From the NCBI GenBank assembly GCA_024401555.1, contig JAKSKV010000029.1, positions 1 to 40,071 of the forward strand: a DNA stretch of 40,071 nt, read 5' to 3'. The stretch is from Paludibacteraceae bacterium (GTDB taxonomy: Bacteria; Bacteroidota; Bacteroidia; Bacteroidales; Paludibacteraceae). The notes under the pieces are model-generated. The model saw nothing but the letters and a program-made list of their open reading frames with translations, was not told where the DNA came from and ran no database searches. A program made the translations under genes and the position numbers. Below are positions 1-40,071 of this stretch, piece after piece (within the stretch, counting starts at the first letter, position 1; every line of letters begins with the position of its first letter).

Positions 1-314
1 CTGATAGGATTCTTGATGAGCTGCTGAGTCTTCTGCATACGGACAGTGATAAACATACCTCCGTCACCATAAGGTTGAAGCTTGCTCCATGTGAGTGCCA
101 TGATGTCACTCTAGCGAAGTCCTGTAAGGCAAGGGAAGATGAAGATTTTGCCTTCTTAGGCTTAGAAGTGGGAAGGACACGGTGATAGGGATTGCCGGCA
201 AGCATTTGTTCGATGTCTGCCTTGCGGATGAATGCCATTCTTGAACTGAGGCGTGATTGCTGATAGTTTGGCCTCGTTCACTAACTTGTAAACGTACTGG
301 TGTGGATGTCTCAT
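1..314 (-). pseudogene. Decayed tyrosine recombinase (phage/transposon-type integrase) fragment
   Basis: Read on the minus strand, three pieces in different frames together resemble the core-binding and early catalytic region of a Bacteroidales tyrosine recombinase. Piece one begins at an ATG near 314 and contains QYVYKLVNEAKLSA. Piece two (about 238-155) contains FIRKADIEQMLAGNPYH. Piece three (about 150-1) contains KIFIFPCLTGLR, then a stop, then SDIMALTWSKL. The TGLR(Y)SDI context is the family's first catalytic-arginine motif; the tyrosine codon appears to have become TAG at 111-113. At least two frameshifts (near 240 and 150) and this stop mean it cannot encode an active enzyme. The gene's C-terminal end, with the remaining catalytic residues, lies beyond the window edge. 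No attachment site or tRNA is visible nearby. The family call is by motif recognition only. Confidence 0.6.
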
Positions 315-346
315 TAGAATGGCAGCTTTTGAAAAGGTAAGGTCCC

Positions 347-586
347 CTATTTCGCACCCCCTAATTTTTTGATAATATCATCGTAGCCAATGGTCCCCTT
401 GTGCGGTTTTGTGCAGTACGAACAATCTTTGATGCCGCCAGGTAGAATGGTGAAGTTGCCTCCGCATTGGTCTCCTAAAGCGTATAAGGGGCAAAAGCAG
501 AAGAGGCAGTTAAACTCCTCTTCCGCTACGCCTTTATGACAGGGGAAATATTCACATGCTTTATTGGTGAAGAATTTGTAGCTCAT
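347..586 (-). CDS. Small cysteine-rich metal-binding-type protein
   Basis: This 79-residue protein matches the cysteine-rich small domain family. It has about ten cysteines in closely spaced pairs (FPCHKG, NCLFCFCPLY, DQCGGNF, DCSYCTKPH) and ends with the GYDDIIKKL-type helix typical of the family. The cysteine pattern suggests bound zinc or another metal, but the function is unknown. Family members are sometimes found near cobalamin genes; none are seen here. It starts 12 bases after the stop of the upstream beta-barrel receptor and is probably the last gene of that minus-strand run. Downstream lies only the decayed integrase. The family assignment is confident; the role is not known. Confidence 0.85.
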   Translation of the reverse strand: MSYKFFTNKACEYFPCHKGVAEEEFNCLFCFCPLYALGDQCGGNFTILPGGIKDCSYCTKPHKGTIGYDDIIKKLGGAK

Positions 587-598
587 AGAAAAGCTTGA

Positions 599-3124
599 TT
601 AGAACTCGAAACTATCGTCCTCCTCTATGCCACTTTGTCTATTGCCCTCTTTGCCCTTTTTATCCTTGTTCTTCAAGTTGCCGAAGTTGTAGGAGAGGTT
701 GAGGTTGAATGTTCTGCCGCTGAAGAAGAACTCCGAATCTTGGTAGAAATCGTCGCCCTCGGTCACGGATCTTCTCTTTCTGGAGTTCAGCAGGTCTCTC
801 ACAGCGAGGGAAGCGGTGAGCTTCTGGTTCAAGAAACTCTTGCGTAATCCTAAATTCACGCTGTAGCTATGAAGGTTCGATCCTTGGGCGGTTTTGATCT
901 TAGAGCGGTAGTTACCCGTCGCTTGAAGACGGATGGATTTAGGCAAGGTGAAATCCGCCGTGATTTGGCCAGTCCAGCTGAAATTGCTCTTGTCCTCGAT
1001 GGTGACCTCTTTGTCGAAGATGCCCTCTCCAGGGATGACGGTGCTCACGTTGAAGACGCCTCCCTTCAAAGCATAGGCGTAAAGGTTGATGTTGTAGGTG
1101 AGGTTCACCACTTTGAAATTATTCTTCATGATCAGCTCCAAACCGCCAGAGTGGGAGGTGGCGAGATTGGCGCGGGTGCTCCACATGGCTTCGTTGTAGA
1201 TCCATCTGTATTGTTGGACAAGGTCTTGGGTGGCCTTGTAGTAGACGGAGGCCATGAAGGTATGTTTTTTGAAGTTCAGCAAATAACTGAATTCGGTTGA
1301 GTTGCTGATTTCAGGATCCAGATTAGGATTACCGAAATAGATGTTCGTAGGGTCGGATACGTTCACGTAAGGGTTCAGCCAATATCTACGCGGACGGCTG
1401 ATACGGCGTGTATAGCTCAATTGAAGCTCCGACTTCTCGTTTAATGCGTAAGAGAAGAAAGCGGAAGGGAAGAGGTTGCCGTATGGCTTCTTGTCGCTGT
1501 GGTCGTCTGCCGAGAAGAGGTCCCATGCGATGTCTGTCAACTCTCCGCGCAGACCCAACTGCATGCCAAACTTGCCGAATTTTTGTGCGTAGGAAACATA
1601 GGCCGCATAGACATTCTGTCGTAATTCGAAATCATTGTGGAGCGCTGGTTCGTCCACGAATGCCGAACTACCGTAATTGGCTCTCTCCGATGTCACTTGG
1701 TTGCCTTGCGTGGCGAAAGATGCCTTTACGCCCGCCTCCAACTTGATGGTTGAAGTGATTTGTTGGGTATAGTCGGATTGGATGTCCAGTGTTCGGTTGT
1801 GTCCGTTGGATACTTGGTGTTGCACATAATCTTCCGCATGAAGCAACTCATCGGATATGGAGTCGAGGGCGGAGAGGAAAGTCCTGGTTTGGTTATAGGT
1901 CTGGTCGTTGTCGTTTTTGTTCGGAGAGAAAGAGATGGCCGAACTCCACTCCTGACCAGGTGCGAAGATGTGCTTGTAGTCGAATGTGACATTGCCCATG
2001 TACCTCATACCGTCGGACTCAGTCTGACGAATGTCCTCCTTTTGGAGAATGTTTTCTCCATTGAGGGTGGAACCTTCCGAGAAATTCAGTTCTTGGGTGT
2101 TCGTTCTTCCTCCCAAGGAGAACATACCCGATAAGCCAAACTTATTCTTGTCATTGGCGTTGTAATCCACGCCCAAACGGAAGAAGCCCGATTTCATATT
2201 CATCTCCTGATCTCTGTCCTGGTTGAGATAGGTGGTGTCGCCGTTTCGGTAGGTCTCTCGGTTGGTGTAGCCACCACCCATCATCACCCTATGGTTGAGT
2301 CCGATGCTGGAAGCAATGCTCCATTTGTCTTTCGTGTAGTTGATGTTGGCGCCGACATTGCCTCTTGCTTTGCTCTTCCACGGGTAGGAGACGCCTGCAT
2401 TGACCGATCCGTAATAGGTAGCCTCTTTTTTGTTGTCGGTCTTCATGATGATATTGATGATACCAGCGGCGCCCTCCGCATCGAATTTGGAGGATGGATT
2501 GGATATCACTTCCACTTGTTGCACGCTACCGGCAGGCAATTGGTCCAAGATGTCACCACGGTTTTCATCAGTGAGTCCGGCTGGTTTGCCATTGATGTAG
2601 ATCTCCACGTTTTCGCTGTTTCGAAGCGAGACTTTACCCTCTACGTCAACCTCAACGGATGGAATTTCTTTGAGGATCTCTGAGGCGGAAGTTCCTTCAG
2701 ACACGGCGTTGGTGTTTACCCTATATACCTTTTTGTCGATATCCACCTTGAGCGATGTCTGTGTGGCGGATACCTCTACCGCTTGTAGCATGTCCGCGTC
2801 CTCCACCAAGATGATTTTTTTGTAACGGACGTTCGGCTTGGTCTCCGATAGGGAGACGTTGATCCTTTTGCTTTTGTAGCCCATATAGCTGACCTCAAGG
2901 ATGTAGTCATCCATGGATAGCCCTTCGATGGTGAAATTACCGTCGTCGTCGGTTGATTCTCCCTCTATTTGAGTCGTTCCGTCAGAGGCGTAGAGGATGA
3001 CATCCGCCATGGGTAACGTTCTGTCTTCCGGATCAAACACTTGACCGGAGATCTTTGATTGTCCGAACGCTGATAGGATAGTGAACATTGTGAACGCTAT
3101 CCATGCACATAATCTCATCTTCAT
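599..3124 (-). CDS. Outer-membrane beta-barrel protein, TonB-dependent receptor-like
   Basis: This is an 841-residue outer-membrane protein. Residues 1-21 form a signal peptide ending before QSK. A carboxypeptidase-regulatory-like beta-sandwich (about 22-107, starting ISGQVFDPEDR) follows, then a plug-like domain (about 125-230, with SNPSSKFDAEGAAGIINI), then a long beta-barrel rich in alternating aromatic strands. It ends in phenylalanine, as outer-membrane barrels usually do. This is the layout of the Bacteroidota outer membrane beta-barrel family related to TonB-dependent receptors. No SusD-like partner, glycoside hydrolase or anti-sigma factor adjoins it, so it does not look like part of a polysaccharide-utilisation locus, and the substrate cannot be inferred. 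It follows ftsH after 35 bases with no visible terminator. Two ATGs open the frame (MKM); the first is used here. Confidence 0.88.
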   Translation of the reverse strand: MKMRLCAWIAFTMFTILSAFGQSKISGQVFDPEDRTLPMADVILYASDGTTQIEGESTDDDGNFTIEGLSMDDYILEVSYMGYKSKRINVSLSETKPNVRYKKIILVEDADMLQAVEVSATQTSLKVDIDKKVYRVNTNAVSEGTSASEILKEIPSVEVDVEGKVSLRNSENVEIYINGKPAGLTDENRGDILDQLPAGSVQQVEVISNPSSKFDAEGAAGIINIIMKTDNKKEATYYGSVNAGVSYPWKSKARGNVGANINYTKDKWSIASSIGLNHRVMMGGGYTNRETYRNGDTTYLNQDRDQEMNMKSGFFRLGVDYNANDKNKFGLSGMFSLGGRTNTQELNFSEGSTLNGENILQKEDIRQTESDGMRYMGNVTFDYKHIFAPGQEWSSAISFSPNKNDNDQTYNQTRTFLSALDSISDELLHAEDYVQHQVSNGHNRTLDIQSDYTQQITSTIKLEAGVKASFATQGNQVTSERANYGSSAFVDEPALHNDFELRQNVYAAYVSYAQKFGKFGMQLGLRGELTDIAWDLFSADDHSDKKPYGNLFPSAFFSYALNEKSELQLSYTRRISRPRRYWLNPYVNVSDPTNIYFGNPNLDPEISNSTEFSYLLNFKKHTFMASVYYKATQDLVQQYRWIYNEAMWSTRANLATSHSGGLELIMKNNFKVVNLTYNINLYAYALKGGVFNVSTVIPGEGIFDKEVTIEDKSNFSWTGQITADFTLPKSIRLQATGNYRSKIKTAQGSNLHSYSVNLGLRKSFLNQKLTASLAVRDLLNSRKRRSVTEGDDFYQDSEFFFSGRTFNLNLSYNFGNLKNKDKKGKEGNRQSGIEEDDSFEF

Positions 3125-3159
3125 TTCGTTGTCAGTTTAATTCTATACTATATTAGGCG

Positions 3160-5283
3160 TTATTCTTTTTTCTCCTCTGGGGAAGATTCACTTATCTCTT
3201 CCGTGGAGTTGGGATTTTCTCCTTCAACTGGCTCCTTGGCGTCTGATGCCATATCGGAAGCTGTTTCTGTAGGAGTCTCGACATCCTCTTCGCCATGCTC
3301 GGAGGCTGCTATCTTCTCCTCTTCCTCCCTTTGGCGTTTTCTCTCGTCGCTTTCTGCGCTTAACTCGTCGGCGCGCGATGTCCAAGGACGTTTGCCGAAG
3401 ATCCTCTCCACATCCTCTGTGAAGATGACCTCTCTTTCGATCAACAGTTCAGCCAACTCCTTCAATCCATCCTTGTGCTCCGTCAAGATCTGTTTTGCGC
3501 GGGCATATTGCTCGTCGATCACCTTTTGTACCTCACTGTCGATTAGTCTCGCCGTGTCCTCGCTGTAAGGTTTGGCGAATGAGTAATCGGCGCCTGTGGA
3601 GTCGTAGTAAGAGATGTTACGCAACTTATCGCCCATTCCGTAGTAGGCGATCAAGGCGTAGGTCTTTTTCGTTGTGTTCTCCAAATCGTTCAAAGCACCC
3701 GTGGAGATCTCTCCGAAGGTGAGCTCTTCCGCTGCTCTACCACCAAGTGTGGAGCATATCTCATCCAACAAGTGGGCGGTGGTGATGTGCTGGCGCTCCT
3801 CTGGCAAATACCAAGCGGCGCCTAATGCGCGACCACGCGGAACGATGGTCACCTTAATCAACGGATTAGCGAACTGCAGCAACCAGCTTACGGTGGCGTG
3901 TCCCGCCTCGTGGTAAGCGGTGAGTGCCTTTTCCGCTTTGGTCATGATGGCGTTCTTCTTCTCCAATCCACCGATGATACGATCCACGGCGTCGAGGAAG
4001 TCCTGCTTCTGAACGCATTTTTTCTCTTTTCTTGCGGCGATGAGCGCCGCCTCGTTGCAGACATTGGCGATATCCGCTCCAGAGAATCCAGGCGTTTGTC
4101 TGGCGAGGAACTCGATATCGACGGTGTCGTCAATTTTCACATTGCGCAGGTGGACATTGAATATTTCGTTACGTCCTACGACGTCTGGCAAGTCCACCAT
4201 AATCTGTCGGTCGAAACGGCCTGGGCGAAGAAGCGCCTTGTCCAGAATGTTCGCGCGGTTGGTGGCTGCCAAAATAATGACGCCACTGTTTGATCCGAAA
4301 CCGTCCATCTCTGTCAAGAGTTGGTTCAATGTGTTCTCCCGTTCATCGTTACCACCCGATTGGATGGATTTTCCTCTGGCGCGTCCCACCGCATCGATCT
4401 CGTCGATGAATACGATACATGGTGCCTTCTCTTTGGCTTGACGGAAGAGGTCGCGCACGCGGGATGCGCCTACGCCGACGAACATCTCCACGAAATCGGA
4501 ACCCGACATGGAGAAGAAAGGCACATCCGCTTCGCCGGCTACTGCCTTGGCAAGCAATGTCTTACCAGTTCCCGGAGGACCTACCAAAAGAGCTCCCTTC
4601 GGAATTTTTCCACCCAACTCGGTGTATTTAGCAGGATTCTTCAAGAAGTGGACGATCTCTTGGATCTCCTCTTTGGCTTCGGATAATCCAGCCACATCCT
4701 TGAAAGTAACCTTGTCCTTATTGCTCTTGTCGAAAAGCTTGGCCTTGGACTCTCCCACGCTGAAGATGCCTTTGCCTCCGCCTCCCATTCTGCGGAACAT
4801 GAAGTACCAGATGAAGACGAAGAACAAGAGAGGAAATATGCCTGAGAGAATATGGAAATACTCGCTATCTCTCTCGTATTTGATGGTGATGTTTCCACTC
4901 TCGGAATCCTTCTTCTCCTTCGAAGCGGTTTTTTCCCGCTCTTTCTGCCAATTTTGCAAGTCTTCGGAGAAACGGTCTGCGGAAGGGATCTGGATGTTGA
5001 AGACTGGTTCCTTTACCGTTTTAGCGTTCTCTGTGCCATAGACATACGCGATCTTGTCGGGTCTGATGTAGATATCCGCATTGGCTCGGTTGGCGATCAC
5101 GACAACCTTCTCGATGGCGTCGTTTTTGACGAAATCTTCGATTTGGTCGTATGTGAACTCCTTCTCCTCTTTTTTCTCATCGATAAAGAGAAGGCCCAAA
5201 AGGAACAATCCCACTAATAGGTAAACCCAGTAGAGGTTGAATTTGAACTCTTTTTTGAAGTTTGGTTTTTTCTGGTCAGCCAT
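3160..5283 (-). CDS. ftsH: ATP-dependent zinc metalloprotease FtsH
   Basis: FtsH is the membrane-anchored AAA+ protease that degrades damaged or regulatory membrane and cytosolic proteins. The 707-residue product has an N-terminal transmembrane helix (about 17-34), a periplasmic segment, a second helix (about 144-164) and a glycine-rich linker. The AAA+ module has Walker A GPPGTGKT at 235-242, Walker B IVFIDEID near 290-297 and the second region of homology with RPGRFDRQ. The zinc-protease motif HEAGH is at 458-462. The C-terminal 60 residues are a glutamate- and serine-rich acidic tail, common in this phylum. It lies 25 bases downstream of rsfS, a pairing seen in many Bacteroidota. Length and motifs are normal. 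Confidence 0.98.
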
Positions 5284-5308
5284 GTGGTCAAATTACAGGT
5301 GTTCAATA

Positions 5309-5686
5309 TTAAAGCAAGTCAGGAATCTCCTTTATGTCCGCGTCTTCCCAAAGGGTTTCGAGGCTGTAGAATTCCCTCAACTCGGGTAAAAATACGTGAA
5401 GGATCACCTCTCCGTAATCCACTGCGATCCATTGGGAATTGGTGTATCCGTCCATTGCGAAAGGTTTCACATGGATTTGCTCACGGACATACTCCCTTAC
5501 CTCGTCAGCGATAGAGGTGACGTGTGTGTTGGAGTTTCCTTGGCAGATCACGAAGTAGCGGAAGACATAGTCGTCGAATTTAGACATGTCCACTACGGTG
5601 ATTTTCAAACCTTTCTTCTCTTGTATTCCTTCGACGATTTTGTTTACCAATAACTCGGTCTCGTCAATAACTTTCTTTTTCGCCAT
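5309..5686 (-). CDS. rsfS: Ribosome silencing factor RsfS
   Basis: RsfS binds ribosomal protein uL14 and blocks joining of the subunits when nutrients are short. The 125-residue sequence covers the whole family domain: an N-terminal helix with VNKIVEGIQEKKG, the strand KITVVDMS, the core FVICQGNSNTHVTSIADEV, and the motif SQWIAVDYGEVILHVF. It lies 3 bases after the argH stop and 25 bases before ftsH, so the three genes are almost certainly co-transcribed. Confidence 0.96.
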   Translation of the reverse strand: MAKKKVIDETELLVNKIVEGIQEKKGLKITVVDMSKFDDYVFRYFVICQGNSNTHVTSIADEVREYVREQIHVKPFAMDGYTNSQWIAVDYGEVILHVFLPELREFYSLETLWEDADIKEIPDLL

Positions 5687-5689
5687 TTC

Positions 5690-7030
5690 TTAAATGTTCA
5701 GTAATTTCTCAATTGCTTTGTCAACTCTGTTAAAGGTGAATTCGCTCATGGTCTCATCCATTAGTGCGGTGATGCGATCATTGCAGAGGTTGCCCACGCT
5801 ACCCTCATGGGTGTGGTGGATCTCCTTGTTAGGAACGAATTTGCCAGCTTCGATGTCGAGTCCCACCTTCTTGTAGGCGTCTCTGAACGGCATGCCGGAG
5901 AGAACGAGTCGGTTCACCTCCTCCACGCTGAATATGAAGTCGTATTTGCTGTCTGAAAGGATGTTCTCGTTCACCTTCACCTGACTTACGATATGGGTGG
6001 TCATCAATAGGCAATCTTGCAAATCCTCGAATACTGGAATGAAGATCTCCTTGATGATCTGGAGGTCGCGGAAGTAGCCGGAAGGCAAGTTGTTCATGAT
6101 CATCATGATCTGTTGAGGCAACGATTGGATTTTGTTGCACTTCGCGCGGGTGAGCTCGAATACGTCCGGATTCTTTTTGTGCGGCATGATGCTGGAGCCT
6201 GTGGTGCACTCATCGGGCAATTTGAGGAATCCGAAGTTTTGGCTGGTGAACATACAAGAGTCGAAAGCCAACTTTGAAATGGTGGAAGCGATGCCCGCCA
6301 AGGCGAAGGCTACCGTCTTCTCTATCTTTCCGCGTCCCATTTGCGCATAGACCACGTTGTAATCCATAGAGTCGAATCCCAACAAATCGGTGGTCTTCTG
6401 TCTGTTGAGCGGGAAGGATGAACCGTATCCGGCGGCGGAGCCGAGCGGGTTGCGGTTGGTCATCTTCCATGCAGCCAACAAAAGTTCCATATCGTCAGCC
6501 AAGCTCTCCGCATAGGCGCCGAACCAAAGTCCGAAAGAGGATGGCATGGCGATTTGCAGGTGGGTATAGCCCGGCATCAAGACATCCTTGTAGCGGTTGC
6601 TCTGTTCGATGAGTACGTCGAACAGTGCGCGGACGGACATCGCCACGTTCTTGATCTGCTCGCGGGTGAAGAGCTTCATGTCCAGCAACACTTGGTCGTT
6701 GCGTGAACGTCCGCTGTGGATCTTCTTGCCCATGTCTCCCAATTTGCGTGTCAACATCAACTCCACTTGGGAGTGAACATCTTCCACGCCCTCTTCGATT
6801 TCGAATTTGCCAGCTTCGGCTTGCTCATATATGTTTTTGAGTTCTTTCAACAGTACAGGCAATTCATCTTTGCCCAACAATCCGATGGACTCCAACATGG
6901 TGATGTGCGCCATGGATCCGACCACGTCGTGCTTCGCCAAAAATATATCCATCTCACGGTCGCGTCCTACGGTGAATTTCTCTATTTCCGCGTTGGTCGC
7001 CTTTCCCTTATCCCATAATTTCTGTGCCAT
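5690..7030 (-). CDS. argH: Argininosuccinate lyase
   Basis: ArgH cleaves argininosuccinate to arginine and fumarate, the last step of arginine synthesis, as a cytosolic homotetramer. The 446-residue sequence shows the family's conserved blocks: HSGRSRNDQ near 105-112, GYTHLQ near 154-159, and the fumarase/aspartase-superfamily signature GSSIMPHKKNP at 278-288, which carries the catalytic serine loop. It is the first gene of the minus-strand run and has a good Bacteroidota promoter (7061-7091) about 30 bases upstream. Other arginine genes are not adjacent, though an argE-like deacylase lies at 16580 on the other strand. Confidence 0.97.
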   Translation of the reverse strand: MAQKLWDKGKATNAEIEKFTVGRDREMDIFLAKHDVVGSMAHITMLESIGLLGKDELPVLLKELKNIYEQAEAGKFEIEEGVEDVHSQVELMLTRKLGDMGKKIHSGRSRNDQVLLDMKLFTREQIKNVAMSVRALFDVLIEQSNRYKDVLMPGYTHLQIAMPSSFGLWFGAYAESLADDMELLLAAWKMTNRNPLGSAAGYGSSFPLNRQKTTDLLGFDSMDYNVVYAQMGRGKIEKTVAFALAGIASTISKLAFDSCMFTSQNFGFLKLPDECTTGSSIMPHKKNPDVFELTRAKCNKIQSLPQQIMMIMNNLPSGYFRDLQIIKEIFIPVFEDLQDCLLMTTHIVSQVKVNENILSDSKYDFIFSVEEVNRLVLSGMPFRDAYKKVGLDIEAGKFVPNKEIHHTHEGSVGNLCNDRITALMDETMSEFTFNRVDKAIEKLLNI

Positions 7031-7060
7031 TGGTCACTAATTTCTTTTGTTATCAATTCG

Positions 7061-7091
7061 CAAAAATACTGAAAAGCAGTGGATAAACAAA
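7061..7091 (-). promoter_or_regulatory. Promoter of the argH-rsfS-ftsH run
   Basis: On the minus strand TTTG (7091-7088) is followed after exactly 19 bases by TATTTTTG (7068-7061). This matches the Bacteroidota primary-sigma consensus TTTG-N19-TAnnTTTG. A start about 7 bases downstream gives a leader of roughly 24 bases before the argH ATG. Confidence 0.75.
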
Positions 7092-7112
7092 AGAGAAATG
7101 GGTTTTGCTCCA

Positions 7113-7151
7113 AAAAAATCGTTAAAAAATCGTTGCCCGTCCAACGTTTTT
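7113..7151. repeat. Tandem 11-bp repeat plus inverted copy between divergent promoters
   Basis: AAAAAATCGTT occurs twice head to tail (7113-7123 and 7124-7134). A partial inverted copy follows: CGTTG (7131-7135), a six-base loop, then CAACG (7142-7146) and a T-run. The block lies in the spacer between the argH and holB -33 elements. It could be a regulator-binding cluster, or a weak terminator-like hairpin flanked by A and T runs. The repeats are seen directly; the function is inferred. Confidence 0.5.
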
Positions 7152-7214
7152 AGTGTGAGAAGAGTTGGCGCGGATTTTATTTCAGTCACCATTCTCACTT
7201 TTTGCTTTAATAAG

Positions 7215-7245
7215 TTGCCGCACACGAAACAAATGACTAACTTTG
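7215..7245 (+). promoter_or_regulatory. Promoter of the holB-led run
   Basis: TTG (7215-7217), a 20-base spacer, then TAACTTTG (7238-7245) fit the Bacteroidota TTG-N19-21-TAnnTTTG consensus. The expected start is near 7252. This is downstream of an upstream in-frame ATG at 7233, so it supports translation from the ATG at 7275. Confidence 0.7.
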
Positions 7246-7274
7246 AAACGATTTTGCAAAATCCATTTACAAGT

Positions 7275-8408
7275 ATGCTATTTAGTGAGATATACGGGCA
7301 GAATGCTATTAAACAAAGATTGATAAAGGCTGTGACGGATGGTCACTTGCCTCATGCCATCTTGCTGTGTGGACCGGAGGGTACCGGCAAACTGGGCATC
7401 GCGATCGCATTGGCCCAATATCTCTGTTGTACGGATCGGAAAGCCGATGGCCCGTGCGGATGTTGCCAGTCGTGCAAGCAGTTCGCCAAATTGGTCCATC
7501 CCGATCTCCACTTCGTATTCCCGATCTATAAGGAAAAATCTAACGACACCACCACTTGCGAATCTTTTTTGCCCCAGTGGCGCGCACAGGTGTTGCGGTC
7601 GCCCTATTTCAGCTACGACCAATGGAATGTGGAGCTGAAATCGGACAACAAGCAATCCATCATCTATGCGAGCGAGAGCGAGGAGATCATCCGTAAGTTC
7701 AACACGAAGCCTTACGAGGCCGATTGCAAGGTGATGATCATTTGGTTGCCGGAGAAGATGAACGAGACTTGCGCCAACAAGTTGTTGAAGGTCTTGGAGG
7801 AGCCTCCGCAAAAATCCTATTTCATCATGGTCAGCGAGAATCCAGAAGCTTTGCTCACCACCATTATTTCCCGTACCCAACGCATCTTTGTTCCCCCATT
7901 GGAAGAGGGCGACCTGAAGATGGCGCTCTCCAAATTGTATGGCCTATCCGGGGTGCAACTGGAGGATGTGGCGCATGTCTCCAAGGGTAGTTTGATCACG
8001 GCGGAGAATGTTATCCAGACGGCAGGCGACACCAAGGAGTATTTCGACCTATTCGTATCGTTGATGCGAATCGCCTATGTGGGTGATGCGCGAAAGATGA
8101 AGGGGTGGATGGAGTCCGCGAATGAGTTGGGCCGTAAGCGGCAAATCTCTTTCCTCGCCTATGTGCAGAACATGGTGCGGGAGAATTTCATATACAATTT
8201 CGGCAATAGGACAATCAGTTTCATGACGGCGGACGAGCGGGCTTTCGCTACGAAGTTCGCCCCTTATGTGAATGAGTTGAATATAGCCGAATTCCTGTCG
8301 GAGTTGAATCTGGCGCAGCAACACATCGAGCAAAATGTCCAGGCGAAGATAGTTTTCTTCGATTTGGCGATGAAGGTGGCGGTGTTGCTGAGAAAAATTA
8401 AAATGTAG
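7275..8408 (+). CDS. holB: DNA polymerase III delta-prime subunit
   Basis: This clamp-loader ATPase-family subunit helps place the sliding clamp on DNA. From the chosen start it is 377 residues. The opening LFSEIYGQNAIKQRL matches where family members begin. Walker A GPEGTGK is at 33-39. A zinc-type cysteine cluster (C51, C52, C61, C63, C64, C67) follows, then the sensor-like motif KVLEEPP and the arginine-finger region with ISRTQR. The reading frame stays open upstream to 7047 with ATGs at 7047 and 7233. Those extensions are low-complexity, absent from the family, and overlap the promoter (7215-7245), so 7275 is preferred. It heads the plus-strand run and is followed after 20 bases by ricT. 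Confidence 0.93.
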   Translation: MLFSEIYGQNAIKQRLIKAVTDGHLPHAILLCGPEGTGKLGIAIALAQYLCCTDRKADGPCGCCQSCKQFAKLVHPDLHFVFPIYKEKSNDTTTCESFLPQWRAQVLRSPYFSYDQWNVELKSDNKQSIIYASESEEIIRKFNTKPYEADCKVMIIWLPEKMNETCANKLLKVLEEPPQKSYFIMVSENPEALLTTIISRTQRIFVPPLEEGDLKMALSKLYGLSGVQLEDVAHVSKGSLITAENVIQTAGDTKEYFDLFVSLMRIAYVGDARKMKGWMESANELGRKRQISFLAYVQNMVRENFIYNFGNRTISFMTADERAFATKFAPYVNELNIAEFLSELNLAQQHIEQNVQAKIVFFDLAMKVAVLLRKIKM

Positions 8409-8428
8409 AATAAAATAAAAAGCAAAAT

Positions 8429-9970
8429 ATGAGCACATTTAACGGCTGCCAAATGAACAGTAAAGGGTGCAGCAAGAAAACGGACCAGAAATTGGACACC
8501 TATGATTGGTTGTGCGACATTCCAGAGTCGTTCAACGCCACCGATTTGGTGGAGGTGACTTTTAAAAATACAAGGAAGGGGTACTTCCGTAACACCAACG
8601 GATTGGCGTTGGAGAAGGGTGATGTAGTGGCTGTCGAGGCTACGCCGGGACACGATATCGGTACAGTTTCCATGACGGGACAATTGGTCTTGGCCCAAAT
8701 GAAAAAATACCATGTGGATCCTGCCCGTACGGAGATCAAACGGATCTATCGAAAGGCTCGTCCGAATGATTTGGAACATTTCGAGGAGGCGAAGGCGAAG
8801 GAGCACGACACGATGCTTCGTGCCCGTAAAATTGCGGAGAACCTCAAGTTGAATATGAAGATCGGTGATGTGGAGTACCAAGGAGATGGTAACAAGGCGA
8901 TCTTCTATTACATCGCGGATGAGCGTGTCGACTTCCGTGAACTGATCAAAGTCTTGGCGGATACTTTCCGTGTCCGTATTGAGATGAAGCAGATCGGTGC
9001 GCGCCAGGAGGCTGGCCGTATCGGCGGAATCGGTCCTTGCGGACGTCCGTTGTGCTGCTCCTCTTGGCTGACTAAGTTCAGTTCTGTGGCCACCAGTTCA
9101 GCCCGTTACCAAGAGATCTCGTTGAACCCACAGAAGTTGGCTGGCCAGTGCGCTAAGCTGAAGTGTTGCCTCAATTATGAGGTGGACGCTTATGTGGAGG
9201 CACAGAAGGATATTCCGCCACGCAACATTCCTTTGGAGACCAAAGATGGTACATTCTACCACTTCAAGACCGATGTGTTCGGCCGTATCATGCAATATTC
9301 ATCCGCTCCGAATATGGCTTCAAACGTCACCTCTATCCCTGTCGAGCGAGTGAAGGAGATCATGGCGCTCAACAAGCAGGGCATCAAGGTGGACGCCTTG
9401 TTGGAGGATACCGGAGAAGAGGTTGGAAAGCCAATCGATTACGAGAATGTGGTCGGTCAGGATAGTTTGACCCGCTTCGACAAGAAAAAGAAGAAGAAAA
9501 AGAAGGGCGGTAATAAGCCTAATGAGAATGCGGGTGGCGAAAACAAGGGACAAAAACAAAACAGCGCACCTGCGGACCGAAACAATAGTCAACCTCAAAG
9601 CGAAGGTGAACCTTCCGAGAAGGCTGAGAATGCGGGCGGTAACGCACCTCGCAACAATGAGGGTGGCGAGAAGCGTCCAAACAGAGAGGGCCGTGACAAC
9701 CGCGACCGAAACAACCGCAGACCTAATCGTCCGAGACCGAACAATGGCCAACAGGGTGGCGAGATTAACGCCTCCGCACCTGTAGAGGGGAATGCGGCTG
9801 GAAACAGAGAGGCGGCAGTGGAGGCCAATGCAGGCCAAGGCCAAAATCCAAACCGTAACCACAACCGCAACAACCACCGCCGCAACAATTTCAAACGCAG
9901 GAATGGTGGCGGAAACGGCGATAATAACAACCAACCGTCTAACCCTAATCCAGCAGGTGGCAATGAATAG
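8429..9970 (+). CDS. ricT: RicT/PSP1-domain regulatory protein with long basic tail
   Basis: The 513-residue protein carries the PSP1 C-terminal-type domain of RicT (YaaT). In Bacillus RicT works with RicA and RicF as an iron-sulfur complex affecting RNA processing and phosphorelay; the role in Bacteroidota is not established. The core (about 35-270) includes DVVAVEATPGHDIG and the conserved cysteines C204, C209, C210, C241, C246 and C247, candidates for cluster binding. After about residue 350 a lysine run gives way to a tail of roughly 150 residues rich in Asn, Arg, Gly and Pro, likely disordered and RNA-binding. The holB-ricT-gldH order is common in the phylum. Its stop overlaps the gldH start by 8 bases. 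Confidence 0.9.
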   Translation: MSTFNGCQMNSKGCSKKTDQKLDTYDWLCDIPESFNATDLVEVTFKNTRKGYFRNTNGLALEKGDVVAVEATPGHDIGTVSMTGQLVLAQMKKYHVDPARTEIKRIYRKARPNDLEHFEEAKAKEHDTMLRARKIAENLKLNMKIGDVEYQGDGNKAIFYYIADERVDFRELIKVLADTFRVRIEMKQIGARQEAGRIGGIGPCGRPLCCSSWLTKFSSVATSSARYQEISLNPQKLAGQCAKLKCCLNYEVDAYVEAQKDIPPRNIPLETKDGTFYHFKTDVFGRIMQYSSAPNMASNVTSIPVERVKEIMALNKQGIKVDALLEDTGEEVGKPIDYENVVGQDSLTRFDKKKKKKKKGGNKPNENAGGENKGQKQNSAPADRNNSQPQSEGEPSEKAENAGGNAPRNNEGGEKRPNREGRDNRDRNNRRPNRPRPNNGQQGGEINASAPVEGNAAGNREAAVEANAGQGQNPNRNHNRNNHRRNNFKRRNGGGNGDNNNQPSNPNPAGGNE

Positions 9971-10448
9971 GAACTCTTTTTCGCGATGGATTAACCTCTG
10001 CATCGCCTCAATGGTGATGATGAGTTGTGGCGAGTCGGCGGTTTACCAAAACTCAAAGATGTTGTCTGAAGAGGGGTGGCCCAAATATAAGGTGATCTCC
10101 TTTGATTACGACTCGAAGGACACGACGGGCAACTACCGTATCTTGGTGGATATCCGCAATGACAACAATTATCCGTTCCAGAATTTCTGGTTGTTCGTCC
10201 ACACCATGTCGCCGGACTCCGTAGAGTACTCGGATACTTTGAATTGCGTTTTGGCGGACAATTATGGTAAGTGGGTGGGCCGTTCGTCTGGTTCCATGTA
10301 CCATGTGCCTGTGGAGTTCATCCACTCCACACCTTTTAAGAAAACAGGAACATATCACTTCGATTTGGTGCAGGGAATGCGTATGGATACATTGCCTGGC
10401 ATCAAGGAGATTGGCATTAGAATAGTGAAAGATAATGGGGAAGAATAA
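9963..10448 (+). CDS. gldH: Gliding-motility-family lipoprotein GldH
   Basis: This 161-residue lipoprotein has a short signal peptide ending in a lipobox-like MMSC, with Cys22 as the predicted lipid anchor. The rest is a beta-rich domain ([22 protein letters not shown], then PFQNFWLFV) typical of GldH. GldH is needed for gliding in Flavobacterium but is widely kept in non-gliding Bacteroidales, so motility should not be assumed. The ATG at 9963 overlaps the ricT stop (translational coupling), and the gene's end overlaps the trmB start by 14 bases. An upstream in-frame extension to 9792 lies in ricT's low-complexity tail and is rejected because it would remove the signal peptide. Confidence 0.88.
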
Positions 10449-12177
10449 GTTAGCGAAGTTTGGGGAGATGGAGACATTCCCCCATGTATTCCAATACACA
10501 TTTTCAGCCATGAGGGAGAGCGAGGAGTCTTTCCCGATGAAGGGCAAGTGGAACGAATTTTTCGGCAATGACAATCCGATCGTTTTGGAGTTGGGTTGCG
10601 GAAAGGGCGAGTACACGGTTGCCTTGGCGGAACTCTTCCCTGAAAAGAATTTCATCGGTGTGGACATCAAGGGTGCCCGTATGTGGACAGGCGCTAAGGC
10701 ATCCTATCAAAAAGGGATGAAGAACGTTGCCTTTATCCGCACCAATATTGAGATCATCGACGCCTTCTTCGCTCAGGATGAGGTGTCGGAAATCTGGCTT
10801 ACCTTCCCGGATCCACAGATGAAGAAGGTGCGTAAACGTCTTACCTCCACCCGTTTCATGGAACTTTACCAGCGAATGGTGAAGGATGGTGGTTTGATCC
10901 ACCTCAAGACGGATAGTAACTTTATGTTCCAGTACACCTGTGAGATGGTGAAGGCGAACAACTATAAGGTGCTGTTCCAAAACGACGATCTCTACCACTC
11001 CGATTTCTCGGACGACAAGATCCTCTCCATCAAGACCTTTTATGAGCAGCAATGGTTGGAACGAGGCTTGACCATCAAGCACATCCGTTTCGTATTGGAT
11101 AAGCGCGAGCGTTTTGTGGAGCCTGACGTGGAGATCGAGTACGACAGTTACAGGAGTTATAATCGAACCAGGCGAGGCTTGGTGACTGATGATATGGAAA
11201 AAGAATTGAATTTTGAAGAGACCCTCGGCGTGGTAAAAAAAGCGTTGAAGGATTTGAATTGGGACATAGAGCCGCATGGCTTGTATGATCCGATTGCTTA
11301 TGTGTTGTCTTTGGGCGGAAAGAGAATCCGTCCCGCTTGTGCGCTCATGGCCTGCCAAATGTTCTCCGGAAACAGCAAGGCGGCCTTGTATCCTGCTCTC
11401 GCATTGGAGGTTTTCCACAACTTCACCCTTTTGCATGACGACATCATGGATAAGGCGGATATGCGTAGAGGTCAACCTACCGTCCACATGAAGTGGAACG
11501 ATAACACGGCGATTTTGTCAGGCGACGCGATGTTGATCAAGGCTTACCAGCTCTTGGCGAAGTGTGATCCGAAGGATTTCCAAGCCATCATCGACATCTT
11601 CTCCCGTACCGCTGTGGAGGTTTGTGAAGGTCAGCAGTATGATATGGATTTCGAGTCGAGAAATGATGTCTCCGTGTCGGAATACATGGAGATGATCCGA
11701 TTGAAGACCGCTGTCCTCTTGGCTGCCAGCCTACAAATCGGAGCGATCTGCGGTGGTGCCAAGGCATCGGACGCTAAGTTGCTCTATCAATATGGTATCG
11801 CGATTGGCCTTGCCTTCCAGTTGAAGGATGACCTTTTGGATGTGTGGGGTGATGTGAAGAAGTTCGGAAAGAAGATTGGTGGTGACATCTGCTGCAACAA
11901 AAAGACCTTCTTGTTGATCAACGCCTGCGAGAAAGCGGACGCTGAGCAGAAGAGGGAGTTGGAGCGTTGGCTCTCCATGGAACAGTTCGACCGTGACGAA
12001 AAGGTAGCCGCAGTGACTAAGTTGTACGAGGATTTAGGTATCAAATCATTGGCGGAGCAATCCATGCGCGACTACTATGACCGTTCCATCGAGGCTTTGG
12101 ATAAGCTGAGCGTCGATAGGGAACGCAAGGAGATCTTTTATCAATTGGCTTATGATTTAATGTATAGGGAGGACTAA
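10435..12177 (+). CDS. TrmB tRNA (guanine-N7)-methyltransferase fused to polyprenyl diphosphate synthase
   Basis: One uninterrupted 580-codon frame contains two complete enzymes. Residues 1-253 are TrmB, which methylates G46 of tRNA using S-adenosylmethionine. It has the cofactor loop [10 protein letters not shown] (51-60), [12 protein letters not shown] (124-135) and the HLKTD block ending at 160. Residues 254-580 are a full-length trans-isoprenyl diphosphate synthase: GGKRIRP, first aspartate motif DDIMD (335-339), second DDLLD (465-469). It would extend isoprenoid chains for quinones or the undecaprenyl carrier. The synthase part starts at a methionine (codon at 11194) where stand-alone homologues begin, but no stop codon separates the halves. 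Either it is a true fusion, or the second protein is made by internal initiation at 11194, or a stop was lost recently or by sequencing error. Confidence 0.93.
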
Positions 12178-12186
12178 TAGTTCAAG

Positions 12187-12879
12187 ATGCCGTACAGAAG
12201 ATTACCGAATACAAACCAAGCGAGGTTGCGATCCATTCAACAGGCGGTCCACAAAGGTGAAGCCGCCAGCCTCTACGACTTGGCTTACTCATATAAACTA
12301 TTTGAAGACGCGAAGGGCTTTCTGACGAAATACCAACGTGCTATGAACGAAAACAAGCAATGCAGCGAGAAGCAATTCTCCTCCAGCATTGAGTTCCAAG
12401 AGGCCGCGAAAAATGCGAGAATGTATGTGTCGCATTTCATCAAGGTGCTGAATATGTGTGTGCAACGACATGAGATCCGTGCCGAGTATAAGGAGTTTTA
12501 TGGTTTGGATCCAGATAATTATGTGACGCCGGACCTGACCTCTGACGAGAGCCTTTACCGATGGGGCAAGAAGATTATCGAAGGGGAACAACACCGACTC
12601 AGCAGGGGGGGCACACCTATTTACAATCCTGCGATCGCGAAGGTGCGTGTGCACTATGACATATTTGCGGAAGGGTATAGCAATCAGAAGATATTGCAAA
12701 ACAATACCTCAAGGACCAGTGAGAATATCGGGCAACTCAACAGCGAGGCCGACGAACTGATCCTGAAAATTTGGGACGAGGTTGAGGCTACTTACGCCAA
12801 TCTCCAGCCCGCCATTAAGATTGAACGATGCAAGGAGTATGGTTTGATCTACTATTATCGTAAGGGAGAGAAAATTTAA
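12187..12879 (+). CDS. Conserved hypothetical protein
   Basis: The product is 230 residues, and I cannot name a characterised family. It opens with MPYRRLPNTNQARLRSI, has no signal peptide or membrane segment, and is mostly predicted helical with charged, glutamine-rich stretches. Central residues (about 100-150) contain DPDNYVTPDLTSDESLYRWGKKIIEGE. The wording resembles a Bacteroidales hypothetical family I recall only as unannotated. It lies 9 bases after the fused trmB gene and 23 before malQ on the same strand, so it is probably co-transcribed. Codon use looks like its neighbours. Function unknown. Confidence 0.75.
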   Translation: MPYRRLPNTNQARLRSIQQAVHKGEAASLYDLAYSYKLFEDAKGFLTKYQRAMNENKQCSEKQFSSSIEFQEAAKNARMYVSHFIKVLNMCVQRHEIRAEYKEFYGLDPDNYVTPDLTSDESLYRWGKKIIEGEQHRLSRGGTPIYNPAIAKVRVHYDIFAEGYSNQKILQNNTSRTSENIGQLNSEADELILKIWDEVEATYANLQPAIKIERCKEYGLIYYYRKGEKI

Positions 12880-12902
12880 TTGAATAGACATTAGATAAGA
12901 CT

Positions 12903-15569
12903 ATGAAGGTAACACTCTTTTTGACCTATCAATCCGCCTACGGGGAGGATCTCTTCGTGGGAGGCGACATCGCCGATTTGATGGGTGCGGATGGAGGTCC
13001 GCTTCCGATGTCCTATAATGGACATGGCTGGGAAATCGTCATCTATACCAGTGCCACATCGTTTAACTACCATTATTTGATTAAACGAAACGGTTTCGTG
13101 GTGTCACAGGAGGTGTCGTTGTCGCACCACTTCGCACCGTTCGGAAAGAGGTACCAGAATGTCTTGGTCTGCGATTATTATGGCGATCGTCCGAAATTCC
13201 CACGTATGACGATGTCTTCCGTATTCAGTGCGGCGATCCGTAAGCAACCGGAACTGAAGGCTACGCGGCAGAAACTCAGCGTGCCTATCCTTTTCCGTAC
13301 GGAGAGCAACCGAGTGAATTTCAACCACCGTATGGCGATGGCGGGCGACAGCGCATTGATGGGCAGTTGGAAGGAGAGTGATGTCTGTGTGATGGATGGA
13401 TCGTCCTATCCAACCTTTTCGGTGATGTTGGATGCCCACAAGCTCAACTTCCCGATTGAGTACAAATACATTATCCGCGACTCGTCCAGCGATGAGGTCA
13501 TCGCATGGGAGGAGGGTTATAACCGACGTCTTGATTTGGAGTTGGATCTCTCCACCGATTTGGTGGTGGTCAACGACCGGGAACCCAGTTTCGCTTTGCC
13601 CGCCTTTAAGGCTGCGGGAAGCGCAGTGCCGGTATTTTCGCTCCGTTCCGAGAGTAGTTACGGATGCGGAGAGTTCAACGACTTGAAATTGATGGCTGAT
13701 TGGGCGGCGAAGACGGGGCAACGCCTCATCCAGACCTTGCCGGTCAACGATACCTCCGTGATGGGAACGTGGCGTGATTCCTATCCATACAGTGCCAATT
13801 CCGTCTATGCTTTGCATCCGATGTATCTGAACATCGAGAAGGTGGGTAAATTGAAGGATAAGAAACGTTACAATGCCCGAAAGAAGTCTTTGAACAGCGG
13901 CCCATTCGTTGATTACGAGGAGGTGATCAAGATGAAGTGGGAATACATTTGGGAATTGTACCATAGTGAGGCGAAGAATACATTCGCCACCAAAGATTAC
14001 ATTGATTTTTACGAAAGGAATAGATTCTGGCTTGACACCTATGCGGTCTTCTGTTTCCTTCGGGATAAGTTCCATACGCCGGATTTCTGCCAGTGGGGAG
14101 AGGACTCGGTTTGGAACAAGAAGAGAATTGACCAATATTGTTCACCGGAATCGTCTGATTACGAGAAGGTTTCGGTACATTTCTTCGTGCAATACCATTT
14201 GCATAAGCAGTTGCACGAGGCAGTCGATTACGCACATAGCCAGGGTGTCGCCATTAAGGGTGATATTCCGATTGGCGTCAACGCGAAGAGTGCCGATGTT
14301 TGGGAACACCCTGCGCTGTTTGATTGTTCGGGTAGCGCAGGAGCACCGCCTGATTACTTCTCGAAGACTGGCCAGGTGTGGGGATTCCCGATCTATAATT
14401 GGGCCGAGATGGCGAAGGATGGATACAGTTGGTGGCGTAATCGTTTCCAGTGTATGTCCCGCTGTTTTGATGCGTATCGTATCGACCATATATTAGGATT
14501 CTTCCGTATATTCAGGGTGCCATCCGATGCGGAGATGGGCTTGATCGGACAGTTCGATCCCGCTTTGCCGCTATCCGTGGAGGAGATCCGAGGCTTCGGC
14601 ATTCATCTTGAAGAGAAGGAGTTGTGTACCCCTAAAATTAACGAAGAGGTCTTGACGGAGCTTTTCGGAGATATGAAGGAGCAGGTGAAGAGGCTCTATT
14701 TGGACCGTTCGGACGACGACCGTTTTGTCTTGAAGGAGAAGGTCTCTTCTCATGCCAAGATTATGGCCTTGATGGCTGGCGAGAAGGGTGCTGTGGCGGA
14801 AAAAATCAGGATTGGTTTGCTCTATTTGGTCTGCCAAGTCTATTTCGTGGAGGATTGCCACCGAAAGGGGTATTACCATCCGCGCATCGCTATGGACCAA
14901 AGCCTTGCTTACCGTATCGCCGACGACCAGTTGAAGTCGAATTTGATGAATCTATACGAATACTTCTATTACAGAAGGCACGATGACTTTTGGAAAGAGG
15001 AGGCGATCAAGAAGTTGAATTTATTGACCCGTTGCACCAATATGATGGTTTGCGGAGAGGATTTGGGCATGGTGCCAGGCTGCGTTCCGTCTGTGATGAA
15101 CGAGTTGGAGATTCTCAGCCTTGAAATTCAGCGCATGCCGAAGGAGATGTATGTCGAGTTCGGTCATCTGGAGCGTGTCCCTTACCAGTCGGTTTGTACG
15201 ACCTCCACCCATGACATGAGCACCATTCGCCAATGGTGGGAAGAGGATCGTGGCGTGGCGCAACGCTATTTCAATAATGAGTTGAAACAGTATGGCGAGG
15301 CGCCTAATACTTGTGAACCGTGGATATGCCAGCTGATTATAGAAAAACATCTTGCCTCTCCTGCTGCATGGGTGATTCTGCCTATCCAGGACTGGATGTC
15401 GATGGATGGCGTGGTCCGCAATGAAGATACGATGAGCGAGCGCATCAACGATCCCGCCAACCCGGACAACTATTGGCGTTACCGTATGCACCTCACCTTG
15501 GAAGAGTTGCTCTCTAAGAACGATTTCAATCAGTTGGTGAAGAATATCATCTCTCATAACGGGCGATAA
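12903..15569 (+). CDS. malQ: 4-alpha-glucanotransferase (GH77) with two N-terminal starch-binding domains
   Basis: This 888-residue cytosolic enzyme transfers alpha-1,4-glucan segments between maltodextrins or glycogen. Two CBM20-like beta-sandwich domains (about 1-105 and 120-230) precede the GH77 catalytic barrel, the architecture of plant DPE2 and many Bacteroidota MalQ proteins. Catalytic residues can be placed: nucleophile D528 in YRIDHILGF, acid/base E719 in CGEDLGMVP, and D771 in STHDMSTI. No signal peptide is present, consistent with intracellular glycogen or maltodextrin metabolism. Its stop overlaps the start of the following GT90 gene by one base (TAATG). Confidence 0.96.
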   Translation: MKVTLFLTYQSAYGEDLFVGGDIADLMGADGGPLPMSYNGHGWEIVIYTSATSFNYHYLIKRNGFVVSQEVSLSHHFAPFGKRYQNVLVCDYYGDRPKFPRMTMSSVFSAAIRKQPELKATRQKLSVPILFRTESNRVNFNHRMAMAGDSALMGSWKESDVCVMDGSSYPTFSVMLDAHKLNFPIEYKYIIRDSSSDEVIAWEEGYNRRLDLELDLSTDLVVVNDREPSFALPAFKAAGSAVPVFSLRSESSYGCGEFNDLKLMADWAAKTGQRLIQTLPVNDTSVMGTWRDSYPYSANSVYALHPMYLNIEKVGKLKDKKRYNARKKSLNSGPFVDYEEVIKMKWEYIWELYHSEAKNTFATKDYIDFYERNRFWLDTYAVFCFLRDKFHTPDFCQWGEDSVWNKKRIDQYCSPESSDYEKVSVHFFVQYHLHKQLHEAVDYAHSQGVAIKGDIPIGVNAKSADVWEHPALFDCSGSAGAPPDYFSKTGQVWGFPIYNWAEMAKDGYSWWRNRFQCMSRCFDAYRIDHILGFFRIFRVPSDAEMGLIGQFDPALPLSVEEIRGFGIHLEEKELCTPKINEEVLTELFGDMKEQVKRLYLDRSDDDRFVLKEKVSSHAKIMALMAGEKGAVAEKIRIGLLYLVCQVYFVEDCHRKGYYHPRIAMDQSLAYRIADDQLKSNLMNLYEYFYYRRHDDFWKEEAIKKLNLLTRCTNMMVCGEDLGMVPGCVPSVMNELEILSLEIQRMPKEMYVEFGHLERVPYQSVCTTSTHDMSTIRQWWEEDRGVAQRYFNNELKQYGEAPNTCEPWICQLIIEKHLASPAAWVILPIQDWMSMDGVVRNEDTMSERINDPANPDNYWRYRMHLTLEELLSKNDFNQLVKNIISHNGR

Positions 15570-16540
15570 TGTTTAGGAAGATATATTATTTGTTCCATAG
15601 CGGCAAGAACTTCAAATTCGGCTACTATTTCAAGTGCTATATGAGGTTGTTGATGCCTCGTTGTATTTGTCGATGGCGCTTGCCCCGTCTTTTGAAGGAG
15701 ATTGAGGAGAGAGAGGACCGTGAATACATCCGTCAGCGGGTGGATTATTATTGTCAGCTGAGTGAACCTGTTGGATTGCCGGATTCGGCTGAACGTTTAC
15801 GCCAGGCGTGGAAGAGGGTATGTGGCGGCAATGTGTACCAACACGACACCTACGAATTCACTCGTTTCTTCAACCCGGACTATCGCTGGGGATTCAAGCC
15901 GGGCGATGTCGTTACGGTGCCGGAGATTCCTTCTGTTCTGAAGAGTCGTCCTTTGTGCGACGACAATCGGAACTCTGTTTTGCTCAAATTGGATAAAATC
16001 CGCCATTTTATCTTCGTGAAGGATCATAAGTCCTTTGAGGAGAAGCGGTTTAAGGTAGTTTTCCGCGGCAAGATACCTGGAAAGGAGTCTCGAAAAGATT
16101 TTATGCGGAAGTTCTATGGCCATCCTCTTTTTGATGTGGGGGATGTGGCTCGCAAAACGGATTCGCCGGAGGAGTGGCGCACTGGAAAGATGACGCTTCA
16201 GGAGCATTTGGATTATAAGTTCATCATGGCCCTGGAGGGAAATGATGTGGCGAGTAACCTGAAATGGGTGATGTCGTCCAACTCGGTGGCGGTAATGCCT
16301 CGTCCTACGTGTGAGACATGGTTTATGGAGGGTAAGTTGCTTCCTAACTATCATTACATAGAGGTGAAGCCTGATTTCTCTGATGTGGAGGAGCGGGTAA
16401 CTTATTACAATGAACATCCCGAAGAGGCGAAGGAGATCATTCGCCATGCGCACGAATATGTGGCGCAGTTCCGAGATGAGCGGAGGGAGAAACTGATCTC
16501 CTTGGCGGTCTTGGATAAGTATTTCGGATTGGTTCGGTAA
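15569..16540 (+). CDS. Glycosyltransferase family 90 (CAP10/LpsA-like)
   Basis: The 323-residue product resembles GT90 enzymes, which add sugars (often xylose or glucose) to lipopolysaccharide core or capsule. Supporting blocks are KVVFRGKIPGKESRKDFM near 163-180, LQEHLDYKFIMALEGNDVASNLKWVMSS with the conserved EGND segment near 228, and the C-terminal helical region EEVTYYNEHPEEAKEI-like. The basic N-terminus (FHSGKNFKFGYYFKCYMR) suggests membrane association. It starts inside the malQ stop codon (TAATG), so translation is coupled. The acceptor and donor sugars cannot be told from sequence, and no other lipopolysaccharide genes flank it. Confidence 0.85.
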   Translation: MFRKIYYLFHSGKNFKFGYYFKCYMRLLMPRCICRWRLPRLLKEIEEREDREYIRQRVDYYCQLSEPVGLPDSAERLRQAWKRVCGGNVYQHDTYEFTRFFNPDYRWGFKPGDVVTVPEIPSVLKSRPLCDDNRNSVLLKLDKIRHFIFVKDHKSFEEKRFKVVFRGKIPGKESRKDFMRKFYGHPLFDVGDVARKTDSPEEWRTGKMTLQEHLDYKFIMALEGNDVASNLKWVMSSNSVAVMPRPTCETWFMEGKLLPNYHYIEVKPDFSDVEERVTYYNEHPEEAKEIIRHAHEYVAQFRDERREKLISLAVLDKYFGLVR

Positions 16541-16579
16541 TTCTTTGTATATTCGTGAACGTATTTTTTAGATTAAACA

Positions 16580-17662
16580 ATGGATTTTCAAGAAGCACAA
16601 GAAAGCGCGATTGATTTGTTGCAGACATTGATCACCATTCCTTCTTATAGTAGGGAGGAGGTGACCCGCGCTGATTATTTACAGAAATATATTGAGTCGA
16701 GAGGGTACCTCGTGAATCGTAGGGAGAACAATTTGTGGATCATTGCTCCTGGTTTTGATGAGTCGAAACCCACATTGTTGCTGAATTCACACATCGACAC
16801 GGTTCGCCCAACCTCTGGTTGGACCAAGGAACCTCATGCGCCAGTTGTGGAGCGAGGAATGCTTTTCGGATTGGGCAGCAATGACGCAGGAGCCTCTCTG
16901 GTCTCTCTCCTGCACACCTTCTTTATCCTTTCGGAACGTAAACAATCCTACAATTTGATCTTCGCGGCATCAGCGGAGGAGGAAGTTTCCGGAAAGAATG
17001 GAATGGAATTGCTTTTGACGGAATTGCCTCATTTGGATTTCGCCATTGTGGGTGAACCGACTCAAATGAACATCGCCATTGCCGAGAAGGGTTTGATGGT
17101 GGTCGACTGCGTGGCGCGCGGAAAATCCGGACATGCGGCCAGAGAAGAGGGCGTGAATGCTATCTATAAGGCAATTCGTGACATAGAGTGGATCCGTTCG
17201 GCGCAGTTGCCAAAGGTCTCTCCGTTCTTAGGCCCCGTGAAGATGACCGTGACCATGGTCCATGCGGGTACGCAACACAATGTGATTCCTGACGAGTGTT
17301 CGTTTGTGATCGATGTGCGCACCAATGAGTGCTACTCCAACCAGGATGTGTTTGCTATTTTGGAAACTGAGTTAGGCTCGGAGATAAAGGCGAGATCCTA
17401 TCGTCTGACCTCATCAGGCGTACCACCGACAATCCCTGTTGTTCGGAAAGGAGTTGAGATGGGTATGACCACCTTTGGTTCCCCAACGCTCTCCGACCAG
17501 GCCTTTTTGCATTTCCCAAGCATCAAGTTGGGTCCTGGTGATTCCGCTCGTTCCCATACGGCGGATGAATACATTGTCTTGAAAGAGATCCGTGATGCGA
17601 TTCCGACCTACGTACAGTTGTTGGATGGCATGACTTTTGATAAATTCTTAGGAGAACAGTAA
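16580..17662 (+). CDS. argE: M20-family deacylase, ArgE-like
   Basis: This 360-residue cytosolic metalloenzyme belongs to the M20/ArgE/DapE family, which removes acyl groups from amino-acid intermediates. Metal ligands are visible: H71 and D73 in NSHIDTV, D102 in GSNDAG, the catalytic pair E133-E134 in SAEEEVSG, and E159 in VGEPTQ. The internal dimerisation lobe carries GKSGHAAREEG. In Bacteroidota the closest family members are assigned to arginine synthesis, acting on acyl-ornithine or acyl-citrulline; the exact substrate is unresolved, since this phylum can use succinylated intermediates. It is not next to other arginine genes, although argH lies in the window. Confidence 0.85.
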   Translation: MDFQEAQESAIDLLQTLITIPSYSREEVTRADYLQKYIESRGYLVNRRENNLWIIAPGFDESKPTLLLNSHIDTVRPTSGWTKEPHAPVVERGMLFGLGSNDAGASLVSLLHTFFILSERKQSYNLIFAASAEEEVSGKNGMELLLTELPHLDFAIVGEPTQMNIAIAEKGLMVVDCVARGKSGHAAREEGVNAIYKAIRDIEWIRSAQLPKVSPFLGPVKMTVTMVHAGTQHNVIPDECSFVIDVRTNECYSNQDVFAILETELGSEIKARSYRLTSSGVPPTIPVVRKGVEMGMTTFGSPTLSDQAFLHFPSIKLGPGDSARSHTADEYIVLKEIRDAIPTYVQLLDGMTFDKFLGEQ

Positions 17663-17677
17663 AGGAGGTATCCTGTG
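17661..17677 (+). promoter_or_regulatory. Strong Shine-Dalgarno site with GTG start of rnhA
   Basis: AAAGGAGG (17661-17668) lies six bases before a GTG at 17675. Such a strong Shine-Dalgarno match is unusual in Bacteroidota and fixes GTG as the rnhA start. It overlaps the last bases of the argE stop codon. Confidence 0.75.
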
Positions 17678-18316
17678 GCGAAGAAGTCGAAATATTACGT
17701 TGTTTGGGTAGGAAAGGAGACGGGTGTCTTCCGCTCTTGGACGGAGTGCGAGCTGCAGATCAAGGGTTATCCGCAAGCGAAATACAAATCCTTTGAAACG
17801 GAGGAAGAGGCTCTCGTGGCCTACCGCAGCGGTCATGAGGATTATCTCTCCAATAAAGTGGTCGACATGTCTCAAATCTATCCTGATTACCGTAATTTGG
17901 TGTCGGGAGGTCCTGATTTGGAGGCGTTGGCTGTGGATGCGGCTTGTAGCGGGAATCCAGGTAAAATGGAGTACCGAGGCGTCTATCTTCGTTCCAGAGA
18001 GGAGATCTTCCATTTAGGGCCGTTGGAGCAGGGAACCAACAACATCGGCGAGTTTCTTGCGATTGTCCATGCGCTTGCGTTGATGAAGCAGCGGAATATG
18101 ACGTTGCCGATCTATTCGGATAGCGCCAATGCGATCTCGTGGATCAAGCAGAAGAAGTGCAAGACCAAGTTGGAGAAGAACGACAAGAACGCTCCGATCT
18201 TCGACTTGATCGTCCGTGCCGAGAAGTGGCTCAAAGAGAATACGTACACCAATCAGATCCGAAAGTGGGAGACCCGCGAGTGGGGCGAGATTCCTGCTGA
18301 TTTCGGAAGAAAATAG
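17675..18316 (+). CDS. rnhA: Ribonuclease HI with N-terminal viroplasmin-type domain
   Basis: RNase HI cuts the RNA strand of RNA-DNA hybrids. The 213-residue protein begins with a caulimovirus viroplasmin-like hybrid-binding domain (about 6-50, YYVVWVGKETGVFRSWTEC) and continues with a type 1 RNase H fold (about 80-213). The four acidic catalytic residues can be assigned as D88 (VDAACSGNPG), E126 (NNIGEF), D149 (IYSDSANA) and D209 near the C-terminus. Translation starts at GTG, supported by a near-ideal Shine-Dalgarno. It is followed closely by gldA. Confidence 0.94.
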   Translation: MAKKSKYYVVWVGKETGVFRSWTECELQIKGYPQAKYKSFETEEEALVAYRSGHEDYLSNKVVDMSQIYPDYRNLVSGGPDLEALAVDAACSGNPGKMEYRGVYLRSREEIFHLGPLEQGTNNIGEFLAIVHALALMKQRNMTLPIYSDSANAISWIKQKKCKTKLEKNDKNAPIFDLIVRAEKWLKENTYTNQIRKWETREWGEIPADFGRK

Positions 18317-18327
18317 AGATAGGGAAT

Positions 18328-19299
18328 ATGTCCATAACAGTAGAACATTTGTATAAGAGTTACGGCAAGCAATTGGTGCTGAACGATATCAGTTTCGCCA
18401 TCAAGAGCGGTGAAATCGTTGGTTTCCTTGGAAACAACGGTGCCGGAAAATCCACCACCATGAAGATCATTACTGGCTATCTGAATGCGGATAGCGGTCA
18501 TGTGGATGTCTGTGGCGTGGATGTGGCGAAGGATCCGTTGGAGGCGCATCGCCGTATCGGATATTTGCCGGAGCATAATCCTATTTATCCGGATATGTAT
18601 GTGCGTGAGTACCTGCGTTTTGTGGCAGGTCTTTACAAGATAGGCAAGGGCGCGGATGAACGTGTCGATGAGATGATCGAGCGTACGGGTCTCACCCGTG
18701 AGTATCGGAAGAAAATTGGCATGCTTTCCAAGGGATACCGTCAGCGTGTCGGCTTGGCGCAAGCCTTGATCCCCAATCCGGAGGTCTTGATATTGGATGA
18801 GCCTACTACAGGTCTGGATCCTAACCAAATCGATGAGGTGCGTGAATTGATCAAGGAGGTGGGACGCGAGAAGACCGTTATGCTCTCCACTCATATCATG
18901 CAGGAGGTCTCTGCGATCTGCGACCGTATCATCATCATTAACCAGGGAAAAATCGCCGTGGACGAGAAGGAACGTGCGGTGGTTTCCTCCCATGAAGGAA
19001 ACGATTTTGTCGTTGAGGCGGAGTTCTCCCAATCGCAATCTTTGGAGAGCTTGAAGGGGTTGGAGAATGTCATATCTGTCACTGAATCGGGTCTCAACAC
19101 CTATCTGCTGCATTGCGCCAAAGATGAACGTGCGCATATCTTCAACTATGCGGTAGAGAATCATGTGGCATTGTTGACCTTGAAATTGCAGGAGAAATCA
19201 ATGGAGGATGTCTTCCGTGACTATACAAAACAGAAAGAAAATGGCGGAAAAAATACAGAAAACGAATGCGGCGAGGTTGCTCGACAGCAAGAAGATTAA
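18328..19299 (+). CDS. gldA: ABC transporter ATP-binding protein, GldA family
   Basis: The 323-residue protein is the nucleotide-binding subunit of an ABC exporter. It shows Walker A GNNGAGKST (35-43), the signature region LSKGYRQRVGLAQAL, Walker B VLILDEPTTGLDP, and the switch histidine in STHIM. Overall it matches GldA, the ATPase that works with membrane subunits GldF and GldG in gliding flavobacteria. Neither partner gene is in the window, so its transported substrate and actual role here are unknown. Its 3' end overlaps the start of the next gene by 59 bases in another frame, a large but plausible overlap. Confidence 0.9.
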   Translation: MSITVEHLYKSYGKQLVLNDISFAIKSGEIVGFLGNNGAGKSTTMKIITGYLNADSGHVDVCGVDVAKDPLEAHRRIGYLPEHNPIYPDMYVREYLRFVAGLYKIGKGADERVDEMIERTGLTREYRKKIGMLSKGYRQRVGLAQALIPNPEVLILDEPTTGLDPNQIDEVRELIKEVGREKTVMLSTHIMQEVSAICDRIIIINQGKIAVDEKERAVVSSHEGNDFVVEAEFSQSQSLESLKGLENVISVTESGLNTYLLHCAKDERAHIFNYAVENHVALLTLKLQEKSMEDVFRDYTKQKENGGKNTENECGEVARQQED

Positions 19300-19729
19300 A
19301 TATGAATTAATTCCTTATGTGGTGGACGAGTCCGATTTGAGTGCCATCCATGTGGCGGCCCAGTTGGAGGAACCTATTGAGTTGGTGTTCAAGACATTGG
19401 TACTGCGAGGGGATAAGACTGGCATTTTTGTTTGTGTCATTCCTGGTGCCGAGGAGGTGGATTTGAAGAAGGCGGCCAAGGTCTCCGGCAACAAGAGTTG
19501 CGCGATGATCGCGATGAAGGAACTCTTGGGATTGACAGGTTATATCCGTGGCGGATGTTCTCCTTTGGGAATGAAGAAAAATTTCCCTACCTACATCCAC
19601 ACGACTGCTCCTGATTATGATTATATCTATGTCAGTGCGGGTATGCGTGGTTTGCAGATTAAGATGACCCCCCAAGAGTTGATCAGTTGTTGCTCGATGA
19701 CCGTGGCAGATTTGATTGCGGTGGAGTAA
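19241..19729 (+). CDS. ybaK: YbaK/EbsC-type aminoacyl-tRNA deacylase
   Basis: This 162-residue protein is a YbaK-type trans-editing domain, which hydrolyses mischarged Cys-tRNA(Pro) or similar misacylated tRNAs. Family features are TNAARLLDSKKIKYELIPY at the start, FKTLVLRGDKTGIFVCVIPG with the conserved catalytic lysine, and GYIRGGCSPLGMKKNFPTYI. The frame is open back to 19208, but the family N-terminus begins at the ATG at 19241 (MAEKIQKTNAARLL). That start overlaps the gldA 3' end by 59 bases. Confidence 0.92.
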   Translation: MAEKIQKTNAARLLDSKKIKYELIPYVVDESDLSAIHVAAQLEEPIELVFKTLVLRGDKTGIFVCVIPGAEEVDLKKAAKVSGNKSCAMIAMKELLGLTGYIRGGCSPLGMKKNFPTYIHTTAPDYDYIYVSAGMRGLQIKMTPQELISCCSMTVADLIAVE

Positions 19730-19748
19730 ACTTAAATATTGTCTAAAT

Positions 19749-20471
19749 ATGATTGGGAATACAGAATTGTTACATGTCGCTTTGTCCCTTTTGGCGGGTG
19801 TCCTATTGGTGGTCGGTTTCATGATCAACAATACGTGGTCGCCGCTTCTCTATTCCTTGGGGTTGATGGCAATGGTGGTGCTGGTACGTTTCACATGGGT
19901 GCAGCAGGCCAGTTGGGTGAGTGTTATTAAATACCCCGACAGCCCCTCTAACGGAGTCATTTTGTGCAAACTGATTGTGTCGTTAGTTGTGCAGCTCGCC
20001 ACCATTTACTACGCCTCTAAGTCTGGATATCCCATCTTGGGCGCCATTGCGTTCGGACTCAGTGCCTATGGTTGGATGTGCGAGGAAGCGTATATTCCCA
20101 ATAGCGATCCTGCCGGCAACGGTATGGCGAAAGCTTTTGACGAGATAATCAATATCGCCGCATCCGTCATATTAGCGCTCATATTTTACTTTGTGCAGAG
20201 GCGTGTGCAGGGAAAGTACACGTTGGAGGTCTCTGTGGCGGTGATCGCCCTCTATTTCATGTGCAAAGTTTTCGGTGGCTACTACAGCAGAACGGTGGGA
20301 AGAGCTGCCGAGTATGAGAGGAGCGAGGAGGAGCGGTGGGAAAAAATAAGGAAGAAAAGAGAGGCTTCGAAACAAGATGGCGTTCGAGATAGCATTGCGA
20401 TGCAAGAGGCCTTCGTAGATGAGGTCTTCGTAGATGTCGATTCGGACGAAGATGCGAAAGAGGAAAAGTAG
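19749..20471 (+). CDS. Integral membrane protein of unknown function
   Basis: The 240-residue product has about five or six hydrophobic helices (near 8-25, 30-47, 70-88, 92-102, 130-148 and 158-172). They are followed by a charged cytosolic tail rich in Glu, Arg and Lys, with a short repeat FVDEVFVDV encoded by a 15-base imperfect direct repeat near 20410-20440. I do not recognise a characterised family. The ATG at 19749 is preferred over an upstream TTG in frame at 19716, which overlaps ybaK. It is the last gene of the plus-strand run and is followed by a bidirectional terminator. Confidence 0.75.
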   Translation: MIGNTELLHVALSLLAGVLLVVGFMINNTWSPLLYSLGLMAMVVLVRFTWVQQASWVSVIKYPDSPSNGVILCKLIVSLVVQLATIYYASKSGYPILGAIAFGLSAYGWMCEEAYIPNSDPAGNGMAKAFDEIINIAASVILALIFYFVQRRVQGKYTLEVSVAVIALYFMCKVFGGYYSRTVGRAAEYERSEEERWEKIRKKREASKQDGVRDSIAMQEAFVDEVFVDVDSDEDAKEEK

Positions 20472-20542
20472 GATTAAGAATGACTATGAATCTGGCATAG
20501 ACTGACTACCGCAAATGCGGTTTTAGGTGTTATCTGATAAAA

Positions 20543-20578
20543 AAAATCCATTCAAGAGCTCAGTCCTGAATGGATTTT
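20543..20578. terminator. Bidirectional rho-independent terminator
   Basis: A perfect 12-bp stem (AAAATCCATTCA, 20543-20554, with TGAATGGATTTT, 20567-20578) has a 12-base loop. T-rich DNA follows on the plus strand and eight Ts follow on the minus strand. It lies between the convergent membrane-protein gene and glsB and serves both. Confidence 0.88.
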
Positions 20579-20594
20579 GTTTTTTATGGCGGGT

Positions 20595-21569
20595 TCAGCA
20601 AATCTTGCCGTAGCCGATCCCCATTTTATCTTGGTTCAACTTCTCCTCCAAGTAGGTCTGCACATGGCGGACGCGTTTCTCCTCAAAGATCTCCTCGATG
20701 GTGATCATAAGTCCGGTCTCCAACACGTCGCCGAATTCGTCGTTGATGCAGGATCCGAAGGTCTTCATGGTAGGGGAGAGCGACATGTAGGCATTGATGA
20801 GCGGCGGGATGTTGTGGCCGAGTAGTTTGATCTGCTTCTTCAATATCGCATAATCCTCCTTGTAGGAGCCTCCGTTGAAGCATTGTGCCACCGCCTCCCT
20901 GCCTTCGTTGAATTCCACTGGTATTTTAGGGAAAATCAAATGGTCGTTGTCTGGGAAGTACTTGCGCATGAAGTACATGATGTAAGCTCTCGCCTCGTTA
21001 CGGAACGATGGGTAAATCGTGGCCTTCCCGAAGAAATACTTGGTCTGTGGAATGGTAATCATAAGTGCGCCCAAACCATCCCAAAGGTTGTCCAACGCAT
21101 AAAGACTCTTGGCGCCCATGCGGGAGGATTGGTATTCGGGGCGTACGAAAGATCGGCCCAATTCGATGGTGTAGGGGAGATAATCTTTGATGAATTCTTC
21201 CGAATAGGCGAATAGGTGGGAAGAGGTGAGTTTGGGCGTTCCATCCTCAAAGAAGGAGACTTCTGAACCATGGAGGTAGCGGTAGCCGCCGATGATCTCC
21301 TTCTCCTCTGGGTTCCAGACGATTAATTGGTGGTAAGGGCGCTCCATCGTGTCGTATTCGTCGATGTCGCAAGCAATTCCCGCACCGCCTCCGGACGCGC
21401 GGAAAGAAATTTCGCGCAGACGGCCGATCTCCCTCATGACATTGGGGGAGTCGTGGTGTGTGACGATGTAAATCTCGTTGTCACCCTTGTTGGTCTTGCG
21501 TAGCATTTTGTCTTTTGTCAGTTCCGCTACTAATAGTTCCGTGGGAATCGGAGCGATGATCTCTTCCAT
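20595..21569 (-). CDS. glsB: GlsB-like N-acyltransferase (glycine lipid synthesis)
   Basis: The 324-residue protein is a GNAT-fold acyltransferase of the OlsB/hemolysin family. It has the conserved segment GRLREISFRASGGGAG near 48-63, YDTMERPYHQLIVW, and ELGRSFVRPEYQ. In Bacteroides thetaiotaomicron GlsB N-acylates glycine with a 3-hydroxy fatty acid to make lyso-glycine lipid, which GlsA then O-acylates. The two genes sit together here on the minus strand, glsA first, separated by 39 bases, which strongly supports this assignment over the related ornithine lipid pathway. It likely acts at the inner membrane face using acyl-ACP. The bidirectional terminator lies just downstream. Confidence 0.88.
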   Translation of the reverse strand: MEEIIAPIPTELLVAELTKDKMLRKTNKGDNEIYIVTHHDSPNVMREIGRLREISFRASGGGAGIACDIDEYDTMERPYHQLIVWNPEEKEIIGGYRYLHGSEVSFFEDGTPKLTSSHLFAYSEEFIKDYLPYTIELGRSFVRPEYQSSRMGAKSLYALDNLWDGLGALMITIPQTKYFFGKATIYPSFRNEARAYIMYFMRKYFPDNDHLIFPKIPVEFNEGREAVAQCFNGGSYKEDYAILKKQIKLLGHNIPPLINAYMSLSPTMKTFGSCINDEFGDVLETGLMITIEEIFEEKRVRHVQTYLEEKLNQDKMGIGYGKIC

Positions 21570-21608
21570 TTATTTCGCTTTTTCGTTTCTTGGGGGAGAG
21601 CTTCGTTG

Positions 21609-22436
21609 CTATAAACTGTATGTGACCTCTTTTAGCCATTCGGCCCATTCTGCTTCGCTCTTCTCTTGTGTGAACGTTTCGTATGGTATAGGTTTGCCTA
21701 CTTTGATAGTGAATGTTTTGTTTTTCTGGTTGAAAAACTCATCCACAAGGTACATCATTTCGATGTTGACCTTGATTCCAAGTTTTTTCCTATAATAGGC
21801 TAGGTTATAAAAGAACGCCGAGTTTCTCCCCTCAAAAAACAAAGGTACAATATTTCGTTGATATTGCGTCGCTTTTTTTACGAAAGTTTTCTTCCATTCA
21901 TTGTCTTTTATCGTTCCGTCCTGTTGACGTCTGGAACATTGCCCCGCTGGAAAGAAAAGAATCGCGGCGTCCGACTCGCAAGCTTCGTTGATGAGTGCTC
22001 CGGTATTCTTGGCCTGTCCGCCTGTCTTGCTGATGGGGATGAAGTAATCTTTTAAGTTGTCGATGTACATAAGGAAGTCATTCACAGGGACTTTCAGCTT
22101 TGGGTAGTGGGCGGTAAGCACCTGGATGAGGGCGATTCCGTCGGCGCCGCCCAATGGGTGGTTGCAGGCGAAAATGACCTTCGGGTCGTCTGGAAGGTTC
22201 TCCTCTCCGATAATGTTAAACTGGATGTGGAAGTGGTTGCGGAGAATGGCCTCGGCGAAATCACGTCCTTGGTATGTTCCGTAATTGCGGAAAACATAGT
22301 TTATTTCATCTTGGTGAATCACCCTTTTGATATAGTTGATGATGAATTTTGGAACCTTCGGCGCGATTTTCGGAAACTTCGCCGCCAAAATTTTTTCGAT
22401 ATTGATCTTCTCTGTTAATGAGTTTTCGCTCCCCAT
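21609..22436 (-). CDS. glsA: GlsA-like O-acyltransferase (glycine lipid synthesis)
   Basis: This 275-residue acyltransferase belongs to the PlsC/LPLAT superfamily. Its catalytic block NHPLGGADGIAL has histidine and aspartate separated by five residues, a spacing shared with OlsA/hemolysin-type relatives. A second family block is FFPAGQCSR, followed by VPLFFEGRNSAFFY. GlsA adds the second fatty acid to lyso-glycine lipid made by GlsB, yielding a phosphorus-free membrane lipid. It is upstream of and co-oriented with glsB. A GGAGG lies just before its ATG. It diverges from the mraZ promoter across a 195-bp spacer. Confidence 0.87.
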   Translation of the reverse strand: MGSENSLTEKINIEKILAAKFPKIAPKVPKFIINYIKRVIHQDEINYVFRNYGTYQGRDFAEAILRNHFHIQFNIIGEENLPDDPKVIFACNHPLGGADGIALIQVLTAHYPKLKVPVNDFLMYIDNLKDYFIPISKTGGQAKNTGALINEACESDAAILFFPAGQCSRRQQDGTIKDNEWKKTFVKKATQYQRNIVPLFFEGRNSAFFYNLAYYRKKLGIKVNIEMMYLVDEFFNQKNKTFTIKVGKPIPYETFTQEKSEAEWAEWLKEVTYSL

Positions 22437-22463
22437 TTTCCTCCACTTTTAGTATTTATGATG

Positions 22464-22471
22464 CAAATATA
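22464..22471 (-). promoter_or_regulatory. Probable -7 element for glsA-glsB
   Basis: On the minus strand TATATTTG fits the Bacteroidota -7 consensus TAnnTTTG and would give a leader of about 21 bases. No good TTG is found at the expected -33 distance, so the call is weak. Confidence 0.4.
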
Positions 22472-22567
22472 GCGTATTTTCCTATGAAATCCGATACTTT
22501 GACGGGTGGTTGAATTTGTTTGTAACATGTTGAAAAATAGTGGAAGTGGAGTTAAAAAAAAGTGAAG

Positions 22568-22582
22568 TGGGGCATTGTGGGG
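22568..22582 (+). promoter_or_regulatory. Two-box MraZ operator
   Basis: TGGGG (22568-22572), five bases, then TGGGG (22578-22582) fit the TGGGN-N5-TGGGN direct repeats bound by MraZ in Escherichia coli. The spacer contains the TTG of the mraZ promoter -33 element, so bound MraZ would block polymerase. Autorepression is inferred. Confidence 0.65.
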
Positions 22583-22605
22583 GAAAAGTAAATGTTATAT
22601 CTTTG
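22575..22605 (+). promoter_or_regulatory. Promoter of mraZ and the dcw cluster
   Basis: TTG (22575-22577), 20 bases, then TATCTTTG (22598-22605) match the Bacteroidota promoter consensus. Initiation near 22612 would give a leader of about 20 bases. No other clear promoter or terminator is seen in the cluster before 39696. Confidence 0.75.
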
Positions 22606-22631
22606 TATCATTCGAAATAGACTGCAGAAGT

Positions 22632-23087
22632 ATGCAACAGTTTTTAGGTAACATAGAGGCTAAGTTGGACGCGAAGGGACGTGTGTTTGTTCCTGCGGCT
22701 TACCGCCGTTCTCTTGAAAAAGAGGGCGATGGCAAGCTGATCTTGCGCTTGGACCCGGTTACCAAATGCGTGAAGTTGTATCCTTCTTCCGTTTGGAGCA
22801 AGCTCAACGAGGAGTTCACCTCCCACCTCAACATGTGGAACAAGAACGACCTTCGCTTGTATCGCCAATTCACAGCCGGAGTGGAGGAGGTGGATTTGGA
22901 TGCCAGCGGACGTGTCCTTCTCCAGAAAAAACATTTGGAGGCCATTGATGTCACAACGGATGTGCTCTTTGTGGGTGTGGGCAACTATTTCGAGGTTTGG
23001 AGCAAGGCTAACTTCGAGACTGATTTGTTGGGTGATGAGGACTTCTCCGAGGCGTTGCAAGAGAAGATGGGTAACATAATGTTTTGA
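22632..23087 (+). CDS. mraZ: Transcriptional regulator MraZ
   Basis: MraZ is the DNA-binding repressor heading the division and cell-wall cluster. The 151-residue protein has the expected two AbrB-like repeats, each with the DxxxR motif: D13-R17 (DAKGR) and D90-R94 (DASGR). The family forms rings that bind TGGGN repeats, and two such repeats lie on its own promoter. The frame is open upstream to 22575, but that extension covers the promoter; the ATG at 22632 gives the normal family length and N-terminus (MQQFLGNIEAKLDAKGR). Its stop overlaps the rsmH start (TGATG). Confidence 0.96.
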   Translation: MQQFLGNIEAKLDAKGRVFVPAAYRRSLEKEGDGKLILRLDPVTKCVKLYPSSVWSKLNEEFTSHLNMWNKNDLRLYRQFTAGVEEVDLDASGRVLLQKKHLEAIDVTTDVLFVGVGNYFEVWSKANFETDLLGDEDFSEALQEKMGNIMF

Positions 23088-24007
23088 TGGATATGGAGAA
23101 CGTTTATCACACACCGGCGCTTTTGATCCCTTGTATGGAGGGGCTCTCCATTGATCCAGATGGAACTTATGTGGATGTCACCTTTGGAGGAGGAGGCCAT
23201 TCCCGAGAGATTTTGAGTAGATTGTCTGCTAAGGGACGACTTCTCTCTTTCGATCAGGATTTGGATGCCGCCAAGAATGCTTTCGATGATCCCCGTTTCA
23301 CCTTTGTGAGGGGGAACTTCAAGCATCTCTCTAATTTCCTCAAATATTATGGAGCGGAGAAGGTGGATGGCATATTGGCCGATTTGGGTGTCTCTTTCCA
23401 TCACTTTGATGATCCAACCAGAGGATTCTCCTTCCGTTTTGACGGAGATTTGGATATGAGGATGAATCAGATGGCGAGATTCTCCGCCGCTGATGTGTTG
23501 AATGATTATGAAGAGGACCGACTCGCCACCATTTTTAAATTGTATGGAGAATTGGATGGCGCAAAGCGTTTGGCTGCTGCTGTCGTGAAGGCGAGAGGTT
23601 CGAAGAAATTCCGCAAAGTGTCTGACCTTTTGGAGGTAGCCGATCCGTTGGTGGGTAGGGATCGTCAGAAGAAGGACATGGCGAAGGTGTTCCAAGCCAT
23701 CCGTATCGAAGTGAACGGAGAGATGGATGTGTTGAAGCGCTTTTTGTCGCAGACGGTCTCTTGCTTGAATCCTGGCGGTCGTTTGGTAGTCTTGACCTAC
23801 CATTCGTTGGAGGATAGATTGGTGAAAAACTTCATGCGTGCGGGCAATATGGAGGGAAAGGTGGAGCAAGATTTCTTTGGAAATAAGTTGTCTCCTTTCA
23901 GATTGGTGAATAATAAGCCGATCGTTCCGGATGCGGAAGAGATTGAGTCGAATCCGAGGTCTCGCAGCGCTAAGTTGCGTATCGCGGAGTTGATGGGTGA
24001 AAAATGA
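23087..24007 (+). CDS. rsmH: 16S rRNA (cytosine1402-N4)-methyltransferase RsmH
   Basis: RsmH (MraW) methylates N4 of C1402 in the ribosomal P site using S-adenosylmethionine. The 306-residue sequence has the hallmark VTFGGGGHSREIL loop (G34-S39), DGILADLGVSFHHFDDPTRGFSFR, the inserted helical domain, RIEVNGEMD and the C-terminal NPRSRSAKLRIAE. The ATG at 23087 overlaps the mraZ stop codon; an alternative ATG lies two codons downstream at 23093. Its place after mraZ is the usual dcw order. Confidence 0.97.
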   Translation: MDMENVYHTPALLIPCMEGLSIDPDGTYVDVTFGGGGHSREILSRLSAKGRLLSFDQDLDAAKNAFDDPRFTFVRGNFKHLSNFLKYYGAEKVDGILADLGVSFHHFDDPTRGFSFRFDGDLDMRMNQMARFSAADVLNDYEEDRLATIFKLYGELDGAKRLAAAVVKARGSKKFRKVSDLLEVADPLVGRDRQKKDMAKVFQAIRIEVNGEMDVLKRFLSQTVSCLNPGGRLVVLTYHSLEDRLVKNFMRAGNMEGKVEQDFFGNKLSPFRLVNNKPIVPDAEEIESNPRSRSAKLRIAELMGEK

Positions 24008-24028
24008 TGTGATATATATTATTAATGT

Positions 24029-24388
24029 ATGGCACTTGAACGACAAATAAACGGCTTGAAGGGTTTCGCCAAAATGGTGGGAGGCCCTCTCCAGGATCTT
24101 GTGTTGGGCAAAGTCTTCGTGAAAGACTTCTTGGTTCGGCAGTGGAGCATCCTTGTCGTTGTTGTGGCCGTGCTCTTTATTCACATCGCCCTCCGTTTCT
24201 CTTGCGAGGATCAGGTGAAACAGATTGACCGATTGAAGGTGCAGTTGGAAGATGTTAAGTTGGAAGCTTTGTCACGCTCTTCTGATTTGTTGGGTATGGG
24301 AAAGCAATCCCAGATCAAACGGATGGTAGCGGAGCGCGACTCATCTCTTATCCCTTCCGTGACACCACCCTATATTATCACTAAATAG
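24029..24388 (+). CDS. ftsL: Cell division protein FtsL (Bacteroidota type)
   Basis: This 119-residue bitopic membrane protein has a basic cytosolic N-terminus of about 38 residues, a single transmembrane helix (about 40-57) and a short periplasmic coiled-coil-like segment (60-85, DQVKQIDRLKVQLEDVKLEAL). The sequence is poorly conserved, as usual for FtsL, so the assignment rests on topology plus position between rsmH and ftsI. In the divisome FtsL, with FtsB and FtsQ, activates FtsW and FtsI; no ftsB is seen here. Confidence 0.85.
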   Translation: MALERQINGLKGFAKMVGGPLQDLVLGKVFVKDFLVRQWSILVVVVAVLFIHIALRFSCEDQVKQIDRLKVQLEDVKLEALSRSSDLLGMGKQSQIKRMVAERDSSLIPSVTPPYIITK

Positions 24389-24392
24389 GAAT

Positions 24393-24407
24393 AGGAGGTG
24401 ATTTATG
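24393..24407 (+). promoter_or_regulatory. Perfect extended Shine-Dalgarno of ftsI
   Basis: AGGAGGTGAT (24393-24402) is fully complementary to the usual 3' end of 16S rRNA, with the GGAGG core six bases before the ATG at 24405. This is exceptional for Bacteroidota. Confidence 0.75.
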
Positions 24408-26531
24408 GCGATAGATCAATCGACACGGAAATTGATGAAGAACCGATCAGCGGTCGTGCTGATCTTTATGATCAGTTTTTTTATTCCATGTGTGATATGT
24501 ATGTATCAAACGATGGGACCGGATGGTGATCGGTGGAGAAGCCTCTCCAAAAAGGTTTTGAGTGATAGCGTTTTGGTCCCTCAGGTGAGGGGAAATATAT
24601 TCTCTTGTGATGGAAAACTCTTGGCAAGCTCCATCCCCGTCTATGTCCTTCACATGGATTTCCAGGCGGATGGTCTTAAAAGGGATACTTTCTTGGCGAA
24701 GGTGGATTCGTTGGCCATGGCATTATCTGAATTTTACGATAGGGATAAGACGCCGGCGGAGTACAAGCGACATTTGATGGAGGGATTCCGTAAGACGACG
24801 GGTAACCGTAACTATTGCATCAACAGAAAGCCCCTTTCCTATGTGAAGTGGAAGCAGGTGAAAACCTTCCCGATATTTAGGGATGTGAAGTGTTATACGG
24901 GCCAAAAGCGTGTGCAACGAAAACGTCCGTATGACGATATGGCTTCCCGAACCATTGGCGGATTATATGCCGAGGTGGAGAAGGGTGGAATGAGTGGTAT
25001 CGAGCAATATTGCGATACTTTTTTGAAGGGACGTCCGGGATTGGCCAGCAAAGTGAGAGTGGCAGGCGCATACCGTAATATAGAGGATGTTGACGCTGAA
25101 AACGGATGCGATGTCGTCATGACGCTCGACGCGAACATCCAAGATATCGTGGATAGCGATTTGCGACGCCGTTTGGCGATGTCGGAGGCGGAGTTCGGCT
25201 GTGCGACGGTGATGGAGGTGGCTACTGGAGAAATCAAGGCCATGTCCAACTTGAGACGTACCTCTTCCGGCGACTATATAGAGGGTGCAAACTACTCGGT
25301 GAACGGCTACTACATGGGAGAGCCGGGTTCCACCTTTAAGATCGCCACGGCGGTGGTGGCTTTGGAGGCGGGAATCGTCGATACATCGACTATCATCGAC
25401 ACGGGTAACGGTACCTGCAATTTCTATGGCAGAAATATGAGCGACTCGCACCCGAACGGTGTCTTGTCGTTCAATCGGGCGATTCAGCAATCATCCAATA
25501 TCGCTATGGCCAAAGTGATTGATGGTGCCTTCCATAAGAACCCGGAGAAGTATATAGAGGCATTGTATGACTTGGGTTTGGTAATGCCATTGGGCTTGGA
25601 GATCAAGGGCGCCAAACCAGCAAAGATCAAACATCCGAGCGAAACAGGAAAAAATGGATGGTCCAACACCTCCTTGCCATGGATTGCGCATGGTTATGAG
25701 ACGGAGATGCCGCCCATCCAGACCTTGTCCTTCTACAACGCCTTGGCGAATGACGCGACCTTTGTCCGTCCTCACTTAATCAGGGAGATTAAGCGAAATG
25801 GCGAGGTGATCCGATCTTATGGAACGGATGTATTGAAGAGCAGCATCTGTAGCAAAGGCACTTTGAATAAGGTGAAGCAGATGATGGTGGATGTGGTGGA
25901 GTATGGTACTGCCACTGCTGCGAAATCCAAGTATTTCAAGATTGCCGGCAAGACAGGTACCGCTATCCAGAAGTATCCGGATGGAACGAGAAAGAGACAG
26001 TTGACATTCTGTGGATTCTTTCCTGCGGATCGTCCGAAGTACAGCATCATCGTCATGGCTTGGTATCCGCACAAAGGTGCGATCGGTGCGGGCTCCTTAT
26101 GTGGAGCCACCTTTAAGGATATCGCCGAGCATATTTATGCGCAAAGTCCGCTGATGCATATGGCGCCAAGCATGGAAAGGGAGGATGGACAAATTTTCGC
26201 ACCCGTGACGAAGGATGGTTCGCGCAAGGCCTTGGAATATTTGCTGAAGGAGTTGTCCGTCAACTACCGAAAGAGTGAGGAAGACGCCAAAGGCGATTGG
26301 GTGCGTACCCATGCAGATGAACGAGGCGTTGTCGGAACGGTAGTGGGCGAGGTGAAGAACGACCGAGTGCCTAATGTGATGGGAATGGGGTTGAAAGACG
26401 CTATTTTCTTGTTGGAGAACAGAGGCATGAAGGTGACCGTTGAGGGAACCGGTTCCGTGGTGAAGCAGTCTCAGGAGATTGGAACTTTCATTACGTCGGC
26501 GAACAAAAACATACATTTGGTATTGAGGTAA
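24405..26531 (+). CDS. ftsI: Septal peptidoglycan transpeptidase FtsI (PBP3) with PASTA domain
   Basis: FtsI crosslinks peptidoglycan at the division septum. The 708-residue protein has an N-terminal membrane anchor (about 16-34), a class B dimerisation domain, and a transpeptidase domain with all three active-site motifs: SxxK (S309-K312 in GSTFK), SxN (S363-N365) and KTG (K516-G518). The C-terminal 65 residues form a PASTA domain ([19 protein letters not shown]), which is standard in Bacteroidota homologues. It begins with an unusually strong Shine-Dalgarno. Confidence 0.97.
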
Positions 26532-26545
26532 ATGATAATAAGAAT

Positions 26546-27997
26546 ATGAATAGACTGATCGACATATTGGCACCCGTTGAGGTGATGGAGAGCGTGGGCG
26601 ATACCGACAAGGAGATTGTCGCTATCCAGTTCGATTCCCGAAAGGTGGAGAAGGGTTCGCTCTTCGTGGCCACTTGCGGCACGCAGGTGGATGGCCACAA
26701 TTTTATCGGTTCCGCTATTGAGAAGGGGGCTGTGGCGATTGTCTGTGAAAAGATGCCCGATGAGCGTAAGGAGGGCATCGCCTATATCCGTGTGGCGGAT
26801 TCGAACGAAGCGTTGGGCCGAATGGCTTCCGCTTTCTACGGTTATCCTTCCAGTTCCATGAAGTTGGTCGGTGTGACCGGAACGAATGGTAAAACCACTA
26901 CGGCTACATTGCTTTACAATATGTTCCGCAGAGCAGGACATAAATGCGGATTGCTTTCCACGGTCTGCAACTATGTGGAGGGCGAAGCGGTTGCGGCTAC
27001 CCATACCACTCCTGATCAATTGGAGCTCAACGCCCTGTTGGCCCGCATGGTGGAGGCTGGTTGCGAATATGCCTTTATGGAGGTGAGTTCACATTCTGTA
27101 GATCAGCGAAGAATCGCGGGATTGGATTTCGATGGAGGTATCTTCACCAACCTTACCCGCGACCACTTGGATTACCATTTGACCATGGATAACTATTTGA
27201 AGGCGAAGAAACGTTTCTTCGACGATTTGTCGGCGGAGGCCTTCGCTTTGACCAACTTGGACGACAAGAACGGTATGGTGATGCTCCAAAACACCAAGGC
27301 GGAGAAGTTGACCTACTCGGTGCGTTCGTTGGCCAATTACAAGACGAAAATTGTGGAGAACACCTTCGATGGAATGTCGTTGAACATCAATGGCAAGGAT
27401 GTGTTCGTCTCTTTCATAGGACGCTTCAACGCGTCCAACCTGACAGCGGTGTTTGGTGCGGCTGTGGCGTTGGGCATGAGTGAGGAGGAGGCTTTGCTTC
27501 ATCTGAGTGCTATGCGTTCCGTCAATGGTCGTTTCGAGTGTATCGCCGCTCCTTCGGGTTATAAAGTGATTGTGGATTACGCGCATACGCCTGACGCCCT
27601 TACCAATGTCATCAATACCATTAATGATGTGAGATGCGGCGAGGGTAAGTTGATTACCGTGGTGGGATGCGGCGGCAACCGCGACAAGGGCAAACGTCCG
27701 ATCATGGCGCAAGAGGCTGTGAAGGGTAGCGAGCAGGTGATCATCACATCGGATAATCCGAGAAACGAGGATCCGCAAGAGATCATCGCGGATATGGTGG
27801 CTGGCTTGGATCCTGTGGCTAAGAAGCGAGTGATCACCATCGAGGACCGTTATCAGGCGATCAAGACCGCTTGCCTTTTGGCGCAGGCCGGTGACGTGAT
27901 TTTGGTGGCTGGCAAGGGCCACGAAGATTATCAGGAAATTAAAGGAGTTAAACACCATTTCGACGACCACGAGGTGGTTCGCGAGGTGATGAATTGA
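26546..27997 (+). CDS. murE: UDP-MurNAc-Ala-Glu:meso-diaminopimelate ligase
   Basis: MurE adds the third residue of the stem peptide in the cytosol. The 483-residue Mur ligase has the ATP loop GTNGKTT (112-118), the central-domain HSVDQRR and the substrate-selecting motif DNPR (403-406). That motif marks enzymes that add meso-diaminopimelate rather than lysine, as expected for a Gram-negative wall. It starts 15 bases after ftsI. Confidence 0.98.
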
Positions 27998-28021
27998 ATC
28001 AAAAAATAGGAGAGATTAGAG

Positions 28022-29239
28022 ATGTTGTATTACTTATTCAACTATTTGTCTAAATTGAATGTTCCTGGTGCGGGAATGTTCAAGTACATTTCGTTCCGTT
28101 CGGCGTTGGCGTTTATCTTCGCCTTGCTGGTGGCAACCTTTATAGGCAAGCGTATTATCCAATTCTTGCAGAAGAAGCAGATTGGTGAGACCATCCGTGA
28201 CTTGGACCTTGCGGGACAAATGGCCAAAAAGGGTACTCCGACAATGGGAGGTATCATCATCATCATCTCTATTTTGCTTCCTGTGTTATTGTGGGCGAGA
28301 TTAGACAATGTCTATATCTTGTTGATGATCGTGACCTCCATTTGGTTGGGTGCGATGGGATTCTTGGATGATTATATTAAAGTCTTTAAGAAGGATAAAG
28401 AGGGACTCCACGGTAGATTCAAGATCTTGGGACAAGTGGGATTGGGCTTGATTGTTGGATTGACACTCTTCTTCAGCAAGGATGTGGTGATTGTGGAAAA
28501 CACCACAACGAACCATTCCCACAACATTGAGGTAGTGGAGTATGCGAAGGTGGCGGAGAAATCAACCAAGACGACCATTCCTTTCGTGAAGAATCCGAAC
28601 TTCGATTATGCGGATCTTTTCGGCTGGGCTGGTGATTATGCCCAGACATTGGGTTGGATCTTCTTTGTCTTTGTGGTCATCTTCATCGTGACCGCGGTTT
28701 CTAACGGTGCCAATCTGACGGATGGACTGGATGGCCTTTCGACGGGCGTCTCGGCCATAGTCGGGGCGACGCTCGGTATTTTGGCTTATCTCTCCAGCCA
28801 CGCCGAATTCGCAAGCTATTTGAACATTATGTACATCCCATATTCCGAGGAGCTGGTGATCTTCATCTGTGCCTTCGTTGGCGCGTTGATCGGATTTTTG
28901 TGGTACAATGCCTATCCTGCGCAGGTATTTATGGGGGATACGGGTAGTTTGATGATCGGTGGTGTCATCGCCGTTAGTTCCATCATCATCCGTAAGGAGT
29001 TGCTCCTTCCGGTATTGTGCGGTGTCTTCTTTATGGAGAGCCTCTCTGTGATCATTCAGACATCGTACTTTAAATACACCAAGAAGAAGTATGGCGAGGG
29101 ACGACGCGTCTTTAAGATGGCACCTCTCCACCACCACTACCAGAAGATGAATATTCCGGAGTCGAAGATTGTGGCTCGCTTTTGGATTGTGGCTTTGCTT
29201 TTGGCGATGTTCACCATCGTCACCTTGAAAATTAGATAA
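28022..29239 (+). CDS. mraY: Phospho-MurNAc-pentapeptide transferase MraY
   Basis: MraY makes lipid I by joining phospho-MurNAc-pentapeptide to undecaprenyl phosphate. The 405-residue protein has about ten transmembrane helices and the family motifs [29 protein letters not shown] and HHHYQK. It is about 45 residues longer than the Escherichia coli enzyme because of a hydrophilic insertion near 155-195 (containing [17 protein letters not shown]), which I recall as common in Bacteroidota. A partial AGGAG lies upstream of the ATG. Confidence 0.97.
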
Positions 29240-29264
29240 TAACGATTCTTACTCACAATAGAAA

Positions 29265-30599
29265 ATGAAGAAAATTGTAGTCTTGGGTGCTGGAGAGAGC
29301 GGTGTGGGTGCTGCTATTCTCGCGAAACAAAAGGGTTTCGAGGTTTTTGTTTCAGACAAATCTGAAATCAAACCTAAATACAAGGATGAACTCAACTCAT
29401 TCGGTATCGAGTGGGAGGAGGGCGACCATACCGAATCGCGCGTGTTGGCGGCTGACGAGGTGATCAAGAGTCCTGGTATTCCTGAGAAGGCTCCGCTTAT
29501 CAAAGCGTTGAGAGCCCAAAACACGCCTATCATTTCCGAGATTGAGTTCGGTGCGAGATATACCGATGCGAAGATGATCTGCATCACGGGTAGCAACGGA
29601 AAAACCACCACTACCACTTTGATCCACCACATCTTGAAGGATGCTGGTTTGAATGTCGGTTTGGCGGGAAATGTCGGATTCAGCTTGGCGCGTCAGGTGG
29701 CCTTGGAGCAGCACGACTACTATGTGATAGAGTTGAGTAGTTTCCAATTGGATGGCATGTACGAGTTCAAGGCGGATGTGGCCATTTTGTTGAATATTAC
29801 GCCAGACCACTTGGATCGTTACGAGTATAAGTTCCAAAATTACATCAACTCCAAGTTCAGAATCGTGCAGAATATGAAACCTGCCGATTACTTCATCTAC
29901 TGGAACGATGATCCTGTGATCCGCAAGGAGTTGGAGGAGAGAACCATAGAGGCGACCGCCTGTCCATTCTCATTGAACAAGGCAGCTGGTTTGGCGGCCT
30001 ATATCGAGGATGAGTTGTTGAAGATCCATACACCTAAGCGCTCTTTCGAGATGCCGGTTTCCGACCTCTCATTGAGGGGCCAACACAATATGTATAACTC
30101 TATGGCGGCTGGTATCACGGCCATCTTGTCCGATGTCAGCGATGAATCTTTGCGTGAGTCGTTGAAGTCTTTCAAGAGCGTCGAGCATCGTTTGGAGTCG
30201 GTGGCTTCCGTTCGCGGAGTCCATTTCATCAACGACTCAAAGGCCACCAACGTCAACTCTTGCTGGTATGCCTTGCAATGCATGCATACGCCTGTCGTTT
30301 TGATTTTGGGCGGAACCGATAAGGGTAACGACTATACCGAGATCGAGGAGTTGGTGAAGGAGAAGGTGACCTCCATCGTATGTTTGGGCGTGGACAATAA
30401 AAAGTTGCATGACTTCTTTGAAGGCAAGGTGGCTAAAATGGAGGATGCTCTCTCTATGAAAGAGGCGATTGACAAGTGTTTCGCATTGGCAAAATCGGGC
30501 GACACAGTTTTGCTCTCTCCATGTTGCGCAAGTTTCGACCTCTTTAAGAGTTACGAAGACCGCGGTCGTCAATTCAAAGAGTGTGTAAGAAATTTATAA
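29265..30599 (+). CDS. murD: UDP-MurNAc-alanine:D-glutamate ligase
   Basis: MurD adds D-glutamate to UDP-MurNAc-L-alanine. The 444-residue product has an N-terminal Rossmann domain (VLGAGESGVGAA), the ATP loop GSNGKTTT (109-116), ELSSFQLDG, and the C-terminal domain with HRLESVASVRGVHFINDSKATN. Length and motifs are normal for the phylum. It follows mraY by 25 bases. Confidence 0.97.
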   Translation: MKKIVVLGAGESGVGAAILAKQKGFEVFVSDKSEIKPKYKDELNSFGIEWEEGDHTESRVLAADEVIKSPGIPEKAPLIKALRAQNTPIISEIEFGARYTDAKMICITGSNGKTTTTTLIHHILKDAGLNVGLAGNVGFSLARQVALEQHDYYVIELSSFQLDGMYEFKADVAILLNITPDHLDRYEYKFQNYINSKFRIVQNMKPADYFIYWNDDPVIRKELEERTIEATACPFSLNKAAGLAAYIEDELLKIHTPKRSFEMPVSDLSLRGQHNMYNSMAAGITAILSDVSDESLRESLKSFKSVEHRLESVASVRGVHFINDSKATNVNSCWYALQCMHTPVVLILGGTDKGNDYTEIEELVKEKVTSIVCLGVDNKKLHDFFEGKVAKMEDALSMKEAIDKCFALAKSGDTVLLSPCCASFDLFKSYEDRGRQFKECVRNL

Positions 30600-30625
30600 A
30601 GAGAAATCTTGGATAAAGTTGTGGC

Positions 30626-31999
30626 ATGAACTTATTTTTCACGAAATATTTCAAAGGAGATCCAATCATCTGGGTGATGTTCTTTTGCCTAATGGCGGTC
30701 TCAGCCCTGGAGATGTTCAGCGCCTCCAGCAGGTTGGCTTATGACTCGCATAACTGGCATGGGCACTATCTTGGCCCGATCCTTGGACACTTGAAACATT
30801 TGGTAATGGGATTTGCCGCGGCTTTTATCATCCATCGCGCAAAGCCGAAATGGATATTTATGGTGGGCTCGTTAGGTTATATTATCTGCCTTTTCCTGCT
30901 CGGTTATGTCTTATTGAAAGGTGGCGGAATCAATGGAGCGGCCAGGTGGATCAATCTCCCTATCATAGGAAATTTCCAACCTTCCGAGGCATCCAAGCTG
31001 GTGACGATTCTGACCTTGGCCTTTTGGATGGGAAAGTTCAAAGGATCCGGTGATGTGGATAAGGGTCTGCGGAAGCCTTGGTTCCCTTATTTTATTGTCA
31101 TTTTCCTTCAGGCTGGATTGATCTTTTTTGAGAACCTATCCACCTTCTTGTTGTTGACAGCATCAAGTTTCATCGTCCTTTTTGTGGGTGGTGTCTCCTT
31201 GAAAAAATTGGGAAAGTCAGTTGGCGTATTGCTCTTGATTGCTGTTGTGTGTCTTGGAAGTTTGTATGTCGTAGAGCGCTTTTCCGGGACGGATGAGTCG
31301 GGAATGATTACCGAGAATAATGGTAAGGTCTCTTCTAAGTCCTCCCGTAAGATTACTCACCGTTTTGACACTTGGGCTAATCGTGTTTCTGGATTCTTCG
31401 GTAACACCGACAAGACGGAAGAGGAGAAGGATGCGGAAAAGTTCTCCATAACAGGGAAGCAAGAGCAGACTGGGCATTGCCATATCGCGGTGGCCAGAGG
31501 CAAATGGTTCGGATGTGGCATCGGCGCCAGCGAAGAGAGGGATTTTATTCCACAATCTTTCGCCGATTTCATATATGCGATCATTGTGGAGGAGGTTGGT
31601 GTATTTGCACTGCTTGTCCTTGTCTTTTATATTGTCATCTTTACCCGATCGTGCATGATTCTGAATAAGAGTAAGAGTTATCGCAATGCATTGGTGTCGA
31701 TAGGATTGTCCTCCGTCATTGTGCTTCAAGCCTTTATGCATGTGGCGGTGAACTTGGGCTTTATGCCGGTAACGGGTCAGACGCTTCCGCTGATTAGTCG
31801 TGGAGGAACCTCCATTTTGATTACGAGCGTTTACTTCGGCGTGTTGTTGGCGATGAGTAACGTTAATGTGGATGATGAGGTGGAAAAGAAGGCTGAGAAG
31901 AAGGTGGCGAAGAGAACAGAAAAACAATCCGACTTGAAAGCCGAAACTACGGATGAGGCCAAAGGAGTGAGAATGACCTCTAAATTGGTGACAGATTAA
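30626..31999 (+). CDS. ftsW: Septal peptidoglycan glycosyltransferase FtsW
   Basis: FtsW is the SEDS-family polymerase that links lipid II into glycan strands during division, in complex with FtsI. The 457-residue protein has about ten membrane helices. Characteristic blocks are RWINLPIIGNFQPSEASKL, the large periplasmic loop with RDFIPQSFADFIYAIIVEEVG carrying the putative catalytic aspartate, and TGQTLPLISRGGTS. A lysine- and glutamate-rich cytosolic tail of about 45 residues follows the last helix. Confidence 0.96.
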   Translation: MNLFFTKYFKGDPIIWVMFFCLMAVSALEMFSASSRLAYDSHNWHGHYLGPILGHLKHLVMGFAAAFIIHRAKPKWIFMVGSLGYIICLFLLGYVLLKGGGINGAARWINLPIIGNFQPSEASKLVTILTLAFWMGKFKGSGDVDKGLRKPWFPYFIVIFLQAGLIFFENLSTFLLLTASSFIVLFVGGVSLKKLGKSVGVLLLIAVVCLGSLYVVERFSGTDESGMITENNGKVSSKSSRKITHRFDTWANRVSGFFGNTDKTEEEKDAEKFSITGKQEQTGHCHIAVARGKWFGCGIGASEERDFIPQSFADFIYAIIVEEVGVFALLVLVFYIVIFTRSCMILNKSKSYRNALVSIGLSSVIVLQAFMHVAVNLGFMPVTGQTLPLISRGGTSILITSVYFGVLLAMSNVNVDDEVEKKAEKKVAKRTEKQSDLKAETTDEAKGVRMTSKLVTD

Positions 32000-32026
32000 A
32001 ACGATATAGATAAAAACGATATAAAT

Positions 32027-33130
32027 ATGGCAAATCAAAAATTTATTATAAGTGGCGGTGGCACGGGAGGACATATCTTCCCTGCCATATCCATCGCCAA
32101 TGCGTTGAAGAAGAAGCGCCCGGAGGCTCAGTTCCTTTTTGTAGGCGCAGAGGGACGTATGGAAATGGAGAAGGTCCCTAATGCTGGCTACGAGATAGTC
32201 GGATTGCCAGTGAGCGGATTCAACCGCAGCAACCTCTTGAAGAATTTCAAGGTGTTGTTCCGTCTGTTTAAGAGTTTGTGTATGGCGAAGAAAGTCGTGA
32301 AGGATTTTAAGCCGGATGTTGCCGTGGGTGTAGGTGGCTACGCAAGTGGCCCTACACTCTTTATGGCACACAAGTTGGGCGTTCCGACCGTCTTGCAGGA
32401 GCAAAACTCTTATGCGGGTGTGACCAATAAGTTGTTGGCGAAGAAGGCCGCAAAGATTTGTGTGGCATACGAGAATATGGATCGTTTCTTCCCTAAGGAG
32501 AATACCATTTTGACAGGTAATCCTGTTCGTCAAGACTTCTTGGATGTCGCTCCTAAGGCGGCGGAGGCGTATGACTTCTTTGGGTTCTCTCCTGCGAAGA
32601 AGACCTTGTTGATTGTTGGAGGTAGTCTCGGCGCCCGCACAATCAACCAAAGTGTCATCGCTGGTCTGCAGAAGTTGAAAGAGGCGGGCATTCAGGTATT
32701 GTGGCAGACGGGTAAGTTCTATTTCGAGGATGCGAAGATGGCTTATGAACCGTTTAAGACAGATGATATCCTTGTCACGGATTTCGTGAAGCGTATGGAT
32801 TATGCCTATGCGGTGGCCGATTTGGTCATCTCCCGCGCTGGGGCAAGTTCCATTTCTGAACTCTGCCTATTGGGCAAATCCACCATTTTGGTTCCTTCTC
32901 CCAATGTGGCGGAGGATCACCAAACAAAGAATGCGCAAGCACTCTCTTCCCGTAACGCCGCTATTATGGTAGCCGATAAGGATGCCAAGGAGGTTTTGGT
33001 GGACGAGGCGCTCCGTTTGATCAACGATGAGCCTAAATTGGCGGAGTTGGGTCAGAACGCGAAGGCGATGGCTCAGTTGGACTCCGCAGACAGAATCGCG
33101 GATGAGATTCTAAAATTGATTGAGAAATGA
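32027..33130 (+). CDS. murG: Lipid II synthase MurG
   Basis: MurG transfers GlcNAc from UDP-GlcNAc to lipid I at the inner face of the cytoplasmic membrane, giving lipid II. The 367-residue GT-B protein shows GGTGGH (11-16), the lipid-binding region VGVGGYASGP, the HKLGVPTVLQEQNSYAG block, GGSLGARTIN and the nucleotide-binding SRAGASSISEL. Its end overlaps the murC start by four bases (ATGA). Confidence 0.98.
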   Translation: MANQKFIISGGGTGGHIFPAISIANALKKKRPEAQFLFVGAEGRMEMEKVPNAGYEIVGLPVSGFNRSNLLKNFKVLFRLFKSLCMAKKVVKDFKPDVAVGVGGYASGPTLFMAHKLGVPTVLQEQNSYAGVTNKLLAKKAAKICVAYENMDRFFPKENTILTGNPVRQDFLDVAPKAAEAYDFFGFSPAKKTLLIVGGSLGARTINQSVIAGLQKLKEAGIQVLWQTGKFYFEDAKMAYEPFKTDDILVTDFVKRMDYAYAVADLVISRAGASSISELCLLGKSTILVPSPNVAEDHQTKNAQALSSRNAAIMVADKDAKEVLVDEALRLINDEPKLAELGQNAKAMAQLDSADRIADEILKLIEK

Positions 33131-34500
33131 AAAAGAGAAACATATACTTCCTTGGTATCGGTGGCATCGGAATGAGCGCCTTAGCCCGTTACTTCAAAGC
33201 GAAAGGCTTTGCGGTGGCTGGCTATGATCGCACCCCTTCCGAATTGACCCGTGAATTGGAGCGAGAGGGCATCTCCATCCATTATGAGGATGATCTTCAA
33301 CTGATTCCTTCCGAGTTCCGCGACAAGAGCGAGACGTTGGTGGTCTTCACACCGGCTGTCCCACAGACGATGGGTGAGTTTGTCTGGTTGCGTGATAACG
33401 GATTTGAGATCATGAAGCGTTCGCAAGTTTTGGGAGAGGTGACACGTATGCAACGTGCCATCTGTATCTCCGGTACACATGGAAAGACCACTACATCCAC
33501 GATGACTTCGCACTTGTTGCACAACTCCCATGTGGAGTGTAATGCTTTCTTGGGCGGCATCTCCAAAAACTTCTCCCGAAACTTGTTGCTGTCGGAGAAG
33601 AGTGATTTGGTGGTGGTGGAGGCGGATGAGTACGACCACTCGTTCTTGACGCTCTCTCCCTATATGGCGGTGGTAACGGCTGTTGACGCCGACCATCTGG
33701 ATATTTATGGCACTGAGGAGAATTACCGCAAGGGGTTTGAGGATTTTACCTCCTTGATCGTTCCGGGCGGTGTCTTGTTGATGAAGAAGGGTTTGCCCAT
33801 TCAGCCTCGTCTGCAAAAGGATGTGAAGTTATATACCTATTCCGTGAACGAGGGTGATTTCCATGCGGAGAATATCCGAATCGGAGGCGGTGAGATCATT
33901 TTTGATTTCGTTACGCCGGAGCGGGTGATCCCTGATATTACCTTGGGTGTGCCGGTCTATGTGAACATAGAGAATGGAATCGCCGCTATGACGATGGCCT
34001 ATTTGAACGGTGCCACTGAGGAGGAGATCCGAAAGGCGATGAAGAGTTTCGCTGGTGTGAAACGTCGTTTTGATTTCCACATTAAAAGCGCCGATTTTGC
34101 CTTCTTGGATGATTATGCGCACCACCCAGCGGAGTTGAAGTCAAGCATTGAGTCGGTACGCGCGTTGTATCCTGGCAAGCGTATTTGTGGTGTCTTCCAA
34201 CCGCACCTCTTTACCCGTACACGCGATTTCGCGGATGACTTCGCGAAGAGCTTGTCAATGTTGGATGAATTGGTTTTGTTGGAGATCTATCCTGCGCGCG
34301 AGAAGCCGATCGAGGGGGTTGATTCCCAGATGTTGCTCGACAAAGTATCGATTCAGGATAAGATGTTGTGCGCAAAGTCCGAATTGGTGGATTGCCTCAG
34401 TCAGAAGAACTTCGATGTCCTTTTGATGGTGGGCGCGGGCGATTTGGATCTGCTCATCCCGGATGTCGAGAAGATGTTGTTGAAAAAGATGAACAAATAA
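33127..34500 (+). CDS. murC: UDP-MurNAc:L-alanine ligase
   Basis: MurC adds the first residue, L-alanine, to UDP-MurNAc. The 457-residue enzyme has the N-terminal nucleotide-binding motif GIGGIGMSALA, the ATP loop GTHGKTTT (116-123), EADEYDHSFL, and the C-terminal block DDYAHHPAE. The ATG overlaps the murG stop by four bases, indicating coupled translation. Confidence 0.98.
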   Translation: MKKRNIYFLGIGGIGMSALARYFKAKGFAVAGYDRTPSELTRELEREGISIHYEDDLQLIPSEFRDKSETLVVFTPAVPQTMGEFVWLRDNGFEIMKRSQVLGEVTRMQRAICISGTHGKTTTSTMTSHLLHNSHVECNAFLGGISKNFSRNLLLSEKSDLVVVEADEYDHSFLTLSPYMAVVTAVDADHLDIYGTEENYRKGFEDFTSLIVPGGVLLMKKGLPIQPRLQKDVKLYTYSVNEGDFHAENIRIGGGEIIFDFVTPERVIPDITLGVPVYVNIENGIAAMTMAYLNGATEEEIRKAMKSFAGVKRRFDFHIKSADFAFLDDYAHHPAELKSSIESVRALYPGKRICGVFQPHLFTRTRDFADDFAKSLSMLDELVLLEIYPAREKPIEGVDSQMLLDKVSIQDKMLCAKSELVDCLSQKNFDVLLMVGAGDLDLLIPDVEKMLLKKMNK

Positions 34501-34513
34501 GAAGGAGCGAATT

Positions 34514-35248
34514 ATGTTACACAACCGTTGGTTTAAATTGTCATTGGTTATTCTGGTGCTGGCCTATTGGGTCTTCGCATTGAAGATGTACGCCTATAAG
34601 TCGGACGAATTGGTGTGCCAAAAAATTGACGTGACGGTGAGTGACAGCCACTTGATGAAATTCGTGAAACCAAGCGATGTCGTGGATTTGTTAAAGGAAT
34701 CTTCCATGAACATTGAAGGCAATCGTATGGATAGGATCGACACGGACAGTATCGAGAACTATTTGAAGAAACAGTCGCGTATCAAGACCGCAGAGTGTTA
34801 CATCTCTCCAGACGGATGTCTGAGGGTGAAGGTGACGCAAAGAGAGCCGATCTTGCGGGTGATGAGCGCGTTTGGAAACTACTACATCGATTATGAGTTG
34901 AAGAAGATGGCGGTGTCCTCCTCCTTCTCCGCTTATGTACCTGTGGCGACAGGATATGTCAGCGAAGGCATGGCGAAGGGAGCGTTGGGCGAGTTTGCGC
35001 TCTTCCTCCGCAACAATTTCTTCTGGAATAGTCTGATCGAGCAGATTGATGTGGATAAGAATGGCGAGGTGACTTTGGTGCCTCGCGTGGGCAACCAATT
35101 GATTTTGATGGGTACATTGGATAACTATCAAGAGAAGTTGGAGAAGCTCCGTGCCCTTTACGAGGAGGGATTTAATAAAGTCGGATGGAATAAATACAAG
35201 CAGATCACTTTGAAATATGATGGGCAGGTGGTTTGTACCAAAAAATAG
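34514..35248 (+). CDS. ftsQ: Cell division protein FtsQ
   Basis: This 244-residue bitopic protein has a short cytosolic end, a transmembrane helix (about 7-24) and a periplasmic part. The periplasmic part starts with a POTRA-like domain (about 45-115, including KTAECYISPDGCLRVKVTQREPILR) and continues with the FtsQ beta domain (GNYYIDYELKKMAVSS). FtsQ recruits FtsL and partners to the septum. An AAGGAG lies eight bases before the ATG. Position between murC and ftsA is standard. Confidence 0.93.
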   Translation: MLHNRWFKLSLVILVLAYWVFALKMYAYKSDELVCQKIDVTVSDSHLMKFVKPSDVVDLLKESSMNIEGNRMDRIDTDSIENYLKKQSRIKTAECYISPDGCLRVKVTQREPILRVMSAFGNYYIDYELKKMAVSSSFSAYVPVATGYVSEGMAKGALGEFALFLRNNFFWNSLIEQIDVDKNGEVTLVPRVGNQLILMGTLDNYQEKLEKLRALYEEGFNKVGWNKYKQITLKYDGQVVCTKK

Positions 35249-35274
35249 AAGAGGTTAAAATAGAGGACGAAAAT

Positions 35275-36642
35275 ATGAACGAACTGACGGAAATGACAGA
35301 GAACAATTATTCCAACATCGTGGTAGCGATCGATTTGGGAAGTCGTAACATTCGCAGCATGATCGCCCGTAAGGGAGAAGATGGCAGATTGGAGGTGCTA
35401 TTTGCGAAGAAAACCACTTCCGTGGGCATTGAGAACGGTATTGTGATCAATGTGGACGAGGTCTCCTTCCAAATAAAAAAAATCATCCAGGAGTTACGCA
35501 ATTTCGTGAATAATCTATTGAAGAACGAGAAAGAACCCAATGTGGTCTATGATATCCAAAAGGTTTATGTCGGTCTTCATGGAAAGTCGATACATGGTGA
35601 TTTGAACGAAATCTCACGATCTTTCGGTTCGAAAATCACGTTCCAAGATATGGAAATGGTCGAGGCGGAGAATCGCCGTATGACATTGTCTCCAGGTCGT
35701 AGGATTGTGGATGTCATTCCGTTCGATTACATCATCGATCAAGAGTCTTCTGTGGATAACCCCATAGGATGTGTCTGCCAGAATCTGCGTTCCCGTTTCT
35801 TGAATGTCAGCGCGGATAATAGGGTGGAGGATAACTTGAGGAGATGCTTCGAAAATGTGAACGAGAGCGTCTGCAAAGATCCGTCGGTAAATGTCTCTTG
35901 TGAACCTATGTTCGTCCTTCACTCCCGTTATATGGCGGACGCTGTCTTGTCTCAAGAACAAAAGGAGGTGGGATGTATGCTCCTCGATTTTGGTGCGCAG
36001 ACCATTTCCATGTCCATCTATCATGAGAAGAAATTGCGCTACCTTCACGTCTTCAACTTCGGTAGCGATACCATCACGAAGGATATCGCCTCTATGCAAT
36101 TGCCATGGGATGTGTCCGAAAAGTTAAAACGTAGCTTCGGTAGTGCCATGCCAGGTTTGGCCTCTCCCGTCATTGTGGATTTGCCTAATGGACGTCAGTT
36201 GGATAGCAATATATTGTGCAATACGATTGAATCGCGCATGAGGGATATCATGCAACGTGTCAACGCCGCGATTGACCTCTCCGGATATCGTTCGGTGTTA
36301 GACTCCATTGTCTTGGTCGGTGGTGGCGCAAACTTGAAACATCTGATTGAGTTTGTGGAAACCGAGACCGGTATTACTTGCCGTTTCGGAGACATCAGGG
36401 TGTTAGCTCAAAATACAGACGCGAAGTATGCCGCCATTGATAATGCCTCCATTATGGGTATCATGATGGCGGCGGAGACGGGTTCCGTTGTCTCTATCAA
36501 GAAGGAGGAGACTGTTGCGCAACCTGCAGTAAAGCCTAAGAATAAAGTCAAAAAGAATCCGATGAAATCCCTTATCAGTCTTTTCGGCAATATCGGAGAA
36601 AACATTGGAAATGTCTTTGACGATCCAGATGATAAAGAGTGA
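35275..36642 (+). CDS. ftsA: Cell division protein FtsA
   Basis: FtsA is the actin-like ATPase that tethers FtsZ filaments to the membrane. From the ATG at 35275 it is 455 residues, with AIDLGSRNIRSMIA (phosphate 1), the SHS2-type 1C domain, CMLLDFGAQTISMSIY (phosphate 2) and SIVLVGGGANLKHL (adenosine motif). The C-terminal residues KSLISLFGNIGENIGNVF form the amphipathic membrane-targeting helix. The frame is open upstream to a TTG at 35233 inside ftsQ, but the ATG start fits the family. Confidence 0.95.
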   Translation: MNELTEMTENNYSNIVVAIDLGSRNIRSMIARKGEDGRLEVLFAKKTTSVGIENGIVINVDEVSFQIKKIIQELRNFVNNLLKNEKEPNVVYDIQKVYVGLHGKSIHGDLNEISRSFGSKITFQDMEMVEAENRRMTLSPGRRIVDVIPFDYIIDQESSVDNPIGCVCQNLRSRFLNVSADNRVEDNLRRCFENVNESVCKDPSVNVSCEPMFVLHSRYMADAVLSQEQKEVGCMLLDFGAQTISMSIYHEKKLRYLHVFNFGSDTITKDIASMQLPWDVSEKLKRSFGSAMPGLASPVIVDLPNGRQLDSNILCNTIESRMRDIMQRVNAAIDLSGYRSVLDSIVLVGGGANLKHLIEFVETETGITCRFGDIRVLAQNTDAKYAAIDNASIMGIMMAAETGSVVSIKKEETVAQPAVKPKNKVKKNPMKSLISLFGNIGENIGNVFDDPDDKE

Positions 36643-36687
36643 TTTTCCTCTTAGGAACATAATTTGAATAATAAAATAGACAATCAT

Positions 36688-38028
36688 ATGAACGAGAACC
36701 AATTTTCAGAGGCAGATCTCAACGAGGAGATTGAGCAGCAAGATCAACCGATCATCAAGGTGATTGGTGTAGGTGGTTGCGGTGGAAACGCTGTCAACTA
36801 TATGTACAACATGGGTATCAAGGATGTGAACTTTGTTGTCTGCAATACGGATAAACAAGATTTGCGCAAATCGCCTGTCCCTACCAAAATCCAATTGGGA
36901 GAAAAGGGCTTGGGTGCTGGCTGTATCCCTGAGGTGGGCCTTCAAGAGGCTCAAAAATCCATGGATAAGATCCAGGAGATGTTGGACGACAACACCGAAA
37001 TGGTTTTCGTCGCTGCCGGAATGGGTGGTGGAACGGGAACAGGTGCCGCTCCGCTCATTGCGAAGACTGCTAAGGAGAAGGGAATCTTGACAGTGGCTAT
37101 CGTTACCATTCCTTCAAACTTTGAGGGAGACGAGAAGGTGAGACAAGCGTTGTTGGGTGTGGAGGAGATGAAGAAGAGCGTGGATGCGATTCTTGTCATC
37201 AATTCCCAAAAAATCCTTGATATGTATGGTGATCTATTCTTGGACGACGCCTATGCGAAGGGCGATGAGATTTTGGCGACAGCCGCAAAGGGCATCGCGG
37301 AGATCATTACACTTTCAGGTCGTATGAACATAGATATGGCCGATGTCCGCACGGTGATGACGGACAGTGGCGATGCGATCATGGGTGCCGCTAAGGCGAG
37401 CGGTACGGATCGTGCGATTGAGGCGATCCAAAAGGCTTTGGAGTCTCCATTGTTGGTGAGCACTAACCTTTCTGGTGCCAAGAATATTCTTTTGAACATC
37501 ACACACGGTAAGGAGAAGAAGATCACTACCAGTGAGGTGACGATTATCCGTGACCATTTGCAGAAGCAAATTGATGGAAGCACTAGAATCATCTGGGGTG
37601 TGATGTTGGATGAGACCTTGGATGAGGAGTTGGGCGTGACCATCGTGGCGACTGGTTTTGATTTTACAGGTAGCAAGAAAGCTGTTCCGCAGGTGGATTT
37701 CAACCAACCAACGCAGGTGGCGTCCGCTCAGGTGGCGCAACCTGTCAATCCGAATGTTATGCCTGATACCCACAATGTCTATTATGGCTCGCAGAACTCC
37801 ACTCCAGGTTCCGCAGGACGACAAAATTACGGTGCGCCAGCTGCTCAACCAGCTGTTCCACATGTGAAATTGGATATGGATGAGGATGAATTAGCCGCCC
37901 CTTCCTTTACGGTGAATGGTGTACAATATGATACGCAAATTCGTCCGACCCAGACCTCCACGCTTGATATGGATGATCCGAACGGGTACAACTCCCGAAA
38001 CGGTTTCTTGCATAATAACGTAGATTAA
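36688..38028 (+). CDS. ftsZ: Cell division GTPase FtsZ (canonical copy)
   Basis: FtsZ is the tubulin-like GTPase that forms the division ring. The 446-residue protein has GVGGCGGNAV, the GTP signature GGGTGTG (113-119) and the synergy-loop catalytic motif NIDMAD (N214, D216, D219). A C-terminal linker rich in Gln, Pro and Ala follows, then LDMDEDELAAPSF and a terminal stretch ending NGFLHNNVD. The ATG at 36688 is preferred to an in-frame TTG at 36664. All catalytic motifs are intact, so this should be the main division FtsZ. Confidence 0.97.
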   Translation: MNENQFSEADLNEEIEQQDQPIIKVIGVGGCGGNAVNYMYNMGIKDVNFVVCNTDKQDLRKSPVPTKIQLGEKGLGAGCIPEVGLQEAQKSMDKIQEMLDDNTEMVFVAAGMGGGTGTGAAPLIAKTAKEKGILTVAIVTIPSNFEGDEKVRQALLGVEEMKKSVDAILVINSQKILDMYGDLFLDDAYAKGDEILATAAKGIAEIITLSGRMNIDMADVRTVMTDSGDAIMGAAKASGTDRAIEAIQKALESPLLVSTNLSGAKNILLNITHGKEKKITTSEVTIIRDHLQKQIDGSTRIIWGVMLDETLDEELGVTIVATGFDFTGSKKAVPQVDFNQPTQVASAQVAQPVNPNVMPDTHNVYYGSQNSTPGSAGRQNYGAPAAQPAVPHVKLDMDEDELAAPSFTVNGVQYDTQIRPTQTSTLDMDDPNGYNSRNGFLHNNVD

Positions 38029-38051
38029 AAAAGATATTAAAGAAGATATTG

Positions 38052-39191
38052 ATGCCCGACTTAATAATAAATCCAGTTCTGACAGAGTATCCACCAATCG
38101 TTAAGATTGTTGGCGTAGGAGGCTGTGGCGGTAACATCGCCAAGCATGTTTACGAGTCTGGGGTGGAAGGCGTCTCATTTGCTGTATGCAATACCGACCG
38201 GAAGGCCTTGTTCAATTCGCCGATCACCCGCAAGGTTGAAATGGGTGTGTTGGGTGCTGGCGGTGATCCGGAGAAGGGTTTGGAGAGTGCCCAGGAGGCG
38301 AAAGATGAAATACAATCCCTCTTTGACGATGGAACGGAAATGGTATTCGTCACGGCTGGACTGGGAAAGGGCACAGGTACAGGCGCAGCTCCGTTTGTGG
38401 CGCAAGTTGCGAAGGCAAGGGGCGTCTTGACGGTTGGCTTTGTCTGTTTGCCCCCTGACATTGAGGGTGAGGAGAAGATGGCATTGGCGAAGGAGGGTAT
38501 GGAGAGGATAAAAAACAACTCCGATGCTATCGTTGTGGTGGATACGCAACGCATATTCGATCTTTATGATGACCTTCCCATAGAGGCCTCTTTCGACAAG
38601 GCGGATGATATCATGTCGGATGCCGCAAAGGCAATGGCGGACATCGTCAACAAGAGTGGACGCATCAATATAGATATGGCGGATGTGCGGGCTGTGTTGA
38701 AGGATAGTGGTGATGTGGTCATGGCTTATGGAAAGGCCTCAGGAGATAACCGCGCGAAGGATGCTTTGGCATCGGCTTTGGATTCTCCGCTATTGCTTCA
38801 GTCCCATTTGGCAGGCGCAAAGGCGATGCTGCTGAATATTATGACATCCAGTTCCAAGCAACTTTTGACCAAGGAGTTGAATGAAATTGAAGATTGTTTG
38901 AGGAAGCAGAAGGGCGTTGATAAAAGCACCAAGTTGGTGATGGGCTTGATGATTGATGATTCGCTTGGTGAAGCGCTCAGCGTCACAATTGTGGCAACGG
39001 GCCTAAAACCCGAATTCGCAAGGAGACGAGTAACTTTGGACTCTTCTGAAATGGAACCCGTAGAGCCGTCTGTGGCGTCATCCGTAGAGAAGAAGGCTCC
39101 TACAATCTCAGTCGTGACGCAAACTTCTCCACGGGTCCCTGTGGTTCCTTTGGATATGGAAGAGGATGACGGTTACCGATATCCACATTGA
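38052..39191 (+). CDS. Second, divergent FtsZ paralogue
   Basis: The 379-residue protein is clearly homologous to FtsZ along the whole GTPase domain (GVGGCGGNIA, CNTDRKAL, NIDMADVRAVLKDSGD, LSVTIVATG), and roughly half its residues match the upstream ftsZ by eye. Differences are specific. The GTP signature reads GKGTGTG (105-111), with lysine replacing the second glycine. Two residues are missing before LGAGGDPEKG. The C-terminal tail stops at LDMEEDDGYRYPH, aligned with LDMDEDEL of the canonical copy, so the last 40 or so residues are absent. Catalytic N206, D208 and D211 remain. It could co-polymerise with or regulate FtsZ. The gene starts 23 bases after ftsZ and before yqeY. Confidence 0.93.
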   Translation: MPDLIINPVLTEYPPIVKIVGVGGCGGNIAKHVYESGVEGVSFAVCNTDRKALFNSPITRKVEMGVLGAGGDPEKGLESAQEAKDEIQSLFDDGTEMVFVTAGLGKGTGTGAAPFVAQVAKARGVLTVGFVCLPPDIEGEEKMALAKEGMERIKNNSDAIVVVDTQRIFDLYDDLPIEASFDKADDIMSDAAKAMADIVNKSGRINIDMADVRAVLKDSGDVVMAYGKASGDNRAKDALASALDSPLLLQSHLAGAKAMLLNIMTSSSKQLLTKELNEIEDCLRKQKGVDKSTKLVMGLMIDDSLGEALSVTIVATGLKPEFARRRVTLDSSEMEPVEPSVASSVEKKAPTISVVTQTSPRVPVVPLDMEEDDGYRYPH

Positions 39192-39224
39192 TGAGTGAAT
39201 TATACGAATTTAAAACATACGATT

Positions 39225-39674
39225 ATGGCATTATTCGATCAAATTAGTGAAGACATAAAGAAGGCGATGTTGGCCAGAGAGAAGGTGAAACTTGAGGCAC
39301 TTCGCGGTGTGAAAAAGGAGTTCTTGGAGGCTAAGACTGCCAAGAACGCTGAGGGTGAGTTGTCGGATGAGACAGCAGTTAAGATCCTCCAAAAGATGGT
39401 GAAGCAAAGAAAAGATTCCGCTGCGATCTTTACGGAACAAGGCCGTCCTGAATTGGCGGAGGGTGAGTTGGCGGAGGCTGCGGTCATCGAGGCCTATTTG
39501 CCAAAGCAAATGAGTGACGAGGAGTTGACTGCCGCTATCAAGGAGATCATTGCCGAGGTAGGCGCTACTTCCGCAAAGGAGATGGGCAAGGTGATGGGTG
39601 TAGCCACCAAGAAATTGGCTGGTAAGGCCGAGGGAAGATTGATTTCAGAGAAGGTGAAGACGTTGTTGGCTTAA
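39225..39674 (+). CDS. yqeY: GatB/YqeY domain protein
   Basis: The 149-residue protein is a YqeY-family helical domain related to the tail of the GatB amidotransferase subunit, which binds tRNA; its own role is not established. Supporting features are the LFDQISEDIKKAMLAREKVKLEALR start, KMVKQRKDSAAIFTEQGRPELAEGE, and EAYLPKQMSDEEL. It commonly follows ftsZ in Bacteroidota. The ATG at 39225 fits the family better than an upstream start at 39195. A strong terminator follows. Confidence 0.94.
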   Translation: MALFDQISEDIKKAMLAREKVKLEALRGVKKEFLEAKTAKNAEGELSDETAVKILQKMVKQRKDSAAIFTEQGRPELAEGELAEAAVIEAYLPKQMSDEELTAAIKEIIAEVGATSAKEMGKVMGVATKKLAGKAEGRLISEKVKTLLA

Positions 39675-39695
39675 ATCCTTTTATCCCTATATGGA

Positions 39696-39731
39696 AAAGC
39701 CGGAGTTTTGCGCTCCGGCTTTCTTTTTTTT
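39696..39731 (+). terminator. Rho-independent terminator closing the dcw run
   Basis: A perfect 10-bp stem (AAAGCCGGAG, 39696-39705, with CTCCGGCTTT, 39713-39722) has a seven-base loop and is followed by CTTTTTTTT. On the minus strand only a four-base T run follows, so it should act mainly on the plus strand while helping the convergent ATPase gene. Confidence 0.9.
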
Positions 39732-39737
39732 ATGAAT

Positions 39738-40071
39738 TTATGCTTTCAGTGTTCTCATCGCATTGAGTACCGCTAAGATGGTTACACCCACATCCGCGAA
39801 GATGGCCAATCCCATGTTGGCGATGCCTACGGTAGCCAGCAGCAGAACCGCTATTTTGATTCCGATGGAGAAGATGACGTTCTGACGTGCGATGGAGAGC
39901 GTCTTCTTCGCGATGCGGATGGCCTCCGCGATCTTAGAGGGTTGATCGTCCATCAAGACCACATCCGCCGCTTCGATGGCTGCGTCGGAGCCTAAGCCAC
40001 CCATGGCGATGCCTATATCCGCTCTGGCCAATACAGGAGCGTCGTTGATACCGTCACCCACGAAGGCGAGT
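39738..40071 (-). CDS. P1B-type heavy-metal-transporting ATPase, C-terminal part
   Basis: This is a partial gene whose 5' end lies beyond the window. The visible 111 or so residues begin at [20 protein letters not shown], the hinge motif (GDGxND) of the P-type ATPase phosphorylation domain. They continue into the last two membrane helices and end [13 protein letters not shown]. The [23 protein letters not shown] block and tail are typical of Zn/Cd/Pb exporters of the CadA/ZntA group, but the metal-selecting CPC motif is off the window, so the ion is not settled. It converges on the yqeY terminator. Confidence 0.9.

Follow-up and report, generated by a model that had tools for sequence, protein, structure and literature searches.

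Tandem ftsZ genes in the division operon of a Paludibacteraceae genus and their parallels across Bacteroidales

Second FtsZ proteins are already on record for some bacteria as well as for archaea and chloroplasts. Where plants and red algae co-assemble two FtsZs in one ring, it is the core region of the second that makes this ring more dynamic (PMC12343686), while Odinarchaeal FtsZ1 and FtsZ2 co-pellet and differ in membrane attachment (PMC12583498). A survey reports that where a bacterium has two ftsZ genes, which few do, the additional copy lies outside the dcw cluster (PMC9871819). Two-FtsZ rings have been studied mainly in chloroplasts and archaea, and a search of the open-licence literature found no report of tandem ftsZ genes in the Bacteroidales dcw cluster among the matches listed.

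The window, a stretch of 40,071 nt of a Paludibacteraceae contig that was analysed as a whole, carries the gene order murC-ftsQ-ftsA-ftsZA-ftsZB-yqeY (Table 1). A preceding sequence-only reading had described a full-length FtsZ paralogue between canonical ftsZ and yqeY, and both the open reading frame and the gene order agree with this: ftsZ-B runs from an ATG to a TGA with no internal stop, and its ATG follows the stop codon of ftsZ-A by 23 nt. The two genes are probably expressed from one unit, and the hairpin 3' of yqeY, one of four consensus matches where shuffled sequences averaged 3.2, likely, if on weak evidence, marks the end of that unit. Judged by eye, the C-terminus of the window FtsA looks like an amphipathic membrane helix. 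The window genome (G000) also encodes a large Tubulin_2 protein (contig C97, L003 1-1713, minus strand; open frame of 1,096 aa), next to a gene whose product resembles, by eye, a von Willebrand-type protein, and similar weak Tubulin matches occur in G002, G003, G004, G013 and G014.

Table 1. Features of the ftsZ-A/ftsZ-B locus in the window.
Feature	Position	Strand	Remark
ftsA, TTG-start ORF	35233..36642	+	name by gene order and sequence
ftsZ-A, canonical FtsZ, 446 aa, GGGTGTG at residues 113-119, tail ends NGFLHNNVD	36688..38028	+	
ftsZ-B, second FtsZ, 379 aa, Lys106 in T4 tubulin signature, short tail	38052..39191	+	
GKGTGTG codons and start of the following codon, altered tubulin signature (Lys106)	38364..38386	+	pattern match
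yqeY, downstream of ftsZ-B; ATG start picked to match 149-aa orthologues	39225..39674	+	name by eye
Terminator-like hairpin, 11 pairs, then T run, 3' of yqeY	39696..39722	+	

By its sequence, FtsZ-B is an ordinary FtsZ. In Pfam it passed the cut-off for the Tubulin domain (114.6 bits) as well as for FtsZ_C (66.3 bits), it matched 49 distinct FtsZ sequences of the PDB at E <= 1e-20 (top sequence match 2vaw), and it was 51% identical to FtsZ-A over 300 core residues. Against the NCBIfam ftsZ equivalog TIGR00065 it scored 284.9 bits, slightly below the cut-off of 295.2, while FtsZ-A reached 344.3; this shortfall concerns its status as the cell's standard FtsZ, not its homology. An AlphaFold model of FtsZ-B based on 8 sequences was weak (mean pLDDT 60, pTM 0.59) and too poor for pocket geometry, and the best 50 Foldseek matches of this model were all FtsZ.

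The tubulin signature of FtsZ-B reads G105-K106-G107-T108-G109-T110-G111 rather than GGGTGTG, and the lysine claimed for the second glycine thus stands at exactly position 106. The NIDMAD loop, said to be retained, is present at residues 206-211 as a T7 loop that satisfies NxDxxD; across the orthologues both aspartates are found in 9/9, while the asparagine is found in 4/9 and threonine in 5/9. FtsZ-B also retains the T1 glycine loop and Glu138, and Glu138 and Asp185 are invariant in eight aligned A and B proteins. A deletion of two residues near the GAGxxPE loop had been described, and this holds for the window species: compared with FtsZ-A, the window FtsZ-B is short of two residues in the loop before LGAG, and the other eight orthologues of only one. 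Altogether, 51 core alignment columns, three of them insertions or deletions, are fixed differently in 9/9 FtsZ-A and 9/9 FtsZ-B proteins, which points to lasting specialisation. The FtsZ-B changes fixed in 9/9 include T132C, I133L and N164D, at positions that, going by FtsZ structures, are presumably near the nucleotide pocket.

Lys106 was present in 9/9 FtsZ-B orthologues, and the DNA pattern for GKGTGTG was found in 6/295 genomes of the order sample and 17/300 of the family sample. The family carriers were the nine two-copy genomes of the window's genus, six genomes of genus g5, where the second gene of a tandem pair encodes the lysine, and two single genomes. In one of these, G068, the sole FtsZ found carries the lysine, is otherwise canonical and adjoins yqeY (assembly 62% complete); its genus g6 is mixed, as G020 has a tandem pair without Lys. 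In the other, G126 (L081), both tandem copies carry the Lys signature, both are long branches and neither has the standard GGGTGTG. Outside the family but within the order, the lysine was seen in the second tandem copy of G321 and G434, and in the sole FtsZ detected in each of G025, G418 and G515 (98-99% complete). When 101 FtsZs were placed on a quick tree that left out this column, the Lys state required 6 changes, of which well-supported branches force at least two, and Lys106 has probably arisen several times. Counted by genus, Lys occurred in 4/16 tandem genera vs at most 2/197 others (Fisher p = 3e-4, or 1e-4 with one on the single-copy side), a test in which genera are not independent and tandem genera were inspected more closely. 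As far as these sequences tell, Lys106 is recurrent, enriched in second copies and compatible with service as the only FtsZ. Its presence in the only-copy FtsZs of four genomes indicates that it is not a null mutation: Lys106 was rejected as a general mark of a dead GTPase, and it is not in itself a sign of altered function. A literature search on GKGTGTG yielded one unrelated paper only, among the matches listed, and a search on G106 of the tubulin signature found none.

The genus was sampled with 16 genomes, the window's own included: nine carried a tandem pair, six had one FtsZ found and one had none above threshold. The window's gene order from murC to yqeY recurred in 9/9 two-copy genomes, with an A-B spacing of 4-20 nt by ORF ends, and four of the six single-copy genomes read ftsA-ftsZ-yqeY. 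Three named contigs with FtsZ-B orthologues are part of MAGs assigned to Paludibacteraceae, with horse faeces, sheep rumen and sample RUI231 as their sources. The remaining two single-copy genomes, G006 and G012 (L086, L087), each carry a lone, strongly diverged FtsZ on a long branch, with AMGGGTGTG and an acidic tail without the usual peptide; their neighbouring genes are also fast, yqeY was not found in the stretches examined, and the G006 gene sits at a contig end.

An FtsZ tree built from 83 cores without the Lys column placed the nine A copies and the nine B copies of the genus in sister clades (100/95), with a long B stem (0.71). Cys25 (GVGGCGGN) was found in 18/18 A and B rows of the genus and in 0/65 other rows (one gapped there); R204 and M300 are also common to A and B of the genus, and each occurs in ~2% of other rows. 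A tree of FtsQ, FtsA and YqeY from 31 genomes, including 15/16 genus members, supported monophyly of the genus (97/98) and, within it, of the nine genomes with two copies (100/100). A single duplication on the stem leading to these nine accounts for both the sister A and B clades and the two-copy clade on neighbouring genes; on this sequence evidence, FtsZ-B originated once in the genus by tandem duplication. Two results fit poorly: genus members with one copy grouped with genus g4 in the FtsZ tree (98/87), and an AU test left the union of g1B with g5B unrejected (see below). The sequence-only reading had proposed that a separate clade with conserved Lys106 would support a distinct subfamily, and had named a recent, relaxed duplicate in one strain as the refuting case. 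The latter is not what was found, as the pair occupies 9/16 genomes that form one clade. The former stands in part: the clade exists, with its lysine throughout, yet it does not lie outside the genus's FtsZ-A, and FtsZ-B, being sister to that protein, is a genus-level paralogue and not an ancient subfamily.

Two other origins were considered and rejected. Recent import of ftsZ-B is contradicted by its composition (GC 0.50 and GC3 0.54, vs 0.49 and 0.55 for ftsZ-A) and by the sister position of A and B, and a single origin for all second copies in the family was rejected by the AU test (p = 0.012). Joining the second copies of the window's genus (g1B) with those of g5 (g5B) was not rejected (p = 0.128), and here a common origin is disfavoured by the free tree and by the shared residues. 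Lys106 is the sole near-unique residue shared by FtsZ-B and g5 second copies; the counts are small throughout, with two such residues common to FtsZ-B and the single-copy members of its genus, and one to FtsZ-B and each of g4, g5A and g36B. Within the FtsZ-B clade, the proteins of G005 and G007 (L062, L063) grouped with those of G000 and G008 (99/83), while neighbouring genes and FtsZ-A placed G005 and G007 with G009 (L065); to the latter, their FtsZ-B is 72% identical and their FtsZ-A core 99%.

Of the 295 genomes in the order sample, 285 matched at E <= 1e-30, 259 of them just once, which bears out the earlier statement that most Bacteroidales have one ftsZ. The 26 genomes with two or more matches comprised, by reading, four with a gene split between contigs, four with a short dispersed copy, one with a copy on another contig and 17, the window's own included, with neighbouring copies. 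Tandem FtsZs were found in families f16, f23, f32, f69, f72, f85, f91 and f106 besides the window's; f32 and f69 include four genomes with three tandem FtsZs, and in f91 the second copy follows yqeY. A check for further ftsZ-ftsZ-yqeY loci had been suggested, and neighbouring copies indeed recur, in ~16/213 genera of the order and family samples, with g1 (the window's), g5, g6 and g36 as the family genera. In a class sample, 192/198 genomes came from other orders, and the 182 that matched at E <= 1e-40 did so once each. A further Bacteroidales genome, G756, has two FtsZs 147 kb apart. The dispersed paralogues at L107 2623-3381 and L109 2596-3261 (252 and 221 aa) have a GTPase domain without FtsZ_C, and similarly short frames of 228-270 aa in G379, G482 and G570 are candidate paralogues of this kind.

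Upstream copies differed from last copies at the C-terminus. With a cut-off of 0.5, which was my own choice, a high C-terminal hydrophobic moment was seen outside the family in 11/20 upstream, 0/16 last and 3/11 only copies, and inside the family in 3/24, 0/24 and 0/27, respectively. Many upstream copies finish FtsA-like, e.g. NNWLKRKIGTLFSDEE. In L128-L142 and L072, which are tandem ftsZ operons from other Bacteroidales families, the tail of the upstream FtsZ frequently combines a basic stretch with an amphipathic helix like that of FtsA and an acidic end, a putative membrane-binding arrangement. A precedent for a direct membrane helix is Odinarchaeal FtsZ1, where it is N-terminal (PMC12583498).

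Tails also vary within the genus. The window FtsZ-B had been described as truncated and ending at LDMEED, with about 40 further residues in the canonical copy; it continues for seven residues (DGYRYPH) and is nonetheless the shorter protein, as FtsZ-A has 46 residues beyond its LDMDED. It ends DMEEDDGYRYPH, and lacks the linker and FtsA-binding-type C-terminal peptide, in which respect the truncation is not general: FtsZ-B of the other eight species has a short linker and ends a few residues past PAYxR, a predicted FtsA-binding peptide. By sequence comparison, the PAYxR-type peptide is lost in the FtsZ-B of the window species, in which the FtsZ-A peptide is also degraded to AAPSFTV. In many Bacteroidales FtsZs a linker leads to an ExxPA[YF]xR-type peptide, which is followed by ~40 more residues and N-[YF]LHDNVD at the C-terminus, and others, e.g. 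those of genus g2, finish near an IPAWKRR peptide. FtsZ-A of the genus has the NVD-type end in 9/9 and the related peptide PSYQR in 7/9. Genera g5 and g36 partition these motifs differently, the first copy having neither and the second retaining the NVD-type end.

Selection was assessed by Nei-Gojobori dN/dS over eight pairs, with dS near saturation in several; FtsZ-B of G001 and G010 lacks the trimming motif and was aligned as a whole protein. Over the same eight pairs, dN/dS spanned 0.03-0.17 in the core of FtsZ-B and 0.008-0.053 in that of FtsZ-A, with 0.037-0.221 in FtsA and 0.057-0.171 in FtsQ. FtsZ-B thus evolves several-fold faster than FtsZ-A, which indicates weaker constraint, at a level estimated to be about equal to that of FtsA. 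With dN/dS well under 1 in 8/8 pairs and synteny conserved in 9/9 genomes, decay of ftsZ-B was ruled out, and the argument that the gene is functional is upheld. FtsA of the window clade is itself fast-evolving, with 60% identity between G000 and G008, whose FtsZ-A cores are 97% identical.

The GTPase sites of an FtsZ filament form between subunits, each site being completed by the T7 loop of the adjacent one. The tandem copies raise the possibility of division rings made of two different FtsZ subunits, and the likeliest role of FtsZ-B, though on an evenly balanced judgement, would be to co-assemble with FtsZ-A into the Z ring and alter filament dynamics. It would join FtsZ-A filaments and change nucleotide turnover, curvature or subunit exchange: its T7 loop would remain able to activate the hydrolysis of GTP bound by an adjacent FtsZ-A, while its own pocket, with Lys106 and the other fixed changes, would bind or hydrolyse GTP differently. 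In eight of nine species, the short linker ending in PAYxR would tie FtsZ-B closely to FtsA, and in the window species FtsZ-B would reach the ring only via FtsZ-A. Universal T7 aspartates beside a changed pocket fit a role inside FtsZ-A filaments, where FtsZ-B would alter turnover, and the same dcw position in 9/9, the low dN/dS, the 51 fixed columns and the consistent tail divergence in 8/9 also favour co-assembly. Weighing against it are the threonine in the T7 loop of five orthologues, the faster evolution of FtsZ-B, the six of 16 genomes found with one FtsZ, and the peptide lost in the window FtsZ-B and degraded in its FtsZ-A.

The combination of T7 aspartates in 9/9 with Lys106 in T4, T132C, I133L and N164D fixed in 9/9 would also suit a cap or damper that docks on FtsZ-A through its T7 face and whose altered pocket fails to support the next subunit, so that filament length is limited. 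This is unlikely, as a pocket with Lys apparently supports division in the four genomes with only-copy Lys FtsZs, and Glu138 and Asp185 are invariant in the eight aligned proteins. Archaeal and alphaproteobacterial FtsZ paralogues show that copies can diverge in role, and the 51 fixed differences could likewise reflect an FtsZ-B that serves cell shape or another constriction step in a structure unmixed with FtsZ-A; its place inside the division operon in 9/9 and the FtsZ-type C-terminal peptide kept in 8/9 orthologues make this improbable too. That FtsZ-B is a redundant or dosage copy heading for loss would agree with its faster evolution, the missing PAYxR in the window species and the 6/16 genomes found with one FtsZ, but is very unlikely given dN/dS well under 1 in 8/8 pairs, the absence of stops and retention in 9/9 of the two-copy clade, which is partly by definition since the clade is named by its two copies.

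Beyond the genus, a wider and more tentative proposal than co-assembly of FtsZ-B with FtsZ-A is that Bacteroidales repeatedly evolved Z rings of two, in some cases three, subunits by tandem duplication in the dcw cluster, with parallel GGG-to-GKG changes in second copies and divided anchoring, in which upstream copies outside the window's family would tend towards an FtsA-like helix and membrane tethering, and the last copy would usually keep the FtsA-binding peptide. Together with closely related single-copy genomes and several parallels of apparently independent origin, the tandem pair amounts to a natural experiment on how a one-component division filament could turn into a two-component one.

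Compared with bacterial FtsZ as represented by TIGR00065 and solved structures, FtsZ-B shares full-length homology and both Pfam domains, and differs in falling under the equivalog cut-off, in Lys106, in its short tail and in being a second copy. FtsZl/Tubulin_2 proteins (PMC2875224) belong to the same tubulin superfamily and are divergent, whereas ftsZ-B encodes an ordinary FtsZ. The additional bacterial ftsZ copies surveyed in PMC9871819 resemble ftsZ-B as second ftsZ genes, but that of the window lies inside the dcw cluster beside the first, which contradicts the published generalisation that extra bacterial copies sit outside it. Archaeal FtsZ1/FtsZ2 of Haloferax and Odinarchaeota are likewise two FtsZs with differing membrane attachment, from an ancient duplication, whereas the FtsZ-A/FtsZ-B pair is genus-level. 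Chloroplast FtsZ1/FtsZ2 (FtsZB/FtsZA in red algae) are also two diverged FtsZs, in one shared ring that is known there and presumed here; their origin is separate, while the Bacteroidales pair is tandem in the dcw operon and arose within one genus. The effect of the second chloroplast FtsZ on ring dynamics offers, by analogy only, a precedent for FtsZ-B tuning FtsZ-A.
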